From Corallococcus sp. AS-1-6 (lineage in GTDB: Bacteria > Myxococcota > Myxococcia > Myxococcales > Myxococcaceae), in NCBI RefSeq assembly GCF_020037015.1, contig NZ_JAIQDE010000027.1:1-64000 (forward strand): a stretch of DNA of 64,000 bases. The letters run 5' to 3'. The position numbers and the translations under genes are program-made. Below the pieces are notes generated by a model that saw only the letters and a program-made list of their open reading frames with translations, was not told the DNA's origin and ran no database searches. Of this stretch, positions 1 to 64,000 are shown one piece after another; the stretch's first letter is position 1, and every line of letters starts with the position of its first letter.

Positions 1-188
1 GGCTGGGCGTGGGCATGGGACAGCCAGGGGCGCGCTACCTGGGGTCCGCCGAGGTCCGCTGGCGATTCTTGGGCGGGCAGCTCTACGCGATGGGGACGGG
101 CGGCACGCTGCTGTTCCCCACGCCGGAGGGGACGCTGCGGCCGGGGGCGTTCGCCTCGGTGGGCCTGGGGTTGGACGATGCGCGCTGA
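1..188 (+). CDS. C-terminal end of an unidentified protein (5' truncated)
   Basis: The frame entering from the left edge (codons starting at base 3) is open to a TGA at 186-188 and gives about 61 residues. They are rich in Gly and alternating hydrophobic/polar residues (for example EVRWRFLGGQLYAM and GAFASVGLGL), as in the last strands of an outer-membrane beta-barrel or another beta-rich protein. It overlaps the next gene by 11 nt, so the two are probably co-transcribed and translationally coupled. The family cannot be named because most of the protein lies outside the window; the barrel reading is inference from strand pattern only. Confidence 0.55.
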   Translation, partial: LGVGMGQPGARYLGSAEVRWRFLGGQLYAMGTGGTLLFPTPEGTLRPGAFASVGLGLDDAR

Positions 189-1710
189 CGCCCTCTTGCT
201 GGCCCTGGTGCTGATGACCGCGGGATGCGCCTCCATGTCGCAAGCGCCTGGGCGTGGCCGGAGCTTGAGCTACGCGCCGCGAGAGGACTCCTTGCCCGCG
301 TGGGTGGAGACTCCGCGCGATGAGCCCCCGCAGGCCCGGGCCTTTCGCCCACGCGCCATCTCCGGGCCCCAGCAGCGTCTCCTGCGTCGCCAGCCGCCGC
401 GTGACGACGTGACAGCCGTGGGAGACATCGGCAGGGAGGGCACTGTTGGGGGCGGGGCTCGGAGCGCTGCGTCGACGCGGCAGGCGGTTCTCGACGCCAC
501 GGACGAAGTGAAGGGTTCCCTGCGCAGCATCGAGGCTGCATTCACGAAGCTGGCGGCCCGTCCTGCAGACCCCTGGGGCTGGAGCCTCACCGGCGTCTTC
601 ACGCGCTACCTCGACCATGGGGCCAGGCAGGTGACGTGGCTCCATGGCGCGCTTGGGAGCGCCACCGCGTTGACGGAGGTGGCCACGGAAGTCGGCGACA
701 CGGACATGGAGTTGGGCCTGCTGCGCATGACGGGGCCGAAGCTCCAGGCCGCCCAATTCGGAACCCTCCTCCTGGCCACCTGGGTGGACTTCCTGCACCT
801 CGCGGACGCCGTGCTCCGAAACTGCCCCATGTGCAGCGCAGAGAAGCTCTTCACGGACCTGCATCGCGTGCAGGGGCTGATGGAGCCCACGCTGACAGAC
901 CTGGCCTCACTGGACCCGGAGCGGGTGGAGGCGGCGACGACCGCGATGCCCGAACTGATGGGGAAGCTGACCCGCGAGTTCGACACGCTCCAGCGGGAGA
1001 CCCGCGCGACCATGAAGCTCGGCGGGCAGGTCCTCGCGGCGATGCAGGCAGTGGAGATGGTCACCATGATTTCCACGATGAAGCTGTCCCTGCCACGGGT
1101 GCCGCCCTCGGCCCCCGCGACGCTCGGCATGGGCCTCGTGATGAGCTCGGGCGGAGTCATGGTGGGCTCGCGGATGGTGGTCTCCGCCGAGTGGATGGAG
1201 ATGATGCGAAGGCTCGTGCAGGCGGGCGTCATCTCCAGTTCCGCCGCCAGCGCGACCGTCCTCATCCAGGGCGGACAGGTCATGATGGCCCAGGCGCATC
1301 AGGACCTCCCCAAGGGCGTACGCGATGCGCTGGGGGACAGTCCGGAGGTGCGCGGCATGCAGGTGACGGGCAGAGCAGGGGCGGGCATGTCTGACGCCCC
1401 GAAACACCACGTGCTGCCGCAAGAGAACCGCGACTGGTTCGAGCAGCGCGGCTTCAAGGGCGACATGGACATCGACCAGTTCTGCGTCCGGATGGAGCAG
1501 GCCCACCACGAAGCGATTCACGGTGGCGGGAACTGGAAGCTGGGCCGCACCTGGCCCGGTGAGTGGAACCGGATGATCATGGAGATACTGCACGACGCGG
1601 AGACCAAGACCGGCCGGATGTTGACCAGAAACGAGGTCCTGGACATCGTCGCAGCGACCATGGAGCGCTACTACATCCCGATGAGTTTTGTCCCAGGGAG
1701 AAGCCGATGA
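178..1710 (+). CDS. Lipoprotein of the TIGR02269/DUF2380 type, candidate contact-delivered nuclease toxin
   Basis: This is a 510-residue protein with a type II signal peptide and lipobox (LMTAGC, Cys17), so it should be a lipid-anchored envelope protein. The middle is helical and Ala/Leu/Met-rich with an NCPMC motif. The last ~110 residues carry a His-rich signature: KHHVLPQENRDWF, then AHHEAIHGGGNW, then WPGEWNRMI. This matches the myxobacterial paralogous lipoprotein family TIGR02269/DUF2380 and resembles the HNH/EndoVII-like nuclease modules at the C-termini of polymorphic toxins. Its stop overlaps the next start (ATGA). By analogy with Myxococcus SitA lipoprotein toxins moved by outer-membrane exchange, I infer a toxin role. 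The family assignment is firmer than the toxin claim. Confidence 0.72.
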   Translation: MRADALLLALVLMTAGCASMSQAPGRGRSLSYAPREDSLPAWVETPRDEPPQARAFRPRAISGPQQRLLRRQPPRDDVTAVGDIGREGTVGGGARSAASTRQAVLDATDEVKGSLRSIEAAFTKLAARPADPWGWSLTGVFTRYLDHGARQVTWLHGALGSATALTEVATEVGDTDMELGLLRMTGPKLQAAQFGTLLLATWVDFLHLADAVLRNCPMCSAEKLFTDLHRVQGLMEPTLTDLASLDPERVEAATTAMPELMGKLTREFDTLQRETRATMKLGGQVLAAMQAVEMVTMISTMKLSLPRVPPSAPATLGMGLVMSSGGVMVGSRMVVSAEWMEMMRRLVQAGVISSSAASATVLIQGGQVMMAQAHQDLPKGVRDALGDSPEVRGMQVTGRAGAGMSDAPKHHVLPQENRDWFEQRGFKGDMDIDQFCVRMEQAHHEAIHGGGNWKLGRTWPGEWNRMIMEILHDAETKTGRMLTRNEVLDIVAATMERYYIPMSFVPGRSR

Positions 1711-2177
1711 CCGCCAGACATCCATGGGACGGCAACTGGAGGGCCCGCTTGTACGAGAGGGTTCGCGAGCGTGGCTATGATTCCCTGACTGCCTTTGCTG
1801 AAGCGCACCCGACCGCCTCGCTGGTGAAGCTTGCCGCGGAGCTAGGTGAGGGCGAGATCGCCGGGGTGCAGGTGTTCAGCGGACTCGTTGCCGAGGCGGA
1901 GCGGAGCAAGCAGCTCACGCGCTTGGTTCGCGGACAGCTCGTGCGTGAACTGGCGGAGTGTCTACCCAGGGGTTGGCCGGGCGTGCTCGACGATGCCAAC
2001 CGCTTCAAGGTCGCCAAGGCACTCGGCTTATGGTCCGGCTTTACGCCAGAAACGCAAAAAGAACGTGTCAGGCGGGTCGGCGACGCTCTTCTTGCCAACC
2101 CACCGCCCGCTGGCTGGCGCCCGCTCGGTCCTGACGATGAGCTACTCCGGACGCTCCTCCCCGACGAGGAGACCTGA
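1707..2177 (+). CDS. Small cytoplasmic protein, candidate immunity partner of the preceding lipoprotein
   Basis: This 156-residue protein is mostly helical and charged, with no signal peptide or membrane segment. The ATG at 1707 overlaps the upstream TGA (ATGA), and the reading frame continues upstream only as non-coding-looking sequence, so this start is preferred. I recognise no catalytic motif. The protein is acidic at its C-terminus (GPDDELLRTLLPDEE). Tight coupling to a nuclease-like lipoprotein gene, small size and cytoplasmic location are the usual features of an immunity protein. That role is inferred from position, not from sequence homology. Confidence 0.6.
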   Translation: MTARHPWDGNWRARLYERVRERGYDSLTAFAEAHPTASLVKLAAELGEGEIAGVQVFSGLVAEAERSKQLTRLVRGQLVRELAECLPRGWPGVLDDANRFKVAKALGLWSGFTPETQKERVRRVGDALLANPPPAGWRPLGPDDELLRTLLPDEET

Positions 2178-2369
2178 TCGGACGCGGCGGCCAACGGAAG
2201 ACGTCCAGTTGGCAGAGAGGGCCGCGGCGGTGAGTCGTCGCGTGTGCAACAGTGTGGGCCGCCGGCGGGGTTCAAGGGCGTGCAGGTCCCGCGATACTCC
2301 ATCGCATCTGGCCCTGCGGGGGATTAAGCCTGGGGAACCGGCTCCCCGGGTGGGACCCTCCAGGACTTC

Positions 2370-3455
2370 ATGCCCAGCACGACCCGTCACGACCCCGCGC
2401 CATCCCCTTCGTTGAGCGCGGTGGGACGCGCGCTCCCCCCGCACTACGCCAGCCAGGAGCAGCTCATCGCGGCGCTGCGCGACCTGTGGGCGACGAAGCA
2501 CTTCAACCTGGAGCGACTGGAGGACCTGCACCGCAACGTGCAGGTGGGCGGCCGGCACCTGGCGCTGCCCTTGGAGGAGTACCCGGCGCTCACGACGTTC
2601 CAGCAGCGCAACGACGCGTGGATCCGCGTGGCCACGGAGCTGTCGGAGAAGGTGGCGCGCCAGGCGCTGTCGCGCGCGGGGCTCACGCCGAAGGACGTGG
2701 ACCACGTCTTCTTCGTCACGGTGACGGGCATCGCCACGCCCAGCGTGGACGCGAGGCTGGTCAACCGGATGGGCCTGCGCGAGGACGTGAAGCGCACGCC
2801 CCTCTTCGGCCTGGGCTGCGTGGCGGGCGCGGCGGGCCTGGCGCGCGCGGCGGACTACCTGCGCGCGTTCCCGAAGCAGACGGCGCTGCTCATCGCCACG
2901 GAGCTGTGCTCGCTCACGCTCCAGCGCGAGGACCTGTCCATCCCCAACATCATCGCCTCCGGCCTCTTCGGTGACGGCGCGGCGTGCGTGGTGCTGCGGG
3001 GCGCGGAGGCACCAGCCACGGGTCCTCGTGTGGTGGGCTCGCGGTCGGTGTTCTACCCGGACACCGAGCGGGTGATGGGCTGGGACGTGGTGGACACGGG
3101 CTTCAAGGTGGTGCTGTCCGCGAAGGTGCCGCAGTTGGTGAAGGAGCACATCCGGGGCAACGTGGAGGGCTTCCTCGCGGAGCACGGGCTTGTGCTCAAG
3201 GACGTGAAGCACTGGGTGGCGCACACCGGCGGGCCCAAGGTGCTGGAGGGCTTCGAGTCCGCGCTGGAGCTGGCGCCCGGCGCGCTGGAGCGCTCGTGGC
3301 GGTCGCTCAAGCAGGTGGGCAACCTGTCCAGCGCGTCGGTGCTCTTCGTGCTGGGGGAGACGCTGGAGGAGGTGGACGCGAAGCCGGGCGACTGGGGCGT
3401 GGTGATGGCCATGGGTCCGGGCTTCTGCGCGGAGATGGTGCTGGTGCGATGGTGA
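2370..3455 (+). CDS. Type III polyketide synthase (chalcone/alkylresorcinol synthase family)
   Basis: At 361 residues this is the usual length for the family. The thiolase-fold catalytic triad is visible: Cys150 in GLGCVAGAAG, His285 in WVAHTGGPK and Asn318 in GNLSSASVLF, with the GFGPG-like end MAMGPGFCAEM. Type III PKSs extend an acyl starter with malonyl-CoA and cyclise it to resorcinols, pyrones or related rings. It heads a run of overlapping genes for a methyltransferase, an ACP and a fatty acyl-AMP ligase, so the starter is probably a long-chain acyl group delivered on the ACP. About 190 nt upstream hold no gene but include a GGGGA/TCCCC inverted repeat near 2333-2348 that may be a terminator or leader hairpin. 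Confidence 0.93.
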   Translation: MPSTTRHDPAPSPSLSAVGRALPPHYASQEQLIAALRDLWATKHFNLERLEDLHRNVQVGGRHLALPLEEYPALTTFQQRNDAWIRVATELSEKVARQALSRAGLTPKDVDHVFFVTVTGIATPSVDARLVNRMGLREDVKRTPLFGLGCVAGAAGLARAADYLRAFPKQTALLIATELCSLTLQREDLSIPNIIASGLFGDGAACVVLRGAEAPATGPRVVGSRSVFYPDTERVMGWDVVDTGFKVVLSAKVPQLVKEHIRGNVEGFLAEHGLVLKDVKHWVAHTGGPKVLEGFESALELAPGALERSWRSLKQVGNLSSASVLFVLGETLEEVDAKPGDWGVVMAMGPGFCAEMVLVRW

Positions 3456-4024
3456 CCGGGACGCAGGCGTTGTTCGCGGGCTTCATGGGGCTGCTCGTCG
3501 CGGAGCGGCTGCTGGAGCTGGTGCTCTCCAAGCGCAACGCGGCGCGGGCCTTCGCGCGGGGCGGGGTGGAGACGGGGCAGGGGCACTACCGGTTCATGGT
3601 GGTGTTCCACACGCTGTTCCTCGTCGCGTGCGTGGCGGAGGTGTTCGGCCTCCAGCGGCCCTTCTGGGGCGCGTGGAGCTGGGCGGCGCTGGTGGGCGCG
3701 GCGGTGGCGCAGGGGCTGCGGTACTGGGCCATCGGGACGCTGGGCGACCGGTGGAACTCGCGCATCATCGTGGTGCCGGGGCTGGCGCCGGTGACGGGCG
3801 GGCCGTACCGGTTCCTGCGGCATCCGAACTACGTGGCGGTGGTGTTGGAGCTGTTCTGCGTGCCGCTCATCCACGGAGCGTGGGTGACGGCGGTGGTGTT
3901 CACGGTGGGCAACGCGGCGCTGCTCTATGTGCGCATCCGCGCGGAGGAGGCGGCGCTCGGGGCGATGTACTCCGAGGCCTTCGCCCACCGTCCCCGCTTC
4001 ATTCCGGAGGTTCGCCGTGGCTGA
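3449..4024 (+). CDS. Isoprenylcysteine carboxyl methyltransferase-like membrane methyltransferase
   Basis: This 191-residue polytopic protein has about five hydrophobic segments. The C-terminal signature GGPYRFLRHPNYVAVVLEL is the SAM-binding motif of the ICMT/PEMT family. The ATG at 3449 overlaps the PKS stop by 7 nt. Relatives of this family sit beside type III PKS genes in phenolic-lipid operons (srsB in Streptomyces, the ypbQ/bpsB type in Bacillus) and O-methylate alkylpyrones or alkylresorcinols. I infer the same reaction here on the product of the neighbouring PKS. The protein should work in the inner membrane, which suits a lipidic substrate. Confidence 0.85.
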   Translation: MVTGTQALFAGFMGLLVAERLLELVLSKRNAARAFARGGVETGQGHYRFMVVFHTLFLVACVAEVFGLQRPFWGAWSWAALVGAAVAQGLRYWAIGTLGDRWNSRIIVVPGLAPVTGGPYRFLRHPNYVAVVLELFCVPLIHGAWVTAVVFTVGNAALLYVRIRAEEAALGAMYSEAFAHRPRFIPEVRRG

Positions 4025-4292
4025 CATCGTGACGGAGGCGGTGGCGGAGATCCGCCGCATCGCCCGCGAGGAGCTGGAGTTCGAGGGCGCGGTGGAGCCC
4101 GCGCACGACCTCTTGCGCGACCTGCAACTGGACAGCCTGGGGCTGACGGTGCTGGCGGTGGGGCTGGAGAACCGCTTCCGGGTGCTCCTGTCGGAGGAGG
4201 ACGCGCAGGGCGTGCGGACGGTGGAGGACCTGGCGCGGCTGGTGGCGGCGCGGGTCGAGGCCGCGAAGCCGGACGCGGGAGCGCACCCGTGA
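4017..4292 (+). CDS. Acyl carrier protein
   Basis: This 91-residue acidic protein has the phosphopantetheine-attachment motif LQLDSLGLTVL, with the modified serine at residue 40. The GTG at 4017 overlaps the methyltransferase stop by 8 nt, and the next ATG at 4289 overlaps its own stop, so translation through the cluster is coupled. A longer reading starting upstream would add an Arg-rich stretch with no ACP character. Together with the adjacent fatty acyl-AMP ligase it probably forms a dedicated loading system that presents a fatty acyl starter to the type III PKS. Confidence 0.88.
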   Translation: MADIVTEAVAEIRRIAREELEFEGAVEPAHDLLRDLQLDSLGLTVLAVGLENRFRVLLSEEDAQGVRTVEDLARLVAARVEAAKPDAGAHP

Positions 4293-6046
4293 AGGGGCCG
4301 CCGCTGCCGGCGCTGAAGCACGCCACGGTGAACGCGATGCTGAAGGCGACGTCGCGCACGTCGCTGGGGCTGGTGTTCGTGGACGCCGCCGAGCACGAGA
4401 CGTCCCTGCCGTGGGCCCAGGTCTACCGGCGGGCGAAGCGCGCGGCGGCGGGGCTGGCGCGGCTGGGCGTGCGCCCGGGGGACCGGGTGGCGGTGTTGTT
4501 GCCCACGTCGCCCGCGTTCATGGATGCGTACTTCGGCGCGCTCCTGGCGGGCGCGGTGCCGGTGCCGCTGTATCCGCCGGTGCGGCTGGGGCGGCTGGAC
4601 GAGTACCACCGCTCGACGGCGCGGATGCTCCAGTTGACGGGCGCGGTGGTGGTGCTGACGGACACGCGCGTGCGGCTGCTGCTGGGTCCGAGCATGGCGC
4701 TGGCGCGGCCGAGGCTGGGCTGTCACACGGTGGACGCGGTGCTGCACGGCGACGAGGACCTGGAGGTGGAGGTGGAGCCCGACGCGCTGGGGCTCATCCA
4801 GTTCTCCTCCGGCTCCACGGTGGAGCCGAAGCCGGTGGCGCTGACGCACGGGGCGCTGGTGGCGCAGGTGGCGGCGCTGGAGGCGGCGATGCCGTTGGCG
4901 CCGGGCGTGATGCCGGTGGGCGTGAGCTGGCTGCCGCTGTACCACGACATGGGGCTCATCGGCTGTGTGCTCGCGGCGCTGTACTACCCGGGCAGCCTGG
5001 TGCTGATTCCGCCGGAGACATTCCTGGTGAAGCCGGCGCTGTGGCTGCGCGCGCTGTCGCGGCACCGGGGCTTCGTGTCGCCCGCGCCGAACTTCGCCTA
5101 CGGGTTGTGCTTGAAGCGGGTGAAGGACGCGGACCTGCAGGGCGTGGACCTGTCCGGGTGGCTGCACGCGCTCAACGGCGCGGAGCCGGTGTCCGCGGAC
5201 ACGCTGCGCCGCTTCGCGGAGCGGTTCGAGAAGTGGGGCTTCTCCGCGAGGGCGCTGCGGCCGGTGTATGGCCTGTCGGAGGCGGCGCTGGCGGTGACGT
5301 TCCCGCCCGCGGGCCGGGGGCCGCGCGAGCTGGGCGTGGACGCGGACGTGCTGGCGCGCGAGGGGCAGGCGCGTGACGGGGCGCGGACGCTGGTGAGCGT
5401 GGGCGCGCCGGTGGCGGGCTTCGAGGTGCAGGTGCGCGGTGAGGACGGCGCGGTGCTGCCGGAGCGTCAGGTGGGGCGCGTGTTCGCGAAGGGGCCGTCG
5501 GTGATGCACGGCTACTTCGAGGACGCGGAGGCGACGTCGAGGGCGCTGGTGGCCGAGGGCTGGCTGGACACGGGAGACCTGGGCTTCAGCGCGGACGGGG
5601 AGCTGTACCTGACGGGCCGCGCGAAGGACCTGGTCATCATCCGGGGCGCGAACCACGCGCCGCAGGCCTTCGAGGATCCGCTGCTCAAGGTGGAAGGCGT
5701 GCGCACGGGCTGCGCGGTGGCGCTGGGCTTCACGCCCGAGGGCGGCCAGGACGAGGCGTTGCTCATCCTGGCCGAGCGCGCGGAGCGGGGCGCGGACGTG
5801 GCGTCGGTGGAGGCGGACATCCGCGCCGCGGTGGTGGAGGCGACGGGCGTGCAGCCGCACACGGTGAGGCTGCTGGAGCCGGGCACGCTGCCGCGCACGT
5901 CCAGCGGCAAGCTGCGAAGGCGCGAGGCGTTGCGGCGCTATCTGGCCGGAGAGCTGACGGCGCCGAAGAAGGTGGGCGCGGTGGGGCTCGCGGTGGAGAT
6001 GGCGAAGAGCGCGCTGGCGATGGTGCGCGCGGAGCACGACTCGTGA
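4289..6046 (+). CDS. Fatty acyl-AMP ligase (FAAL)
   Basis: This 585-residue member of the ANL adenylation superfamily has the AMP-binding loop LIQFSSGSTVEPKPVALTH, the FAAL-like WLPLYHDMGLIG segment, the YGLSEAALAVTF motif and a C-terminal RTSSGKLRRREALRRYL with the catalytic Lys. The pattern fits fatty acyl-AMP ligases, which activate free fatty acids and pass them to an ACP rather than to CoA. It directly follows the ACP gene with a 4-nt overlap. The likely job is loading a long-chain acyl group on that ACP for the type III PKS two genes upstream. Confidence 0.92.
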   Translation: MKGPPLPALKHATVNAMLKATSRTSLGLVFVDAAEHETSLPWAQVYRRAKRAAAGLARLGVRPGDRVAVLLPTSPAFMDAYFGALLAGAVPVPLYPPVRLGRLDEYHRSTARMLQLTGAVVVLTDTRVRLLLGPSMALARPRLGCHTVDAVLHGDEDLEVEVEPDALGLIQFSSGSTVEPKPVALTHGALVAQVAALEAAMPLAPGVMPVGVSWLPLYHDMGLIGCVLAALYYPGSLVLIPPETFLVKPALWLRALSRHRGFVSPAPNFAYGLCLKRVKDADLQGVDLSGWLHALNGAEPVSADTLRRFAERFEKWGFSARALRPVYGLSEAALAVTFPPAGRGPRELGVDADVLAREGQARDGARTLVSVGAPVAGFEVQVRGEDGAVLPERQVGRVFAKGPSVMHGYFEDAEATSRALVAEGWLDTGDLGFSADGELYLTGRAKDLVIIRGANHAPQAFEDPLLKVEGVRTGCAVALGFTPEGGQDEALLILAERAERGADVASVEADIRAAVVEATGVQPHTVRLLEPGTLPRTSSGKLRRREALRRYLAGELTAPKKVGAVGLAVEMAKSALAMVRAEHDS

Positions 6047-6238
6047 GCGTGGCGGTGCTCGCGTGATTGCCTCGGTGCACGGGGCACGGACCGCTCTGGG
6101 CGGGATGCGCCTCGATGCAGCGCTCCGCATGACCTCTCTGGTGCGCGAGGCCAGGAACGCTCGGAGCAGGGCACGTCTTACGCTGATGCCACGTGGGACT
6201 TGTTCTGGTTTGCCGCGCCCTGCGACCCGGCGAGGCCC

Positions 6239-7342
6239 ATGCACGTGAAGCCGCATGACGTGGTCGTGGTGGGCGGAGGCCCTGCCGGGCTCGCGGTGGC
6301 CATCACGGCGGCCCTGCGTGGGCTGGACACGGTGGTGGTGGAGCGCGCATCCGCGCCCGTGGACAAGGCGTGCGGTGAAGGCCTGATGCCCTCCGGCCTC
6401 GCGGCGCTGGAGCGGCTGGGCGCGCTCGCGCACCTGGACCGGAGTGACAGTTCGCCCTTCGTGGGCATCCGTTATGTGCAGGAGGACGGCAGCACGGCGG
6501 AGGGATTGCTGCCCGCGCCCGGTGGGCTGGGCGTCCGCAGGCTGGCCCTGTCGAATGCGCTGGCGACCCGTGCGCGCGAAGTGGGCGTGGACCTGCGCGA
6601 GCACACGCACGTCGTCTCGCACGTGCGCACGCCGGACGGGGTCACGCTGGAGACGCCCGTGGGCCGCGTGTCCGCGCGCTTCCTCGTCGCGGCGGACGGC
6701 TTGAACTCACCGCTGCGCAAGGCCGAGGGCCTGGACGTGGAGCAGGACATGCCCAGGCGCTACGGACTGCGGCGCCACTTCCGGCGCGCGCCGTGGACCC
6801 CCTACGTGGAGGTGCACTTCGCCTCCGGCGTCGAGGCCTACGTGACGCCCGCTGGAGCGGAGCGTGTGGGCATCGCGTTCCTCTGGGAGGACGGCACGGT
6901 GCCGGGCCGCGTGGGCTTCGACGCGATGCTGGAGCGCTTCCCCCGGCTGGCGGAACAGCTCACCGGCGCGGAGCCGGACTCCCAGCCGCGCGGCGCTGGC
7001 CCCCTGGCCCGCGTGGCCCGAACGCGCATCGCGGATCGCTTCGCCCTCGTCGGTGATGCCGCCGGCTACGTGGACGCGCTGACCGGCGAAGGGCTCACGC
7101 TCGCCTTCGCCTGCGCGGAGTCCCTGGGCGCGCTGCTCCCGGACGCTCTGGCGAAGGGCGCGGGCCGCGACACGCTGCTGCCCTACGAGCGCACCTTCCA
7201 GCAGGTGTTCCGCAAGTACTCCTGGACCACGCACGGCCTGCTGCTGCTCGCGCGCCGCCCGCGTCTGCGCAGGCCCGTGGTGCGCCTCCTGGGCCGCGCC
7301 CCCTGGCTCTTCGAGCGCATCCTCGCCGCCGTGGTGAGCTGA
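6239..7342 (+). CDS. FAD-dependent monooxygenase/reductase, phenolic-lipid hydroxylase candidate
   Basis: This 367-residue flavoprotein has the N-terminal dinucleotide motif VVVGGGPAGLAVAI, a conserved KACGEGLMPSGLAALERLG segment and the second FAD motif LVGDAAGYVDALTGEG. This matches the geranylgeranyl-reductase/PHBH-like family. I chose the ATG at 6239 because it sits just ahead of the Rossmann strand; an in-frame start at 6200 would add 13 residues. It lies 192 nt after the FAAL gene on the same strand, and those 192 nt contain nothing convincing. In Streptomyces srs clusters a comparable flavoprotein (SrsC) hydroxylates the methylated alkylresorcinol to a quinone, and I infer the same role. 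Confidence 0.82.
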   Translation: MHVKPHDVVVVGGGPAGLAVAITAALRGLDTVVVERASAPVDKACGEGLMPSGLAALERLGALAHLDRSDSSPFVGIRYVQEDGSTAEGLLPAPGGLGVRRLALSNALATRAREVGVDLREHTHVVSHVRTPDGVTLETPVGRVSARFLVAADGLNSPLRKAEGLDVEQDMPRRYGLRRHFRRAPWTPYVEVHFASGVEAYVTPAGAERVGIAFLWEDGTVPGRVGFDAMLERFPRLAEQLTGAEPDSQPRGAGPLARVARTRIADRFALVGDAAGYVDALTGEGLTLAFACAESLGALLPDALAKGAGRDTLLPYERTFQQVFRKYSWTTHGLLLLARRPRLRRPVVRLLGRAPWLFERILAAVVS

Positions 7343-7407
7343 CCCGGACGCGGATCCGCACGGCCTGGCCCTTGTTCCACCGCCGCGCGCCGGGGACACT
7401 CGTCCCC

Positions 7408-7968
7408 ATGGCATCTGGCCCCGCGGCTTCACGTCCCTGGTTCGCGTTCTCCCTCGACCTGGCTCCGGCCGCGGCGAGCCGGCACCTGCACGGCCTGCCC
7501 CCCGTGCCCGACTTCCCCGAGGGCGAGCTCGCCGAGGCCCTGGACGTGGACGTCGTCTACGACGTGCACGTGCCCAACTGGGGCGGCCGGGTCGCACGCC
7601 TGGTGGATGCTCCCGGACACCGGCTGTCCGGGCGCCTGCGCCCCGTCGCCACCGAGTCCTGGCCCGTCCTCGCCCGCCTGGAGACCGCGCTCGCCCTGGC
7701 CACCGAGGAGCGCCCGGTGAAGGTGCGCACCGCCTCCGGCACCGTCGTGGACGCCCACGCCTTCACCCCCGCCGCGCGCAACGCCTCCACGCAGGGGCCC
7801 GTCAGCGAGGCCTTCCTGATCACCCTCGCCGTCGCCGCCGAGCGCGCCCGCCTGCCTGCCGCCGTGGTCGAAAAACTCCAGGCCGAAGCCCGCATCGTCC
7901 ACGCCGTCCAGCACGCCCGGCCCGACGGACACCACCCTCCGCCCCCCTCCAAGTCCGGCATTAAGTGA
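7408..7968 (+). CDS. Protein with possible gamma-glutamylcyclotransferase-like fold
   Basis: This 186-residue soluble protein has no signal peptide. The arrangement of short motifs (PWFAFSLDL at the start, GRLRPVATESWPVLARLE in the middle, VKVRTASGTVVDAHAF near residue 115) recalls the GGCT-like fold. There the first motif is normally FAYGSNM and the others line the substrate pocket. The YGS signature is not conserved here, so catalysis is doubtful. The C-terminal ~60 residues are helical. The ATG at 7408 is preferred over 7372 because the extra residues look non-coding. It may be unrelated to the phenolic-lipid genes. Confidence 0.6.
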   Translation: MASGPAASRPWFAFSLDLAPAAASRHLHGLPPVPDFPEGELAEALDVDVVYDVHVPNWGGRVARLVDAPGHRLSGRLRPVATESWPVLARLETALALATEERPVKVRTASGTVVDAHAFTPAARNASTQGPVSEAFLITLAVAAERARLPAAVVEKLQAEARIVHAVQHARPDGHHPPPPSKSGIK

Positions 7969-8113
7969 CAGCCGGGTCCAGCCGGACCGAAAAACGCCCT
8001 GCTCCCTGAGAAAAAAGGCGGGGTGACGCAACCGGGCGCCGGGTCACTCCGACGATGGAGGGGAGGGGCCCTCCCTGATCGTCTCCCCCGCCGGCTCCGA
8101 GGACTTTCACCGC

Positions 8114-9565
8114 ATGTCGCTGCGAATCCCGACGGGAATCTCCACCCCGCGTCCCACGCCCGCGAATGCCGCCGCCCCCACCGCCGCGCCCGCGAACACC
8201 GCGGTGCCCGCCGGGGCGGACCTCCCCGTCAATGCGCCCGCGTCCCATGTCGTGGCGCCCACGGGGGGCAGTTGGAAGCGCTCCGCCACCAAGGAGGTGG
8301 CCATCTCCGACCTCCAGCAGAAGTTCGGCTGGACGGATGAGAGCTGGCAGGGGCGCCTGCTGCACGCGGCGGACGAGGGCGCTGACGGGAGCCGGGCCTC
8401 GAACGGCCAGGTGTCCGCGGCGGAGCTGGAGTCGTACCTCTCCGCGCCCGCGGACGCGCAGTTCCTCACGTCCACGGCGCTCCAGCAGCAGCGCGCGGCG
8501 CTCGACGCGAAGCTCCAGGGCGGCGCGCAGTCCGCGAAGGTGGACAGCTTCGACAGCCCCTGGCAGCAGTCCGTGGCGAAGCGCGCGGACCTCCTGGGCG
8601 GCAACGGCGACGGGGAACTCTCCGCGGACGAGCTGACGGCCTACATCAACGCGTCCAAGGCGAACCAGGCCAAGGGCACGGGCACGGCCGCGAACACGCA
8701 GTGGGTGCCCGACCAGCAGATGGCCGCCTTCCAGAGCCGCGTGGCGGAAGTGGCCGGCGAGGTGGATCCGCTCCAGGGCGTGGGCGGCAGCGGCGCGACG
8801 CCCGGCCTGAACATGGTGAAGGAGTACTCGCGCACACTGATGGACACGGACAAGAACGTGCCCACGTTCGTGAGCTACCTGCTGTCCGCGGCGGACGTGA
8901 AGGAGACGCCCGCGGACGTCAGCCGGCTGGACAGCACCTTCGTGCGCGACCCGGAGCTGAAGCAGGGCGGCGTGGTGGACTCCGACTACAACAACACCGG
9001 TTTCGACCGGGGGCACATGAAGCCGGCCGAGGACTCGCCCACGCAGGCGGCGATGAACGAGAGCCACTACATGAGCAACATCGCGCCCCAGCACGGCAAC
9101 CACAACCAGCAGGTGTGGCGCACGCTGGAGCGCGGCGTGTCCGAGATGGTGAAGGAGACCGGCGGCAAGGCCTACATCGTCACGGGCAACCTGTACCTGG
9201 ATGACAAGGGCAAGCCGCTGCCGCCGGAGTCCATCCAGACGACGGGCTCGAAGGCCGACCGGCAGATCGCGGTCCCCACGCACAACTTCAAGACGGTCCT
9301 GCTGGAGCTGCCCAACGGCAACCTGTCGATGTTCGCGTACATGGTGCCCAACGCGAAGGAGGGCCCGTCCAAGAAGGAGGACATCCTCCCGCTGCTCCAG
9401 CAGTCGCGCGTGCCGGTGGACCAGTTGGAAGGATTGCTGGGCCAGGACCTCTACGCGCAGTTGCCGAAGGGCGTGCAGGACAAGCTGGAGAAGGACACCT
9501 CCGCCGCGGGCGTCTTCCAGCAGCAGAGCCTCTACGAGTCCGCCACGCTGCTGCGCGCGCCCTGA
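8114..9565 (+). CDS. DNA/RNA non-specific endonuclease with EF-hand-like N-terminal repeats
   Basis: The C-terminal half of this 483-residue protein is a beta-beta-alpha-Me (NUC/Endonuclease_NS) nuclease, with FDRGHMKPAED (catalytic His near residue 301) and the metal-site helix containing NIAPQHGNHNQQVW. The N-terminal half starts with a Pro/Ala/Thr-rich tail and has two EF-hand-like calcium motifs: DEGADGSRASNGQVSAAELE near residues 90-110 and GNGDGELSADEL near 160-172. No Sec signal peptide is visible, so export, if any, would need another route. About 145 nt upstream are non-coding. The calcium dependence is inferred from the motifs. Confidence 0.88.
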   Translation: MSLRIPTGISTPRPTPANAAAPTAAPANTAVPAGADLPVNAPASHVVAPTGGSWKRSATKEVAISDLQQKFGWTDESWQGRLLHAADEGADGSRASNGQVSAAELESYLSAPADAQFLTSTALQQQRAALDAKLQGGAQSAKVDSFDSPWQQSVAKRADLLGGNGDGELSADELTAYINASKANQAKGTGTAANTQWVPDQQMAAFQSRVAEVAGEVDPLQGVGGSGATPGLNMVKEYSRTLMDTDKNVPTFVSYLLSAADVKETPADVSRLDSTFVRDPELKQGGVVDSDYNNTGFDRGHMKPAEDSPTQAAMNESHYMSNIAPQHGNHNQQVWRTLERGVSEMVKETGGKAYIVTGNLYLDDKGKPLPPESIQTTGSKADRQIAVPTHNFKTVLLELPNGNLSMFAYMVPNAKEGPSKKEDILPLLQQSRVPVDQLEGLLGQDLYAQLPKGVQDKLEKDTSAAGVFQQQSLYESATLLRAP

Positions 9566-9601
9566 GCCGTTGTCAGGGCCGCGGGGGCACGGGGAAGAGG
9601 C

Positions 9602-10285
9602 TCAGCGCCGCACGCGGTACCGGAGCCACACGATGCCGGAGTCGCGGCGCTCCACGTGGGTGAGCTCCAGCGCGGCGCCCGCGCCGGTGGAGCCCTGGGG
9701 GCGGTCGAAGACGGTCGGAGTGCCGGGCAGGCCATCGGCGGTGGGGTGCACGAGGAGGCTCACCTCGTCGATGAGGCCCGCGGCGAGGAACGCGCCATTG
9801 ATGCCGCCGCCGCCCTCCAGCAGCACGGTCTGGATGCCGAAGGTGTCTCCGAGCTTCTCCAGCACGTGGGCGAAGTCGATGTCCTGCGTGCCGCCGAAGA
9901 CATAGGAGACGCCACGCTCGCGCAGGTGGGCGAGGTGCGCGTCGGAGACGGACTCGGTGAGCACGACGACGAGGTGGTCCTCGTCGATGGCGCCGGACTC
10001 CCAGCTCAGCTTGCCGTGGGCATCCAGGGCGATGGCGTAGGACTCCGCGTCCTTGCGAGCGACGAAGTCCGTGCGGGGCAGGGGAGTAGCCGGAGCGGGC
10101 TTGAACACGGCGCCTTCCGCGGCGAAGTCCTCCATGGTGATGCGGCCGCACATCCAGGCGTCCGCGTCGAAGGTGTCGGCGGTGCGCTCGTATTCACCGC
10201 GCAGCGACGCCGGGTCGGGCCAGTGCTTGACGACGATGCGCCCGTCGATGGACGAGACCATGTGGCAGATGACGTGGGGCTTCAT
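9602..10285 (-). CDS. RibD C-terminal domain/dihydrofolate reductase-like protein
   Basis: This 227-residue protein begins MKPHVICHMVSSIDGRI and contains the LLEGGGGINGAFLAAGLIDEV motif typical of the RibD C-terminal (5-amino-6-ribosylamino-uracil reductase-like) domain. It would be an NADPH-dependent reductase of the DHFR superfamily. Standing alone, without the deaminase domain or other riboflavin genes nearby, its substrate is unknown. The ATG at 10285 is preferred; an upstream start at 10303 adds six residues. It converges with the nuclease gene, leaving only 36 nt between the stops. Confidence 0.85.
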   Translation of the reverse strand: MKPHVICHMVSSIDGRIVVKHWPDPASLRGEYERTADTFDADAWMCGRITMEDFAAEGAVFKPAPATPLPRTDFVARKDAESYAIALDAHGKLSWESGAIDEDHLVVVLTESVSDAHLAHLRERGVSYVFGGTQDIDFAHVLEKLGDTFGIQTVLLEGGGGINGAFLAAGLIDEVSLLVHPTADGLPGTPTVFDRPQGSTGAGAALELTHVERRDSGIVWLRYRVRR

Positions 10286-10384
10286 CGGGAGGCTCCGGAG
10301 CACGGGCGGAGCGCGGATGGTTCCTGAGGCGCCAAGGCCTGTCGAACCGATTCCGCGCCGGTCCGTTCACAATCCCGCGAGCCG

Positions 10385-10621
10385 CTACTGCGTCGCGCCG
10401 GGGTCGTCGGAGGCCTCGGCGGTGGAGGGCTTCTCCTCCTCCGCCTTGGGGGCTTCGAGGGGAGGGGACTCTGACTTGCCCACCTGGATGACCACGGGCC
10501 TGGAGACAGCGGGCGCGGCGGAGAACCGGCTCCTGGGCGTCGTGCCGACTCCCACGTAGGAACAGCCAGCCAGGGCGAACAGCGGGACAGCGGCAATCAG
10601 TCGGCGCATGAACGCATTCAA
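10385..10621 (-). CDS. Small lipoprotein of unknown function
   Basis: This 78-residue protein has an Arg-rich n-region, a hydrophobic core and the lipobox LAGC (Cys19), followed by a Pro/Glu/Ala-rich, probably disordered tail. A second ATG at 10609 would give a more compact signal peptide. No family is recognised. It sits 37 nt downstream of the lipocalin-like gene on the same strand and may be the last gene of that operon. Confidence 0.65.
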   Translation of the reverse strand: MNAFMRRLIAAVPLFALAGCSYVGVGTTPRSRFSAAPAVSRPVVIQVGKSESPPLEAPKAEEEKPSTAEASDDPGATQ

Positions 10622-10658
10622 GCGGACGTGCGTGTGGGAGGTCCAGCCACGGAGGTGT

Positions 10659-11147
10659 TCAGCCGGTGGCCGTCGTTCGGGTGAACTCCATCACCCAGTT
10701 GGTCTCCCAGGTCTCTCCGTCGAGCGAGAAGGCCTGCTCCCACCGGGCCCGGTCGTTGCCCAGGCGGGTCCAATTGAACATGACCTGGACCGGGTGGCCT
10801 CCTTCGGTGTCCTCGCCGTAGAAGCGGCCGTGGTCGCCGGTGAAGCCTCCGTGCACGGGGGGCTGGAGCACCGCGTGGCGGCTGTCGATCCAGTGGATGG
10901 ACCAGCGGCGCTCGCGCACGTCGAACAGGCGCAGCGCCATGCCGGAGAAGCCCCGCTCGAAGACGGTCTCCTCGACGTTGGACAGGCCGCCCAGGTGGGG
11001 TTGGCAGCGCATCCTGGACGTGAACACGTCCCAGTCGTCGCTGCCTGTCAGCCGTTGCTGGAGCTTCCGGTTCACGCACGTCCATTCGCCCATGAGGAAG
11101 TCGAAGTCGTGCACGTCGCCCGTGGGCAAGGGGGGAAGGGGCTTCAT
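10659..11147 (-). CDS. DUF1579/lipocalin-like protein of unknown function
   Basis: This 162-residue protein starts with DFDFLMGEWTCVNRKL, the opening of the DUF1579 and THAP4-like beta-barrel families. It continues with evenly spaced aromatic residues (RWSIHWIDSR, VMFNWTR, WETNWVMEF) as in a small ligand-binding barrel. It begins 13 nt after the end of the NIPSNAP gene on the same strand, so the two form an operon facing away from the MocR regulator. Ligand and function are unknown. Confidence 0.72.
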   Translation of the reverse strand: MKPLPPLPTGDVHDFDFLMGEWTCVNRKLQQRLTGSDDWDVFTSRMRCQPHLGGLSNVEETVFERGFSGMALRLFDVRERRWSIHWIDSRHAVLQPPVHGGFTGDHGRFYGEDTEGGHPVQVMFNWTRLGNDRARWEQAFSLDGETWETNWVMEFTRTTATG

Positions 11148-11160
11148 GGTGCGGGTCCTT

Positions 11161-11787
11161 TCAGCGCAGCTCGGAGCGCGCGGTGGGGGACAGCGTCAGG
11201 TGTTCAACCGGCGCGCTCAGCCACGGTTGGAGTGGCTCCGACCAGTTCTTCGCGGTGGCCCGGCGTCGTAGGTGTTCGCGGTGGCGCGCCGCATCCGGGA
11301 ACACGGTGAGCCACGCGAAGACGTGCTCGCCCGTGCGTACGGGCAGGGCCGGGAACGTGTTCTCCGCGGGAGCCTTCAGGTAGCAGACCGTCACCACCAC
11401 CCGGGAATCCGGACGCGTGTCCGTCTCCGGCGCGGGTCGAGGCGTGCCTGGATGCGCGAGGCCCGTGTCCGAGCGCACCGGCCTCAGGAGCAGGACGTTG
11501 TCGGAGTCCTGCATGGTCACGTTCGCGGCGCTCCGGTGCTCCTTCCACACCGGGCTGCCGTAGAACGCGCTCAGCGCCTCGCGCCGTGAGGCCATGTCGC
11601 GGAAGCCTCGCAGCCACACGAACCGGTCCGGACGGTCCTCGTCGCGGAACTGACCGATGAGGTGCATGCCGGTGGCTTCCTGCGACTCGATGAAGGCCCG
11701 GTCGAACAGCGAGATGAGGACGTCCCGCTGACCGGGATGCAGCGTGTACTGGCGCAGTTCGAGGACTGAGCAACAAGAGGACGGCAT
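11161..11787 (-). CDS. NIPSNAP family protein
   Basis: The protein has 208 residues from the ATG at 11787. It begins with LELRQYTLHPGQRDVLISLF, the start of the NIPSNAP dimeric alpha/beta-barrel domain, and continues with GQFRDEDRPDRFVWLRGF and a second, weaker half near the C-terminus. A start at 11820 is also possible. The gene is divergent from a MocR-type regulator with a gap of about 57 nt, and it is followed closely by a lipocalin-like gene. That layout suggests the regulator controls this two-gene operon. The biochemical role of bacterial NIPSNAP proteins is mostly unknown. Confidence 0.82.
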   Translation of the reverse strand: MPSSCCSVLELRQYTLHPGQRDVLISLFDRAFIESQEATGMHLIGQFRDEDRPDRFVWLRGFRDMASRREALSAFYGSPVWKEHRSAANVTMQDSDNVLLLRPVRSDTGLAHPGTPRPAPETDTRPDSRVVVTVCYLKAPAENTFPALPVRTGEHVFAWLTVFPDAARHREHLRRRATAKNWSEPLQPWLSAPVEHLTLSPTARSELR

Positions 11788-11844
11788 GAGGGGCTTCCGG
11801 GGTGCGGGGGCGGAGGCCATCCTTGCCAGGGAACTGGTAGGGTC

Positions 11845-13506
11845 ATGAAGACCACTTCCGCCAGAATCGGCCATACCAGTTTGAAGACCTCCCACGGCGT
11901 CGCCTCCTCGCTCCTCCTGCGGCTCGATTCGCGGAGTCCCACGCCGCTCCATGAGCAGCTCTTCGAGGGGATTCGTGCGCGCATCCTCGCGGGGGCGCTG
12001 GCACCCGGGCTGCGGCTGCCGTCCTCTCGTCAGCTCGCCACCGAGCTGGAGGTGGCCCGCAGCACCGTCCTCCAGGCGCTGGACGCGCTCACGGCGGAGG
12101 GCTACCTCGTGGCCCGTGCGGGCTCCTGCACGCGCGTCGCGCCCGAGCTGCCCATCCTCGCCGGGGACCGGAGCCGTGAGCCCGCGCTCCCTGCTGCCTC
12201 ACGCACGTCGCTCACAGGGGAGCGGGTCCTGGGCAGGGGGCCCGGTGCTTCACGCGGGTCCCGCTTCTCCACTGCCGCACAGACGCCAGGCTCCGTGGCG
12301 CGGAGGCAGGGTGCCTCGCGAGGGCCTCGACTTGCTGCCTCCGTGCGGACGCTGAAGTTCACACCTGTGGGGGCTCCGCGCCTCGGGGCCGCGCCTCGCG
12401 CGTTCCGGCCCGGTGTGCCCGCGCTGGACCTGTTCCCCACCGCGCTCTGGGCCCGCACGGTGTCTCGCGTCCATGCTCGCGCGAGCACGGGCCTGCTCGA
12501 TGGCGGTGACCCTTCAGGCCATGCGCCGCTGCGTGAAGCCATCGCCACCCATGTGTCCGTGTCGCGGGGCGTGCGCTGCTCCCCGGAGCAGGTCTTCATC
12601 ACGGCCGGCACCCAGCAGGCCTTCGATGAAGTGCTCCGGCTCGCGCTGAACCCGGGGGACCCCGTCTGGGTGGAGGACCCGGGCTATCCCGGCGTCCGTC
12701 GCGCCGTGCTCTCCGCCGGAGGCCGTCCGGTGCCCATCCCCGTGGATGGAGACGGACTCGACGTGGGTGTGGGCCTGACTCGCGCGCCTCGGGCCCGGGT
12801 CGCGCTGGTGGCGCCTTCGCACCAATACCCGCTGGGCGTCACGCTGAGCCTGGCGCGACGCATGGCGCTGCTCCAGTGGGCCGAACGCACCCGCTCGCTG
12901 ATCATCGAGGACGATTACGACAGCGTGTTCCGCCACCGCGGCCGCCCCCTCACCGCGCTCCAGGGACTCGATGACGCCGGCTGCGTGGTCTACGTGGGCA
13001 CGTTCAGCAAGTCGATGTTCCCCGGCCTGCGCCTGGGCTTCCTCGTCGTGCCGCCCTCGCTCGTGGACGTCTTCTCCGCCTCGCGCGCCGCCGCGCCCGC
13101 GCCCGCCTCCACGCTGGAGCAGGCCGCGCTCGCCGTGTTCCTCGCGGAGGGCCACTTCGCCCGCCACCTGCGCCGCATGCGCGCGGCCTATCGCGAGCGC
13201 GGTGAGGCCCTGCTCGATGCCCTGAACGCCGACTGCTCGGGCCTCCTCACGCCCCGCCCCTGTGACACCGGCATGCAGGTGTGCGCGTCCCTGGCCACGC
13301 CGCTGTCCGACCTGCGCGTCCGAGATGAAGCCGCCCGGCGGGGCGTGGAGGTCGCCGCCCTCTCCGACTACTTCCTCGGCAGACGCCGCGAGTCCGGCCT
13401 CATCTTCGGCTTCGGCGGCGTGCGCCCGGAAGGCATGCGCGCCGGGACGCGGACCCTGGCCCAGGCACTCGAAGCCGCGCGCCGCGGCCGCCGTCCTTCC
13501 CGATAG
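11845..13506 (+). CDS. MocR/PdxR-type GntR regulator with aminotransferase domain
   Basis: In this 553-residue fusion, residues ~25-100 form a GntR winged helix (TPLHEQLFEGIRARILAGAL, LPSSRQLATELEVARST). Residues ~190-550 form a fold-type I aminotransferase domain with the PLP lysine in GTFSKSMFPGLRLGF and the IIEDDYDSVFRH motif. Such proteins sense pyridoxal phosphate or an amino-containing effector. The linker between the domains, residues ~105-190, is unusually long and Arg/Ser/Ala-rich. It is divergent from the NIPSNAP operon, its most likely target, and may also control itself through the shared 57-nt region. Confidence 0.92.
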   Translation: MKTTSARIGHTSLKTSHGVASSLLLRLDSRSPTPLHEQLFEGIRARILAGALAPGLRLPSSRQLATELEVARSTVLQALDALTAEGYLVARAGSCTRVAPELPILAGDRSREPALPAASRTSLTGERVLGRGPGASRGSRFSTAAQTPGSVARRQGASRGPRLAASVRTLKFTPVGAPRLGAAPRAFRPGVPALDLFPTALWARTVSRVHARASTGLLDGGDPSGHAPLREAIATHVSVSRGVRCSPEQVFITAGTQQAFDEVLRLALNPGDPVWVEDPGYPGVRRAVLSAGGRPVPIPVDGDGLDVGVGLTRAPRARVALVAPSHQYPLGVTLSLARRMALLQWAERTRSLIIEDDYDSVFRHRGRPLTALQGLDDAGCVVYVGTFSKSMFPGLRLGFLVVPPSLVDVFSASRAAAPAPASTLEQAALAVFLAEGHFARHLRRMRAAYRERGEALLDALNADCSGLLTPRPCDTGMQVCASLATPLSDLRVRDEAARRGVEVAALSDYFLGRRRESGLIFGFGGVRPEGMRAGTRTLAQALEAARRGRRPSR

Positions 13507-13639
13507 GACCTCCCCGATGAGCGACGGCCTGCCCTGAACACGATGCCGGGCAGGCGGGACACGTGGCGGGTGTGTGCCCTTGCCATCGCTCCGCTCCACG
13601 GACATCCCTTCCTGGACACAGGCCGTCTACGATGGCGCC

Positions 13640-14215
13640 ATGGCCTGGCGCTCCCTCGTCCTCTCACTGTTGCTGCTGTCCGCATGCGGTCAGCGACGCA
13701 GCGACCCCGCGCGCGTGGCGGAGGACCTGATGCGCCCCGCGCCCGTGGGCGCCTTCGCCGCGGGCACCCCTCCGGTCTCCTCGGAGGACTGCACGGTGCG
13801 CACGGCGAAGCAGTGCTTCGACCAGGCGCTCACGCTGCTGGCCACGAACGCGCGAGGCCCGGAGCGGCTGCGCGCGCTGTCGCTGATGGGCAAGGCCTGT
13901 GACGGACAGGTGAAGGACGCCTGCTCCTGGCTGTCCCAGCACGTGAAGGAGCCCCGGCGCGTGCGCGGCGGTCCTCCGGACGACCCCGTGTTCCAGGAGG
14001 CCTTCGAGCACTGGCGCGAAGGCCGCAAGCACCACGTGCGCGTGACGTGCCGGCTGGTGCAGGGCGGCGTGCCCCAGCAGTGCGAGGTGCGGGAAGCGAC
14101 GTTGCCGCCGGACCTGCTGGCGCAGGCGCTCGCCAGCATCCAGGCTTCGCGCTACGTGCTGCCCACCCTCGACGGAGAGCCCTTCGAATGCGACTGGACC
14201 ATCGTCATCAAGTGA
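13640..14215 (+). CDS. Lipoprotein of unknown function
   Basis: This 191-residue protein has signal peptide MAWRSLVLSLLLLSAC ending in a lipobox Cys. The mature part has two Cys-containing stretches (SEDCTVRTAKQCFDQAL and KACDGQVKDACSWL) resembling Sel1-like helical pairs, and a C-terminal domain with RVTCRLVQGGVPQQCEVRE that looks like a TonB C-terminal or periplasmic beta module. The ATG at 13640 is preferred over 13574 because it starts directly at the signal peptide. It overlaps the next gene by 4 nt (GTGA), so the two are translationally coupled. Confidence 0.75.
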   Translation: MAWRSLVLSLLLLSACGQRRSDPARVAEDLMRPAPVGAFAAGTPPVSSEDCTVRTAKQCFDQALTLLATNARGPERLRALSLMGKACDGQVKDACSWLSQHVKEPRRVRGGPPDDPVFQEAFEHWREGRKHHVRVTCRLVQGGVPQQCEVREATLPPDLLAQALASIQASRYVLPTLDGEPFECDWTIVIK

Positions 14216-15273
14216 CGCGGCTCTGGCCCGCGCTGGCCCTGTCGCTGTTCACGGGCTGCTTCGCCGGCACCGTGCACCGGGGCCCGGTGACGGACCACTT
14301 CGACGGAGCGTCCTTCCAGAACATCGGCGACGCGCCGAAGCTGTCCCCGCTCACGCTGATAGGGGCCGTGATGGAGGAGCGGCGCGGCCCCTGGCGCGAC
14401 TACGCGGAGGAGCCCTCGGGCCCGAAGCCGCCGGAGCGCGTGGGCCCGGGCGGGCTGCGCGTGACGTTCATCAACCACGCCACGGTGCTGCTCCAGGCGG
14501 ACGGGGTGAACGTGCTGACGGACCCCATCTATTCGGAGCGGGCGAGCCCCGTGTCCTTCGTGGGCCCCAAGCGCGTGCGGCCCCCGGGCATCCGCTTCGA
14601 GGACCTGCCGCCCATCGACGTCGTGGTGGTGAGCCACAACCACTACGACCACCTGGACCTGCCCACGCTGCGGCGGCTGGAGGCCGCGCACCACCCGCTC
14701 TTCCTCGTGGGCCTGGGCAACCGCGAGCTGCTCCTGGACGAGGGCTTCCAGCGCGTGGAGGAGCTGGACTGGTGGCAGTCCGCGAAGAGGGGTCCCCAGG
14801 GATTGAAGGTCTGGGCGGTGCCCGCGCAGCACCGCTCGAACCGGGGGCTGACGGACCAGGAGGAGACGCTGTGGGCGGGCTACGTGCTGGAGACGTCCGG
14901 CGGCCCGGTGCTCTTCGCGGGCGACACGGGCCTGGGGCCGCACTTCGACCGCATCGCGGAGCGCTTCGGGCCCATGCGCCTGTCGGTGCTACCCATCGGG
15001 GCGTTCCGTCCGCGCGTCCTGCACCCGGTGCACATGGGGCCGGAGGACGCGCTGAAGGCGCACCACGTGCTGCGCTCAGGGACGTCCGTGGCGATGCACT
15101 ACGGCACCTTCCCCATGGCGTGGGACGGCCAGGACGAAGCGAAGTACCTGCTCCTGCGGTTGCTGCTGAAGGAAGAGGTGCGGCCGCGCTTCTGGGCGCT
15201 CGGCTTCGGCGAGGGCCGGGACGTGCCGCCGCTGGCGCCGGGCCATGAAGGGCGTGCCGATGCCGGACGCTGA
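14212..15273 (+). CDS. Lipoprotein-anchored metallo-beta-lactamase-fold hydrolase (NAPE-PLD-like)
   Basis: This 353-residue protein starts at a GTG overlapping the preceding stop and has a signal peptide with lipobox LFTGC. The MBL fold is clear from FINHATVLLQADGVNVLTDP and the metal motif SHNHYDHLD (His142, His144, Asp146, His147), with later ligands in LFAGDTGLGPHFD and the HPVHMGPEDAL segment. This arrangement is typical of the NAPE-hydrolysing phospholipase D/RomA-like branch of the superfamily. I expect it to act on a phospholipid or related substrate at the envelope; the exact substrate is not shown by the sequence. Confidence 0.85.
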   Translation: MTRLWPALALSLFTGCFAGTVHRGPVTDHFDGASFQNIGDAPKLSPLTLIGAVMEERRGPWRDYAEEPSGPKPPERVGPGGLRVTFINHATVLLQADGVNVLTDPIYSERASPVSFVGPKRVRPPGIRFEDLPPIDVVVVSHNHYDHLDLPTLRRLEAAHHPLFLVGLGNRELLLDEGFQRVEELDWWQSAKRGPQGLKVWAVPAQHRSNRGLTDQEETLWAGYVLETSGGPVLFAGDTGLGPHFDRIAERFGPMRLSVLPIGAFRPRVLHPVHMGPEDALKAHHVLRSGTSVAMHYGTFPMAWDGQDEAKYLLLRLLLKEEVRPRFWALGFGEGRDVPPLAPGHEGRADAGR

Positions 15274-16189
15274 AGGCGCGGTGCCACCGGAGGTGGAGGC
15301 GAAGGAGAAGATGGACCGGGCGCGCGCGTACCTCCGCGCGGGCGAGGAGCTGGAGGCGGCGATCGCGCTCTGTGACGAGGTGTACCGGCGCTTCACGCTG
15401 TCGAAGGTGCCGGCGCTCCAGCTCCAGGTGGCGCGGGCGCTGGGGCTGCGAGGCGCGGCGATGGGAGAGCTGGAGCGGCTCCCCGAGGCGCTGGTCCACT
15501 TCGACGAGGTGGAGCGCCGCTTCTGGAGTCCGCGCCGGCCCGAGCTCTGGGAGGGGGTGGCGTGGGGGATGCTGTACCGGGCCCGCGTGCTGCTGGACCT
15601 GAACAAGGAGGGCATGTGCACGAACTGGCTGGAGCGGATGTTGAGCCGCTTCGGGGCGGTCGCGCAGCGGCCCGACCTGCGCGTCCCGGTGGAGATGGCG
15701 CGGACGGCGATGCTCGTCGCGCACAACATGGGGCAGCGGTTCGAGGAGGCCCTGAGCCAGTCCGAGCTGCTCCTGAAGGGATACGACGGGAGCACCGCCC
15801 CGTTCCTGGTGGAGCAGACGGCGGTGACCCTGGTGCAGCGGGCCTTCGCGCTCCAGGGGTTGGGGCACGTGGACGAAGCGCTGGAGGCGTTCGACGAGGT
15901 GGACGTGCGCTACTGCGAGTCGACGGACCCCAGGATGCGCACCGTGGTCTCCACCGCGCTCATGGGGCGGGCCATCGTGTTGCTCCAGGAGGAGTTCCTC
16001 CCGGAGGCGCTGGGCGCGATCGACGCCATCCTCGAGTACGCGGGCCCGAGCCCGGAGCGGCGCCTGATGGAGCCCGTGAACTTCGCGAAGTTCCACCGCG
16101 AGGTCGTCGAGCGCGAGCTGCAGCTCGAACGCGAGCGGGCCGCGCGCAGGCCGAAGCCTCCACCCCTGGCGAAGCCGAAGCCGCGCTAA
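15260..16189 (+). CDS. Tetratricopeptide-repeat protein
   Basis: The protein has about 309 residues and consists of repeated helical pairs, for example ARAYLRAGEELEAAIALCDE, EALVHFDEVERRF and ALQGLGHVDEALEAFDEVD. These match TPR-type scaffolds throughout, with a basic Lys/Pro-rich tail. No signal peptide is seen. The ATG at 15260 has an AAGG-like ribosome site; a start at 15245 is also possible. It overlaps the end of the MBL gene, so the three genes from 13640 probably form one operon. The partner of the scaffold is unknown. Confidence 0.78.
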   Translation: MPDAEGAVPPEVEAKEKMDRARAYLRAGEELEAAIALCDEVYRRFTLSKVPALQLQVARALGLRGAAMGELERLPEALVHFDEVERRFWSPRRPELWEGVAWGMLYRARVLLDLNKEGMCTNWLERMLSRFGAVAQRPDLRVPVEMARTAMLVAHNMGQRFEEALSQSELLLKGYDGSTAPFLVEQTAVTLVQRAFALQGLGHVDEALEAFDEVDVRYCESTDPRMRTVVSTALMGRAIVLLQEEFLPEALGAIDAILEYAGPSPERRLMEPVNFAKFHREVVERELQLERERAARRPKPPPLAKPKPR

Positions 16190-16773
16190 CCCGGAGGCGG
16201 AAGGGACTTCCAGAGCCAGCCCAGCCGCAGGTCCCGCTCCTCGAAGGGCGGAGCGCGGATGAGGTCGTCGGACTCACCGTAGACGCCCATCTCCAACCAG
16301 CGCCCGTCCCGCAGCTCGCTCACGGTGAGCGTGCGCGAGTCCAGGTCCACGAACCACAGGTGCTGGATGCCGATGCGCGCGTAGAACGGCCGCTTGATGC
16401 GCGTGTCGTAGGCCCGCGTGGTCGGCGACAGGATTTCGCAGGCCCAGTCAGGAACATCCGTCCATTGGCCCTTGGGAAGGGTGGGCACCCGTTCGCGCCG
16501 CCATCCCGCGAGGTCGGGGATGAACTCCGGTGAACCGCCCACCCGGATGCCGGGCTCGGTCATGATCCACCAACCACCTGGCTCCACACCGCTCAACTGG
16601 AGTGCATCATCCAGCTCACGGTGAAGCCTGTACTCGAAATGGCCATGCGCGGCACGCGGCCGTGCATGCGTATACAGCGTCCCATCGATGATCTCGCCCA
16701 CCACGCCCTCGGGCAGGGCCTCGATGTCAGCGAAGGTCGCCGGACCTTCGAGTGGTTTCGCGCCATAGGCCAT
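16186..16773 (-). CDS. Uma2 family (DUF820) putative endonuclease
   Basis: This 195-residue protein has the Uma2/DUF820 PD-(D/E)XK core. EIIDGTLYTHARPR is near the start, followed by PEFIPDLAGW (metal Asp), WACEILSPTTRAYD (Glu of the catalytic core) and RIKRPFYARIGIQHLWFVD. The family is abundant in cyanobacteria and myxobacteria, but its biological role is poorly known. The gene converges with the TPR gene and overlaps its stop by 4 nt. No partner gene is evident. Confidence 0.88.
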   Translation of the reverse strand: MAYGAKPLEGPATFADIEALPEGVVGEIIDGTLYTHARPRAAHGHFEYRLHRELDDALQLSGVEPGGWWIMTEPGIRVGGSPEFIPDLAGWRRERVPTLPKGQWTDVPDWACEILSPTTRAYDTRIKRPFYARIGIQHLWFVDLDSRTLTVSELRDGRWLEMGVYGESDDLIRAPPFEERDLRLGWLWKSLPPPG

Positions 16774-16824
16774 GCCTGGAGTGTGGAGTTACCTCCACCG
16801 TCTGACAAGCAGGCGCCGGGACCG

Positions 16825-17865
16825 TCAGTCCGGCTGCGCGATGATCAACGTCTGCAAGGGCAGGTGCCGGATGGGCCGCGTGCTCTGGACCTTGAAACCC
16901 GCGTCATCCAGGAAGCCCTCGACCTCCGCGGGCGTGTAGGACGCCGCTCCGGACGTGAGGAAGTAGTGCAAGCCGATGAGCGGCGCGGACGTGCTCTGCG
17001 TGTCCCGCTCCTCGCGCAGGTACTCCAGCACCGCCAGCGTTCCCCGGGACACCATGGCCCCGCGCACGCGCCGGAGCAGCGCCACGTTCTGCGCGGGCGT
17101 CAGGTGGTGCATCACCTGGAACAGCAGCACGCCGTCATACGGCCCGCCCAGCTCCGCGGTCAGCACGTCCCCTTCCTTGTGCGTCACCCGGTGCGACAGC
17201 CCCGCCTGGGCGATGATGTCCCGCCCCACGCGCACGCTGCCCTCCAGGTCCACCACCGTGGCCTTCAGCCCCCGGTGCGCCCTGCACAGCTCCGCCGCGT
17301 ACCAGCCATGCGCGCCGCCCAGGTCCAGCAGGTGCCTCGCGCCCCGGGGCAGGGGAATGGCCGCCGCCACCTCCGGCGAGGCCATCCGCGCCAACTGGTA
17401 CATGGCCTGGATGTAGTCCCGCCAGCGCGGGTCGTCCGGAGCGAACTGGTGGATGTCCACCGACTGCCCGCTCTTCACCGCGGTCTCCAACTGCCCCCAC
17501 CAGTCCCACTGCGCGTAGTTGAACTCCAGGAACGCCGTGATGGACTGCGGCGAGCGCGGGTCCAACCACCGCCGCGCCCGGGGAGCCAGCCGGAAGCGCC
17601 CCCGGTGCAGCTCCACCACTTCGCAGGCGATGAGCGCTTCCAGGAGCGCCCGCATCCCCTCTGTGCTCGTCTTGAGCCGCGCCGCCAGCGCCTCCGCCGT
17701 CGCCGCGCCGTCCGCCAGCGCCGCGTAGACGCCCAGCCGGGCCCCGGCCATCAGCGTCCGCGACGCCATCATCCCGAAGAAGGCGTGCGCCAGGGGCTGG
17801 GGCGCCAGGTTGAGGAAGTCCGCGACCCGCTCCAGGAGGTTGTCCGCCTTCAGGCCCAGCCGCAT
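16825..17865 (-). CDS. SAM-dependent O-methyltransferase (family 2, acetylserotonin-type)
   Basis: This 346-residue protein has an N-terminal winged-helix dimerisation domain (ALAARLKTSTEGMRALLEAL) and a C-terminal Rossmann methyltransferase with the SAM motif HLLDLGGAHGWYAAEL. Also present are an acidic ribose-binding VDLEG and the post-motif LLFQVMHHL. This is the plant-COMT/acetylserotonin methyltransferase type seen in natural-product pathways. It stands apart from the phenolic-lipid genes, and its substrate cannot be inferred. It is followed on the same strand by the Uma2 gene after 51 nt. Confidence 0.88.
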   Translation of the reverse strand: MRLGLKADNLLERVADFLNLAPQPLAHAFFGMMASRTLMAGARLGVYAALADGAATAEALAARLKTSTEGMRALLEALIACEVVELHRGRFRLAPRARRWLDPRSPQSITAFLEFNYAQWDWWGQLETAVKSGQSVDIHQFAPDDPRWRDYIQAMYQLARMASPEVAAAIPLPRGARHLLDLGGAHGWYAAELCRAHRGLKATVVDLEGSVRVGRDIIAQAGLSHRVTHKEGDVLTAELGGPYDGVLLFQVMHHLTPAQNVALLRRVRGAMVSRGTLAVLEYLREERDTQSTSAPLIGLHYFLTSGAASYTPAEVEGFLDDAGFKVQSTRPIRHLPLQTLIIAQPD

Positions 17866-17899
17866 CGCGCGTCGCTCCTTGGAGTGGGGGGCCTGCCGG

Positions 17900-18232
17900 C
17901 TACCGGCGGCGCCGCGAGCCTGCCACGGCCGCCACGCCCAGCACCATCAGCGCCGCCTGCGGGCCCAGCAGGCACCCCTGCGTCTCCGCCTGGCGGATGC
18001 CGGTGTACTTGCACTTGCCCGCGTTGCAACTGAAGCGCGGCGCGCAGTCGCTGGTGCTGCGGCAGTCCGTGGGCACGCGCCCCGTGTTGTCGTCCCCTTC
18101 CGGAGAGTTCGGATCGTCCGGCTGGCCCGCGTCCGGCTGCTGGCCCTCCTGAGCCCGTGCCACCAGGGGGGAGAAGAGGAGCAGGCCGGCCAGGAGCCCT
18201 GCCGGAAAGATGCGGGAGGAGAGGGAGGACAT
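17900..18232 (-). CDS. Small secreted protein with MYXO-CTERM-like C-terminal anchor
   Basis: This 110-residue protein has a Sec signal peptide (cleavage near ARAQ), an acidic Asp/Pro-rich linker, a Cys cluster (DCRSTSDCAPRFSCNAGKC), and a C-terminal GC followed by a hydrophobic helix ending in SRRRR. A conserved Cys, a transmembrane segment and an Arg cluster at the very end are the features of the myxobacterial MYXO-CTERM sorting signal. I therefore expect processing and attachment to the outer surface. It starts 35 nt upstream of the methyltransferase gene on the same strand. Function is unknown. Confidence 0.72.
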   Translation of the reverse strand: MSSLSSRIFPAGLLAGLLLFSPLVARAQEGQQPDAGQPDDPNSPEGDDNTGRVPTDCRSTSDCAPRFSCNAGKCKYTGIRQAETQGCLLGPQAALMVLGVAAVAGSRRRR

Positions 18233-18357
18233 GAGGCGGGCGCCACCCTAACGCCCCAGCGGGGCGCTTGCATCCATCCTCTGAAGCGGGCGGCCTTCCG
18301 GGGTTCCCTGGAAACGCTGGCCGCCCCGGCGTCCGAATCTGCTACGGTCCCCCCGCG

Positions 18358-19680
18358 ATGGCGCCTCGAATCCTCGTCGTGGATGACAACCAGGAGCTCC
18401 TCTCCCTCCTCACGCAGTTGTTCGAGGACGCCGGGTACGAGGTGGTGGGCGCCAGCCGTGGCAAGCAGGCCATCGAGGCCGCCCGCGCCCAGCCCCCCGG
18501 CTGTGCTGTCTTGGACATCCTCTTGCCGGACATGATGGGCTACCACCTGGCGGACACGCTGCGGAAGGACAACCCCCAGCTCCCGCTGCTCTTCATCACC
18601 GGCGTCTTCAAGGGCGGCAAGCACGCCACCGAGGCGCGCCAGAAGTACCAGGCCGCCGGCTACTTCGAGAAACCCTTCGAGGCCCAGAAGCTGCTGGAGG
18701 CGGTGGCCAAGGTCCTGCCCGCGGAGAAGAAGGTCCCCGCCGCCTCCATGCAGGACGCCTTCGAGGTGGAGCTGGACATCGACGTGGAGGAGGAGGGCCC
18801 GCAGGACGCCATGGAGCTGACCGGCCGCATCAAGGTCACCGGCGGCGGCAACCTCACGGCCGAAATCCGCGGCGCCAACCTCACCGCCACGCCCATGCAG
18901 AAGGTGCCCACCACCCAGGTGCGGCCCCCCACGCCGGGCCGCCCGCCGGATCCGCTGCCGGTGGGCGCGGGCGCGCCGGGCAGCCGCCGGGGCGAGCTGA
19001 AGGACAACCTCCCGTCGCTGCTCACCGCCTTCTACCTGTCGCGTGAGACGGGCGAGCTGGGCGTGCAGCGCGGCAAGGTGAAGAAGGTCGTCTACTTCGA
19101 GAACGGCACTCCGGTGTTCGCGCTCTCCAACCTGCTGGCGGACCGCTTCGGGCAGTTCCTGGTGCGCGTGGGGAAGATCAAGCCCGAGCAGCTCCAGGAC
19201 GCGTCCGCCGTCGCCGCGCAGAGCCACCGGCGCACCGGTGACGTGCTGGTGGAGCGCGGCCTGCTCAAGGACACCGAGCGGCTGTACTACGTGGGCCAGC
19301 AGGTGAAGGCCATCATCTACTCGCTCTTCTCCTGGGAGGAGGGCACGTACGTGATGAGCTTCAAGGAGAAGGCCTCCTCGGAGTCCATCAAGCTGGACGT
19401 GCACCCGGCCAACCTCATCGTCCGGGGCATCAAGAAGCTCTACAAGCCGGAGCGCCTGCGCCGCCTGCTCCAGCCCGAGGACCGGCTCATCCCCGCCGTC
19501 GCCCCCGCCTACGGCCTCAACGAGGTGGAGCTGGAGCGCTGGGAGGCGGAGCTGCTGCCCAAGATTGACGGCAACCGCGTGGTGGCGGAGCTGCTCGCGT
19601 TCGCCAACCGCCCGGAGCACGTCGTCTACGGCTTCCTGGTGTCGATGATGGCGCTGGGCATCCTGGACAAGCGCTCCTGA
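18358..19680 (+). CDS. Response regulator with DUF4388 (PATAN-like) output domain
   Basis: In this 440-residue protein, residues 1-122 are a CheY-like receiver with the acidic pair in VVDDN, phospho-acceptor Asp in AVLDILLPDMMGYH and conserved Lys in YFEKPF. An acidic/Pro-rich linker follows. From residue ~215 there is a DUF4388 domain (GELKDNLPSLLTAFYLSRETG, KKVVYFENGTPVFA) and a helical C-terminus. DUF4388 proteins are plentiful in myxobacteria and often serve in gliding and signalling networks as protein-interaction outputs. No histidine kinase is nearby, so this is an orphan regulator. The ATG at 18358 matches the receiver start. Confidence 0.9.
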   Translation: MAPRILVVDDNQELLSLLTQLFEDAGYEVVGASRGKQAIEAARAQPPGCAVLDILLPDMMGYHLADTLRKDNPQLPLLFITGVFKGGKHATEARQKYQAAGYFEKPFEAQKLLEAVAKVLPAEKKVPAASMQDAFEVELDIDVEEEGPQDAMELTGRIKVTGGGNLTAEIRGANLTATPMQKVPTTQVRPPTPGRPPDPLPVGAGAPGSRRGELKDNLPSLLTAFYLSRETGELGVQRGKVKKVVYFENGTPVFALSNLLADRFGQFLVRVGKIKPEQLQDASAVAAQSHRRTGDVLVERGLLKDTERLYYVGQQVKAIIYSLFSWEEGTYVMSFKEKASSESIKLDVHPANLIVRGIKKLYKPERLRRLLQPEDRLIPAVAPAYGLNEVELERWEAELLPKIDGNRVVAELLAFANRPEHVVYGFLVSMMALGILDKRS

Positions 19681-19744
19681 GCGCTCGCGGTGCCTTCACG
19701 CGGGCCGGGAGTGCTCCCCGCGCCCGCCCGCGCCGCGCGGCTCC

Positions 19745-20386
19745 CTAGACGAGCCGCGAGCCGATCCAGAACAGGCCCAGCGCGCCGGAGCCCAGCGCCA
19801 CGCCGCGCTGGATCCACAGGCTGATGCGCGCGTTGGCGCGCGACAGGCCTTCCGCGAACAGCAGGCCCACGGCGCCCATGCCGATGAGGATGCCCAGCGC
19901 GAAGCCGGGCAGGTACGTCCACGCGGACAGGCTCATGCTGCCGCCCACCAGCAGCGGGGGCAGCGCGATGAGCAGCGACCGCACGCCGCTGACGGCCATG
20001 AAGGCGCCCGCGGCGGTGCTCACGGTGTGCACGTGCTCGTGCGGCTCGCGGTCGTGGCCGGGCAGGTGCGGGTGGCCGTGGTCCAGGCTGTGCGGGAAGA
20101 GCAGGGCGGTGACGGCCAGCGCCACCAGCACCGCGCCACCGAACACCTCCGCCCACCGCTCGAAGGTCTCCGACAGGCCCACGCCCGCGACCAGGCACAC
20201 CGCCGCGATGCCGCCCAGCATGGCCGCGTGGCCCAGGGCGAAGCGCAGCGCCGTCATGAGGGCGACGCGGCGCCGGCCACCGCCCAGGGTGCCGAGCGTG
20301 GCCATGGCGGCGCAGTGGTCCGGCCCCAGGGCGTGGAGCATGCCTTGGGACAGGCCGAGCAGGAAGGCGAGCAGGATGGGAGCCAC
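19745..20386 (-). CDS. NicO/HoxN-like nickel or cobalt membrane transporter
   Basis: This 213-residue polytopic protein starts at GTG 20386. The first helix carries GMLHALGPDHCAAM, the HAxxPDH metal-transport signature of the NicO/HoxN superfamily. A later segment has RFALGHAAML, and the cytoplasmic loop after the third helix is His-rich (HSLDHGHPHLPGHDREPHEH). Such transporters move Ni2+ or Co2+ across the inner membrane. Cobalt is a plausible cargo because a large cobalamin-controlled locus lies 30 kb away, but that link is only inference. It is divergent from the next lipoprotein gene with a gap of about 57 nt. Confidence 0.78.
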   Translation of the reverse strand: MAPILLAFLLGLSQGMLHALGPDHCAAMATLGTLGGGRRRVALMTALRFALGHAAMLGGIAAVCLVAGVGLSETFERWAEVFGGAVLVALAVTALLFPHSLDHGHPHLPGHDREPHEHVHTVSTAAGAFMAVSGVRSLLIALPPLLVGGSMSLSAWTYLPGFALGILIGMGAVGLLFAEGLSRANARISLWIQRGVALGSGALGLFWIGSRLV

Positions 20387-20443
20387 GACGGCGCACCCTA
20401 GCCGTGGTTTAACCCTGTGGCCAGCAGGAGGACGTCCCACACC

Positions 20444-20941
20444 ATGCGCATTGCCCATCCCCGAACTTCCGCCGCGCTGCTGCTCGCGGGGCTGCTCGCG
20501 CTGTCCGGCTGCTCCACCGACCCCGGTCCGGAGCAACTGAAGAAGGCCGAGGAGCGCTACCAGGAGCTGATCAACCAGAACCTCGCCGCCCAGGACCCGG
20601 CGTGGGCGGAGGTGGCCGCCCAGTTCGAGGCCGTCCCCAAGGACTCCAAGGCCCGCCCGGAGGCAGACAAGCGCCTGGCCGCGCTGAAGGCCGCCCAGGA
20701 GAAGGTCCCGCCGCGTCCCCTGGCCCGGCCCGGCGCGACCGGCCAGGGCGCCAGCGACGTGGAGGCCAAGCGCGCCGCGTGCGAGTCGCTCGCGAAGAAG
20801 ATGGGCGAGGCCCACACGGACGCGACGCGCAACATGCTGCGCAAGGTGCTGGAGAACTGCCAGGCGGACCTGGTCAAGCTGGAGGCCCACGACCACCCGC
20901 CGGGTGAAGAGGTCCATCCGGCGGACGAGGGCGCGCGCTGA
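20444..20941 (+). CDS. Lipoprotein of unknown function
   Basis: This 165-residue protein has signal peptide and lipobox ALSGC. The mature region is helical, charged and predicted to form coiled coils (EQLKKAEERYQELINQN, then a C-terminal helix from KRAACESLAKKMGEA), with a His-containing acidic tail. The ATG at 20444 begins directly at the signal peptide and is preferred over 20417. Function is unknown. Divergence from the metal transporter might indicate shared control, but no operator was recognised. Confidence 0.72.
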   Translation: MRIAHPRTSAALLLAGLLALSGCSTDPGPEQLKKAEERYQELINQNLAAQDPAWAEVAAQFEAVPKDSKARPEADKRLAALKAAQEKVPPRPLARPGATGQGASDVEAKRAACESLAKKMGEAHTDATRNMLRKVLENCQADLVKLEAHDHPPGEEVHPADEGAR

Positions 20942-21000
20942 CGTCCCCGTCGCGTGCGTGGAGTTGAGAAGCCCCCGGGGTCTGGGTATGGAGCCGACGC

Positions 21001-21591
21001 ATGCCCATGCCCCAAGCAGGTGACAAGGCCCCCGGCTTCTCGCTCCCCGACCAGAGCGGCGCCACCGTCTCCCTCTCGCAGTTCAAGGGGCGGCACGTCG
21101 TCCTCTACTTCTACCCGAAGGACGCGACCCCCGGCTGCACCACGGAGGCGTGCGACTTCCGTGACGAGCACTCCGCGCTGGTGAAGGCCGGCGCGGTGGT
21201 GCTGGGCGTGTCGCCGGACAGCGTCGCGTCCCACCAGAAGTTCGCCACGAAACAGGGGCTGCCGTTCTCGCTCCTGGCGGACCCGGACCACGCGCTGGCG
21301 GACGCGTACGGCGTGTGGGGGGAGAAGTCCCTCTATGGCCGCAAGTTCATGGGCCTCATCCGCGCGACCTTCCTCATCGGCCCGGACGCGAAGGTCGTCC
21401 GCGTGTGGCCCAAGGTGAAGGTGGCCGGGCACGTCGCGGAGGTCCTGGCCGCGCTCCAGGGCGGGGCGGCCTCCGACGCGGCTCCGGCCCCCAAGAAGGC
21501 TCAGGCGGCGAAGCCCGCCGCTGTCAAGAAACCGGCGGCGAAGAAGGCTCCGGCGGCGAAGGGCGCGGCCCGGAAGGGCGCTCGCGCCTGA
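21001..21591 (+). CDS. Peroxiredoxin of the BCP/PrxQ type with a Lys/Ala-rich tail
   Basis: This 196-residue protein has a thioredoxin fold with the peroxidatic Cys46 and likely resolving Cys51 in the [10 protein letters not shown] motif, diagnostic of BCP/PrxQ enzymes. These reduce hydrogen and organic peroxides using thioredoxin. After the normal end at about residue 155 there is a ~40-residue Lys/Ala/Pro tail ([18 protein letters not shown]) resembling histone H1-like or DNA-binding tails. The tail is unusual for the family and could tether the enzyme to nucleic acid. Cytoplasmic, with no signal peptide. Confidence 0.9.
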
Positions 21592-21829
21592 GGTGGGGCG
21601 TGGGTGGCGGACGCCGGTGCACTCCTGGCGGGACAGGGAGGCCGGGACCGTGTATGCCTGCGCCCGTGGCTGGCTCCTCTCTCCCCGGGCGGGGCCGGCC
21701 GTTCACCATGAAGCCCTGTCGGCCTCCGGGCCGGACAGCGGGCGGCCGGCAGGGCCTGCCCCCGGGTGGATGCCCGGTGGTGGGCGAGGACGGCGTGACC
21801 ATTCCTCGGGGATGGCGGAGACGATGAAC

Positions 21830-22351
21830 ATGCGCGAGCGAGGCATTCAGCGGTGGATGGGAGCGGCGGCGCTGGCGGCGGGCGTGCTCCTGGGCACGGC
21901 CTGTGGCGGGCTGCCGGAGACGGGCGGCAAGCAGCCGGATGAGCCGCGGGGCAATGCCTTCGCGCAGCGTGGGACGCAGCCGGAGGCCGTCTACAACGTG
22001 GCCGAGCAGCAGGGGCGCGAGAACCCCGCGGACGCGCACCACGGTGACGCGGCCGCGAAGCTGCCTCCCCACGTGCTGACGGTGGACCGGGGCTACAACT
22101 CCACCATCGAGAAGATCGGCTCCAGCATCGACCCGCGCACGCCGGCGAAGGCGGGCAAGTCCAACAACTCCAAGTGGGACGACGCGGGCGGCATGATGGC
22201 GCACCGCTACGGCGTGCTCGGCGGCGCGACCTACTCGCCCGCGGCCGACGGTCTGGGCGGCTGGAACGTGTCCACCGCGAACGAGGGCACGCGCGGCTTC
22301 GAGGCGCCCTACACCTACGTGAGTCCGCCCGTCTACCTGCAGAACCGGTAG
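21830..22351 (+). CDS. Lipoprotein of unknown function
   Basis: The protein has about 173 residues, with an Arg-rich start, hydrophobic core and lipobox GTAC. The mature chain is Gly/Asn/Pro-rich with a central RGYNSTIEKIG segment and an aromatic-rich end. Three in-frame ATGs lie at 21812, 21824 and 21830. A GGAG at 21817-21820 is best spaced for 21830, which I chose. It may pair with the next small lipoprotein, 136 nt downstream on the same strand. No known domain is recognised. Confidence 0.65.
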   Translation: MRERGIQRWMGAAALAAGVLLGTACGGLPETGGKQPDEPRGNAFAQRGTQPEAVYNVAEQQGRENPADAHHGDAAAKLPPHVLTVDRGYNSTIEKIGSSIDPRTPAKAGKSNNSKWDDAGGMMAHRYGVLGGATYSPAADGLGGWNVSTANEGTRGFEAPYTYVSPPVYLQNR

Positions 22352-22487
22352 TTGGACGGAAGTCCCAGGGCGCCCGCCGGCCAGCGTGCCAGCGGGCGTC
22401 CGTCCTCCGGCCCCGCCACTCCCGGTGGGGCACCGGGGTGGCCACTCCTTCTGTCGAGGCCATGACGGCTTCTGGAGGGAGCAGGCC

Positions 22488-22859
22488 ATGCACTCAAGAA
22501 GACTTCATCACTGGACGCTGGTGGCGGTGTGCGCCGCGACGGCCGCGCTGGTCGGCCCCGGCTGCAACCGTGACAAGCCCACCATGCCGCGCGCGGGGAG
22601 CCGCTATCAGGGCGTCGCCAACACGCAGCAGCCCGCGCCGCCGGGGACGGGTGGCTCCGGCGCCACCGTGCCCACGGACGCGAAGGGCTCGCCGCTGAAG
22701 CCGCAGCCCGCGGGGGCCCAGGGCCTGCAGAACCAGATTGGCGCGCCCGGCTTCACCACGCTCCAGGAGCCGGTGCCCGGAGACCGGGGCGGCGCGGACC
22801 GCTTCCAGGGTCCCATGGGCCAGGGCTCCGAGCTGGGCTCCAGGCACGCCACCCACTAA
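22488..22859 (+). CDS. Small lipoprotein of unknown function
   Basis: This 123-residue protein has a basic n-region, hydrophobic helix and lipobox VGPGC. The mature part is low-complexity and rich in Gly, Pro and Gln, so probably extended. A GGAGGG precedes the ATG at 22488 with good spacing, supporting the start over the longer reading from 22386. It converges with nagZ, overlapping by 4 nt. It is compositionally similar to the upstream lipoprotein, suggesting a two-gene envelope unit. Confidence 0.65.
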   Translation: MHSRRLHHWTLVAVCAATAALVGPGCNRDKPTMPRAGSRYQGVANTQQPAPPGTGGSGATVPTDAKGSPLKPQPAGAQGLQNQIGAPGFTTLQEPVPGDRGGADRFQGPMGQGSELGSRHATH

Positions 22860-23965
22860 CGCGACGCGAGCATGGCCTCCGTGGGGTCCTTGCCGGTGAA
22901 GGCGCTGGCGAGGCCCTCGGCCAGCGCGCGGTGCTCCGCGTCGCCCAGCGTGGCGAGCCGGTCCTCGGCGGGGTGCGCGAAGCGGGCGGCGAGCGCGTCC
23001 AGGCGGCGGTGGGCTTCGGTGATGCGCTCGCGCGGGACGCGGCCGGACTCCACGGCCTTCACGAGCGCTTCGATGGCGGTGCGCTGCACGTCCGCCTTGT
23101 GGCACACGAGGAACAGGTCCACGCCCGCGAGCGTGCCCTGCACCGCGGCCTCCGCCACGGAGTAGTGGTCCGCGATGGCTTTCATCTCCAGGTCGTCGCT
23201 GACGAGCACGCCGTCGAAGCCCAGCTCCTTGCGCAGCAGGTCGTGCAGCGCGCGGTGGCTCATGGTGGCGGGGACGCCCTGCTCCAGCGCGTCGAAGAGC
23301 ACGTGCGCGGTCATCAGCGACGCGAGCCCCGCCTTCGCGAAGGCCTGGAACGGCACCAGCTCCACGCGGCGCAGGCGCTCCAGGTCGTGCGGCAGCTTCG
23401 GCAGGGTGAGGTGGCTGTCCGTCGTCGTGTCGCCGTGGCCGGGGAAGTGCTTTCCGCAGGACGCCACGCCGCCGGCCTCCAGCCCCTTGGCGAGCGCCAC
23501 GCCCAGCCGGCCCACCTCCACCGGGTCGCGGCTGAAGCTGCGGTCGCCAATCACGGGGTTGGCCGGGTTGGTGTCCACGTCGAGCACGGGCGCGAAGTCC
23601 CAGTCGAAGCCCACGGCGCGCAGCTCATGTGCGAGCAGCCGGCCCACGCGCTCGGCCAGGGCTTCGTCGCCGCGCTGTCCCAGCTCGCGCATGGGGGGCA
23701 GGGCGGTGAAGGGCTCGCCGCGAAGGCGCGCCACCCGGCCGCCCTCCTGGTCCACGGAGAGGATGAAGGGCCGGCCCGCGCGCGTCTTGATGTCACGGCA
23801 CAGCGCCGCGGTCTCCGCGGCGGTGCCCACGTTGCGCTTGAAGAGGATGGCGCCGTAGATGCCGTCATCCATCAGCGCCGCGAGGTCGGCGTCGATGCGG
23901 GTGCCAGGGAAGCCCACCATGAAGAGGCGGGCACAGTCGCGGTACAGGGCGGAAGCAGGGCTCAC
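22856..23965 (-). CDS. nagZ: Beta-N-acetylhexosaminidase (NagZ, GH3)
   Basis: This 369-residue glycoside hydrolase family 3 protein has LFMVGFPG at the start, LSVDQEGGRVARLR, the catalytic loop GKHFPGHGDTTTDSH (His/Asp general acid dyad) and the nucleophile Asp in VSDDLEMKAI. NagZ removes GlcNAc from anhydro-muropeptides in the cytoplasm during peptidoglycan recycling. The GTG at 23965 is chosen because it precedes the first conserved strand; a start at 24004 is possible. The promoter would lie in the ~130 nt between this start and the palindromic repeat array. Confidence 0.92.
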   Translation of the reverse strand: MSPASALYRDCARLFMVGFPGTRIDADLAALMDDGIYGAILFKRNVGTAAETAALCRDIKTRAGRPFILSVDQEGGRVARLRGEPFTALPPMRELGQRGDEALAERVGRLLAHELRAVGFDWDFAPVLDVDTNPANPVIGDRSFSRDPVEVGRLGVALAKGLEAGGVASCGKHFPGHGDTTTDSHLTLPKLPHDLERLRRVELVPFQAFAKAGLASLMTAHVLFDALEQGVPATMSHRALHDLLRKELGFDGVLVSDDLEMKAIADHYSVAEAAVQGTLAGVDLFLVCHKADVQRTAIEALVKAVESGRVPRERITEAHRRLDALAARFAHPAEDRLATLGDAEHRALAEGLASAFTGKDPTEAMLASR

Positions 23966-24094
23966 GGCGGCGCAGTGTGGCAGAGCCCGCCGCCCGTGGG
24001 GCACTGCGAGCGCATGCCGAGCGTCGGCTGCCTGTCAGGGCACGGAGCGGGCCGACCCGCAGGCTTCCAGGCTGGGCCCGAGATCGGCGTCCCG

Positions 24095-24772
24095 AAAACC
24101 TGTCCGACAGTCGGACAGGTTCGAAGCCCGTGGCCGGGAGGGCTCCCGCCGCAGCCAGGCGGCGGGAAACCTGTCGGACAGGTTCGAAGACCGCGGCCGG
24201 GGGGAGCCGCAGCAGCCGGGCGGCGCAAACCAGTCGGACAGTCGGACAGTTTTTGAAGACCGCGGCCGAGGCGAGGGAGGCCGCCTCAGCCGGGTAGCGG
24301 GAAACCTGTCGGACATTCGGACAGCGCGGAGAACCGTGGCCGAGGGAGGCCGCCGCAGCCGGGCAGCGGGAAACCTGTCGGACAGTCGGACAGCGCAGGA
24401 GAACCGTGGCCGGAAGGGGCTCCGCTGCGGCCGGGCGGCGGGAAACCTGTCGGACAATCGGACAGTTTGGAGCTGCGTTGCCGTGATTGCTCCCGCCGCG
24501 GCCGGGTGCCGGCAACCTGTCGGACCGTCGGACAGGTTTTTGGAGCAGCGAGGCCAGGAGGGGCTTCGGGCCCAGCCGAGCCATGGAAACCTGTCGGACC
24601 GTCGGACAGGTTTTGAAGCAGCGTGGCCAGGAGGGGCTTCGGGCCAGCCGGGCCACGGAAACCTGTCGGACAGTCGGACAGGTTTTGAAACAGCGTGGCC
24701 GGGAAGGGACTCCGGGTCAGCCGAGCCATGGAAACCTGTCCGACTGTCGGACAGGTTTTGGAGCAGCGTGGC
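24095..24772. repeat. Array of ten ~72-bp units each carrying a palindromic core
   Basis: Ten related units begin (at AACC of the core) at 24097, 24168, 24228, 24303, 24372, 24444, 24514, 24588, 24660 and 24733, with spacings of 60 to 75. Each has a ~25-nt core, then a GC-rich segment containing GTGGCC or CGCGGCC and ending near CAGCCGGGC. The first and last cores are perfect palindromes: AACCTGTCCGAC and GTCGGACAGGTT separated by one base. Inner cores are diverged and show direct GTCGGACA repeats. Several cores are followed by a run of T, so hairpins could terminate transcripts. The array fills most of the 817-nt gap between nagZ and the BatA-like gene. The non-core parts resemble each other, so it is not a CRISPR. 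Confidence 0.9.
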
Positions 24773-24782
24773 CGGGCGGGGC

Positions 24783-26882
24783 CTACTTCCGCAGCAGCGT
24801 GCCTTCGAAGAAGAACGCCAGGCAGGCGGCCAGGATGAGCCACGTCCACAGTGGCACGGCGGGCTTGTCCGCGTCCCCCGTGGAGGCCTTCACCGTGTCC
24901 TCGCCGAAGTAGGCCGTCAGCGTGTCCTGCGGTACGCGCGTCAGGTCGCTCTCCGCCGGGTCCAGCGTGGCGGCGAAGTCCAGCGCGGCCACGGGCTTCC
25001 CGTCCGCTCCCAGCACTGCGTGCACCCCCGGCTCCACCGTGGGCCCCGCTACGAACGACCCGTCCGGCTGTGCCTTCACCGGCAGTTCGCTGCCATCCGG
25101 CGCGCGCACCCCCGCCACCTTCTGCGTGCCTTCCGGTCGCAGCGTCACGGACTCGCCCACGCGCACGCGCACCTCCTCGCGCTCCTCCAGCGAGCCCGTG
25201 AGGTACGCGGCGAAGCGCTGCATCAGCGGCAGGAAGCTCGTGCGGATGGCGAAGTCGCTCCAGTCGCGGTCCACCGTGCTGGTGAACAGCGCCACGCGCC
25301 CCTTGCCCCGGCGCGCCACCGCCACCGCAGGCGCGCCGTCCTCGTACGTGGCCAGTACCTGGCTGGTGCCCGGCGCGGACGGGCTGTCCGCCTCCAGCAG
25401 CATGTACTTGTAGAAGCGCGCCCCGATGAGCCCCTCCTCCGCGCGGCCCGTGAAGGGCGCGAACAGCGGATGGTCCACCTTCACCTGCGCCAGCTTCGCC
25501 GTCTTCGTCTCCGCGTCCGGGTCCTCGCGCTCGGCGCTCGTGCGCACCAGGCGCAGGGGGCGCGGCAGGAGCGTGCCCAGCCGTGAGTTGTACGCCTCCG
25601 GGTTCACGTGGTCGCCCACGCTCACGAAGAGGCCTCCGCCGTTCTCCACGAAGGCCGACAGCTTCCGCGCCTCCTCCTCCGACGGCGCCGCCGTGTTGAG
25701 CAGCAGCACCAGGTCATACGCGCTGAAGTCCTCGCGCAGCCCCACCTCCGCGTCGCGCACCACCACGTCCACCGGCGAGCCCGGTGACGTGAGCGCCGCG
25801 TCCACGAAGAAGGCCTCGTCCCGGTAGCGCGTCGCATGCGGCGAGCCGTTCACCACAAGCGCCTTCAGCCCGCGCGGCACCGGCAACACGAAGGCCCGCC
25901 GGTCGTCCTCCGCCAGCGCGTCCGGCGCGAGCGTCACCTGGCCCACCACCGTGCCGCCCTGCGGGAAGCGCACCGTCAGCGTCTTCTGTGTCGTGCCTCC
26001 CGCGGGCACGTCCACGAAGCCCTTGGCCAGCGTGGACTCTCCCACGCGCACCGCGGCCTCCAGGTCCTTCGCCGGCTTCGCGCCGAAGTTCCGCACCGTG
26101 AATGTGAACTGGTACGCGCGCGGCCCCGCCTGCAGCGCGGGCTCCACCCGCAGGTCCACCAGCGCGTGGTTGTCCAGCGACTCGCGCCCGGACGCCACGT
26201 CGCGCAGCACGACCTCCGGCTTCACCATCGCGCCCGTGGGCCCCTTCACCGTGGGCGGCGGCGCTTCCAGCCGGAAGCCGGAGCCCGTCATGTCGGAGAC
26301 CACCACCAGGCGCTTGCCCGGCATCGGGTTCTCCTCCAGCGACCGCGCGGCCATGTCCAGGCAGCGCGACAGGTCCGCCGTGCCGTAGGTGGGCTTCGCC
26401 TCGTCCACCAGCGCGCGCAGCCGTGCCCGGTCGAAGCCCGGCGGCGGGGGCGCTTCCGGCGCGCCCGTGCACACCATCACCGTGGCGGGCTCCTCCGGCA
26501 GCAGGTCCTTGAGCGCGTCGCGCGCCTCGTCGCGGCCCTTCTCGAAGTTCGACGTGCCGTCCGACCAGCGCATGGACAGCGACGCGTCCAGGATGACCGC
26601 CGTGGCCGCCGGCCCGCGCGTCACCGTGGCCGCCTGCGCGTCGCGGGTGAACTCCGGCCGCGCCAGCGCGATGGGAATCGCCAGCAGGATGAGCGTGCGC
26701 AGCGTGTACAAGAGCAGCCGCTTCAGCTTGAGCCGGCTCGCCGTGCGCTTCTGGCTGCGCAGCACGAACGCGAGCGGCCCGAACGGATGCGCCCTCGGGC
26801 GGCGCCGGTCGAACAGGTGCACCAGCACGGGGATGAGCGCACCCAGCGCGCCCAGCAGGAACCACGGGTTGCCGAACGTCAC
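24783..26882 (-). CDS. BatA/VWA-domain membrane protein
   Basis: This 699-residue protein has an N-terminal BatA-like membrane domain (FGNPWFLLGALGALIPVLVHLFDRRRP split over two helices), then a von Willebrand A domain with a MIDAS-type DASLSM and a long beta-rich periplasmic part. A glutamine-amidotransferase-like segment (FVENGGGLFVSVGD) follows, and a single C-terminal helix ends in LLRK. The GTG at 26882 overlaps the DUF58 stop by 4 nt, so I prefer it to an upstream reading. With DUF58 and MoxR it forms the common MoxR-DUF58-VWA membrane system, whose members act in envelope stress and metal-centre assembly in other bacteria. Confidence 0.88.
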   Translation of the reverse strand: MTFGNPWFLLGALGALIPVLVHLFDRRRPRAHPFGPLAFVLRSQKRTASRLKLKRLLLYTLRTLILLAIPIALARPEFTRDAQAATVTRGPAATAVILDASLSMRWSDGTSNFEKGRDEARDALKDLLPEEPATVMVCTGAPEAPPPPGFDRARLRALVDEAKPTYGTADLSRCLDMAARSLEENPMPGKRLVVVSDMTGSGFRLEAPPPTVKGPTGAMVKPEVVLRDVASGRESLDNHALVDLRVEPALQAGPRAYQFTFTVRNFGAKPAKDLEAAVRVGESTLAKGFVDVPAGGTTQKTLTVRFPQGGTVVGQVTLAPDALAEDDRRAFVLPVPRGLKALVVNGSPHATRYRDEAFFVDAALTSPGSPVDVVVRDAEVGLREDFSAYDLVLLLNTAAPSEEEARKLSAFVENGGGLFVSVGDHVNPEAYNSRLGTLLPRPLRLVRTSAEREDPDAETKTAKLAQVKVDHPLFAPFTGRAEEGLIGARFYKYMLLEADSPSAPGTSQVLATYEDGAPAVAVARRGKGRVALFTSTVDRDWSDFAIRTSFLPLMQRFAAYLTGSLEEREEVRVRVGESVTLRPEGTQKVAGVRAPDGSELPVKAQPDGSFVAGPTVEPGVHAVLGADGKPVAALDFAATLDPAESDLTRVPQDTLTAYFGEDTVKASTGDADKPAVPLWTWLILAACLAFFFEGTLLRK

Positions 26883-27760
26883 CGGCGCCTCCCTCGGCGT
26901 CCCAGGAAGCGCAGGAGCACCTCGTCCAGCCGCTCGTCCGTGCGCACCAGCTCGTAGTCCACGTCGGCCTCGGCGCACTTCGCCTTCACGTCCGCGAGGA
27001 ACGCGCCGAACTCCTCCAGGTAGCTCTGCTTGATTTCGCGCGGGTTCACCTCGATGCGGCCCTCGCCCTCCATGTCCAGGAAGAGGGTGGGGTCGTCGAA
27101 GGGGAACGTCAGCTCCGCCGGGTCCACCAGGTGGAACACCGCCACGTCGTTCTTGCGCTGCCGGAGGGCCAGGATGCGCTTGAGCGACTCCTGCCGTTCA
27201 TCCAGCAGGTCCGACAGCACGATGACCGTGGAGCGCCGGGGCAGCACCTCCGCCAGGTGATCCGCCGCGCTGCCCAGATCCGTGGGGCCCTTGGGCTGCG
27301 TGTGCTCCAGCGCGTCCAGGAGCACGTTGAGGTGTCCGGCGGAAGCGCGGGGTGGCACGTCCTTGAACGCGCCGCCCACCATGACGGCCAGGCCCGCCGC
27401 GTCCTGCTGGCGCACGAGCAGGTAGCTGAGCGCGCCCGCGAGCGTCTTGGCCACCTCCAGCTTGGACATGGCGCCGCTCTGGTAGCCCATGGACGCGGAC
27501 GCATCCACGACCATCACCGAGCGCAGGTTCGTCTCATGCTCGAAGCGCTTGACGTAGTACTTGTCGAACTTGCCGTAGGCCTTCCAGTCCAGGTGGCGCA
27601 GCTCATCGCCGGGGGCGTACTCCTTGTGCTCGGCGAACTCCACGCTCTGGCCCTGATGGGGGCTCTTGTGGAGGCCGGACAGCACGCCCTCCATCACGGC
27701 GCGGGCGCGCAGCTTCACGCCCTGGAGGCGGGACAGCGTCTGGGCGTCGAGCAGCGACAT
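26879..27760 (-). CDS. DUF58 domain protein (VWA-like)
   Basis: This 293-residue protein has the DUF58 core HLDWKAYGKFDKYYVKRFE and the VWA-like MVVDASASM, plus VIVLSDLLDE. It lies between the MoxR ATPase gene (13 nt) and the BatA-like gene (4-nt overlap). DUF58 proteins are thought to link MoxR ATPases to their membrane VWA clients. No signal peptide or membrane segment is apparent, so it is probably cytoplasmic or peripheral. The operon order moxR-DUF58-batA is canonical. Confidence 0.92.
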   Translation of the reverse strand: MSLLDAQTLSRLQGVKLRARAVMEGVLSGLHKSPHQGQSVEFAEHKEYAPGDELRHLDWKAYGKFDKYYVKRFEHETNLRSVMVVDASASMGYQSGAMSKLEVAKTLAGALSYLLVRQQDAAGLAVMVGGAFKDVPPRASAGHLNVLLDALEHTQPKGPTDLGSAADHLAEVLPRRSTVIVLSDLLDERQESLKRILALRQRKNDVAVFHLVDPAELTFPFDDPTLFLDMEGEGRIEVNPREIKQSYLEEFGAFLADVKAKCAEADVDYELVRTDERLDEVLLRFLGRRGRRR

Positions 27761-27773
27761 GGGATGGAGGTCC

Positions 27774-28802
27774 CTAGCCCTTCACCACCGTGAGGAGCTG
27801 GTCGATGAGCTTCACGGACGTGATGCCGTCGCTCTCCGCGGTGAAGTTGGGCAGCACGCGGTGGCGCAGCACGGGCCGCGCCAGCGCCCGCACGTCCTCC
27901 ACCGTGGCCACGAAGCGGCCGTTGAGGATGGCGCGCGCCTTGGACGCGAGCACCAGGTACTGGCTCGCGCGCGGGCCCGCGCCCCAGGACACGTTCTTCG
28001 CCACGAAGTCCGGCACGCCCGCTTCCTTGGGGCGCGTGTGGCGCACCAGCTCCACCGCGTAGCGCACCACGTGGTCCGGCACCGGCACGCGGCGCACCAG
28101 CTCCTGGAGGGCGAGGATGCGCTCCGGGGAAAGAATCTTCTCCAGCTTCGGCGGCGCGCCGGCGGTGGTGCTCTTGACGATCTGCACCTCCTCCTCGGCG
28201 GTGGGGTAGCCCACGTCCACCAGGAACATGAAGCGGTCCAACTGCGCTTCCGGGAGGGGATAGGTGCCCTCCTGCTCGATGGGGTTCTGCGTCGCGAAGA
28301 CGAGGAAGGGCAGCTCCAGCGGGTACGTGCGGCCACCGGCGGTGACGCGGTACTCCTGCATGGCCTGGAGGAGCGCGGCCTGCGTCTTGGGCGGCGTGCG
28401 GTTCACCTCGTCCGCGAGGATGATGTTCGCGAACAGCGGGCCCTGCATGAAGCGGAAGGAGCGGCGGCCCGTCGTCTTGTCCTCTTCCAGGATGTCCGTG
28501 CCGGTGATGTCCGACGGCATCAGGTCCGGCGTGAACTGGATGCGGTTGAAGGACAGGTTGAGCACGTCCGCCAGCGTGGAGATGAGCAGCGTCTTCGCCA
28601 GGCCGGGCACGCCCACGAAGAGGCAGTGGCCGCGGCTGAAGAGCGAAATCAGCAGGTGCTCCACCACGTCCCGCTGACCGACGACGCGCTTCTCAATCTG
28701 CTCGACGATGGCGTTGCGGGCCTGGGCAAGCTCCTCGACGGCGCGCAGATCCTCGGGGGTGGCGTCGGACGGGGGGAGTGGGGCGGGGGCGGCGCTTTCC
28801 AT
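27774..28802 (-). CDS. MoxR-family AAA+ ATPase
   Basis: This 342-residue protein has Walker A GVPGLAKT, Walker B IILADEVNRTPPKTQAALLQ, sensor 1 FATQNPIEQEGTYPLPEAQLDRF and the MoxR C-terminal lid. MoxR ATPases act as chaperones that remodel VWA-containing partners or insert cofactors. It is the first gene of a three-gene operon with DUF58 and BatA-like proteins. It is divergent from the lipoprotein gene at 29067, and the 264 nt between them must hold both promoters; they are GC-rich with no clear site. Confidence 0.95.
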   Translation of the reverse strand: MESAAPAPLPPSDATPEDLRAVEELAQARNAIVEQIEKRVVGQRDVVEHLLISLFSRGHCLFVGVPGLAKTLLISTLADVLNLSFNRIQFTPDLMPSDITGTDILEEDKTTGRRSFRFMQGPLFANIILADEVNRTPPKTQAALLQAMQEYRVTAGGRTYPLELPFLVFATQNPIEQEGTYPLPEAQLDRFMFLVDVGYPTAEEEVQIVKSTTAGAPPKLEKILSPERILALQELVRRVPVPDHVVRYAVELVRHTRPKEAGVPDFVAKNVSWGAGPRASQYLVLASKARAILNGRFVATVEDVRALARPVLRHRVLPNFTAESDGITSVKLIDQLLTVVKG

Positions 28803-29066
28803 GGAAGGGTTCTCTTAATCGGCGCGGCGGGGGCGGACCAACGGTTTCCGTCGCCCCGGGGCCCCGAGCGTGGGGTGCCAACCGTTCCAGCCGTCCGGTA
28901 TTCCGCCGGAACGGGCCACGGGTCCGCCCGGCCCCGCGCCTGGCCCCGTGCCTGCCCCCCGGCCTGTTTCAGGTCCCCCCGGGGAGGGGGGAATGCCGGA
29001 CCGTGGACACACTGCTTACGTTCCCAAGGCACCTGCGATGGAGCAGGGCAGGCATGGGAGCACGGC

Positions 29067-30458
29067 ATGCGTTCAGCACGGCGAGTCATCTGGGGCGGGT
29101 GGGCACTTCTGGGCGCGGGACTCCTCGGACTGGGAAGCACTGCGTGTGGTGGTGCTCCGGCGGACGAAACTGGGGATGTGACTGACGGTACGGAAGCCCA
29201 GGGGACCGTCCCCACTCCGGCCCCCCAGACGGCTGCTCCCTCGCCCGGGACCCAGGCCCCCACGCAGGCCCCCGCCGCGGAGGCTCCGGCGCCCGCGGCC
29301 CCGGCGGCGAGCCCCTGGTCGCTCAAGTCCGGCGGTCCGCAGGATGACACGGGCGCGGGGCTGGCGGTGGGGCGGGGCGGGGATGTGCTGTGGGTGACGT
29401 CCGGCACGCCGCGCTCGGACGAGGACCGCGAGCAGGTGGACGGCGAGCGGCTGGTGGTGACGCTGTCGCGCTACTCGGCGGACGGGACGAAGCGGTGGGC
29501 GAAGGAGTTCGAGCGCAACCGCCTGTCGGACCTGCGCGTGGCGGGCTCCACGGGGAGTGACGGCGCGGTGTTCCTGTCCGGCAACGCGTTCCTGTACTCG
29601 GCGGACTTCGGGCTGGGCGAGGCGCAGGACGGCTTCCTGGTGAAGTTCACGCAGGCGGGCGAGCCCGAGTGGCAGCGCCGCGTGGGCCAGAAGGTCTACG
29701 CGGTGGCGGCGGACGCGGCGAGCGGCGTCGTGGCCCTGGGCGAGGAGTGGACGCCGGAGGCCCACACGCCCCGGCTGGTGCGCTACGCGGCGGACGGCAC
29801 GGCGCGCTGGACGAAGACGTTCAACGGCGCGAAGGAGGGCACGCTCCTGTCGGCGGTGGCGCTGTCGGGGACGGGCACGTCGGTGGTGGCCGGGCGGCTG
29901 GTGGGCCCGGTGACGGTGGACGGGCGCACGTTCGACGCGCAGGGCACGGGCGGCTTCGTGGTGCTGGCGTTCGGCGCGGACGGAGCGCTGGCGTGGGGCC
30001 GCGAGGTGCCGGGCGTGAACGGGCGCGTGGGCTCCGTGTCGGTGGGCGCGGACGGCACGGTGGCGGTGGCGGGCGAGGCGGTGGGCCTGCTGGTGTGGAA
30101 CGGCGTGGCGCTGGATGGGGGCGGCCCGTTCGTGCTGACGGCGGCGGCGGACGGCCAGGAGCGCTGGGTGAAGCAGCCCACGTGCGGCGCGACGTCCGTG
30201 GGCACGGTGGCGGCGGTGGAGCCCGCGGGCCCGGTGGCCACGGCATGCGGCGATACGGTGACGCGCTACGCGGCGGACGGCGCGCTCCTGGGCACGAAGT
30301 CGCTGGCGCCGGAGTCGTGCGAGAGCGGCACGTGCTCGCTGGCGACGACGGCGCTGGTGGCGGCGCCGGAGTCCGGGCTGGTGGTGTCCGGCTGGCAGCG
30401 CGACGGCGCGGGCGACACGTGGAACCAGGATGCGTTCCTGCGGCTCGTGACGCCGTGA
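29067..30458 (+). CDS. Propeller-like lipoprotein of unknown function
   Basis: This 463-residue protein has a signal peptide and lipobox GSTAC, then a Pro/Ala/Thr-rich linker (about residues 30-85) and six to seven blade-like repeats. The repeats carry phrases such as YSADGTKRWAKEF, YAADGTARWTKTF and FGADGALAWGREV, each followed by a hydrophobic strand pair. This is the pattern of delta-60 or PQQ-like beta-propellers common in myxobacterial surface lipoproteins. The ATG at 29067 begins directly at the signal peptide, while the same frame upstream is antisense to the MoxR operon. Ligand unknown. Confidence 0.8.
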   Translation: MRSARRVIWGGWALLGAGLLGLGSTACGGAPADETGDVTDGTEAQGTVPTPAPQTAAPSPGTQAPTQAPAAEAPAPAAPAASPWSLKSGGPQDDTGAGLAVGRGGDVLWVTSGTPRSDEDREQVDGERLVVTLSRYSADGTKRWAKEFERNRLSDLRVAGSTGSDGAVFLSGNAFLYSADFGLGEAQDGFLVKFTQAGEPEWQRRVGQKVYAVAADAASGVVALGEEWTPEAHTPRLVRYAADGTARWTKTFNGAKEGTLLSAVALSGTGTSVVAGRLVGPVTVDGRTFDAQGTGGFVVLAFGADGALAWGREVPGVNGRVGSVSVGADGTVAVAGEAVGLLVWNGVALDGGGPFVLTAAADGQERWVKQPTCGATSVGTVAAVEPAGPVATACGDTVTRYAADGALLGTKSLAPESCESGTCSLATTALVAAPESGLVVSGWQRDGAGDTWNQDAFLRLVTP

Positions 30459-30483
30459 TTTGGACGGAGTCCTCGGGGCCGCG

Positions 30484-30821
30484 CTACCACGCGACCTCGA
30501 TGCCTCCGGTGTCCTGCGCCCAGCCGGAGATGGCGCGGTCGCGGGTGAGGAGCGGCAGTCCGAGTCTGTGGGCCGCCGCGACGATGAGCCGGTCGAAGTG
30601 GTCCCGATGCTCCCAGTCGAGCCGGGCCGCCTCCCGGACATCCGCATCGCTCATGGGGTCGTGGACCAACTCCGGACAGTCGATGTCCACCCACCAGGCG
30701 TCCAGAGTGGTGGGGAATCGCAGCTTCCCGCCCTGGGCAAGCAACAACGTCTCCAGCACGACGGGCGCGGGCACCACGTAGAAGAGCGGGCATTCGTGTC
30801 GAGCACGTAGCCTTCACTCAC
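30484..30821 (-). pseudogene. Broken PIN-domain toxin (VapC-like) with frameshift and internal deletion
   Basis: Reading from a GTG at 30821 gives SEGYVLDTNA, the first strand and first catalytic Asp of a PIN domain. The frame then leaves the gene and reaches a stop about 50 codons later. The rest of the domain is intact in another frame from 30777: VVLETLLLAQGGKLRFP, then HRDHFDRLIVAAAHRLGLPLLTRD with the downstream acidic residues. Only a few residues separate DTN from the second strand, whereas PIN domains normally have two helices there. I infer deletion plus frameshift. The putative start overlaps the antitoxin stop by 8 nt, the usual toxin-antitoxin layout. Confidence 0.7.
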
Positions 30822-31203
30822 GCTCCAGTACCTCCGCGGAGGTCAGTGCCGAGCGCTGGAGTCGCTGACTGGGGCTCTCATCGGTAGCTTCCAGGTCACC
30901 GACGATGCGCAGGGAGCCGCGAAGCTTCGACTTCCGCTTCCGGACGGGACGTACCTTTCGCTCCGCTTCCAGCAGGGCCTCCAGACGCGAGGGCGCGATG
31001 ATGAACGCCTTCAGTTCATCGTGCACCGTGATGGCGGTGAGATGCCGCTGGGAGGCCGCCTGCTGCACGAGCGCGCTGAGATGGCTGCGCGCTTCGCTGA
31101 GCGAGATGCGCTGCATGGGCAGGGGCCACGTGGGCGGTGATGCGGCGGCGCGACGCGCGGTCGCGGGACGAGGAGGTGTCCGCCGCCGATGTTTGCTGGC
31201 CAT
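30814..31203 (-). CDS. Phd/YefM-type antitoxin
   Basis: The protein has 129 residues from the ATG at 31203, or 100 from 31116. The core ISLSEARSHLSALVQQAASQ with ITVHDELKAFIIAPSRLEAL is the Phd/YefM DNA-binding fold, and the C-terminal region is charged, as in toxin-binding tails. The 31203 start adds an Arg/Pro-rich extension with no family match, so the shorter form may be the real one. It precedes a degenerate PIN toxin, making it an orphaned antitoxin that may now only autoregulate or buffer other toxins. Confidence 0.78.
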   Translation of the reverse strand: MASKHRRRTPPRPATARRAAASPPTWPLPMQRISLSEARSHLSALVQQAASQRHLTAITVHDELKAFIIAPSRLEALLEAERKVRPVRKRKSKLRGSLRIVGDLEATDESPSQRLQRSALTSAEVLERE

Positions 31204-31250
31204 GGTGCGCGGATAATAGGCACAGGTCCGACACACCCTCTGGCCGAGCG

Positions 31251-32396
31251 TCAGACCGCCGCCGCGGTGTTCAGCTTCAGGTCCTGGTTGAGCCCCGCGT
31301 CCTTGCGCACGCGCCAGATGTACTGGTCCAGGAAGTAGTGGTGCAGCGCGAAGCCCCAGATGAAGCCTTCCATCAGGTCGCGCAGCGTGAGCCCACTGCT
31401 TCCCAACGCCACCTTCGCGTCGAACGCGCCGCAGCCCGGGTGCACGCCCATGCCGCAGCCCAGCGTCCGGTACGCCAGCGTGAACGCGAGCCCGCAGAGC
31501 GCGTAGATGATGAAGCGCTGGCTCACCTTCGGCGCCCAGCCGAACGCGGCCCGGTCCACGCCTTGCGCGTGGTAGCGGTTGCGGTGAAAGAACCAGACGA
31601 TGCCGTGGTACTGCACGTTGTGGAACGCCGTCACCGCCACGGTGAACATCAGGAAGTCCATCCGCCGCGACACCGACGGCCAGAACACCAGCGACGTCAG
31701 CCCCAGCGCCGCGCCCAGCATCAGCAACTTGGGCCCGTTCACCCCCAGCCCCCGGCGCCACCGCCACACCTGCCTCGCCGCCAGCACCCCCACCACCGCG
31801 AGCACCACGGCGAAGCACGCGTGCGCCACTCCGACCTCCCAGGTCGGCTCCGCCATCAGACCCAACCGGCGCCGCGCTCCCGGATGCGTCAGCGCGAACG
31901 CCACGAACGGCGCGAGCAGCCCCACGTACAGGGTCACGCTGTCCAGCCGCCGGTCCCACGCGTCCCGCTCTCCGGCCTTGCGCTGGTAGAGCACCATGAT
32001 GCCGTAGTGCTGCCGCACCACGTGCCAGTACGCCCACAGCGCCGCCAGCGTCACGAACACCGCGAACGGCCAGCGCTGCCCGGACAGCACCGACACCCCG
32101 AACATCGCCGGCCCCGCCGCGAACCAGCCCAGGCTGCCCCAGAGCAGCCGGGCGCGCGCCCTCCGCTCCCGAGCGTCCAGGTACGTGCGCGACACCGTCG
32201 CGAACAGGTGCGGCCCGTCCAACAGCAGCACCCACGCCCACCACAGCGGCGGCCCGCTCACGCCCCCCAGCACGTGCAACGCCATCAGCGCCAGGCTCGC
32301 GCCCAGTCCCCCCACCGTGGAGAGCAGGTCATGCCGTCGGTCCACCAACCACCGCGCATGCAGCGGAACCGGGGCGAAATGGGGGACCGCGTTCAT
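31251..32396 (-). CDS. Polytopic membrane protein with histidine clusters
   Basis: This 381-residue protein has about eight to nine hydrophobic segments. Conserved-looking His motifs lie at membrane edges: LLDGPHLFATVSRTYLD, AYWHVVRQHYGIM, FHNVQYHGIVWFFHRNRYH and ALHHYFLDQYIWRVRKD. Spaced His/Asp pairs in a polytopic protein recall membrane di-iron enzymes and Brp/Blh-type carotenoid cleavage proteins, but I do not recognise the exact family. The ATG at 32396 is preferred over 32465. It stands alone between the antitoxin gene and the PilZ-Hsp70 gene. Enzymatic function is inference. Confidence 0.7.
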   Translation of the reverse strand: MNAVPHFAPVPLHARWLVDRRHDLLSTVGGLGASLALMALHVLGGVSGPPLWWAWVLLLDGPHLFATVSRTYLDARERRARARLLWGSLGWFAAGPAMFGVSVLSGQRWPFAVFVTLAALWAYWHVVRQHYGIMVLYQRKAGERDAWDRRLDSVTLYVGLLAPFVAFALTHPGARRRLGLMAEPTWEVGVAHACFAVVLAVVGVLAARQVWRWRRGLGVNGPKLLMLGAALGLTSLVFWPSVSRRMDFLMFTVAVTAFHNVQYHGIVWFFHRNRYHAQGVDRAAFGWAPKVSQRFIIYALCGLAFTLAYRTLGCGMGVHPGCGAFDAKVALGSSGLTLRDLMEGFIWGFALHHYFLDQYIWRVRKDAGLNQDLKLNTAAAV

Positions 32397-32574
32397 CGGG
32401 AACTCCCGTCCGGTGGACCCGGACCTCTTCCTGGGGGAAACGAAGTCCCAGGATAGCGGGGGCATACAGGTAAGTCAGATGCGCACCTGGAGGTCTTGAA
32501 CGGGCACCGGGCGGACGGGCAGGGGGCCAGAACCCCCTTGAGGGAATGGCCCCCGAACGCGACAGTGCCGAACC

Positions 32575-35500
32575 ATGGATCAAGGTCGGCGTACCTCGGA
32601 CCGCAAGTCGGTCGGTCTGTTGGTGAAGCTCAAGCATGAGACCGTGGGGAGCTTCACCGAGGAGTTCGCCACCAACATCAGTCCCGGGGGCATGTTCATC
32701 CGCTCGCGCACGCCGCAGCCGGTGGGCACGCCCGTGCGCTTCGAGGTGCAGATCGCCAACGGCGTGCGCGTGCTCCAGGGCACCGCGAGCGTGCGCTGGG
32801 TGCGCGATGTGAACGACCCCGCGGGGCCTCCGGGCATGGGGTTGCAGTTCCAGGAGCTGGATACCGCGAGCCGCGCGCTCGTGGACCTGATGCTCCAGCG
32901 CAAGCCGGGGAGCGGTGCCGTGCCCGCCGCCGCGCCGTTGCCGTCCATTGCTCCGGTCGTGGCGCCGGGCATCGCGCCGTTGGCCGCGCCGGGCATCGCG
33001 CCGTTGACCGCGCCGGGCATCGCGCCGGTGCGCCCGCCCGTGGCCGCGCAGCCGACTGCCGCCGCCCCCCGGCCCGCCGTCGCGCAGCCCGCGCGTCCCG
33101 CGCAGCCGGCCGCGGGAGGTGTCGCGCTCGATTCGCTGTTCGATGATCTGGATGCTCCGGCCAGCCCCGCGCCCGCGGCGGATGAGCCGCTGTCCCTGGG
33201 CGGCGCGGATGAGCCGTTCTCGTTGGGCATGCCGGACGAGGACATGGGGTTGGCGCAGGCGGACTCCGCGAACGACGTGGACATCCCGCTGGATGAGCTC
33301 ATCGCGGGGACGCCTCCGCCCACCGTGCAAGGCGTGCTGTCGGGAGACGACGAGCCACTGCCGGGGCTCGAATTCGAGTTCGAGGCTCCGGCCGTGGATG
33401 CGCCCATCGCGATGGGCGAGCCGCTGGAGGAGGTGCCCATCGAGGTGGGGCTCTCCGTGGAGGACGGCGCGGCTTCGGACGCGGGCGACGCGGGTGGGTT
33501 CGAGCTGGATTTCTCGGATGTCGCGCCCGAGCCGCCGCCTCGCGCCGCGCCAGTGCCTCCGCCGCCCGTGCAGCGCGCGGCCCCGCAGCCTACGCCCGCG
33601 CCGATGCCCGTGGCGCCACCGGTTGCGCCCGCGAAGCCCTCCGGAGGCAGCGCGGAGTTCGACTTCGACCTGTCCTCGCTGGACGACGACGCCCCGTTGG
33701 AGCTGGCGCGCGAGCCCACGTCCTCACCGGGTCGTCAGCGGCCGCTGGGGCGTGAGCCGGCGTCCTCGCCCGGCCGTGCCGCAGCGCCGGGGCTGGGACG
33801 TGAACCTGGATCCGCCGGCCGTGCTCCAGGACTCGGGCGTGAGCCTGGATCCGCCGCCGGCCGTGCCGCTCCGGGACTCGGGCGTGAGCCTGGATCCGCC
33901 GCGGGCCGTGCCGCGCCGGGGCTTGGACTTGAGCCTGGATCCGCTGCCGGTCGTGCCTCGGCGCCGGGCCTTGGACTGGAACCTCGCTCGTCGGGAGGTC
34001 GCCCTGCGGCGCCAGGCCTGGGGCGCGAACCCGGGTCCGCGGCGGGTCGTCCCGCCGCGCCGGGCCTGGGACTTGAACCGCTCTCCTCGGGGGGCCGCAC
34101 CGCTGCTCCCGGACTGGGGCGTGAGCCCGGATCCGCCGCCGGGCGTGCTTCCGTGCCGGGCCTGGGGTTGGAGCCTGGATCCGCGGCGGGACGTGCCGCC
34201 GCGCCCGGCCTGGGCCGCGAGCCTGGATCCATGGCGGGGCGCCCCGTGGCGCGCGCTCCCGGTGAGCTGCCGTTGGAGCCCGGCTCCTTCGCCAACCGTC
34301 CCGCGGCGCCCGGCCGCGCCCCCGACCTCGCCCAGGAGCCGGCGTCGTCCTGGGGCCGCGCTGTCCCGCAGCAGCCCCCCGCGCCGCAGCGCCCGTCCGG
34401 TGGCAGCGCCGAGTTCGACCTGGACCTGTCCATCGACGACGACGGGCCGCTCGAACTGGCGCGCGAGCCCGTGTCCTCCGCGGGCCGTCCCGCCCCCAGG
34501 CCCCCGGCCGCTCCGCCGCAGCCGAGCGTGCTCCCTCCCTCCGTGCGCCAGGCCCCGCCCGCGCCCGCCGCGCCGAGCGCCCCCGCGACGCTCGCGCCCG
34601 CCGCCGCTCCGGTGGCCCCCACGCCCCCAGCCCTGGACGCCAACGGCCAGGTGCGCCCCATCTACCTCACGCCGCCGCAGACGCTCGCCGGCACGGGGCC
34701 CGTGATTGGCATCGACCTGGGCACCACCAACTCCTGCGTGGCGCTCCTGTCCAACGGCCGGCCCGTCGTGCTCCGCTCGCGCGAGGGCTACAACACCATC
34801 CCGTCCGTCATCTCGCTGAGCGCGCAGAACAAGCTGCTCGTCAGCCACCGCGCGAAGAACCAGCTCGTGCTGCGGCCCACGCACACCATCTATGGCGCGA
34901 AGCGCCTGGTGGGCCGTCCCTACGACAGCGCCGTGGTGAAGCAGGTGCGCGAGCGCTTCCACTACGAAATCACCCCCGACGCCGCCGGCCGCGCCGCCGT
35001 GCGCCTGGGCAACGACGTGCTGTCGCTGGAAGAGGTGCAGGGCATCATCCTGCGCGAGTGCAAGGAGATGGCCGAAACCCACCTCAACCAGAAGGTGGAG
35101 CGCGCCGTGGTGACGGTGCCGGCCTACTACTCCGAGCCCCAGCGTGAGGCGGTCCGCAAGGCGGGCGCGATGGCCGGCCTCAAGGTGGAGCGCATCCTCA
35201 ACGAGCCCACGTCCGCGGCGCTCGCGTACGGCCTCAACCGCGAGCTCAACAAGAAGGTGCTCGTCTACGACCTGGGCGGCGGCACCTTCGACGCGACCAT
35301 CCTGCGCATCGAGAAGAACGTCTTCGAGGTGCTGGGCACCGGCGGCGACATCTTCCTGGGCGGTATCGACTTCGACAACCTCATCGTCGACTTCCTCCTG
35401 GAGCGCTTCCAGGAGAAGGAAGGCATCGCGTTCAACGGGGACGGCATCGCCCTGTCGCGCGTGGGCGACGCCGCCGAGCGCGCGAAGATGGCGCTGTCCG

Positions 35501-36330
35501 AGCGCAGCACCTTCGAGGTCCACATCCCCATGTTGATGATGGACGACGCGGGCCGCCCCCGGGACCTGCGCGTGACGATGTCGCGCCAGGACCTGGAGAA
35601 GATCTGCGACCCGCTGCTCAACCGCACCATCGACGTGGTGCGCGACGTGCTCCTGGACTCCAAGCTGAAGGCCTCGGAGGTGGACGACATCATCCTGGTG
35701 GGCGGCATGAGCCGCATGCCGCTGGTGCGCGACAAGCTCAAGGGCCTGTTCGGCAAGAACGCGCAGGCGAGCGTCAACGCGGACGAGGCCGTGGCGCTGG
35801 GCGCGGCGCTGTACTCGGGCTCGGTGGACAAGGTGAGCAGCGTGGTGCTCATCGACGTGCTGCCCATGACCATTGGCGTGGCCATGGCCGGCGGCGGCTT
35901 CAAGCGCGTCATCGAGCGCAACAGCCCGCTGCCCACGCAGCGCTCGTTCGCCATCAGCACGTCGCAGGACAACGAAGAGCGGATGGAGCTGTCCGTCTTC
36001 CAGGGCGAGGACAACCACATCTCCGCCAACGAGTACCTGGGCACCGTGCGCATGGAAGGACTCCCACGCGGCCCCAAGGGCTCCGTGCGCGTGGCGGTGA
36101 CGCTCAAGCTCGACTCCGAATGCGTGCTGCACGTGGAGGCGCGTGAGTATTCGACGCGCAAGGAGGTGAAGGCGACGCTCGCCACGCGCTACTCGCCGGA
36201 GGAGCTCCAGAAGCAGCTCCAGGTGAGCAAGGAGGCGGTGAAGGCCGCCGAGGATCGCCGGGGCGCGGACCTGAAGGATCGCGCGGGCCGCTTCTGGGGG
36301 TTCGTGAAGAAGGCGCTGGGCCGCAAGTAG
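32575..36330 (+). CDS. PilZ-repeat-Hsp70 fusion protein
   Basis: In this 1251-residue protein, residues 1-110 are a PilZ-like domain of the TIGR02266 type (NISPGGMFIRSRTPQPVGTP, MGLQFQELD). Residues ~115-370 are Pro/Ala/Asp-rich, and ~375-590 hold about a dozen repeats of ~16 residues. From ~708 there is a complete Hsp70 nucleotide-binding domain (IGIDLGTTNSCVALL, YDLGGGTFDATIL, VVTVPAYYSEPQREAVRKAG), then a beta substrate-binding domain and a short helical end without the long lid or EEVD. It may couple c-di-GMP or a related cue to chaperone activity. The PilZ domain lacks an obvious RxxxR, so ligand binding is uncertain. Confidence 0.92.
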   Translation: MDQGRRTSDRKSVGLLVKLKHETVGSFTEEFATNISPGGMFIRSRTPQPVGTPVRFEVQIANGVRVLQGTASVRWVRDVNDPAGPPGMGLQFQELDTASRALVDLMLQRKPGSGAVPAAAPLPSIAPVVAPGIAPLAAPGIAPLTAPGIAPVRPPVAAQPTAAAPRPAVAQPARPAQPAAGGVALDSLFDDLDAPASPAPAADEPLSLGGADEPFSLGMPDEDMGLAQADSANDVDIPLDELIAGTPPPTVQGVLSGDDEPLPGLEFEFEAPAVDAPIAMGEPLEEVPIEVGLSVEDGAASDAGDAGGFELDFSDVAPEPPPRAAPVPPPPVQRAAPQPTPAPMPVAPPVAPAKPSGGSAEFDFDLSSLDDDAPLELAREPTSSPGRQRPLGREPASSPGRAAAPGLGREPGSAGRAPGLGREPGSAAGRAAPGLGREPGSAAGRAAPGLGLEPGSAAGRASAPGLGLEPRSSGGRPAAPGLGREPGSAAGRPAAPGLGLEPLSSGGRTAAPGLGREPGSAAGRASVPGLGLEPGSAAGRAAAPGLGREPGSMAGRPVARAPGELPLEPGSFANRPAAPGRAPDLAQEPASSWGRAVPQQPPAPQRPSGGSAEFDLDLSIDDDGPLELAREPVSSAGRPAPRPPAAPPQPSVLPPSVRQAPPAPAAPSAPATLAPAAAPVAPTPPALDANGQVRPIYLTPPQTLAGTGPVIGIDLGTTNSCVALLSNGRPVVLRSREGYNTIPSVISLSAQNKLLVSHRAKNQLVLRPTHTIYGAKRLVGRPYDSAVVKQVRERFHYEITPDAAGRAAVRLGNDVLSLEEVQGIILRECKEMAETHLNQKVERAVVTVPAYYSEPQREAVRKAGAMAGLKVERILNEPTSAALAYGLNRELNKKVLVYDLGGGTFDATILRIEKNVFEVLGTGGDIFLGGIDFDNLIVDFLLERFQEKEGIAFNGDGIALSRVGDAAERAKMALSERSTFEVHIPMLMMDDAGRPRDLRVTMSRQDLEKICDPLLNRTIDVVRDVLLDSKLKASEVDDIILVGGMSRMPLVRDKLKGLFGKNAQASVNADEAVALGAALYSGSVDKVSSVVLIDVLPMTIGVAMAGGGFKRVIERNSPLPTQRSFAISTSQDNEERMELSVFQGEDNHISANEYLGTVRMEGLPRGPKGSVRVAVTLKLDSECVLHVEAREYSTRKEVKATLATRYSPEELQKQLQVSKEAVKAAEDRRGADLKDRAGRFWGFVKKALGRK
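33700..34340 (+). repeat. Tandem coding repeats in the linker of the PilZ-Hsp70 protein
   Basis: Roughly a dozen copies of a 45-48 bp unit encode variants of GRAAAPGLGREPGSAA. The DNA copies share the phrase GGCCGTGCC followed by GGGCTGGGACGTGAGCC. The arrays are imperfect, with Leu/Arg and Ser/Ala substitutions. They would form a flexible, positively charged spacer between the two folded domains. Such arrays change copy number easily, so length variation between strains is expected. Confidence 0.8.
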
Positions 36331-36339
36331 ACTGGCGCG

Positions 36340-37593
36340 ATGACGGCCTCCGCCCCCCGCTACATGGCGCGCTTCCGGTGCATCGCGGAAGCGTGCGAGG
36401 ACACCTGCTGCGCGGGGCTCACCGTGCCCATCAGCGAGTCACGCTGGGGCCTGCTGCGCCAGAAGGTCGCCGGCACACCGGACGCCGCGCGGGTCGCGGA
36501 GTTGATCACGCCGAACCCGGACGGCGCCACGGGCCAGCAGGCGGGCATCCTGGGCAAGCGCGCGGACGGGCACTGCGCCTTCCTGGATGAAGCGAAGCTG
36601 TGCTCGCTCCAGCGCCGCTACGGTGAAGCGGTGCTGCCGGACGGCTGCTCCGTCTTCCCGCGAGTGCTCACGCGCTGGGGCGCGCGGGTGGAGATGGCCG
36701 GGTCGCTCGCGTGTCCGGAGACGGCGCGACTGTGCCTGCTGTCCGAGGACGCGCTGGTGCGCGAGCCCGTGCCCGAGGAGCAGGCCCTGCGTCCCCAGGT
36801 CGCGAGGCAGGTGGCGGCGGGAGACGACGCGTGGACGGCCCACGCGGACACCGTGCGCGAAGCGATGCTGCGGCTCCTGAACCGCCGCGAAGTCCCGTTC
36901 GCCGCGAGGCTGTACGCGCTGGGCCGCATGGCGCTGGACCTGGGCGACTTCTACTTCCCGGGGACGACAGCGTTCGCGTCAACGGAGACAGCGCGGCTCG
37001 CGAGCATCCTGCGCGAGTACGAATCCACGGACACCCTCGCGTCCCTGCACGCGCAGCTCCAAGCACTGGAATTGCCCGGAGGCCCGTGGGCCGGCATCTG
37101 CGGCGCCGTGCTCCGTTCCCGCGAGGCCGCCGTGAGCAGCCCGCGCTTCCTGTCGCTCATGAGCGCCGTGCGCGCATCCTACGGCGGCGCGGACACGCAT
37201 CCCGACCGGGCTTGGGAGCTCCACGCCGCGCGGCGCTCCGCCCTGGCGTCCCTGCACGGCGCGCGCGTGCACCAGTACTTCCTGCACCACGCGCTCAACC
37301 ACGTCCTGCGCCACCCGTTCACCGAGGCCGAGAGCCTCTTGAACGCCGTGTTCCTGCACGTGCTGCGCGCCTCCGTGGTGCGCTGGGTGCTGCTCGGGCA
37401 CCCGGCCGTGGTGGCGCTGCTGGAGGCCCCAGGCACGCCCGTGGCCGCGCTGGACGCCGCCGCCGTGGAGGCGTTCCAGGTCGTCGCCAAGCACGTGGAG
37501 CAGGCGCCCTCGTTCCTGGACTTCGCCAGGGGCCTGGCCGGCGAAGGTCCGGAGACCTTCGCGCGGCTGCTCATCCTGGTGAAGGGCCTGTAG
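36340..37593 (+). CDS. FliB-like (flagellin lysine-N-methylase family) Cys-cluster protein
   Basis: This 417-residue protein opens with RYMARFRCIAEACEDTCCAGLTVPI, the Cys-rich signature of the FliB/YkgJ group. Other Cys residues follow in GHCAFLDEAKLCSL, GCSVFPR and SLACPETARLC, consistent with a metal or Fe-S site. FliB methylates lysines of flagellin in enteric bacteria, but Myxococcaceae glide and lack flagella, so the substrate must differ. It starts 9 nt after the PilZ-Hsp70 stop and may be co-transcribed. It converges with the DsbA-family gene with almost no gap. Confidence 0.85.
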   Translation: MTASAPRYMARFRCIAEACEDTCCAGLTVPISESRWGLLRQKVAGTPDAARVAELITPNPDGATGQQAGILGKRADGHCAFLDEAKLCSLQRRYGEAVLPDGCSVFPRVLTRWGARVEMAGSLACPETARLCLLSEDALVREPVPEEQALRPQVARQVAAGDDAWTAHADTVREAMLRLLNRREVPFAARLYALGRMALDLGDFYFPGTTAFASTETARLASILREYESTDTLASLHAQLQALELPGGPWAGICGAVLRSREAAVSSPRFLSLMSAVRASYGGADTHPDRAWELHAARRSALASLHGARVHQYFLHHALNHVLRHPFTEAESLLNAVFLHVLRASVVRWVLLGHPAVVALLEAPGTPVAALDAAAVEAFQVVAKHVEQAPSFLDFARGLAGEGPETFARLLILVKGL

Positions 37594-37596
37594 CGC

Positions 37597-38217
37597 TCAG
37601 CCCTGCTGCTTCGGCTTCGCGCCCAACTGCTGCATGGCCCGCTGGAACGACGGGTACTCGTGCGCGCCCTGGATGGCCACCTTCTCCCCCAGGATGAAGG
37701 TGGGCACCGCGCGGATGCCCATCTCCTGGGCCTCGCGCACGGACTCCTCCACCACCTGCCGGTAGCGGCCTTCCTCCACCGCGCGCTGGAGCTCGTCCGG
37801 ATCCAACCCGGCCTCCACGCCCGCGGCCCGCAGCGTGTCCCACTGCCAGAGGTCCTGACCCTCACTCCAGTAGCGCCGCAGGATGGCCGCCTGGAAGGGC
37901 TCCAGCCTGCCTTGCGCGCGCGCGTACTCCGCCGCCTCGTGCGCGCGGCGCGTGGACGGGATGATGTCCCGCTGCACCATCGTCAGCCCGGCCTTCGCGG
38001 CGCGGAGCTTCAGCGGGTTGTTGGGGTCCTTCATCCCCTGGCGCACGTACTCGGGCAACGGCAGCCCTTCCGGAGGCGTCTCCGGGCGCAGGAAGTAGGG
38101 GTGCCACTCCACCTGGACGTCGTATTCCTTCTTCAGCTTCTCGACCTCACCGAGGCCGACGTAACACCAGGGTCAAACGAAGTCGGACCAGATGTGGACG
38201 ACGATGGGTGCGCTCAT
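37597..38217 (-). CDS. DsbA/FrnE-family oxidoreductase, probable selenoprotein (UGA as Sec15)
   Basis: From the ATG at 38217 the protein reads MSAPIVVHIWSDFV, then UGA, then PWCYVGLGEVEKL, then an uninterrupted frame to 37597, 206 residues in all. Relatives have DFVCPWCYVG here, so the UGA (38173-38175) replaces the first Cys of the CxxC redox motif and gives UPWC. The C-terminal cis-Pro motif AVPTFILGEKVAIQGA and the helical insertion are normal for the FrnE group. A hairpin that fits bacterial SECIS rules follows the UGA. A start at GTG 38112, the first after the stop, would drop the thioredoxin strand and active site, so it is unlikely. A point mutation making a pseudogene is the alternative. 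Confidence 0.78.
38141..38175 (-). promoter_or_regulatory. Candidate bacterial SECIS element with UGA codon
   Basis: On the minus strand the UGA at 38175-38173 is followed, after 13 nt, by a stem of eight pairs formed by 38159-38152 and 38148-38141 (TCGGCCTC with GAGGTCGA, one G-U pair) and closed by a GGT loop at 38151-38149. The distance from UGA to the apical loop is 21 nt, and a G occupies the first loop positions. Both match the known requirements for SelB recognition. The element lies inside coding sequence, as bacterial SECIS elements do. Confidence 0.68.
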
Positions 38218-38342
38218 GGGCTGAATCTCTAGCACCGCGCGTCAGGGGCTTCCACCTCTTCCACCGGGGCCCGCATCCATCGGTGGACAGTCCGCCCTCC
38301 CGAGGGCACGGTCCGGGTTCCATTCCTCCGGAGGAACCTTCC

Positions 38343-40373
<2,031 letters not shown>

Positions 40374-40387
40374 CGCGCGTCCAGCAA

Positions 40388-40422
40388 GGCATCCCTTGAG
40401 GCGCTGGGCTTCAGGGGATGCC
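40388..40422. terminator. Candidate bidirectional terminator hairpin
   Basis: Inverted repeat GGCATCCC (40388-40395) and GGGATGCC (40415-40422) lies between the convergent S9 peptidase and small lipoprotein genes, overlapping the lipoprotein stop codon. No long T-run is present, as is common in this GC-rich genome. Confidence 0.5.
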
Positions 40423-40689
40423 GAAGCAGTCGTCGATGCAACTGGCGATGACCTCCGCGCACGTGCGGTCGGAGATGCACTGCGAGCACTCCGCGGTGCG
40501 CGCGCGGCGGTCGTCCTGCTCGCTCTCCTTCTCATCCTCCCAGGCGCTGATCTTCTCGGCGCACTTGCCGGTGTCCAGGTCGGACTCGAAACACTCCTTG
40601 CGGCGGTCGCAGATGGCGTCGGCGTTGTTGGAGCAGCCGGTGAGGAGCAGCACGGAGACACAGGAGGCCAGGGCAATCAGTCGTGACAT
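40411..40689 (-). CDS. Small Cys-rich lipoprotein of unknown function
   Basis: This 92-residue protein has a signal peptide and lipobox LTGC. The mature part has eight further Cys residues in CDRRKECFESDLDTGKC and CSQCISDRTCAEVIASCIDDC, a pattern typical of small disulfide-rich myxobacterial lipoproteins, around a charged helix. No family name is known to me. It follows the DUF4142 gene on the same strand with an 80-nt gap, so it may have its own promoter or be the end of that unit. Confidence 0.75.
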   Translation of the reverse strand: MSRLIALASCVSVLLLTGCSNNADAICDRRKECFESDLDTGKCAEKISAWEDEKESEQDDRRARTAECSQCISDRTCAEVIASCIDDCFGIP

Positions 40690-40768
40690 GGCCCGGCACT
40701 ATGCACGCGGAGGGCGCCTCCCGTGAATGCACTTCCGGGGAGGCGTTCCGCGCTTCACACCGGCTGCA

Positions 40769-41467
40769 TTACTTCGTCTTCGTCGCACCGCCCATGGAGC
40801 CGTGGTCCATGGTGCCGCCCTGCATGCCGGCGCCGCCCACGCCCATGGCTTCGTCCAGCTTGCCCAGCGTCTGGTAGGCCATGTCGCGGTGCTTGGGCAG
40901 CTCCTGGCTGAGGTTCGTGAGCAGCGTGGCCAGCTCGCCCGTGGCGCCCATGCCGTGCTGGGCGGCCATCACCTTGCCGATGGCGGCGTCATGGGCGCCG
41001 ACCTGGGCGGACATGTACATCGAGTCGAACGGCGCGCCCTTCAGCGCCTGGAGCTTCTCCATGTCCGCCTTGTCCGCGGCCATGGCCTTCTTCTCCAGGT
41101 CGTTGGCGGGCTTGGGCATCTCCGCCAGCTTCAGGTTCTGTGACTTCGCATAGTCCATGACCTTCTGGTCGGCGGCCGTGTGCGAGTCGACCATCATCTT
41201 GGCGTAGCTCTGCACGTCCGGGTTCTGCGAGTTCTTCTGCGCGAGCTCGGCCTGCTTGATCTCCGACTGGTTGATGTAGTGCAGGCGCTCCAGGAAGGCC
41301 TTCGGATCCGCCGGCACCACGAAGCCCTTGAACTCCACCGTGCCCTTGGGCGCGGCGGCCGTCTTCGCGCCGGGCGCGGGGGTGGGGGACGCGGCGCTCT
41401 GGGCCAGCGAGACGCCGCCGGTGAAGAGGACCGCGGCGAGGGTGACTCCGTGCAGGGTGCGCTTCAT
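40769..41467 (-). CDS. DUF4142 secreted protein
   Basis: This 232-residue protein has a Sec signal peptide (cleavage near SLAQ). The mature helical region matches the ferritin-like DUF4142 family: LERLHYINQSEIKQAELAQKN, YAKMMVDSHTAADQKVMDYA and a second helical pair near residue 170. A His/Met/Gly-rich tail (MQGGTMDHGSMGG) could bind metal such as copper. The ATG at 41467 follows a GGAG at proper spacing. The function of the family is unknown; several members respond to envelope stress. The 278 nt upstream contain nothing I can identify. Confidence 0.85.
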   Translation of the reverse strand: MKRTLHGVTLAAVLFTGGVSLAQSAASPTPAPGAKTAAAPKGTVEFKGFVVPADPKAFLERLHYINQSEIKQAELAQKNSQNPDVQSYAKMMVDSHTAADQKVMDYAKSQNLKLAEMPKPANDLEKKAMAADKADMEKLQALKGAPFDSMYMSAQVGAHDAAIGKVMAAQHGMGATGELATLLTNLSQELPKHRDMAYQTLGKLDEAMGVGGAGMQGGTMDHGSMGGATKTK

Positions 41468-41745
41468 GGGGTGCTGCTCCTTTTCAGGGCCTCGGAAGTG
41501 AGGCGGGGCACGTCGGTGGACCGGACACACCCGGGTCCGCGCGGCGCACGTTGGAGCAGGGCGCGACGCTGGACCCAGTGGGTGGGAAGGGGGACGTGCG
41601 CCAATTCACGTTGCGCCCACGGGCCGGTGCGCCAGTGGACAGCGCCACTGACCCCGGGACTGGGAGCGGACGTTCAGCACCGCACGACTGTCTGGGAGCG
41701 CCATCCCGTCCTCCTCGTCGGCTGGCTGGCCGCCGGGGAGGAGGG

Positions 41746-43512
41746 CTACTTCGCGGGCGCGGGCGCCGGCTTCGGGGCGGCCTTCGGGGCGTCGGGCGTG
41801 CCGGCGGGGACGTTCTTCGTCTCCGACAGCTCGTCCTCGGCGCGCAGGAAGGCCTGGGCGGCGCGGTCCACGTCGTCCGGCTTGAGGCCCGTGAGGTTGG
41901 CGGCGGCCACGCGCGTGCGGGACGCGAGCGCCGTCTCGCCCAGCGCGCCGTGGATGCGCGTGAGGGCCACGTGGATTTCGGGGTCGAACGGGTCGGAGGC
42001 CAGCGCCTCCAGGTACGCCGTCTTCGCCTTCGGGTAGTCCTTGCGGAACAGCAGGATGCGGCCCAGGTGCACGTTGGTGGAGGGCGAGCCCGGGTGCATG
42101 CGCAGCGAGCCGCGCAGCACGGACTCCGCCTCGTCCAACCGGCGCAGCTCCAGCAGCGCGAGCGCGAACTTGTTGGACACCGACTCGTACTTGTCGCCCA
42201 CCAGCTTGTGCGCCCGCGCGTACTCCTCCGCGGCGGCCTTCACGCGGTTGCGCTCGCGCAGCACCTCGCCCAGGTGCGCGAACTTGCGCGCGGGGACCTC
42301 GGTCACCTCGGAGAAGCCGCCGAAGGAGATTTCACGCCCCTTCTTCTCGCTGTCCTTCTGCGCGCCCTTGGCGTCCTCCTTGAGCACCACGCGGTCGTCG
42401 CGCGGCACCAGCTCCTGCGGGAAGGGCTGCTTCTTCACGTAGGACAGCCACGTCTTCTCGAAGAGGGGGAAGGGCATGCCCGTCGCCGCCTCCACCGCCT
42501 TCTTGTCCGGCTGGCCCGCCTTCAGCTCCTGCAAGAGCGTGCGCAGGCCCGCGGTCCCCTGGGTGCCGTGGATGTAGTCGATGGCGTAGAACACCTCCGC
42601 GAACGCGGTGGCCGCGTCCTCCGCCGTGGGCAGCATGGCGATGGAGGGGTGCATCTTCTCGAAGGGGATGAGCTTGTCCTCCTTCACGCGCTTGCCCAGC
42701 AGCGCCTGCGTGGACGGCGTCATGGCCAGGCCGCCCTTGCCGCGCCAGCGCGACTCCAGGAACTTGGCCAGGCCCTCGTGCAGCCAGATGGGCACGGTGT
42801 TGTGGGACATCTGGCTGACCACCAGGTGCACGTACTCGTGCGCCAGCGTGTCCTGCCAGTCGTAGCCCTGCGCCACGGCCTTGGGGCTCGTGACCATCAG
42901 CTTGTTGAACTTGCAGATGGCGATGGTGCCCGTGGTGCGGATCTGCTTCTCCGTCAGCGTGCTGACGCGGGACAGCTCGCGCGCGTTGTTCACCACCTCC
43001 ACGCGCACCTTGCCCGGCGGCGTCCAGCCCAGGTCCTCCGCGAGCGCCCGGTGGATGGCCTCCAGCGTCTCCAGCGCGTAGGGCACCAGCACCTCTTCCT
43101 TGCCCTTCGGGTAGAAGAAGATGAAGTGCTCGGACTCCGCCTTCTGGTGGTCCTTGACGATGGCGCGCGTGTCCTTGGCCAGCCGCAGGTAGCTGCCCGG
43201 CTTGTCCTCGATGTTGGCGCCTTCGAGCAGCGTCACCGCGTCGTCGTACTGGCCCTCCTCGAAGGCCACGCGCCCCTGGAAGTACTTCAGGGGCTCCAGC
43301 TCGGAGGGCACGCGCTTCTCGACCTCGGCCAGCTCGCGGCGGGCGCCGCCCACGTCCCAGTCGTCCAGCGACTGCTCCACCTTGCCCAGCCGCTGCTTCA
43401 CCTCTTCCTTGAGGGCCGCGTCGGGCGGCTGCGCGAAGGCGGTGGAGACGGCGACGAGGAGGGCGCACAGGACGCCCAGTCCGTTGAGGGACGCGTGCAT
43501 GTGGCGGCTCAC
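41746..43512 (-). CDS. Secreted metallopeptidase (peptidase MA-like) with TPR region
   Basis: This 588-residue protein has a Sec signal peptide, then a helical TPR-like segment (residues ~30-110) and a gluzincin zinc protease domain with TLAHEYVHLVVSQMS and the third ligand in LHEGLAKFLE (residues ~225-265). Further TPR repeats lie near 430-530, and the tail is Pro/Ala-rich. It would act in the periplasm or be anchored outside. The ATG at 43512 overlaps the upstream DUF4175 stop by 4 nt, so the two genes are co-translated. Substrate unknown. Confidence 0.88.
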   Translation of the reverse strand: MSRHMHASLNGLGVLCALLVAVSTAFAQPPDAALKEEVKQRLGKVEQSLDDWDVGGARRELAEVEKRVPSELEPLKYFQGRVAFEEGQYDDAVTLLEGANIEDKPGSYLRLAKDTRAIVKDHQKAESEHFIFFYPKGKEEVLVPYALETLEAIHRALAEDLGWTPPGKVRVEVVNNARELSRVSTLTEKQIRTTGTIAICKFNKLMVTSPKAVAQGYDWQDTLAHEYVHLVVSQMSHNTVPIWLHEGLAKFLESRWRGKGGLAMTPSTQALLGKRVKEDKLIPFEKMHPSIAMLPTAEDAATAFAEVFYAIDYIHGTQGTAGLRTLLQELKAGQPDKKAVEAATGMPFPLFEKTWLSYVKKQPFPQELVPRDDRVVLKEDAKGAQKDSEKKGREISFGGFSEVTEVPARKFAHLGEVLRERNRVKAAAEEYARAHKLVGDKYESVSNKFALALLELRRLDEAESVLRGSLRMHPGSPSTNVHLGRILLFRKDYPKAKTAYLEALASDPFDPEIHVALTRIHGALGETALASRTRVAAANLTGLKPDDVDRAAQAFLRAEDELSETKNVPAGTPDAPKAAPKPAPAPAK

Positions 43513-46500
43513 TTCACCAGCTCCTCGTAGTAGCGCTTCACCTGTTCACGGTACTTCTCCGGCGCGCCCTGCTTCATCGCGTCCAGCAGGTCCTTGCGGA
43601 ACTCGCGGGGCGCCTGGAAGGCGTCCTCGTCCGGCAGCTCCACCTTGTCCTGCGGGTTGCGGCCGTTGCCCTCCTGGCGGCGGCCGGAGCCCATGGGCAT
43701 GGGCAGCCCGCGGCCGCCCTTGCGGCCCTGCTGGCTCTGCTGCATCTGCTGCTGGAAGCGCTTGAGGCCCTCCATGGCGGCCTGCTGCTCCCCGTAGCCG
43801 CGGCCCGGGTCCTTGCCCTGCATGCGCTGGGACGCCTCGCCCATGCGCTGGCCAATCTCATCCATCTGCTGGCCGGCCTCTTCCCCGAACAGCGGCGCCG
43901 TCTGCTCCATGTCCTCCATCTGCTGGCGCAGGCCCTGCGCGCGCTGCTCCAACTGCTGCTGGCGCTGGCCCAACTGCTGGAGCTGCTGCTTCTCCTGCTG
44001 CGACAACTGCGAGCCCGGCGGCGGGAAGAGGTTCTGCAACTGCTGGCTCACGTCCGCCACGTCGCGCGCGTCCTTCTTGAGCTGCTCCGCCATCTTCGCG
44101 GACTGCTGGCGCACCTCCGGCGGGTTGCCGAACATCTCATCCAACTGGCGCTGCTGCTCGCCCATGCTGGAGAGCTGGCGCGCGGCGTCCTCGGCGCGCG
44201 CGGCGGCCTCCGCGGCCAGGTCGAAGTCGTCCACCTTGAGCGCGTTCTCCACGTTGCGCAGCTCGGACTGGGCCTCCTCCAGCGGGCGGGCCGCGCGGCT
44301 GTTGAGCCGGGCCGGGTCGAGCTTCTGGTAGTCCTCCTGCACCTGCTTCAGCTTGCGCTCGAGCTCGTCCTTGAGGGCCTGGCCCTTCTCCTTGAGCCGG
44401 TCGCGGTTCTGGCCCCGGGCCTGGTCGCGCAGGGCGCGCGTCTGCTCCGCGACCTTCTGCTGCTCGTCCATGGTGCCCTGCAGGTCGTCCATGAACTTGC
44501 CGAACTTCTCCGCCAGCTCCGGGTACTGCTCCGCGCCGAAGTCCTCCTGGGACTTGTCCATGGACTCGAGCATCTCGTCCATCTGCATGCCCAGCTCCTG
44601 GAGCTTCGCCAGGGCCTCGTCCGCCTTGCCCTCCTGCATCAGGCGCTCGACCTCATCCATGGCGCCCTGCATGTCCTCCTGCTGCATCATCTCCGACAGC
44701 GCCTCGGCGTTGAGGTGCTCGTCGCGGATGCCCTTGCGCAGCTCCGCCATGCGCTGCATCAGCTCCTGGATGCGCGACTTGAGCTGTTGGATCTGCTGCA
44801 TCACCTGCTCGCGCGCGCCCTCGTCCGGGTTGGCCTTGTACTGTTCGATGAGGCGCGACAGGTCGCGGCGCTCGTTGGCCAACTGCTTCGTCAGCTCCTG
44901 GAGCGCCTCCAGCTTCTGCCGGTCCAGGAGCGACTCCAGGTAGAGGATGTCGCGCTCCAGGCCCTCGATTTCGTCCTCCACCACGGCGGTGAGCCGGGTG
45001 CCGGTGCCCCAGTCCTCGCCGCGCGCGCGCTGGGTGCGCAGGTACAGGCGGCGGAAGTCGGAGGTGGTGCTGACGCTGCGCTTGAGCTCCCCGCCGATGT
45101 TCAGCAGCGCGGAGACGATCTCCTTGGGCACGTCCTTCTCCCGGGACAGCTCGGCGCCCTGGGCGCGGAAGTCGTCCGCGAGCTGCTGGCCGCTCGTGTC
45201 CACGGACTTCGCGGTCTCCACCGCGGCCGCGTCCTTCTGCTTCGCGCGGTCCGGGCCCTCCAGGCGGTCGGCCAGGTGGTCCACGAGGCGGCCCCACAGG
45301 ACCTCGGCCTTCTCCAGGGCGGCGCGGCGGTGCTCGGCGGCGCTGTAGACGCGCAGGGTCTGCGTGCGGCTGACGCCCTTCTTGGGGCCCTCCACCGCGT
45401 CGTTGTCCTTCGCCTCCACGTAGTAGGTGATGCGGTCGCCGGGGGCGGGCTTGAGCGGGCCCAGGTCCCAGTTGAAGGTGCCCCGGCTGCGGCGGCTGTC
45501 CTCGCGCGGCAGGTTCACGCGCGTCTCCTGCTTGGCGCCGGGCATGCGGTACACCAGCGCCAGGCCGGACAGGCCGTAGTCGTCCGTGGCCTCGTACTTG
45601 AGCGTCACCTTCTGGCCGGGGTCGACCTCAATCTCCGTGGACGGGATGAGCAGCGTCACCTGGGGCGCCTTGTCCGCCTCCACGTTGAGGGGGATGTCCG
45701 GGCCCACCGCGAGCGGCTTCGCGCGCGCGCCGTAGAAGACGAAGTGGTAGTGGCCGCCCTGCTTCGCCACGAAGCTGCCGGTGAGCTCCCGGCCGCCGGT
45801 GACGGTGAGGGGCAGCGTCTGGCCGTTGACGACGACCTCCGCGCGCTCGACGGGGCGGTCCGAGCGCGTCTTCAGCACGACCTCGGTGCCGGCGGGCGCG
45901 CTGACCTCGCCGTTGGTGCCGGGCACGGTGCGCGGCGCGAGGCCGGTGTACGCGGGGTAGCGGTACGTCAGCTCGATGTCGCCGGTGATGGGCTCCGCCT
46001 GCGCGGCGGTCTCCGGGCGCGCGGCCTGCTCGCGCAGGTGCTTCCAGCCCGCGGCCCACCGGCCGCCCACGAAGAACATCAGCACCGCGAGCGCCAGCAC
46101 CGCGCCGCCGCACGCCATGGCCACGCGGCGCAGCGGCTGGCGGTCCACCACCAGCCCGGCGTCCACCGTGCGGGCGCGCTCGTCCATCTGCCGCAGGAAC
46201 GCGTCCGCGAGCTGGGGGGACCAGCCGGCTTCTTCACGGCGCTCGCGCGACAGCTCCACCGCGGCGAGCACGTCCAGCGACAGCTCCGGCCGGCGCTGGC
46301 CCACGAGCCGGGCGGTGCGGGTGTCGTCGCCCACCTGCCGGTGCGCGAGCACGACGCCGAAGACGTACGCCACCGCCGCGCCCACCGGCAGGGCGAGCCA
46401 CAGCAGCGACCGCGCTAGCCCGGGCGCCGCCCGGCCCAGGAGGCCCGTGGCGAACAGGAGCACGAGGGCCGCGACGGCGCCCAGCAGCAGGCCCTGGGCC

Positions 46501-46652
46501 CAGAGCTGGCGGCGCTGGCGGGCGCGCACCTGGGCGAGCAGCTCCGCCACGCCTCCGGAGCGCGCTTCGGCCCGGTCCCGGGGAGGCGGGGCGGGAGGAG
46601 GCGGCGGGGGCGGCAGCTCGGGGGCTGGGCTCTGCGGTGTCTCGAGGTTCAC
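43509..46652 (-). CDS. DUF4175 large membrane protein with coiled coils
   Basis: This 1047-residue protein has a Pro-rich N-terminal tail, two hydrophobic helices at ~50-110 and one at ~185-205, then a beta-rich periplasmic domain (GDIELTYRYPAYTGLAPRT, VTLKYEATDDYGLSGLALVY). A long Gln/Glu-rich coiled coil follows from ~450 to 950. This matches the DUF4175 family, usually found beside MoxR-DUF58-VWA operons. Here the family partners are about 15 kb away. It is co-translated with the downstream peptidase. It probably spans the inner membrane and reaches into the periplasm. Confidence 0.88.
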   Translation of the reverse strand: MNLETPQSPAPELPPPPPPPAPPPRDRAEARSGGVAELLAQVRARQRRQLWAQGLLLGAVAALVLLFATGLLGRAAPGLARSLLWLALPVGAAVAYVFGVVLAHRQVGDDTRTARLVGQRRPELSLDVLAAVELSRERREEAGWSPQLADAFLRQMDERARTVDAGLVVDRQPLRRVAMACGGAVLALAVLMFFVGGRWAAGWKHLREQAARPETAAQAEPITGDIELTYRYPAYTGLAPRTVPGTNGEVSAPAGTEVVLKTRSDRPVERAEVVVNGQTLPLTVTGGRELTGSFVAKQGGHYHFVFYGARAKPLAVGPDIPLNVEADKAPQVTLLIPSTEIEVDPGQKVTLKYEATDDYGLSGLALVYRMPGAKQETRVNLPREDSRRSRGTFNWDLGPLKPAPGDRITYYVEAKDNDAVEGPKKGVSRTQTLRVYSAAEHRRAALEKAEVLWGRLVDHLADRLEGPDRAKQKDAAAVETAKSVDTSGQQLADDFRAQGAELSREKDVPKEIVSALLNIGGELKRSVSTTSDFRRLYLRTQRARGEDWGTGTRLTAVVEDEIEGLERDILYLESLLDRQKLEALQELTKQLANERRDLSRLIEQYKANPDEGAREQVMQQIQQLKSRIQELMQRMAELRKGIRDEHLNAEALSEMMQQEDMQGAMDEVERLMQEGKADEALAKLQELGMQMDEMLESMDKSQEDFGAEQYPELAEKFGKFMDDLQGTMDEQQKVAEQTRALRDQARGQNRDRLKEKGQALKDELERKLKQVQEDYQKLDPARLNSRAARPLEEAQSELRNVENALKVDDFDLAAEAAARAEDAARQLSSMGEQQRQLDEMFGNPPEVRQQSAKMAEQLKKDARDVADVSQQLQNLFPPPGSQLSQQEKQQLQQLGQRQQQLEQRAQGLRQQMEDMEQTAPLFGEEAGQQMDEIGQRMGEASQRMQGKDPGRGYGEQQAAMEGLKRFQQQMQQSQQGRKGGRGLPMPMGSGRRQEGNGRNPQDKVELPDEDAFQAPREFRKDLLDAMKQGAPEKYREQVKRYYEELVK

Positions 46653-46886
46653 GCTGGCTTGTCCGCTCGTCGGTCGCGAGCCAACCCCGGGCGGGGCGGG
46701 CTATTTCCCAATTGTGGCGCACTCCCGCCGTCTTCGCGCGAGCATCGCCGGGGCGGAGGACAGAAAGGCGGGCGCCTGTGTCCGCCGCACGAAGGAGGGG
46801 TGGACAGCAGGGTTCTGGGGACAACGCGGAAGGGGGACCCGGGCCCTCCCCGCCCGGTGGGGACGGTGGGAGGGCAGGGGGGGCGC

Positions 46887-47444
46887 TCAGCCTTCGGCGG
46901 GAGGCGTGGGGCGGGGCTGCGCGTCTTCCAGGGGCGCGGAGAGTCCGCCCAGCTCCTCGGCGAGCGCCTTGAGCACCTCCTGGGTGAAGACGATGCGGTC
47001 GCGGGGCAGGCGGGCGAGCACGCGCTGCACGGCGGACTCGACGGTGCCCTCGGACGGGATGTCCAGCGCGCGGCCGGCGTCGGTGAGCGCGAAGAGGGCC
47101 TTGCGGCCATCGAGCGGATCCGACTTGCGCTCCAGCAGGCCGCGCTTCTCCAGGCGCTTGAGCACGCCGGTGAGCGTGCTGGGGTGCACGTGGAGGATGT
47201 TGGCGAGCGTGCCAGCGGTGATGCCCGGGAAGCGGCCGACCAGCCGGATGACCAGCCGCTGCGGGCCGGTGAGCCCCAGCGTGGACTCCATCCGCTTGGA
47301 CGTGGACTGGAGGCCATGGTCCACGGCCCACAGCAGGCGCATGAACTCCAGCACCTCACCCAACTGCTGCTGATGCTGCTGCGAACCCCGGGACCTGCTG
47401 CCGTCCGGGCCTGGTATCGACTCCGGGGCTTGTGTGTCCTTCAT
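46887..47444 (-). CDS. MarR-family transcriptional regulator
   Basis: This 185-residue protein contains a winged helix-turn-helix: LGLTGPQRLVIRLVGRFPG, then TLANILHVHPSTLTGVLKRLEKRG, and the wing ERKSDPLDGRKALFALT. This is the MarR fold, normally a dimer that binds small aromatic ligands. A GGAGG precedes the ATG at 47444. An N-terminal Gln/Ser-rich extension of ~25 residues is unusual but minor. The 234 nt downstream toward the DUF4175 gene contain no gene. Target genes are unknown. Confidence 0.9.
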   Translation of the reverse strand: MKDTQAPESIPGPDGSRSRGSQQHQQQLGEVLEFMRLLWAVDHGLQSTSKRMESTLGLTGPQRLVIRLVGRFPGITAGTLANILHVHPSTLTGVLKRLEKRGLLERKSDPLDGRKALFALTDAGRALDIPSEGTVESAVQRVLARLPRDRIVFTQEVLKALAEELGGLSAPLEDAQPRPTPPAEG

Positions 47445-47602
47445 GGGCGCATCCTCCCTCACCTCCGGCCTCCCTGTCTTTCCGTTGTGTTCCAAAGGTG
47501 GGCGTGTCCTAGCGCGTCGGCCTGGGCGTTCCAGCAAAATCCGGAAGGGGTGCTCCCAGGTGGACGGGGCCGCCCGGCTGGAGGCCTGGGGAGGCAACGG
47601 AA

Positions 47603-47644
47603 GGCCGCCATCCCGGGGCATGCCGGGACCTGGGGATGGCGGCC
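47603..47644. terminator. Long hairpin between comEA-like and marR genes
   Basis: Perfect 12-bp arms GGCCGCCATCCC (47603-47614) and GGGATGGCGGCC (47633-47644) enclose an 18-nt loop that itself contains a CCGG-type stem. It lies 35 nt past the stop of the comEA-like gene and upstream of marR, both on the minus strand. It is probably a terminator for the former. Confidence 0.5.
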
Positions 47645-47678
47645 CTCCTGAGCCTGACTCAACCGAGGGTTGTATTTG

Positions 47679-48032
47679 TCATGGGTTCGTGACGCTGGCC
47701 TCCCTTCCCGGCGGCGACCCGGCGGGGACCTGCTCCTTCTTGAGCGTCGTGGGGCCGGTGAGGGCCAGGTGGGCCCTCAGCTTGAGGAACTTCTTCTTGC
47801 CGAAGCCCTTGACCCGGACCAGCTCCTCGACGCGACCGAAGGGCCGCTTCTTGCGGTGCTCGAGGATGCGCTGCGCCGCCTTCTCACCCACGCCCGGCAG
47901 CAGGTCCAGCTCCGCCGCCGTGGCCTCGTTCAGGTTGACCACCCCCACGTATTGCATGCGCGGGCTGGCGGCCTCCGCACGCCCCGGCCCCATCAGCACG
48001 CAGCCCAACACCCACGCCCAGGCCCACCTCAC
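47679..48032 (-). CDS. ComEA-like helix-hairpin-helix DNA-binding protein
   Basis: This 117-residue protein has a Sec signal peptide (cleavage near AEAASP) and a helix-hairpin-helix domain VNLNEATAAELDLLPGVGEKAAQRILEHR with VRVKGFGKKKFLKLRAHL. ComEA proteins bind DNA in the periplasm during natural transformation. The preceding small gene overlaps its start by 4 nt, so the two are co-translated. No other competence genes are in the window. Confidence 0.88.
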   Translation of the reverse strand: MRWAWAWVLGCVLMGPGRAEAASPRMQYVGVVNLNEATAAELDLLPGVGEKAAQRILEHRKKRPFGRVEELVRVKGFGKKKFLKLRAHLALTGPTTLKKEQVPAGSPPGREASVTNP

Positions 48033-48274
48033 GAGTGGCCCCCGACGCCCGCCTCCAGCGAGGGCTCGCCGCCGCCGAAGCGACTGCCGGCCGCCGAGTC
48101 GCGCTTCTCCGCGGCCTCGCGCACGTGCAGCTTCCCGTCCAGGGGCAGCACGTCCAGCAGGACGTTGAGCGAACCGTCCTTGTTGACGAACGCGCTGCCC
48201 GCGCGCACCCAGATGCTCCCGCCCTTGCCCTCGCGGATGGAGAACACCGCCAACCGCTTCCCCGCCATCAGCAT
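48029..48274 (-). CDS. Small protein of unknown function, coupled to comEA-like gene
   Basis: The protein has 81 residues from the ATG at 48274 (an upstream start at 48310 would add 12). The sequence MLMAGKRLAVFSIREGKGGSI with WVRAGSAFVNKDGSLNVLLDVLPL looks like a small beta-barrel, similar in tone to single-stranded-DNA-binding or OB-like folds, but no family is recognised. Its stop overlaps the comEA-like start (ATGA). Whether it takes part in DNA handling is unknown. Confidence 0.65.
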   Translation of the reverse strand: MLMAGKRLAVFSIREGKGGSIWVRAGSAFVNKDGSLNVLLDVLPLDGKLHVREAAEKRDSAAGSRFGGGEPSLEAGVGGHS

Positions 48275-48606
48275 CGACACGCTTCCCCCTTCAGAATCCC
48301 GCGCCACCACGGCCCGGGCACCTCGCTGGCTCGACCGCCTGAGGTCGCGTCCGGGCTTGAGCAGCCCGCGTGCCAGCGGCGTGCGCCTCTGAAGCGGAGT
48401 CAGCGCACAGTGCGGCGGCGCGCGCGGCGTCCACGCGCGGGGATGGGCGCGGATGCTCCAGTGGGCGTCTTGAGGGGTGAGAGTCGGGACCTGCTGAGGA
48501 CATCCCCGGCTTCTGGACTCGCATCAGGCGCAGCGGCACCACTGCTGCATGGCGTTGGAACCATGAACCTTCCACCTCCCGCTGCGACACCTTTCCAGGA
48601 ACCGCC
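48275..48606. other. Intergenic region between divergent genes
   Basis: These 332 nt separate the comEA-coupled gene (minus) and the DUF1016 gene (plus). No gene, clear promoter, repeat or RNA motif was recognised. It must contain the start signals of both units. Its base composition shifts toward the lower GC of the DUF1016 gene near the right end. Confidence 0.5.
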
Positions 48607-49824
48607 ATGATGATGTCGCGCAAGAAGGGAGGCAGCACCGCGGGCACGCCTGTACTCTCGCGAGAGCTATTTGGGGGCGCGCCCAGCGACCAGGAGGTTT
48701 CGATGCTCGTTCAAGACCTCAGCTCGATGATCGAGGATGCTCGTCAGCAAGTCGCGGTCACCGCGAACGCCATGTTGACGAAGCTGTACTGGCAAATGGG
48801 GCGTCGCGTTCTCACCGAAGTGACAGGTGGGCAGCGCGCGGAATACGGCGGCCAGATTGTCTCCGCGGTGGGGAGACAATTGGAGACCCGCTACGGACGA
48901 GGCTTCGGCGAGAAGAACTTGCGCCGGATGGTCCAGTTCGCCACCGTTTTTCCCGACCCACAGATTGTCGCAGCACTGCTGCGACAATTGGGGTGGACCC
49001 ACTTCACCCTGTTGATTCCACTCAACGACCCGCTGAAGCGCGAGTTCTACGCCGAGATGTGCCGCGTCGAACGGTGGAGTACGCGCGAGCTGCGCCAGAA
49101 GATCGACAGCATGCTCTTCGAGCGCACGGCTCTCTCCAGGAAGCCGGAGGAGCTCATTCGTGATGAGCTCGCGTCTTTGCGTGAGAAGGGGGAACTCACG
49201 CCCGCGCTCGTGTTCCAAGACCCGTACATGCTCGATTTCCTCGAACTCTCCGACACCTATAGCGAGAGGGATCTCGAGTCAGCCATCCTCCGTGAGATCG
49301 AGCGCTTTCTCCTGGAGCTTGGCGTGGGCTTCGCCTTCGTCGAGCGACAGAAGCGCATCACGCTCGACGGCGATGACTACTACCTCGACCTGCTCTTCTT
49401 CCATCGGCGCATGCAGAGGCTCGTCGCCATCGAGCTCAAGATCGGCGACTTCAAGCCCTCGGACTCCGGTCAGATGGAGCTCTACTTGCGGTGGCTCGAT
49501 CGACATGAGCGCCAGCCTGCCGAGCAGGCTCCGCTCGGCATCATCCTGTGCGCGGGCAAGAAGCGCGAGACGGTCGAGTACCTCGATCTCGACGCACGAG
49601 GAATCCATGTCGCTGAGTACCTGACGGAGCTGCCTCCGCGTGAGGTCCTCCAGGAACGTCTCCACCGTGCGATCGAGTCCGCACGTGCGAGGCTCGAAAT
49701 CAGGACAGGAGGCGACGTGGGCGTTGCTTCGAGCAGGCGGGTCGCGACGATTCGTGGGTCGAAGCGGAAGCCCAGAGGACGGGAAGTCATCGTGCGCGGC
49801 GTCCGACCGCGTCGAAGCCCCTAG
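48607..49824 (+). CDS. DUF1016/YhcG-type PD-(D/E)XK nuclease
   Basis: This 405-residue protein has the DUF1016 N-terminal helical domain (residues ~30-190, KLYWQMGRRVLTEV, YGRGFGEKNLRRMVQFA). A C-terminal PD-(D/E)XK nuclease follows, with FVERQKRITLDGDDYYLDLLF and VAIELKIGDFKPSD. The tail is basic (residues ~355-405). Codon use and GC are lower than in its neighbours, pointing to recent acquisition. YhcG relatives are linked to mobile elements and restriction-modification loci. The gene overlaps the convergent neighbour by 38 nt. Confidence 0.88.
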   Translation: MMMSRKKGGSTAGTPVLSRELFGGAPSDQEVSMLVQDLSSMIEDARQQVAVTANAMLTKLYWQMGRRVLTEVTGGQRAEYGGQIVSAVGRQLETRYGRGFGEKNLRRMVQFATVFPDPQIVAALLRQLGWTHFTLLIPLNDPLKREFYAEMCRVERWSTRELRQKIDSMLFERTALSRKPEELIRDELASLREKGELTPALVFQDPYMLDFLELSDTYSERDLESAILREIERFLLELGVGFAFVERQKRITLDGDDYYLDLLFFHRRMQRLVAIELKIGDFKPSDSGQMELYLRWLDRHERQPAEQAPLGIILCAGKKRETVEYLDLDARGIHVAEYLTELPPREVLQERLHRAIESARARLEIRTGGDVGVASSRRVATIRGSKRKPRGREVIVRGVRPRRSP

Positions 49825-50857
49825 CGCAGCTCCGGCCGTTCCAGAGCCGGAGCGTGGCGAGCAGGCCCAGCACCGTCAATCCTCCTCCCGCCTGGGTGCA
49901 GCCCTTCTTGGAGTCGCCTGGCACGGGGCTCGGATCCTCGTCCACGGTCCCTGCGTCATCGCCAGCCCAGGGTCCTCCGTCCGCGCATTGGGCCCTTGGG
50001 TGGCCTTCCGCGAGCGCGCTCCTCACCGAGCAGCTCAGCTCGAAGTCCACGCTCACCGGGGGGAGTGTGAGGTTCGCGTGCTCCAGCGTCGCCGTGAGCG
50101 TGGCCCGGTGATGGCCCTGCTTGAGGCCGCCTTCTGGCGGCATACGGCAGCTCGGGTAGCCGCAGAATGTGTAGAGGAAGAGCAACTGCCGGATGTTTTC
50201 AGCGCGATACGACTCGACGGTGTCCTCACCCGCGGAGTTCAGCACGCCGTGCTTCGCGTACGACCAAGGCTCGCCGTCCACCTCCAGCGTCCAATGCACC
50301 CACGGCAGGAATGGCACCAGCTCCGGCGACGGCGTGAAGCGCAGCGTGGTGGAGGTCCCCATCTCCTCCCAGGCGCCACACGTCGAGTCCCCGTACACGT
50401 GGAAATATCCCCAGCCCGGCGTGTCGGCCGTCAGGGTGCCGAGGGTCGTGGGCAGGGGCAGGGCTGGACCGGCGGTGAACGTCATGGACCGGGTCTGGGG
50501 CCCCTGGCGTTCACAGGTCCCCTTGGCCTCGATGCGGTACGGGGTGCCCGGCTCCAGCGGTGCGTCCGGGACCAGGACCTGGGTCTCGTGCGCGCCCGCC
50601 GTGACGGTCGCGGGCACCGGCGTTCCATCCGGCAGCAGCAGCCGGACGGTGGATGGATCCACGCTCTCCCGCAGCGGCGGTATCGCCACCAGCCCGGGGA
50701 CGTTCGCGGGCACCACGCCGCCGTCCCCGGGGAGAGGGAAGCGCACTCCCTGCTCGCAGTCGGGCGCGATGCAGGCGCGCGCTGGCGTGGGCGCGAGCAT
50801 GCCCACTCCCACGAGGAACATCCCCACCGTGCTCCAGCTCCAGGCGTTTGCGTTCAT
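49787..50857 (-). CDS. Secreted surface protein with MYXO-CTERM-like tail
   Basis: This 356-residue protein has a Sec signal peptide, then Cys-paired Ig-like or beta-sandwich repeats (PLPGDGGVVPANVPGLVAIP, LVPDAPLEPGTPYRIEAKGTC). An acidic linker follows, then a C-terminal GCTQAGGGLTVLGLLATL with Arg residues, resembling a MYXO-CTERM anchor but with extra residues after it. This suggests a surface-exposed protein of the type common in myxobacteria. Its function is not known. Its 3' end overlaps the DUF1016 gene. Confidence 0.68.
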   Translation of the reverse strand: MNANAWSWSTVGMFLVGVGMLAPTPARACIAPDCEQGVRFPLPGDGGVVPANVPGLVAIPPLRESVDPSTVRLLLPDGTPVPATVTAGAHETQVLVPDAPLEPGTPYRIEAKGTCERQGPQTRSMTFTAGPALPLPTTLGTLTADTPGWGYFHVYGDSTCGAWEEMGTSTTLRFTPSPELVPFLPWVHWTLEVDGEPWSYAKHGVLNSAGEDTVESYRAENIRQLLFLYTFCGYPSCRMPPEGGLKQGHHRATLTATLEHANLTLPPVSVDFELSCSVRSALAEGHPRAQCADGGPWAGDDAGTVDEDPSPVPGDSKKGCTQAGGGLTVLGLLATLRLWNGRSCARGFDAVGRRAR

Positions 50858-50924
50858 GTCCCCTTGGACACCCGCGCCCGTGGGAGTGGGACATCACTCA
50901 GGGGCAGCGCCCACGGGCCGTGCC

Positions 50925-50953
50925 TTGACGCGCCTGGGGTGACCTCCTAGAAC
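50925..50953 (+). promoter_or_regulatory. Promoter of cobalamin unit 1
   Basis: TTGACG (50925-50930) and TAGAAC (50948-50953) are separated by exactly 17 nt, a sigma-70-like pair just ahead of the first cobalamin riboswitch. The same TTGAC-N17-TA layout precedes the other two riboswitches in this window. Confidence 0.6.
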
Positions 50954-50959
50954 GGCCGG

Positions 50960-51167
50960 GCCCTTGGGTGCCCATGCCGGGCCTTCAAGAGGGAAGCCGG
51001 TGCGAGTCCGGCGCGGTCCCGCCACTGTGAACGGGTTGCCCTGAGGTCCAGGGCCGGAAGCCTCGGCTGTCACCACTTTCGCTCCCGCGAAGGGAAGGTG
51101 GAGGGTTCCTTCCAGAAGGGCGCAGCGTGCGCCCAGGTCTGGAGCCTGTCAGCCAGGAGACCTGCCC
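50960..51167 (+). promoter_or_regulatory. Cobalamin riboswitch 1 (upstream of btuB-like gene)
   Basis: The RNA has the class-I cobalamin aptamer landmarks: GGGAAGCCGGTGCGAGTCC, the core CGCCACTGTGA, GGAAGCC near 51055, a long variable arm and the B12 box AGCCAGGAGACCTGCC at 51151-51166. It binds adenosyl- or methylcobalamin and normally shuts off the downstream gene when B12 is sufficient. The next coding start is 65 nt downstream, so translational control is possible. Confidence 0.93.
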
Positions 51168-51232
51168 AGGGGTGCGGCAGCGGTGCTGCCGTGAGGCCTT
51201 CTCTCTTCGACGGAGGGAGCGGAAGGCGGAGC

Positions 51233-53227
51233 ATGTGGCGCTCGCTTCTCGCCCGGACCGTCGTCGGTCTGGCGCTCGGCTTCCAGGCACAGGCCCTCGC
51301 CGGGCAGGAGACGCCTGCGCCCGAGGACGGCGAGCCCCCCCTCCCTGAGTTCGTCCTCCCCATCGTGGAGGTCATCGGCAGGGAGGTCCCCGAAGCCCCC
51401 GCCGACTCCGCCCGGCGCCGCGACCCCACCGGCGCCATCACCGTCATCGACGTCCGCGAGCGCGCAGGCGAAGCGCGCGACACCGCGGAGCTGCTCGGCG
51501 GATCCGCGAGCCTCGTCGTGCAGGACTCCGGCGGGTACGGACAGAGCAAGAGCCTGGTGGTTCGCGGCGCGTCGTCCAATGGCGTGCTCGTGTTCCTGGA
51601 CGGCATCCCGCTCAACGGCGCGGGCGGCGTCGCGGACCTGTCGCTCATCCCCGTCGCGCTGCTGGAGCGGATGGAGATCCTCCGCGGCGCGGCCGGTGCC
51701 CGCTACGGCGCGGGCGGCCTGGGCGGCGCGGTCAACCTCGTCACCCGCGCGCCCTCGTCACGGCTCCTCTCCAGCGGCGAGGTCACCTACGGCAGCTTCG
51801 ACACCGTGATGGCCCACGTCGCCGCGTCGGGCGCGCTGCTCGAAGGTCAGGCGCTGGTGCTGCTGCATGGCGGGCGCTCCCAGGGCGACTTCAGCTACCG
51901 CGTGGACGAGCTGCCCGCGCTGGACGACAACCCGCTCACGCAGGAGGTGCGCACGCGCAATGACGCGCGCGGTGGCGGCGCGCTCCTGAAGTACCGCCAG
52001 GGGCTGGACGGCGGCGGGCGCGTGGACGTGCTGGCGGAGCTGTCGCTGGAGGACCGCGCGCTCGCGGGCACCGTGCAGAACCCCGCCGAGTCCCGCCGCC
52101 AGGACCAGACGCGCCTGTCGCTGGGCGCTCGCTGGGCAAGGCCCTTCGGTGACACGGGTGAGGGCAGTGCTCGCGGCTTCTTCCGTCGCGACTGGCTGGA
52201 CGTCACCGGCGGCACCACCGGCGTGGACTCCGGCGCGCAGCACTACACCGTGGGCGGCGTGGAGGTGGAGGGGCGCGCGGTGCTGGGCCGCAACGCGCTC
52301 GCCGTCACGCTGGCCGGCTCATCGGAGTCCGTCACGCAGGCCGTGGGCGGCCAGGCCGCGTCGTGGTGGCGCGCGAGCGTCATGGCCATGGACTCGCTGT
52401 CCCTGTTCTCCGAGCGCCTGAAGCTGGTGCCTTCGGTGCGCGTGGAGCGCGTGGGGCACTACTCGCTGCTGTCGCCCAAGCTGGGCGCGAGCGTGGACCT
52501 GGGCCATGGCTTCGGCGTGCGCGCCAACGCGGGCCAGTCCCACCGCGCGCCGTCGTTCCTGGAGCTCTACATCCGGCAGGGCCTGCTGCTGCCCAACCCG
52601 GAGCTCAAGCCCGAGCGCGCCCTGTCCGTGGACGCCGCGGCCCTGTGGCACGACGCGCACTGGAGCGCCAGCGCGGGCGGCTTCGCGGCGGTCTACGAGA
52701 ACCTCATCGCCTACGAGCTGTACCCGCCGAATCTCGCGAAGCCCTACAACTTCGCCGCCGCGCGCGTGTGGGGCGCGGAGGTGGAGCTGGAGGCCCGGCC
52801 TCGCGCGTGGCTCACCGCGACCAGCAGCTACGCGTGGACCCGCACGCAGAACCGCTACGGTGACCCCCGCTACTTCGGCAAGGAGCTGCCGTACCGCCCT
52901 CGCCACAAGTGGGTGGGCCGGCTGCGCGTGGGGCCGGACTGGCTCAACGGCCGCACGGAGGTCCTCGTCCAGTCCTCGCAGTTGATCAACCGCGTGGGCG
53001 AGGCGCGCCTGTCCCTGCCTTCGCGCACCTGGGTGAGCGTGGGGGCCTCCAGCACCTTCCTGCGCCGCCCGGACCTCACCGTGTCGTTCGACGTGAAGAA
53101 CCTGCTCGATGCGCGGACCGCCGACTACACCGGCATGCCGCTGCCCGGCCGCGCCGCGTACGTGACGCTCTCCGTGGCGCTCGACCCTGCCCCCTCCGAG
53201 GACTCCCATGTCGCGTCCCCTCCTTGA
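51233..53227 (+). CDS. btuB: TonB-dependent outer-membrane receptor, BtuB-like
   Basis: This 664-residue protein has a Sec signal peptide (after QALAG), a TonB-box-like IVEVIG, and a plug domain with DTAELLGGSASLVVQDSGG, LVVRGASSNGVLVFLDGIPL and GAAGARYGAGGLGGAVNL. A 22-strand-type barrel follows with aromatic-ended strands. It directly follows a cobalamin riboswitch, so vitamin B12 or a related corrinoid is the expected cargo. The C-terminus runs about 15 residues past the usual terminal strand and overlaps the next gene by 20 nt, so the lipoprotein downstream is co-translated. Confidence 0.93.
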   Translation: MWRSLLARTVVGLALGFQAQALAGQETPAPEDGEPPLPEFVLPIVEVIGREVPEAPADSARRRDPTGAITVIDVRERAGEARDTAELLGGSASLVVQDSGGYGQSKSLVVRGASSNGVLVFLDGIPLNGAGGVADLSLIPVALLERMEILRGAAGARYGAGGLGGAVNLVTRAPSSRLLSSGEVTYGSFDTVMAHVAASGALLEGQALVLLHGGRSQGDFSYRVDELPALDDNPLTQEVRTRNDARGGGALLKYRQGLDGGGRVDVLAELSLEDRALAGTVQNPAESRRQDQTRLSLGARWARPFGDTGEGSARGFFRRDWLDVTGGTTGVDSGAQHYTVGGVEVEGRAVLGRNALAVTLAGSSESVTQAVGGQAASWWRASVMAMDSLSLFSERLKLVPSVRVERVGHYSLLSPKLGASVDLGHGFGVRANAGQSHRAPSFLELYIRQGLLLPNPELKPERALSVDAAALWHDAHWSASAGGFAAVYENLIAYELYPPNLAKPYNFAAARVWGAEVELEARPRAWLTATSSYAWTRTQNRYGDPRYFGKELPYRPRHKWVGRLRVGPDWLNGRTEVLVQSSQLINRVGEARLSLPSRTWVSVGASSTFLRRPDLTVSFDVKNLLDARTADYTGMPLPGRAAYVTLSVALDPAPSEDSHVASPP

Positions 53228-54815
53228 TGCGCGGCTCGCGCTGCTGCTGTCGGCCGTGGCGGCGGCGCTCCTCACCGGCTGCCCGGAGGAGAAGGTCCTG
53301 TGCACCTCCGGCCTGAGCGTCTGCGGCGCCGAGTGCGTGGACCTCCAGGGCGACCCGTCGAACTGCGGCGCGTGTGGCACCGCGTGCGGCGCGGGGGAGA
53401 CGTGTCAGGCGGGCGTGTGCGGATGCCAGCCGGGCACGCAGACGTGTGGTGAGGCGTGCGTCGCGCTCGCGAGCGACCCGCTGAACTGTGGCGCTTGCGG
53501 CGCCGCGTGTCCGTCCGGCCAGGTCTGCCAGGCCGGCACCTGCCGCGAGGGGTGCTCCGACGGCGCGGAGCGGTGCGGGGACAGTTGCGTGGTGCTCGCG
53601 AGCGACCCGCTGAACTGCGGCGCTTGCGGCGCGGTGTGCCCGGACGTGCAGTCGTGCCACTCGGGCCGGTGCATGTATGACGTGGTGGCGGCCTGCTTCA
53701 CCAACGGACAGCTCGTGGGCATCCAGGCGGCCACGGACCGGATGGGGCCCCGGCGGCAGTTCGGCTCCGGCGTGCAGGCGCTGGCGGCGTGGGATGGCGT
53801 GGTGCTGGCGGCGGACGCGGCGCGCTCGGTGCTGTCACAGGCTCCTGCGGGGGCGCTGGGGACGGTGGCGGAGGAGGACTCGCTGGGCGCGGTGGCGGCT
53901 TCGCCCAATGACATCCTCGTGGATCCTCCGTATGTGTATGTCCTCGACTCGGCGAACAACACGCTCCAGGTGCTCAAGCGGGAGGGGGCCGCGCAGGGCG
54001 GGGGGCTGGGACTGCGCACGGTGGGGCAGGTGAACCTGGGCGCGAACACCAGCCCGCAGGTCATCGCGAAGCGCGGCGACACGTTCTACATCCCGCTGTT
54101 CGGCACGGCCGGCTCCGACTTCAAGCAGGGCAACGCCGTGGCTCGCGTCAGCGTGAGGGACCCGGAGAAGCCCCGGCTCGTGGACACCGTTCCGCTCACC
54201 GGTCTGGACCTGAAGTCCTTCGACGGCGGGACGACGATGGCGCTTCCCTACGCGGCGGTGTCCGTGGACGCGGGCGTGTACGTGGCGCTCACCAACCTGA
54301 ACCCCGCGAATGACTACCTGCCCAACGGACCCGGGATGCTCGCGCGCATCGACCCGGCGGATGGTGGGGTGCACGCCATCGACCTGGGCGCGAAGGACTG
54401 CCTCAACGCGGGCGACGTGCAGGCGGTGGGTGACCAGTTGGTGGTGAGCTGCCTGGGCGAGGCGGTGTTCGACACCGCGGGCAGCTACCGCGCCAAGGCC
54501 GTGCGGGCCACGGGGCTGGTGCTGGTGAAGGATGACCGGCCCGTGGCGTCGTATGCGCTGTCGCCGGGCTGCACCGGAGGGCCGGAGAGCGGCTGCGACC
54601 TCGCGGTGGGAGGGCGGCTCGCGGTGGTGGGCAATGCCGTGTACGTCACGGACGTGAACGCGGGCCGCGTGTTCGTGGTGGAGGTGCGTGACGGCCAGTT
54701 CGTCGAGCGGCGCGGCAACTCCACGCCGCAGGCGGCGGGCCCGGCGCTGGATGCGTGTCCGGTGGATCCCCGGCGCGGCATCTCCAATGCCATCGACATC
54801 GTCGCGGTGCCGTGA
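53208..54815 (+). CDS. Cys-rich, propeller-like lipoprotein (BtuG-like candidate)
   Basis: This 535-residue protein has a signal peptide and lipobox LLTGC. Residues ~25-155 contain three or four Cys-rich modules of the form CVDL-DPSNCGACGTAC-CQAGVCG, common on myxobacterial surfaces. From ~160 to the end there are beta-propeller-like blades (PNDILVDPPYVYVLDSANN, GNAVYVTDVNAGRVFVVEV). It is co-translated with the BtuB-like receptor under a B12 riboswitch. In Bacteroides, BtuG propeller lipoproteins cap BtuB and capture B12, so I infer an analogous role; homology to BtuG itself is not shown. Confidence 0.82.
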   Translation: MSRPLLDARLALLLSAVAAALLTGCPEEKVLCTSGLSVCGAECVDLQGDPSNCGACGTACGAGETCQAGVCGCQPGTQTCGEACVALASDPLNCGACGAACPSGQVCQAGTCREGCSDGAERCGDSCVVLASDPLNCGACGAVCPDVQSCHSGRCMYDVVAACFTNGQLVGIQAATDRMGPRRQFGSGVQALAAWDGVVLAADAARSVLSQAPAGALGTVAEEDSLGAVAASPNDILVDPPYVYVLDSANNTLQVLKREGAAQGGGLGLRTVGQVNLGANTSPQVIAKRGDTFYIPLFGTAGSDFKQGNAVARVSVRDPEKPRLVDTVPLTGLDLKSFDGGTTMALPYAAVSVDAGVYVALTNLNPANDYLPNGPGMLARIDPADGGVHAIDLGAKDCLNAGDVQAVGDQLVVSCLGEAVFDTAGSYRAKAVRATGLVLVKDDRPVASYALSPGCTGGPESGCDLAVGGRLAVVGNAVYVTDVNAGRVFVVEVRDGQFVERRGNSTPQAAGPALDACPVDPRRGISNAIDIVAVP

Positions 54816-54834
54816 GGCATTGGCCCTGCTTGTA

Positions 54835-54863
54835 TTGACAAGCCCTGCTGTCCGCCATACTCC
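54835..54863 (+). promoter_or_regulatory. Promoter of cobalamin unit 2
   Basis: Perfect -35 TTGACA (54835-54840) and TACTCC (54858-54863) are separated by 17 nt, directly ahead of riboswitch 2. A CATACT at 54856-54861 is an alternative -10 with a 15-nt spacer. Spacing and sequence match the promoter of unit 3. Confidence 0.6.
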
Positions 54864-54875
54864 AGCGCCCGTCGT

Positions 54876-55064
54876 TGGTACGCCGCATCCGCAGGGTGCG
54901 GCGTTTAAAGGGAACCCGGTGTGAATCCGGGACTGCCCCGCAGCGGTGAGCAGGAACGAACGCCGTCCTCGCAAGCACTGGCCCGTGAGTGGGCTGGGAA
55001 GCGACGGCCAGTAGGTGGGTGACCCGATGAGGGCCTCCCGCGCCTGTGAGTCCGAAGACCTGCC
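54876..55064 (+). promoter_or_regulatory. Cobalamin riboswitch 2
   Basis: Landmarks are GGGAACCCGGTGTGAATCC, GGGACTGCCCCGCAGCGGTG with AGCAGGAAC, GGAAGCGACGGCC, and the B12 box GAGTCCGAAGACCTGCC ending at 55064. A long stem (GCCGCATCC pairing with GGGTGCGGC) forms the 5' side. This is a canonical cobalamin aptamer. The first start codon lies 173 nt further on, leaving room for the conserved leader hairpin described below. Confidence 0.95.
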
Positions 55065-55089
55065 ACGACCCATGCCTCCGGGCATGGCC

Positions 55090-55118
55090 AGACCGGAGCC
55101 TCCGAGGGGAGGTGACGG
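55090..55118 (+). promoter_or_regulatory. Conserved leader hairpin after riboswitch 2
   Basis: The segment begins AGACCGGAGCCTCCGAGG and ends GGGAGGTGACGG. CCTCC can pair with GGAGG over a GAGG loop. An almost identical segment occurs after riboswitch 3 (58090-58118). I infer an expression-platform or anti-Shine-Dalgarno element. Confidence 0.55.
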
Positions 55119-55237
55119 AGGTCTTCCGCTCGCGCGGCGTGTCGTGTCCTGACGTGTCCCCCGTGCGCGGTCCGCTCTCCGTCCACGCCCCTTGGATTCA
55201 CCTCGCCCGTGGGGGCGATGCAAGGGAGCAGTCGCGG

Positions 55238-56743
55238 ATGAAGACAGAGCGGATGTTGACGGGGCGGGGACTCCAGGGCTTCGCGTGGGCGCTGACGACC
55301 CTCGCGATGGCGCTGACCAGCGCGGGCTGCGGCGATGCGTGCGTCGATGATTTCGACTGCCGCGACCAAGGCGCCGCTCCCGCGGGACAGCGCTTCGCCT
55401 GCGTTGAGAGCAAGTGCGAGCTGACGTCCGTCACCGTGCCGGATGCCGGCACGGAGGCCGATGCCGGTGCGAGCACCGACGCGGGCACGGGCAGCGACGC
55501 CGGTACGACGACGGATGCTGGAACGACCGACGATGCCGGAACGGGCAGCGACGCCGGTACGACGGCGGATGCTGGAGCGACCGACGATGCTGGCACGAGC
55601 GCGGATGCGGGCACGGGCAGCGACGCAGGTACGAGCACCGATGCTGGCACAGGCGCCGACGCTGGTACGACGACGGATGCTGGAACGGACACCGACGCGG
55701 GCACGGGCACCGATGCAGGCTCGGATCCGTGCGCGGCCGCGACCTACGACCCGAAGCTGGGCACGCTCCAGCTCCAGGCGGGCTTCGTGGCCGGTGAGGC
55801 CGCGTCGCTTCCTTCCGCCGCGGGCCCGGTGGGCGTGACGCCCGGTCCCACGTACTCGCTCTACACGGTGGTGTCGGACGGCTCCTCCGGCCCTCATGCG
55901 CTGTACTCGCTGGGCACGTGGCCGCAGGTGTCGCTGGGCGCGGCGCCGCTGTTCGACGTGGCTGCTCCCTCCGACCGGAGCCCCTCCACCTCGCTCTTCC
56001 TCAGCCCCTTCGTGGAGACGGATGGCCAGCACGTCCTCACCGGCTACACGAAGTCCGGCGGAGGCTTCCCGGGCTCCGTGGGCGTGTATGACGTCGCCGC
56101 GCCCGCCAGCTCCACCTACGTCTCCGCGCCGAGCAACTTCTCCGCGGGCGTCGTGCCGGGCGCGTTCCTCATCAACGGCGGTGGGCTCGACACGGTGTCG
56201 GCCGGTCTGGGCGTCTACGCGTTGAAGACGGACAGCTCGCCGTTCACCGCGCTGAAGGTGGGCACGCTCCCGCCGGAGACGGGCGGCAGCGGCTTCACCG
56301 CCGTGTCCACCCACGGCGTCGCGATGATCGGCTACTTCTCCGACGACACCTTCCTCAACGAGGGCCGCGCGGTGGCCCCGGCGGCCATCACCGAGGCGCT
56401 CAGGTCCGGCACGCCGTTCGCCGTGGCGGATGCGCCCGCGCTCGACGTGGGCTCCAACTTCGTCGCCGCCTCGGGCCACGGCGAGGGCGTGTCCGTGCTC
56501 CGCGGCGACTACGTCCCGCCCGACTACAACTTCGCCGGCACGGACGTCTCGCGCTTCGCCTTCACCGTGACGGACGCCGGCGCGACCGTGACCGTCGGCG
56601 CCCGCCAGCCGGTGCTCGTCTACGCGGACCAGTGCACGCGCGTGACTGGCCTGACCGCCATCGGTGCGGACCTGCTCGTCGGCGTCGATGACAAGAACGG
56701 TGCGCGCCTGGTCCGCATCCAGCAGGCCCCTCAGCTCCGGTGA
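55238..56743 (+). CDS. Surface lipoprotein with DAGT repeats and propeller-like domain (B12 unit 2)
   Basis: This 501-residue protein has a signal peptide and lipobox TSAGC (Cys31), a small Cys-rich module CGDACVDDFDCRDQG, then 16 copies of a Asp-Ala-Gly hexapeptide (residues ~69-165). A domain of ~330 residues follows with repeated blade-like phrases such as VLTGYTKSGGGFPGSVGVYD, INGGGLDTVSAGLGVYAL and FTAVSTHGVAMIGYF. It is a close paralogue of the protein at 58240-59541. Placed directly behind a cobalamin riboswitch, it is most likely a surface corrinoid-binding protein, with the repeats acting as a flexible stalk. The ATG at 55238 follows GGGAG. Confidence 0.85.
   Translation: MKTERMLTGRGLQGFAWALTTLAMALTSAGCGDACVDDFDCRDQGAAPAGQRFACVESKCELTSVTVPDAGTEADAGASTDAGTGSDAGTTTDAGTTDDAGTGSDAGTTADAGATDDAGTSADAGTGSDAGTSTDAGTGADAGTTTDAGTDTDAGTGTDAGSDPCAAATYDPKLGTLQLQAGFVAGEAASLPSAAGPVGVTPGPTYSLYTVVSDGSSGPHALYSLGTWPQVSLGAAPLFDVAAPSDRSPSTSLFLSPFVETDGQHVLTGYTKSGGGFPGSVGVYDVAAPASSTYVSAPSNFSAGVVPGAFLINGGGLDTVSAGLGVYALKTDSSPFTALKVGTLPPETGGSGFTAVSTHGVAMIGYFSDDTFLNEGRAVAPAAITEALRSGTPFAVADAPALDVGSNFVAASGHGEGVSVLRGDYVPPDYNFAGTDVSRFAFTVTDAGATVTVGARQPVLVYADQCTRVTGLTAIGADLLVGVDDKNGARLVRIQQAPQLR
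55442..55729 (+). repeat. Coding hexapeptide repeats (Asp-Ala-Gly-Thr type)
   Basis: About sixteen 18-bp units encode variants of TDAGTG and SDAGTT, with the DNA phrase GACGCCGGTACGACG recurring. The stretch is acidic and Gly/Thr-rich, expected to be extended and mobile, and prone to copy-number change. Shorter versions occur in the proteins at 58240 and 59541. Confidence 0.85.
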
Positions 56744-57429
56744 GCGCGCCCATGAACAAGACCCTTCTTCCCAGGTCGTTCGCGCTGGGCTTCACCGCGC
56801 TCCTCTCCGTGGCGTGCGGCGGCGAGGACTTGCGGGACTCCCTCCAGGACCAGCCGCTGGTGGGTGCCCCGTTCGCGGACCGCGTCGTGTCCTTCGCTCC
56901 GGGCGCGGGCGCCGGGTTCGGTCAGGGCCTGCTGCCGGGCATCGTGCTGGGCGCGCCGAAAGGGGATGGCGCGTCGTCGGGCTCGCTGGACGTGCTGTCG
57001 CTCGGGAGCAACGGCGTCATCGTGCTGGAGTTCACGGACATCGCCGTCACGGACGGGCCGGGCGTGGACCTGCTCGTCTTCGAGAACGCGTTCATCAAGC
57101 CCTCCGGCAAGCCGTTCGCGGAGACGGGCGTGGTGGCCGTCAGCGACGACGGCGTCACCTGGCACGAGTTCCCGTGCGCGTCCTCCGACGTGGCGAACAA
57201 CTTCCCGGGCTGCGCGGGCGTCACGCCCGTGTACTCGCATCCCGACAATGGCATCCCGGCCACGGACCCGGCCGTGGCGGGAGGGGACGGCTTCGACCTG
57301 GCGGCCGTGGGCCTCACCCGCGCGCGCTTCGTGCGCATCCGCGACTCGGGCGCCAACGGCTACGCGGGCACCAGCGGCGGCTTCGACCTGGATGCCGTCG
57401 CCGTGGTGAACGGCGTGCAGCTTCCGTAG
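56740..57429 (+). CDS. Jelly-roll-like surface lipoprotein (B12 unit 2)
   Basis: This 229-residue protein starts at a GTG overlapping the preceding stop (an ATG at 56752 would start at the signal peptide proper), with lipobox LSVAC. The mature domain has GVDLLVFENAFIK, VAVSDDGVTWHEFPC and GTSGGFDLDAVAVVNG, a pattern shared almost residue for residue with the protein at 59541. The beta-rich, Cys-paired organisation suggests a jelly-roll or galactose-binding-like fold. Co-translation with a B12-controlled propeller protein suggests both form one surface complex. No enzymatic motif was seen. Confidence 0.82.
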   Translation: MSAPMNKTLLPRSFALGFTALLSVACGGEDLRDSLQDQPLVGAPFADRVVSFAPGAGAGFGQGLLPGIVLGAPKGDGASSGSLDVLSLGSNGVIVLEFTDIAVTDGPGVDLLVFENAFIKPSGKPFAETGVVAVSDDGVTWHEFPCASSDVANNFPGCAGVTPVYSHPDNGIPATDPAVAGGDGFDLAAVGLTRARFVRIRDSGANGYAGTSGGFDLDAVAVVNGVQLP

Positions 57430-57572
57430 TCGCGCGCGAGCACCGGGGCCGTTCTCCAGCGGACGGTCCCGGTGGCCTCGCGCGTCCATACGGCGAGTCC
57501 GGACGGCTGGAGGCTTCCGGGGTGGGGATGGCGGCATTAGATGCCCGCTGTCCCTCCCCCGGGTGCGCATCC

Positions 57573-57890
57573 ATGAACCGTCGTTCCGCCTCACTCCTCG
57601 TGCTGCTGGGCGTCCTGCTCGGCGCGGCCGCTCCGTTCCTTCTTCCCTCGGCGGTCTGGGCGCAGACGTCCCGCGCGGCGCCGCGGAAGGAAGTGCCGCC
57701 GCCCGCGCCTCCGCCGCCACCGGCGTACGAGTACACCTTCGTCAAGCGCGAGAGCCCGGACGAGGACCTCGTGGAGCTCCAGCGGCTGGGGGGCGAGGGC
57801 TGGCGCGTGGTGTCCACCGTCGTCGTGGACGGCAGCACGCGGCGCTACGTGTTGATGCGCGACCGACGCGCCGAACCCACGCCGCATTGA
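57573..57890 (+). CDS. Secreted DUF4177-like small protein
   Basis: This 105-residue protein has a long signal peptide (cleavage near VWAQ) and a Pro-rich linker. The domain YEYTFVKRESPDEDLVELQ with LGGEGWRVVSTVVVDGS is the DUF4177 fold (beta-alpha-beta, GW motif). It lies 143 nt after the previous gene and may be transcribed separately. Its 3' end overlaps the -35 box of the third cobalamin promoter. No link to B12 can be seen from the sequence. Confidence 0.72.
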   Translation: MNRRSASLLVLLGVLLGAAAPFLLPSAVWAQTSRAAPRKEVPPPAPPPPPAYEYTFVKRESPDEDLVELQRLGGEGWRVVSTVVVDGSTRRYVLMRDRRAEPTPH

Positions 57891-57915
57891 CTTTGCCCCG
57901 GGGTCGCCATAGTCC
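57887..57915 (+). promoter_or_regulatory. Promoter of cobalamin unit 3
   Basis: TTGACT (57887-57892) and TAGTCC (57910-57915) lie 17 nt apart, and the spacer shares the GTCGCCA/GTCCGCCA phrase with unit 2. The -35 box overlaps the last codon and stop of the preceding small gene. Confidence 0.6.
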
Positions 57916-57924
57916 CGCCCCGTC

Positions 57925-58055
57925 ATCGATGCCTTCACGCCATGGGGCGTGAGGGCTTCCAGGGAACCCGGTGTGAGTCCGGGACTGCCCCGCAGCGGTA
58001 AGCAGGAACAGCGTTCGCACGAACACCGTTTCAGCGAGTCCGAAGACCTGGCGAC
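57925..58055 (+). promoter_or_regulatory. Cobalamin riboswitch 3
   Basis: Landmarks are GGGAACCCGGTGTGAGTCC, GGGACTGCCCCGCAGCGGTA with AGCAGGAAC, a short variable arm, and the B12 box GAGTCCGAAGACCTGGC near 58034-58052. It is very close to riboswitch 2 in the aptamer core but shorter in the peripheral stem, consistent with duplication followed by divergence. The coding start is 185 nt downstream. Confidence 0.93.
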
Positions 58056-58089
58056 GACCCGGCGTCCTCCCCACGGAGGGCCCGGCGAC

Positions 58090-58118
58090 AGACCGGAACC
58101 TCCGCGGGGAGCTGACGG
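58090..58118 (+). promoter_or_regulatory. Conserved leader hairpin after riboswitch 3
   Basis: The segment begins AGACCGGAACCTCCGCGG and ends GGGAGCTGACGG, matching the leader element after riboswitch 2 at all but a few positions. The CTCC/GGAG pairing is kept. It is probably part of the shared expression platform. Confidence 0.55.
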
Positions 58119-58239
58119 CGAAGGCAGGCCTCCAGGGCGCGGCACGCGCCTGGCGGTCCGGTGCCTTGCGTCCGCGCAGCCTCCCGCCAGGGCAACGCCT
58201 TTTCCGCCTCCGGGCGGGAAGGCCAGGAGCGAGGACGCG

Positions 58240-59541
58240 ATGCGGACCGACATGAAGCGGATGGGCACGAAGGGCCAGCGCGCGGCGTGGATGGGCGCCC
58301 TGCTGGCGGTGGTGCTGGGCGGCACGGGCTGCGGCAGTGAGTGCGTGGACACCTTCGACTGCCGCGACAAGGGCACGCCCGCGGAGGGCAAGGCCTGGGC
58401 CTGTGTCGCGGAGACGTGCACCCAGGTCACCGTCGACATCGAAGAGGTCGACGCGGGCACCGACGCGGGGACGGGCTCCGACGCGGGCACGGAGCCCGAC
58501 GGTGGCACCGGCACGGACGCGGGCACGGATGGCGGGACGGTCGCTTGCGCCCCGCTGCCTCGCGAGCAGGTGCTGGGCACGCTCCAGCTCCAGTCGGGCT
58601 TCAGCGTCGCGGAGTCCGCGGAGCTGTCCCCGGAGGTGGTCGCGGTGGTGTCCACGCCCGGCCCCACGCACTCCCTCTTCGGCTTGCGCACGACGGCCAC
58701 GGGCCGCGACTTCTTCGCGCTGGGGACCTGGCCGGACGTGACGCTGGGCACCGCCGCGCTCGACACGGTGCTCGCGCCCGCGGACCGCGCCAGCGCGGCC
58801 GACACCTACCCGTCCTACTTCCTGGCCTATGACGGCACGCGCCTGCTCGCGGGCTACACGAAGTCCGGCGCGGGCTTCCCGGGCTCCGTCGCGGTGGTGG
58901 ATCCGTCCGGGCGCGACGCGGCGCTCTACCTCAACGCGCCGGGCAACTACACCGCCGCGGGAACGACGGACGCGTTCTTCGTCAATGGCGGCGGCCTGGA
59001 CACGGTGACGGACGGCCTGGGCGTCTACGCGCTGGTGACCTCCGCCAAGCCCTACGTCGCCGTGAAGGTGGCGGACTTCCCGGCGCAGGTGGGCGGCAGC
59101 GGCTTCACCGCCGTCGCGGACAACGGCATCGCGGTGTTCGGCTACTCGGAGCCGGACACGTACGTGAACGTGGCCTACGCCGTGTCCAGCACCAAGCTGG
59201 GCGAGGCGCTGGCGTCGCGCACGCCGGTGGTGCTCACGAACGAGCCGAAGGTGGACGTGGGCTCCGACTTCAACGCCGCCGCCAGCTTCGGCAACGGCGT
59301 GGCCCTGGCGCGCGGCGCCTACGGCGCCACGGGCTTCGGCGTCACCGACGTGTCGCGCTTCTCGCTCACGCCCGGCCTGGGCGGCGGTCAGCCCATCAGC
59401 GTGGGCACGCGCGTGGCGGTGCTCAACGCCGCGGACGCGTGCACGTCCGTGGACCTGCTGTCGTCGCTGGGCGCGGACCTGCTCGTGGGCGTGAAGGACG
59501 TCAACGGCCGCCGCCTCGTGCGCATCCGGCAGGGCCCGTGA
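58240..59541 (+). CDS. Surface lipoprotein, paralogue of the 55238 protein (B12 unit 3)
   Basis: This 433-residue protein has a basic n-region and lipobox GGTGC, the same small Cys module (CGSECVDTFDCRDKG) and only about five DAGT-type repeats. The propeller-like domain contains LLAGYTKSGAGFPGSVAVVD, VNGGGLDTVTDGLGVYAL and FTAVADNGIAVFGY. Its similarity to the unit 2 protein runs through the whole mature chain, so the units arose by duplication. It sits behind cobalamin riboswitch 3. Its stop overlaps the next start by one base (TGATG). Corrinoid binding is inferred from regulation. Confidence 0.85.
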   Translation: MRTDMKRMGTKGQRAAWMGALLAVVLGGTGCGSECVDTFDCRDKGTPAEGKAWACVAETCTQVTVDIEEVDAGTDAGTGSDAGTEPDGGTGTDAGTDGGTVACAPLPREQVLGTLQLQSGFSVAESAELSPEVVAVVSTPGPTHSLFGLRTTATGRDFFALGTWPDVTLGTAALDTVLAPADRASAADTYPSYFLAYDGTRLLAGYTKSGAGFPGSVAVVDPSGRDAALYLNAPGNYTAAGTTDAFFVNGGGLDTVTDGLGVYALVTSAKPYVAVKVADFPAQVGGSGFTAVADNGIAVFGYSEPDTYVNVAYAVSSTKLGEALASRTPVVLTNEPKVDVGSDFNAAASFGNGVALARGAYGATGFGVTDVSRFSLTPGLGGGQPISVGTRVAVLNAADACTSVDLLSSLGADLLVGVKDVNGRRLVRIRQGP

Positions 59542-60308
59542 TGAAGCGTCCCTTGCTCGCGCTCGGCGCGCTGCTGGCCCTGGGCGCGTGCTCGGGCGAC
59601 TCCGAGTACGCCCCGCCGCCTTCAGGCGAAGTCGTGGATGCCGGCACCCTCGCGGATGCCGGCGTCTCCGATGCCGGGACGGACTTCGACGCGGGGACGG
59701 ATGCCGGCGCCGACGCGGGCTCGCGGCCGGTGGATCCGTTCGCGGACCGGGTGACGGCGTACACGCTCGGCGACTCGGCGGGCTTCGGGCAGGACCGCCT
59801 CCCGGACGTCGTGCTCGGGCCTCCCGTGGGCGCGGGCCAGTACACCGGCTCGCTCGACGTGCTGTCGCTGGGGCGGGGCGGCTCCATCACCCTGGAGTTC
59901 ACCGACCTGTTCGCGGTGGATGGCCCCGGCGTGGACCTGCTCGTCTTCGAGAACGCCTTCCAGAAGGTGGGCGGCGACATCTTCGCGGAGCCGGCCCAGG
60001 TGTCCGTCAGCGACGACGGCGTCACCTGGTTCGACTTCCCGTGCGCCGCCACCGACAAGGACGGCGGCTTCCCGGGCTGCGCCGGCACGCACCCGGTGCA
60101 CTCGGCTCCGGACAACGGCGTGTCCGCCACCGACCCGGCCGTGGCGGGCGGAGACGGCTTCGACCTTGCGGACGTGGGACTCCACCGCGCGCGCTTCGTG
60201 CGGATCACCGACACGGGGCTCAACAGCTACGGCGGCACGTCCGGCGGCTTCGACCTGGACGCGCTGGCGGTGGTGAACGGCCAGCTCCCTGACGGCGGCG
60301 TGCCGTGA
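59541..60308 (+). CDS. Jelly-roll-like surface lipoprotein, paralogue of the 56740 protein (B12 unit 3)
   Basis: This 255-residue protein has a signal peptide and lipobox LGAC, a short acidic DAGT-repeat stalk (residues ~32-62), then a domain with GVDLLVFENAFQKVGGD, VSVSDDGVTWFDFPC, FPGCAGTHPVHSAPDNG and GGTSGGFDLDALAVVNG. The domain is nearly superimposable on that of the unit 2 partner, which lacks the stalk. Preservation of the same two-gene order in both units argues that the two lipoproteins act together. Beta-rich and Cys-paired; no catalytic residues seen. Confidence 0.83.
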   Translation: MKRPLLALGALLALGACSGDSEYAPPPSGEVVDAGTLADAGVSDAGTDFDAGTDAGADAGSRPVDPFADRVTAYTLGDSAGFGQDRLPDVVLGPPVGAGQYTGSLDVLSLGRGGSITLEFTDLFAVDGPGVDLLVFENAFQKVGGDIFAEPAQVSVSDDGVTWFDFPCAATDKDGGFPGCAGTHPVHSAPDNGVSATDPAVAGGDGFDLADVGLHRARFVRITDTGLNSYGGTSGGFDLDALAVVNGQLPDGGVP

Positions 60309-60322
60309 ACACGCGCGCCCCA

Positions 60323-60349
60323 CCTGCCTCCTGAAGCCGGGGAGGCGGG
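60323..60349 (+). terminator. Candidate terminator of cobalamin unit 3
   Basis: CCTGCCTCC (60323-60331) pairs with GGAGGCGGG (60341-60349), nine pairs with one G-U, 14 nt after the last stop of the cobalamin locus. No T-run follows. Confidence 0.5.
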
Positions 60350-60569
60350 TAGGGCGGGCCTCCAGGGCCCCCGCGTTCCGCACGCTGCGCGTGGGTGACG
60401 CCCCGTCCATCCACCGCCCCAGGTGAACTCCGACCCCGGCATCCGGCGGGACCCCCGGGTATGACGCGACGCGAGAGGGCTGCCAGGGACTCGGCTGGAC
60501 GCCCGTCCTCCACGGGAAAGCGTCTCGGACTCTCGGAAGATTGGGAGGTCGTGTAATGTCTTGCGCCCG

Positions 60570-62264
60570 ATGTGGCAGATCATCATCAACGGGCCCGGCT
60601 ACTTCGACACGTCGTACGACCTGCCGGAGGGCGTCACCAGCCTCGGCCGGGCGGACGAGAACGACATCGTGCTGGGCGGCGACCTGGTGTCGCGCCGGCA
60701 CGCGCGGCTCTACGTCGAAGGTGACGTGCTGCGCATCGAGGACCTGGGCAGCCGCAACGGCAGCCGGGTGAACGGTTCGCCGCTCCAGGGCAGCAAGCAC
60801 CTGAACGCGGGCGACACCGTGGCGCTGGGGGAGAACACCCTGGCGGTGCGCCAGCCGCACACGGTGGAGAACGCCGCCACGGAGATGATGGACCTGGGCG
60901 CGGGCGGCGTCGTGCGCTTCGGGCACGGCACGGACGTGGGCCCGTCCGTGCTCATGGCCAAGAACGTCAAGGACGCGGACGTGCTGCGCCTGCTGGACAA
61001 CGTGGGGCCGCTGCCGTTCGACGACGCGTTCTCCGGTCCCTCGCCCGTGCCCGCGGGCTCCGCGATCGCCAGCCCGCGCGTGTCCTATGAGACGCTGGTG
61101 CTGCTGGTGCACGCCGCGGAGGCGCTGGCCACCGCGCGCACGCTGACCGCGTTCCTGGAGTCCGCGATGGACCGGCTCCTGGAGCGCACGGACGCCACCA
61201 CGGCGGTGGTGCTGCTCAAGCACGCCACCGGGCCGCTGGTGCCCGCGGCGGTGCGCCACCGGGGGCGGCTCGCGAAGGGTGAAGTGCCCGTGTCGGACGC
61301 CATCGTGGACGAGGCCCTCCGCCAGGGCCGCGCGATCGCGGTGGGCGACGTGAAGGACGACCGCCGCTTCGCCGGACGCGAGAGCGTCATCATGTACGGC
61401 GTGGACCGCGTGCTGTGCATCCCCATCGGGACGGAGCCCCCGTTCGCGGGCGTGCTCTACGTCAACGTGTCCGGCGGGGGCGACACCAGCCTGGAGCTGA
61501 TGCTGGACGCGTGCACCGCGGTGGCCCACCTGGTGGCCAGCGGCGTGCAGCGCTTCGCCGTGCGCGACGGCTCCAGCACGGACCGGATGCGGCGCAACCT
61601 GGAGCGCTACCACTCGCCGGAGGTGGCCGAGCGCCGCGCCGCCGAGGCCCAGCGCACGGGCGGCAAGCTGCCGGGCCTGGAGGAGAAGAACCTCACCGTG
61701 CTGCACGCGGAGCTGGCGGACTTCGGCGCCGTCATTGGCCGGCTGGGCGCGGCGCGGGCCACGCAGTTGCTCAACGACTTCCACGCGCGCATGAGCGGCA
61801 TCGTCTTCAGCTTCGAGGCCACCGTCGAAGGCTTCCTGGGCGAGTCCATGCGCGCGCTCTTCGGCGTGCCCTACGCCAAGGGTGACGACGCGGTCCGCGC
61901 GGTGCGCGCGGCGCTGGCCCTGCGCGCGGACTGGGAGCGGGGCATGGCCCGCCGTCCCCAGGACGAGCGGTGCGACCTGCGCATCGCGCTGCACTCCACC
62001 AAGGCGCTGGTGGGGATGATCGGCACCGAGTCTCGCACGGAGTACAGCGCCGTGGGGGAGGGCATGGGCGTGGCGGGCTGGCTGGCCTCCACCGCGGCGC
62101 CGGGCCAGGTGCTGATGACGGGCAAGCTGCTGGCGGCCACCGGGGCCCGCTTCGACGTGATGCCCCTGGGCGAGCGGGTGGTGCGGCCGCCTCGCGACAA
62201 GGTGGCGGTTTTCGAGGTGATTGAAGAGGACATGGGCATGCTGACCAACCCCGGTATCCGGTGA
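60570..62264 (+). CDS. FHA-GAF protein with degenerate class III nucleotide-cyclase domain
   Basis: In this 564-residue protein, residues ~5-95 are an FHA phosphothreonine-binding domain (SLGRADENDIVLGG, VSRRHARL, DLGSRNGSRVNG). Residues ~165-330 are a GAF domain, and ~370-555 have the class III cyclase fold. Key catalytic positions differ from active enzymes: AELADF has Glu where the first metal Asp is expected, EGFLGESMRALFG replaces the usual Lys and second metal Asp, and VGEGMGVAGW lacks the usual Asp/Asn/Arg. It may be a signalling pseudo-cyclase. It precedes a Ser/Thr kinase gene, a natural partner for an FHA domain. The start could also be TTG 60561. Confidence 0.88.
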   Translation: MWQIIINGPGYFDTSYDLPEGVTSLGRADENDIVLGGDLVSRRHARLYVEGDVLRIEDLGSRNGSRVNGSPLQGSKHLNAGDTVALGENTLAVRQPHTVENAATEMMDLGAGGVVRFGHGTDVGPSVLMAKNVKDADVLRLLDNVGPLPFDDAFSGPSPVPAGSAIASPRVSYETLVLLVHAAEALATARTLTAFLESAMDRLLERTDATTAVVLLKHATGPLVPAAVRHRGRLAKGEVPVSDAIVDEALRQGRAIAVGDVKDDRRFAGRESVIMYGVDRVLCIPIGTEPPFAGVLYVNVSGGGDTSLELMLDACTAVAHLVASGVQRFAVRDGSSTDRMRRNLERYHSPEVAERRAAEAQRTGGKLPGLEEKNLTVLHAELADFGAVIGRLGAARATQLLNDFHARMSGIVFSFEATVEGFLGESMRALFGVPYAKGDDAVRAVRAALALRADWERGMARRPQDERCDLRIALHSTKALVGMIGTESRTEYSAVGEGMGVAGWLASTAAPGQVLMTGKLLAATGARFDVMPLGERVVRPPRDKVAVFEVIEEDMGMLTNPGIR

Positions 62265-62349
62265 GGCGGCCGGCCCGGCCGGTTGACGGGTTGAAGCGGG
62301 CCCCCTGCCCGGGGTTCAATGCGGTTTCCGTGGTGGACCCCCGCACCGC

Positions 62350-64000
62350 ATGAACTCTTCGAACCAGCCCGCCCGATTGCGGCCCTTCCGGCCGCAACCC
62401 TTCGGCCGGTACACGCTCCTGTCGCACCTGGCCACCGGCGGCATGGGGGAGATCTACCTCGCCCGCCTGGAGGGCGCGCAGGGCTTCGAGAAGCTGTGCG
62501 TCATCAAGAAGATCCTCCCGCAGTTCGCGGAGGACCAGGACTTCGTCGACCGCTTCGTGGGGGAGGCGCGCACGCTGGTGCGGCTGGGGCACGGCTCCAT
62601 CGCGCAGGTGCTGGACATGGGCGTGCACGAGGGCGAGGCCTACATGGCCCTCGAGTACGTGGACGGCAAGGACCTGCGCAAGGTGGCCGCGCGCGTGCGG
62701 GACCGGCAGACGCCGCTGCCGCTGACCTTCGTGCTGTATGTGATGGGCCGGGTGCTGGACGCGCTGGCGTACGCGCACCGCAAGCGGGACGAGGAAGAGA
62801 AGGAGCTGAAGCTCGTCCACCGGGACATCTCGCCGCAGAACATCCTCATCTCCTACGAGGGGGAGGTGAAGGTCATCGACTTCGGGCTGGCGAAGAGCCG
62901 GCTGTCGGCGGCGAAGACGAACCCCAGCATCATCCTGGGCAAGTTCCTCTACATGTCGCCCGAGCAGGCCCGGCACCAGCCGGTGGACCGCCGCAGCGAC
63001 CTGTACGCGGTGGGCCTGTGTCTCTACGAGCTCATCTCCGGCAAGAACCCCTTCGACGCGCTGCCCCCGGGCGAGTTGATGTCCGCGGTGGCGAACCCGA
63101 AGGTGGCGCCGCTCAGCGAGGTGGAGCCGCTGACGCCGCCGACGGTGTCGCAGTTGGTGGCGAAGGCGCTGGCGGTGGAGCCGGGCCAGCGCTTCCAGAC
63201 GGCGGAGGACTTCCGGGTGCGTCTTCAGGCGTGCCTGATGGAGATCGACACCAGCGCGGGACCGGAGAGCGTCAGCAAGTTCATGCGCGACCTGTTCTCC
63301 GCGGACTACCAGTCCGAGCGCCGCCTGCTGTCGTCCCTGCGCGAGGTGTCGCGCGACGTGCGCGGCAGCGGCACGTACGAGTCGCTGAGCCCCGCGCCGC
63401 GCCCGACGATGCAGGCGCCCGCGCTGCCGCCCAAGACCATCCGCCTGGATGGTCCGGTGGAGCCCCTGTCCTTCCACCCCACGCCCCGGAGCCGCGAGGA
63501 CGGCGGCGGCGCGCGCGACGACGGTGAGACGCGCCCCGGCGTGGTGGTGGACGAGTCCACGCGCCCCGCGTTCCCGGTGGAGGCGCTGGAGGAGGCGGCC
63601 CGCGCGAAGATGCGGCCCAGCCCCGCGTCGTCGGAGCCGTCGCCCACGGTGGAGGTCCGCCAGGACGCGATGGAGCGGCCCACCATCCTGGAGGGGCTGC
63701 CGGCCATCCGCACCGCGGCGGAGCGTGCGTTGGAGGCGCAGGCCCCGCTGACGGGCGAGCCCACCGCGCCCCGGGCGGACGCGCTGTCGGCCTCCGAGCC
63801 GCAGGCGGAGCCCACCGCGCCGCGCGCCACGTCGTTGCCGTACGCGGATCCGGGGTTGCCGTCGCGTGACGCGCCGCCGGTGCCGGACGTGCCGGTGTCG
63901 CGGCCGTACGCGGACGCGGGAGGGCGGGGCGCTTCGCTGCCCTTCTCCGATTCGGTGGGCCCGCGGGGTGTGCCGCCTCCGCCGATGGCCGTGCGGCCCG
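62350..64000 (+). CDS. Ser/Thr protein kinase (Pkn type), 3' end outside window
   Basis: This reading frame is open from the ATG at 62350 to the window edge (550 residues seen). Residues ~18-285 are a Hanks-type kinase: Gly loop ATGGMGEIYLA, Lys in CVIKKILP, catalytic HRDISPQN, metal-binding DFGLAKS, and MSPEQARHQPVDRRSD. After it comes a long Pro/Ala/Glu-rich, probably disordered linker typical of myxobacterial Pkn proteins that carry a C-terminal sensor. All catalytic residues are present. It lies 85 nt after the FHA-cyclase gene, so the two likely form a phospho-signalling pair. Confidence 0.93.
   Translation, partial: MNSSNQPARLRPFRPQPFGRYTLLSHLATGGMGEIYLARLEGAQGFEKLCVIKKILPQFAEDQDFVDRFVGEARTLVRLGHGSIAQVLDMGVHEGEAYMALEYVDGKDLRKVAARVRDRQTPLPLTFVLYVMGRVLDALAYAHRKRDEEEKELKLVHRDISPQNILISYEGEVKVIDFGLAKSRLSAAKTNPSIILGKFLYMSPEQARHQPVDRRSDLYAVGLCLYELISGKNPFDALPPGELMSAVANPKVAPLSEVEPLTPPTVSQLVAKALAVEPGQRFQTAEDFRVRLQACLMEIDTSAGPESVSKFMRDLFSADYQSERRLLSSLREVSRDVRGSGTYESLSPAPRPTMQAPALPPKTIRLDGPVEPLSFHPTPRSREDGGGARDDGETRPGVVVDESTRPAFPVEALEEAARAKMRPSPASSEPSPTVEVRQDAMERPTILEGLPAIRTAAERALEAQAPLTGEPTAPRADALSASEPQAEPTAPRATSLPYADPGLPSRDAPPVPDVPVSRPYADAGGRGASLPFSDSVGPRGVPPPPMAVRP

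Follow-up and report, generated by a model that had tools for sequence, protein, structure and literature searches.

We analyzed a 64-kb window of the 9.5-Mb genome of Corallococcus sp. AS-1-6, that is a stretch of 64,000 nucleotides on contig C19 (closest relatives, L004-L007). Here, we found three consecutive gene units, each headed by a cobalamin riboswitch (Table 1). The window contains exactly three matches to the RF00174 model, all on the plus strand, full-length (model positions 1-189) and above the Rfam gathering score of 31.5 bits. The three B12 aptamers within about 7 kb that had been proposed in an initial annotation are thus recovered, between positions 50949 and 58069. A whole-genome RF00174 search returned the same three only (150 of 701 first-look candidates were scored). 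Myxococcota genomes mostly carry 1-5 cobalamin riboswitches per 2-14 Mb, and we estimate from these counts that a random 7.5-kb stretch would contain one by chance in about 0.2% of cases.

Unit 1 encodes a BtuB-like receptor and a propeller lipoprotein, termed P1. Units 2 and 3 each encode a stalked propeller lipoprotein (P2 and P3, respectively) and a jelly-roll lipoprotein (J2 and J3, representing a family that we term JR). Lipoboxes could be read by eye in all five lipoproteins (LTGC, SAGC, VAC, GTGC and GAC). The gene content is as initially annotated, with the exception of a small secreted DUF4177-like gene that had been left out. This gene, located between units 2 and 3, is conserved in Corallococcus loci and was undetected in the M. 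xanthus locus L008.

Table 1. Riboswitches, leader elements and genes of the three units
Feature	Position	Strand	Evidence
Promoter-like TTGACG-N17-TAGAAC, unit 1	50925..50953	+	Pattern scan
Cobalamin riboswitch aptamer 1	50949-51183	+	RF00174, 75.2 bits
BtuB-like TonB-dependent receptor	51233..53227	+	PF00593, E 2e-31; PF07715, E 8e-20
P1 lipoprotein, Cys-rich stalk and propeller	53208..54815	+	NF041328, 164 bits, above cut-off
Promoter-like TTGACA-N17-TACTCC, unit 2	54835..54863	+	Pattern scan
Cobalamin riboswitch aptamer 2	54858-55081	+	RF00174, 95.8 bits
CCTCCGAGGGGAGG hairpin, directly 3' of aptamer 2	55090..55118	+	Near-invariant in 11 leaders
P2 lipoprotein, DAGT-repeat stalk and propeller	55238..56743	+	AlphaFold pLDDT 92.8; PDB propellers
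J2 jelly-roll lipoprotein (JR family)	56752..57429	+	AlphaFold pLDDT 82.5
Small secreted DUF4177-like protein	57573-57890	+	PF13783, below cut-off
Promoter-like TTGACT-N17-TAGTCC, unit 3	57887..57915	+	Pattern scan
Cobalamin riboswitch aptamer 3	57910-58069	+	RF00174, 66.2 bits
P3 stalked propeller lipoprotein, P2 paralogue	58240..59541	+	42% identity
J3 jelly-roll lipoprotein, J2 paralogue	59541..60308	+	69% identity to J2

Leader elements and riboswitch output

We scanned the 64-kb window for TTGAC-N16..18-TA motifs and located three on the plus strand and none on the minus strand, with an aptamer starting 23-24 nt downstream of each. The suggestion that every aptamer is preceded by a promoter therefore holds in that a TTGAC...TA motif is present at all three positions, but none of these plus-strand motifs reaches the full sigma-70 consensus. 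In 11 aligned unit 2 and unit 3 leaders from Corallococcus and Myxococcus, TTGAC and TA are invariant, and conservation extends from the promoter-like motif to the aptamer core, the B12 box (GAGTCCGAAGACCTG) and a hairpin located 3' of the aptamer. The CCTCCGAGGGGAGG hairpin of unit 2 may serve as a regulatory element. Folding the unit 2 leader as a single sequence (z -2.8) did not reveal a clear switch.

No intrinsic terminators were found on the plus strand, and we thus discarded intrinsic termination as the riboswitch output. Consequently, the output is probably either translational or Rho-dependent. A further cobalamin riboswitch in a genome of genus g19 (G136, L132:3362-6761) precedes genes for a class III aminotransferase and an aldehyde dehydrogenase, as judged by eye; a riboswitch of this kind was not found in the window's genome.

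Receptor, propeller and jelly-roll proteins

The reading of unit 1 as a BtuB-like receptor with a propeller-like lipoprotein is supported by our analysis. Both the barrel and the plug domain of TonB receptors are matched (PF00593 and PF07715), and the best PDB matches of the receptor are to E. coli BtuB (E 3e-19). The protein scores below the cut-offs of the BtuB equivalog models (116 versus 599.7 bits for TIGR01779 and 81.6 versus 836 bits for NF007926), and we therefore refer to it as BtuB-like. The receptor and P1 genes overlap by 20 nt. P1 combines a Cys-rich stalk of the MXAN_6577 type with a BtuG/YncE-like propeller at its C-terminus, and its family is present in 110 of the 195 Myxococcota genomes searched. 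Among 20 diverse Myxococcota P1 loci, a B12 riboswitch is found in 18 and a BtuB-like receptor gene lies upstream of and adjoins P1 in all 20, with the receptors being 33-69% identical; for this and the following riboswitch-linked counts, loci were picked for diversity rather than randomly sampled. Two ORFs of about 1200 amino acids (in L063 and L076) had the appearance of BtuB-P1 fusions, and were rejected as such because the extra length is open frame without receptor sequence.

Units 2 and 3 contain paralogous propeller/jelly-roll pairs, as had been noted from the sequence. P2 and P3 share 42% identity over their full length. AlphaFold modeled P2 confidently as an all-beta protein (pLDDT 92.8). 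In agreement with the predicted propeller fold, this model is best matched in the PDB by propellers, including WD40 and kelch proteins, with modest TM values of 0.4-0.5. A sequence search of the PDB with P2/P3 returned no solved relative. Profile-profile comparison with hhalign provided no link between P2/P3 and BtuG-like propellers (0.3% and 0.7%), and we thus do not consider P2/P3 to be BtuG homologues. The family was found in 76 genomes and is rarely encountered outside the Myxococcus/Corallococcus family. At least 53 of the 76 genomes have a listed riboswitch in the same orientation, at a distance of 306-700 nt upstream, and a separate locus search identified a riboswitch in two more. In one genome (G182), the propeller alone sits behind a riboswitch, apart from JR. 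Some Corallococcus carry an additional P2 paralogue: in C. exercitus, an extra P2-type gene, for which no separate riboswitch was detected, lies between units 2 and 3 (L007:11301-12695), and J2 of the same locus appears frame-broken.

J2 shares 69% identity with J3 over 186 amino acids, and the J3 gene start overlaps the P3 stop. The AlphaFold model of J2 (pLDDT 82.5) is a jelly-roll with weak CBM32/discoidin-type matches, in line with the fold initially assigned; BtuJ is absent among the 50 structural matches listed. JR, modeled here from 12 sequences, occurs in 98 of 195 Myxococcota genomes. All seven first-found JR loci are linked to a riboswitch, as are 11 of 19 Myxococcota loci chosen for taxonomic spread. 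The other eight have no above-cut-off riboswitch nearby, one of them having a sub-cut-off match. At least two JR matches are present in all 16 Corallococcus genomes and mostly one in genus g19, taken as Myxococcus from L008-type matches, which fits a role of copy number in dose or specificity. The invariant positions of JR are rich in glycine and acidic residues, and almost every row of the alignment has Gly or Asp immediately before the FDLDAV motif.

We compared JR to known jelly-roll families. J2 does not match PF14717 (DUF4465), for which we found no member in the window's genome, and hhalign gave no profile link between JR and DUF4465 (0.3%). The HI-loop tyrosine (GTPAYF motif), reported for 97% of DUF4465 proteins (PMC13398666), is absent from JR when the loops are matched by eye rather than by computed alignment. 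On the basis of Pfam, profile-profile comparison and the missing tyrosine, we rejected JR as a DUF4465 member. A sequence search of the PDB with JR gave no match to any B12 protein. NF033170, the LIC_13355 family of Leptospira, is matched over ~117 residues by J2 (E 7e-9) and J3 (E 3e-8), far below the family cut-off (35 versus 120 bits). Based on this weak sequence similarity, a B12 link might be worth considering for LIC_13355 family members.

JR is also present in a KSB1-type phylum, in 37 of 82 genomes. Here, it is mostly found in ORFs of ~640 amino acids that read as a propeller followed by JR and a sorting tail, directly downstream of BtuB. In one KSB1 MAG (L010), a riboswitch and a BtuB-like receptor accompany a single protein of this composition, in which the Por_Secre_tail match is weak. 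Of 20 KSB1-type JR loci, 18 contain a riboswitch, the remaining two ending at a contig edge, and 19 contain a BtuB-like receptor gene. The fused propellers match the solved structures of BtuG1 (8blw_B, E 6e-21), BtuG3 and BtuG2, with a generic YVTN surface-layer protein scoring higher than the BtuGs. P1, when compared directly to solved BtuG, yields an E of about 0.09 and leaves PF16819 unmatched. It is linked, however, to the KSB1 propellers by hhalign (97.2%, E 3.5e-11), where control propeller pairs reach 0.3-0.7%. As the KSB1 propellers in turn match solved BtuG, P1 may be regarded as BtuG-like, by an indirect sequence link through this intermediate family.

Proposed function of the locus

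We assessed the B12 physiology of the host using single-family searches, on which the metabolic context rests. A search for CbiC, which marks corrin-ring synthesis, was positive in seven control genomes and negative in the window's genome. MetH is present, and the match to its activation domain (L124, G000:C16:72581-73234) contains one internal TGA, which could be due to sequencing error, to a terminal frameshift or to genuine truncation. The genome encodes two FecCD-type ABC permeases at other loci, where each is accompanied by genes for an ATPase and a BtuF-like binding protein. One of the two loci is close to a heme-type receptor, and both are tentative candidates for B12 transport. The L125 locus (G000:C32:32500-42000) encodes a TonB heme-type receptor, a BtuF-like binding protein, a FecCD permease and a heme-type ATPase, and probably functions in heme uptake. 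M. xanthus imports B12 and is unable to make it (PMC8156234). Among the papers searched, we found nothing relevant to an importer or riboswitch for B12 in myxobacteria. The genes described here are candidates for the known B12 import of M. xanthus, which supplies the B12-dependent light sensor CarH.

We propose that the locus encodes a cobalamin-riboswitch-controlled system for corrinoid capture and uptake at the outer membrane, and assign to this reading a probability of roughly 0.8. It is based on the recurrent linkage of each of P1, P2/P3 and JR to cobalamin riboswitches within Myxococcota, and on the fusion of JR to a BtuG-like propeller beside BtuB in the KSB1-type phylum. Under B12 limitation, expression of the three units would be permitted by their riboswitches. 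The BtuB-type receptor would then move corrinoid across the outer membrane via TonB, with P1 acting as its surface partner or lid in a BtuBG-like importer. P2/J2 and P3/J3 may be surface lipoproteins that bind corrinoid and thereby add capture capacity, and they could pass their ligand to the receptor-P1 complex, as thought for BtuH/BtuJ in Bacteroides. From there, corrinoid would presumably be handed to one of the two unlinked FecCD-type ABC transporters with BtuF-like proteins. That these proteins are exposed on the surface, form complexes, bind corrinoid and pass it on is inferred. We slightly favor the notion that JR and P2/P3 represent two undescribed corrinoid-binding families, and that both were added to a BtuBG-type transporter separately from BtuH and DUF4465; JR is not named as a B12-binding family in any library searched.

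B12 capture, as initially suggested, is thus backed by riboswitch and BtuB linkage across Myxococcota and the KSB1-type phylum, but comparisons of P2/P3 with BtuG and of JR with DUF4465 yielded no sequence link. The design had also been noted as not known from myxobacteria. The three-unit layout is a genus-level elaboration of a phylum-wide system rather than a stand-alone design. General scavenging fits equally well as the initially favored uptake of B12 from prey.

We considered other explanations for this arrangement. Unit 1 alone could take up B12, with P2/P3 and JR being lipoproteins made at low B12 that bind something else, such as the prey surface, cobalt or other cofactors freed by prey. 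P2/P3 and JR indeed match none of the B12-binding families tested (BtuG and DUF4465/BtuJ), and LIC_13355, the nearest named JR relative, has been studied for binding activities with B12 unmentioned. In addition, the acidic and glycine-rich residues of JR contrast with the aromatic pocket described for DUF4465. We nevertheless consider this scenario unlikely, given that JR is fused to a BtuG-like propeller encoded beside BtuB in the KSB1-type phylum and that the riboswitch linkage holds in two phyla, even where JR and the propeller are apart, as in G182. A shed or vesicle-borne location of P2/J2 and P3/J3, which would make them extracellular B12 scavengers that are returned to cells, appears quite improbable to us. 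It would be consistent with genes that lie apart from the receptor and have riboswitches of their own, with the long DAGT stalks of P2/P3, and with the behavior of BtuJ in B. thetaiotaomicron (PMC12751083), but lipoboxes alone are no predictor of vesicle sorting.

We find it hardly credible that the riboswitch matches and operons arose by chance or have decayed, and that B12 control is lacking. The plus strand provides neither a strict sigma-70 promoter nor an intrinsic terminator, yet the RF00174 scores of 66-96 bits, the aptamer core, promoter-like motif and 3' hairpin kept in 11 leaders, and the linkage conserved across two phyla all argue against such a scenario. Overall, riboswitch-controlled corrinoid capture and uptake is clearly the most plausible explanation.

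Comparison with known B12 capture systems

BtuBG of Bacteroides similarly combines a riboswitch-controlled TonB receptor with an adjacent propeller lipoprotein (PMC6143338, PMC10404256). P1 differs in having a Cys-rich stalk, in its occurrence in Myxococcota and in having no significant direct match to solved BtuG. BtuG has been reported as Bacteroidetes-only (PMC6143338), and surface capture of this type, described as unique to that group, was explained by competition in the gut. A BtuG-like BtuB partner in Myxococcota and in the KSB1-type phylum thus widens the picture, as the same capture logic would operate in soil predators and in members of a second phylum.

Like JR, the BtuJ/DUF4465 proteins (IPR027828) are secreted jelly-roll lipoproteins encoded behind B12 riboswitches near BtuB, but JR lacks the PF14717 match, the profile link (0.3%) and the conserved HI-loop tyrosine. 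The sole DUF4465 gene that we found among 195 Myxococcota genomes (G006, L129:5514-5693) immediately follows a cobalamin riboswitch. A JR gene in this genome (L058) lies behind a separate B12 riboswitch, which suggests that both types of jelly-roll can occupy similar positions in the system. The LIC_13355 family (NF033170) of Leptospira shows partial similarity to J2/J3, which score far under its cut-off, and the study of LIC_13355 binding contains no B12 link.

The KSB1 fusions are reminiscent of BtuG1 from B. thetaiotaomicron, in which a second B12-binding domain (BtuH) follows the propeller in the position taken by JR. For the BtuH B12-binding domain, no known structural homologue has been reported (PMC8941943), whereas JR is predicted to be a CBM32-like jelly-roll. 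Taken together, the locus probably resembles BtuBG-type capture outside Bacteroidota, built in part from different protein families.
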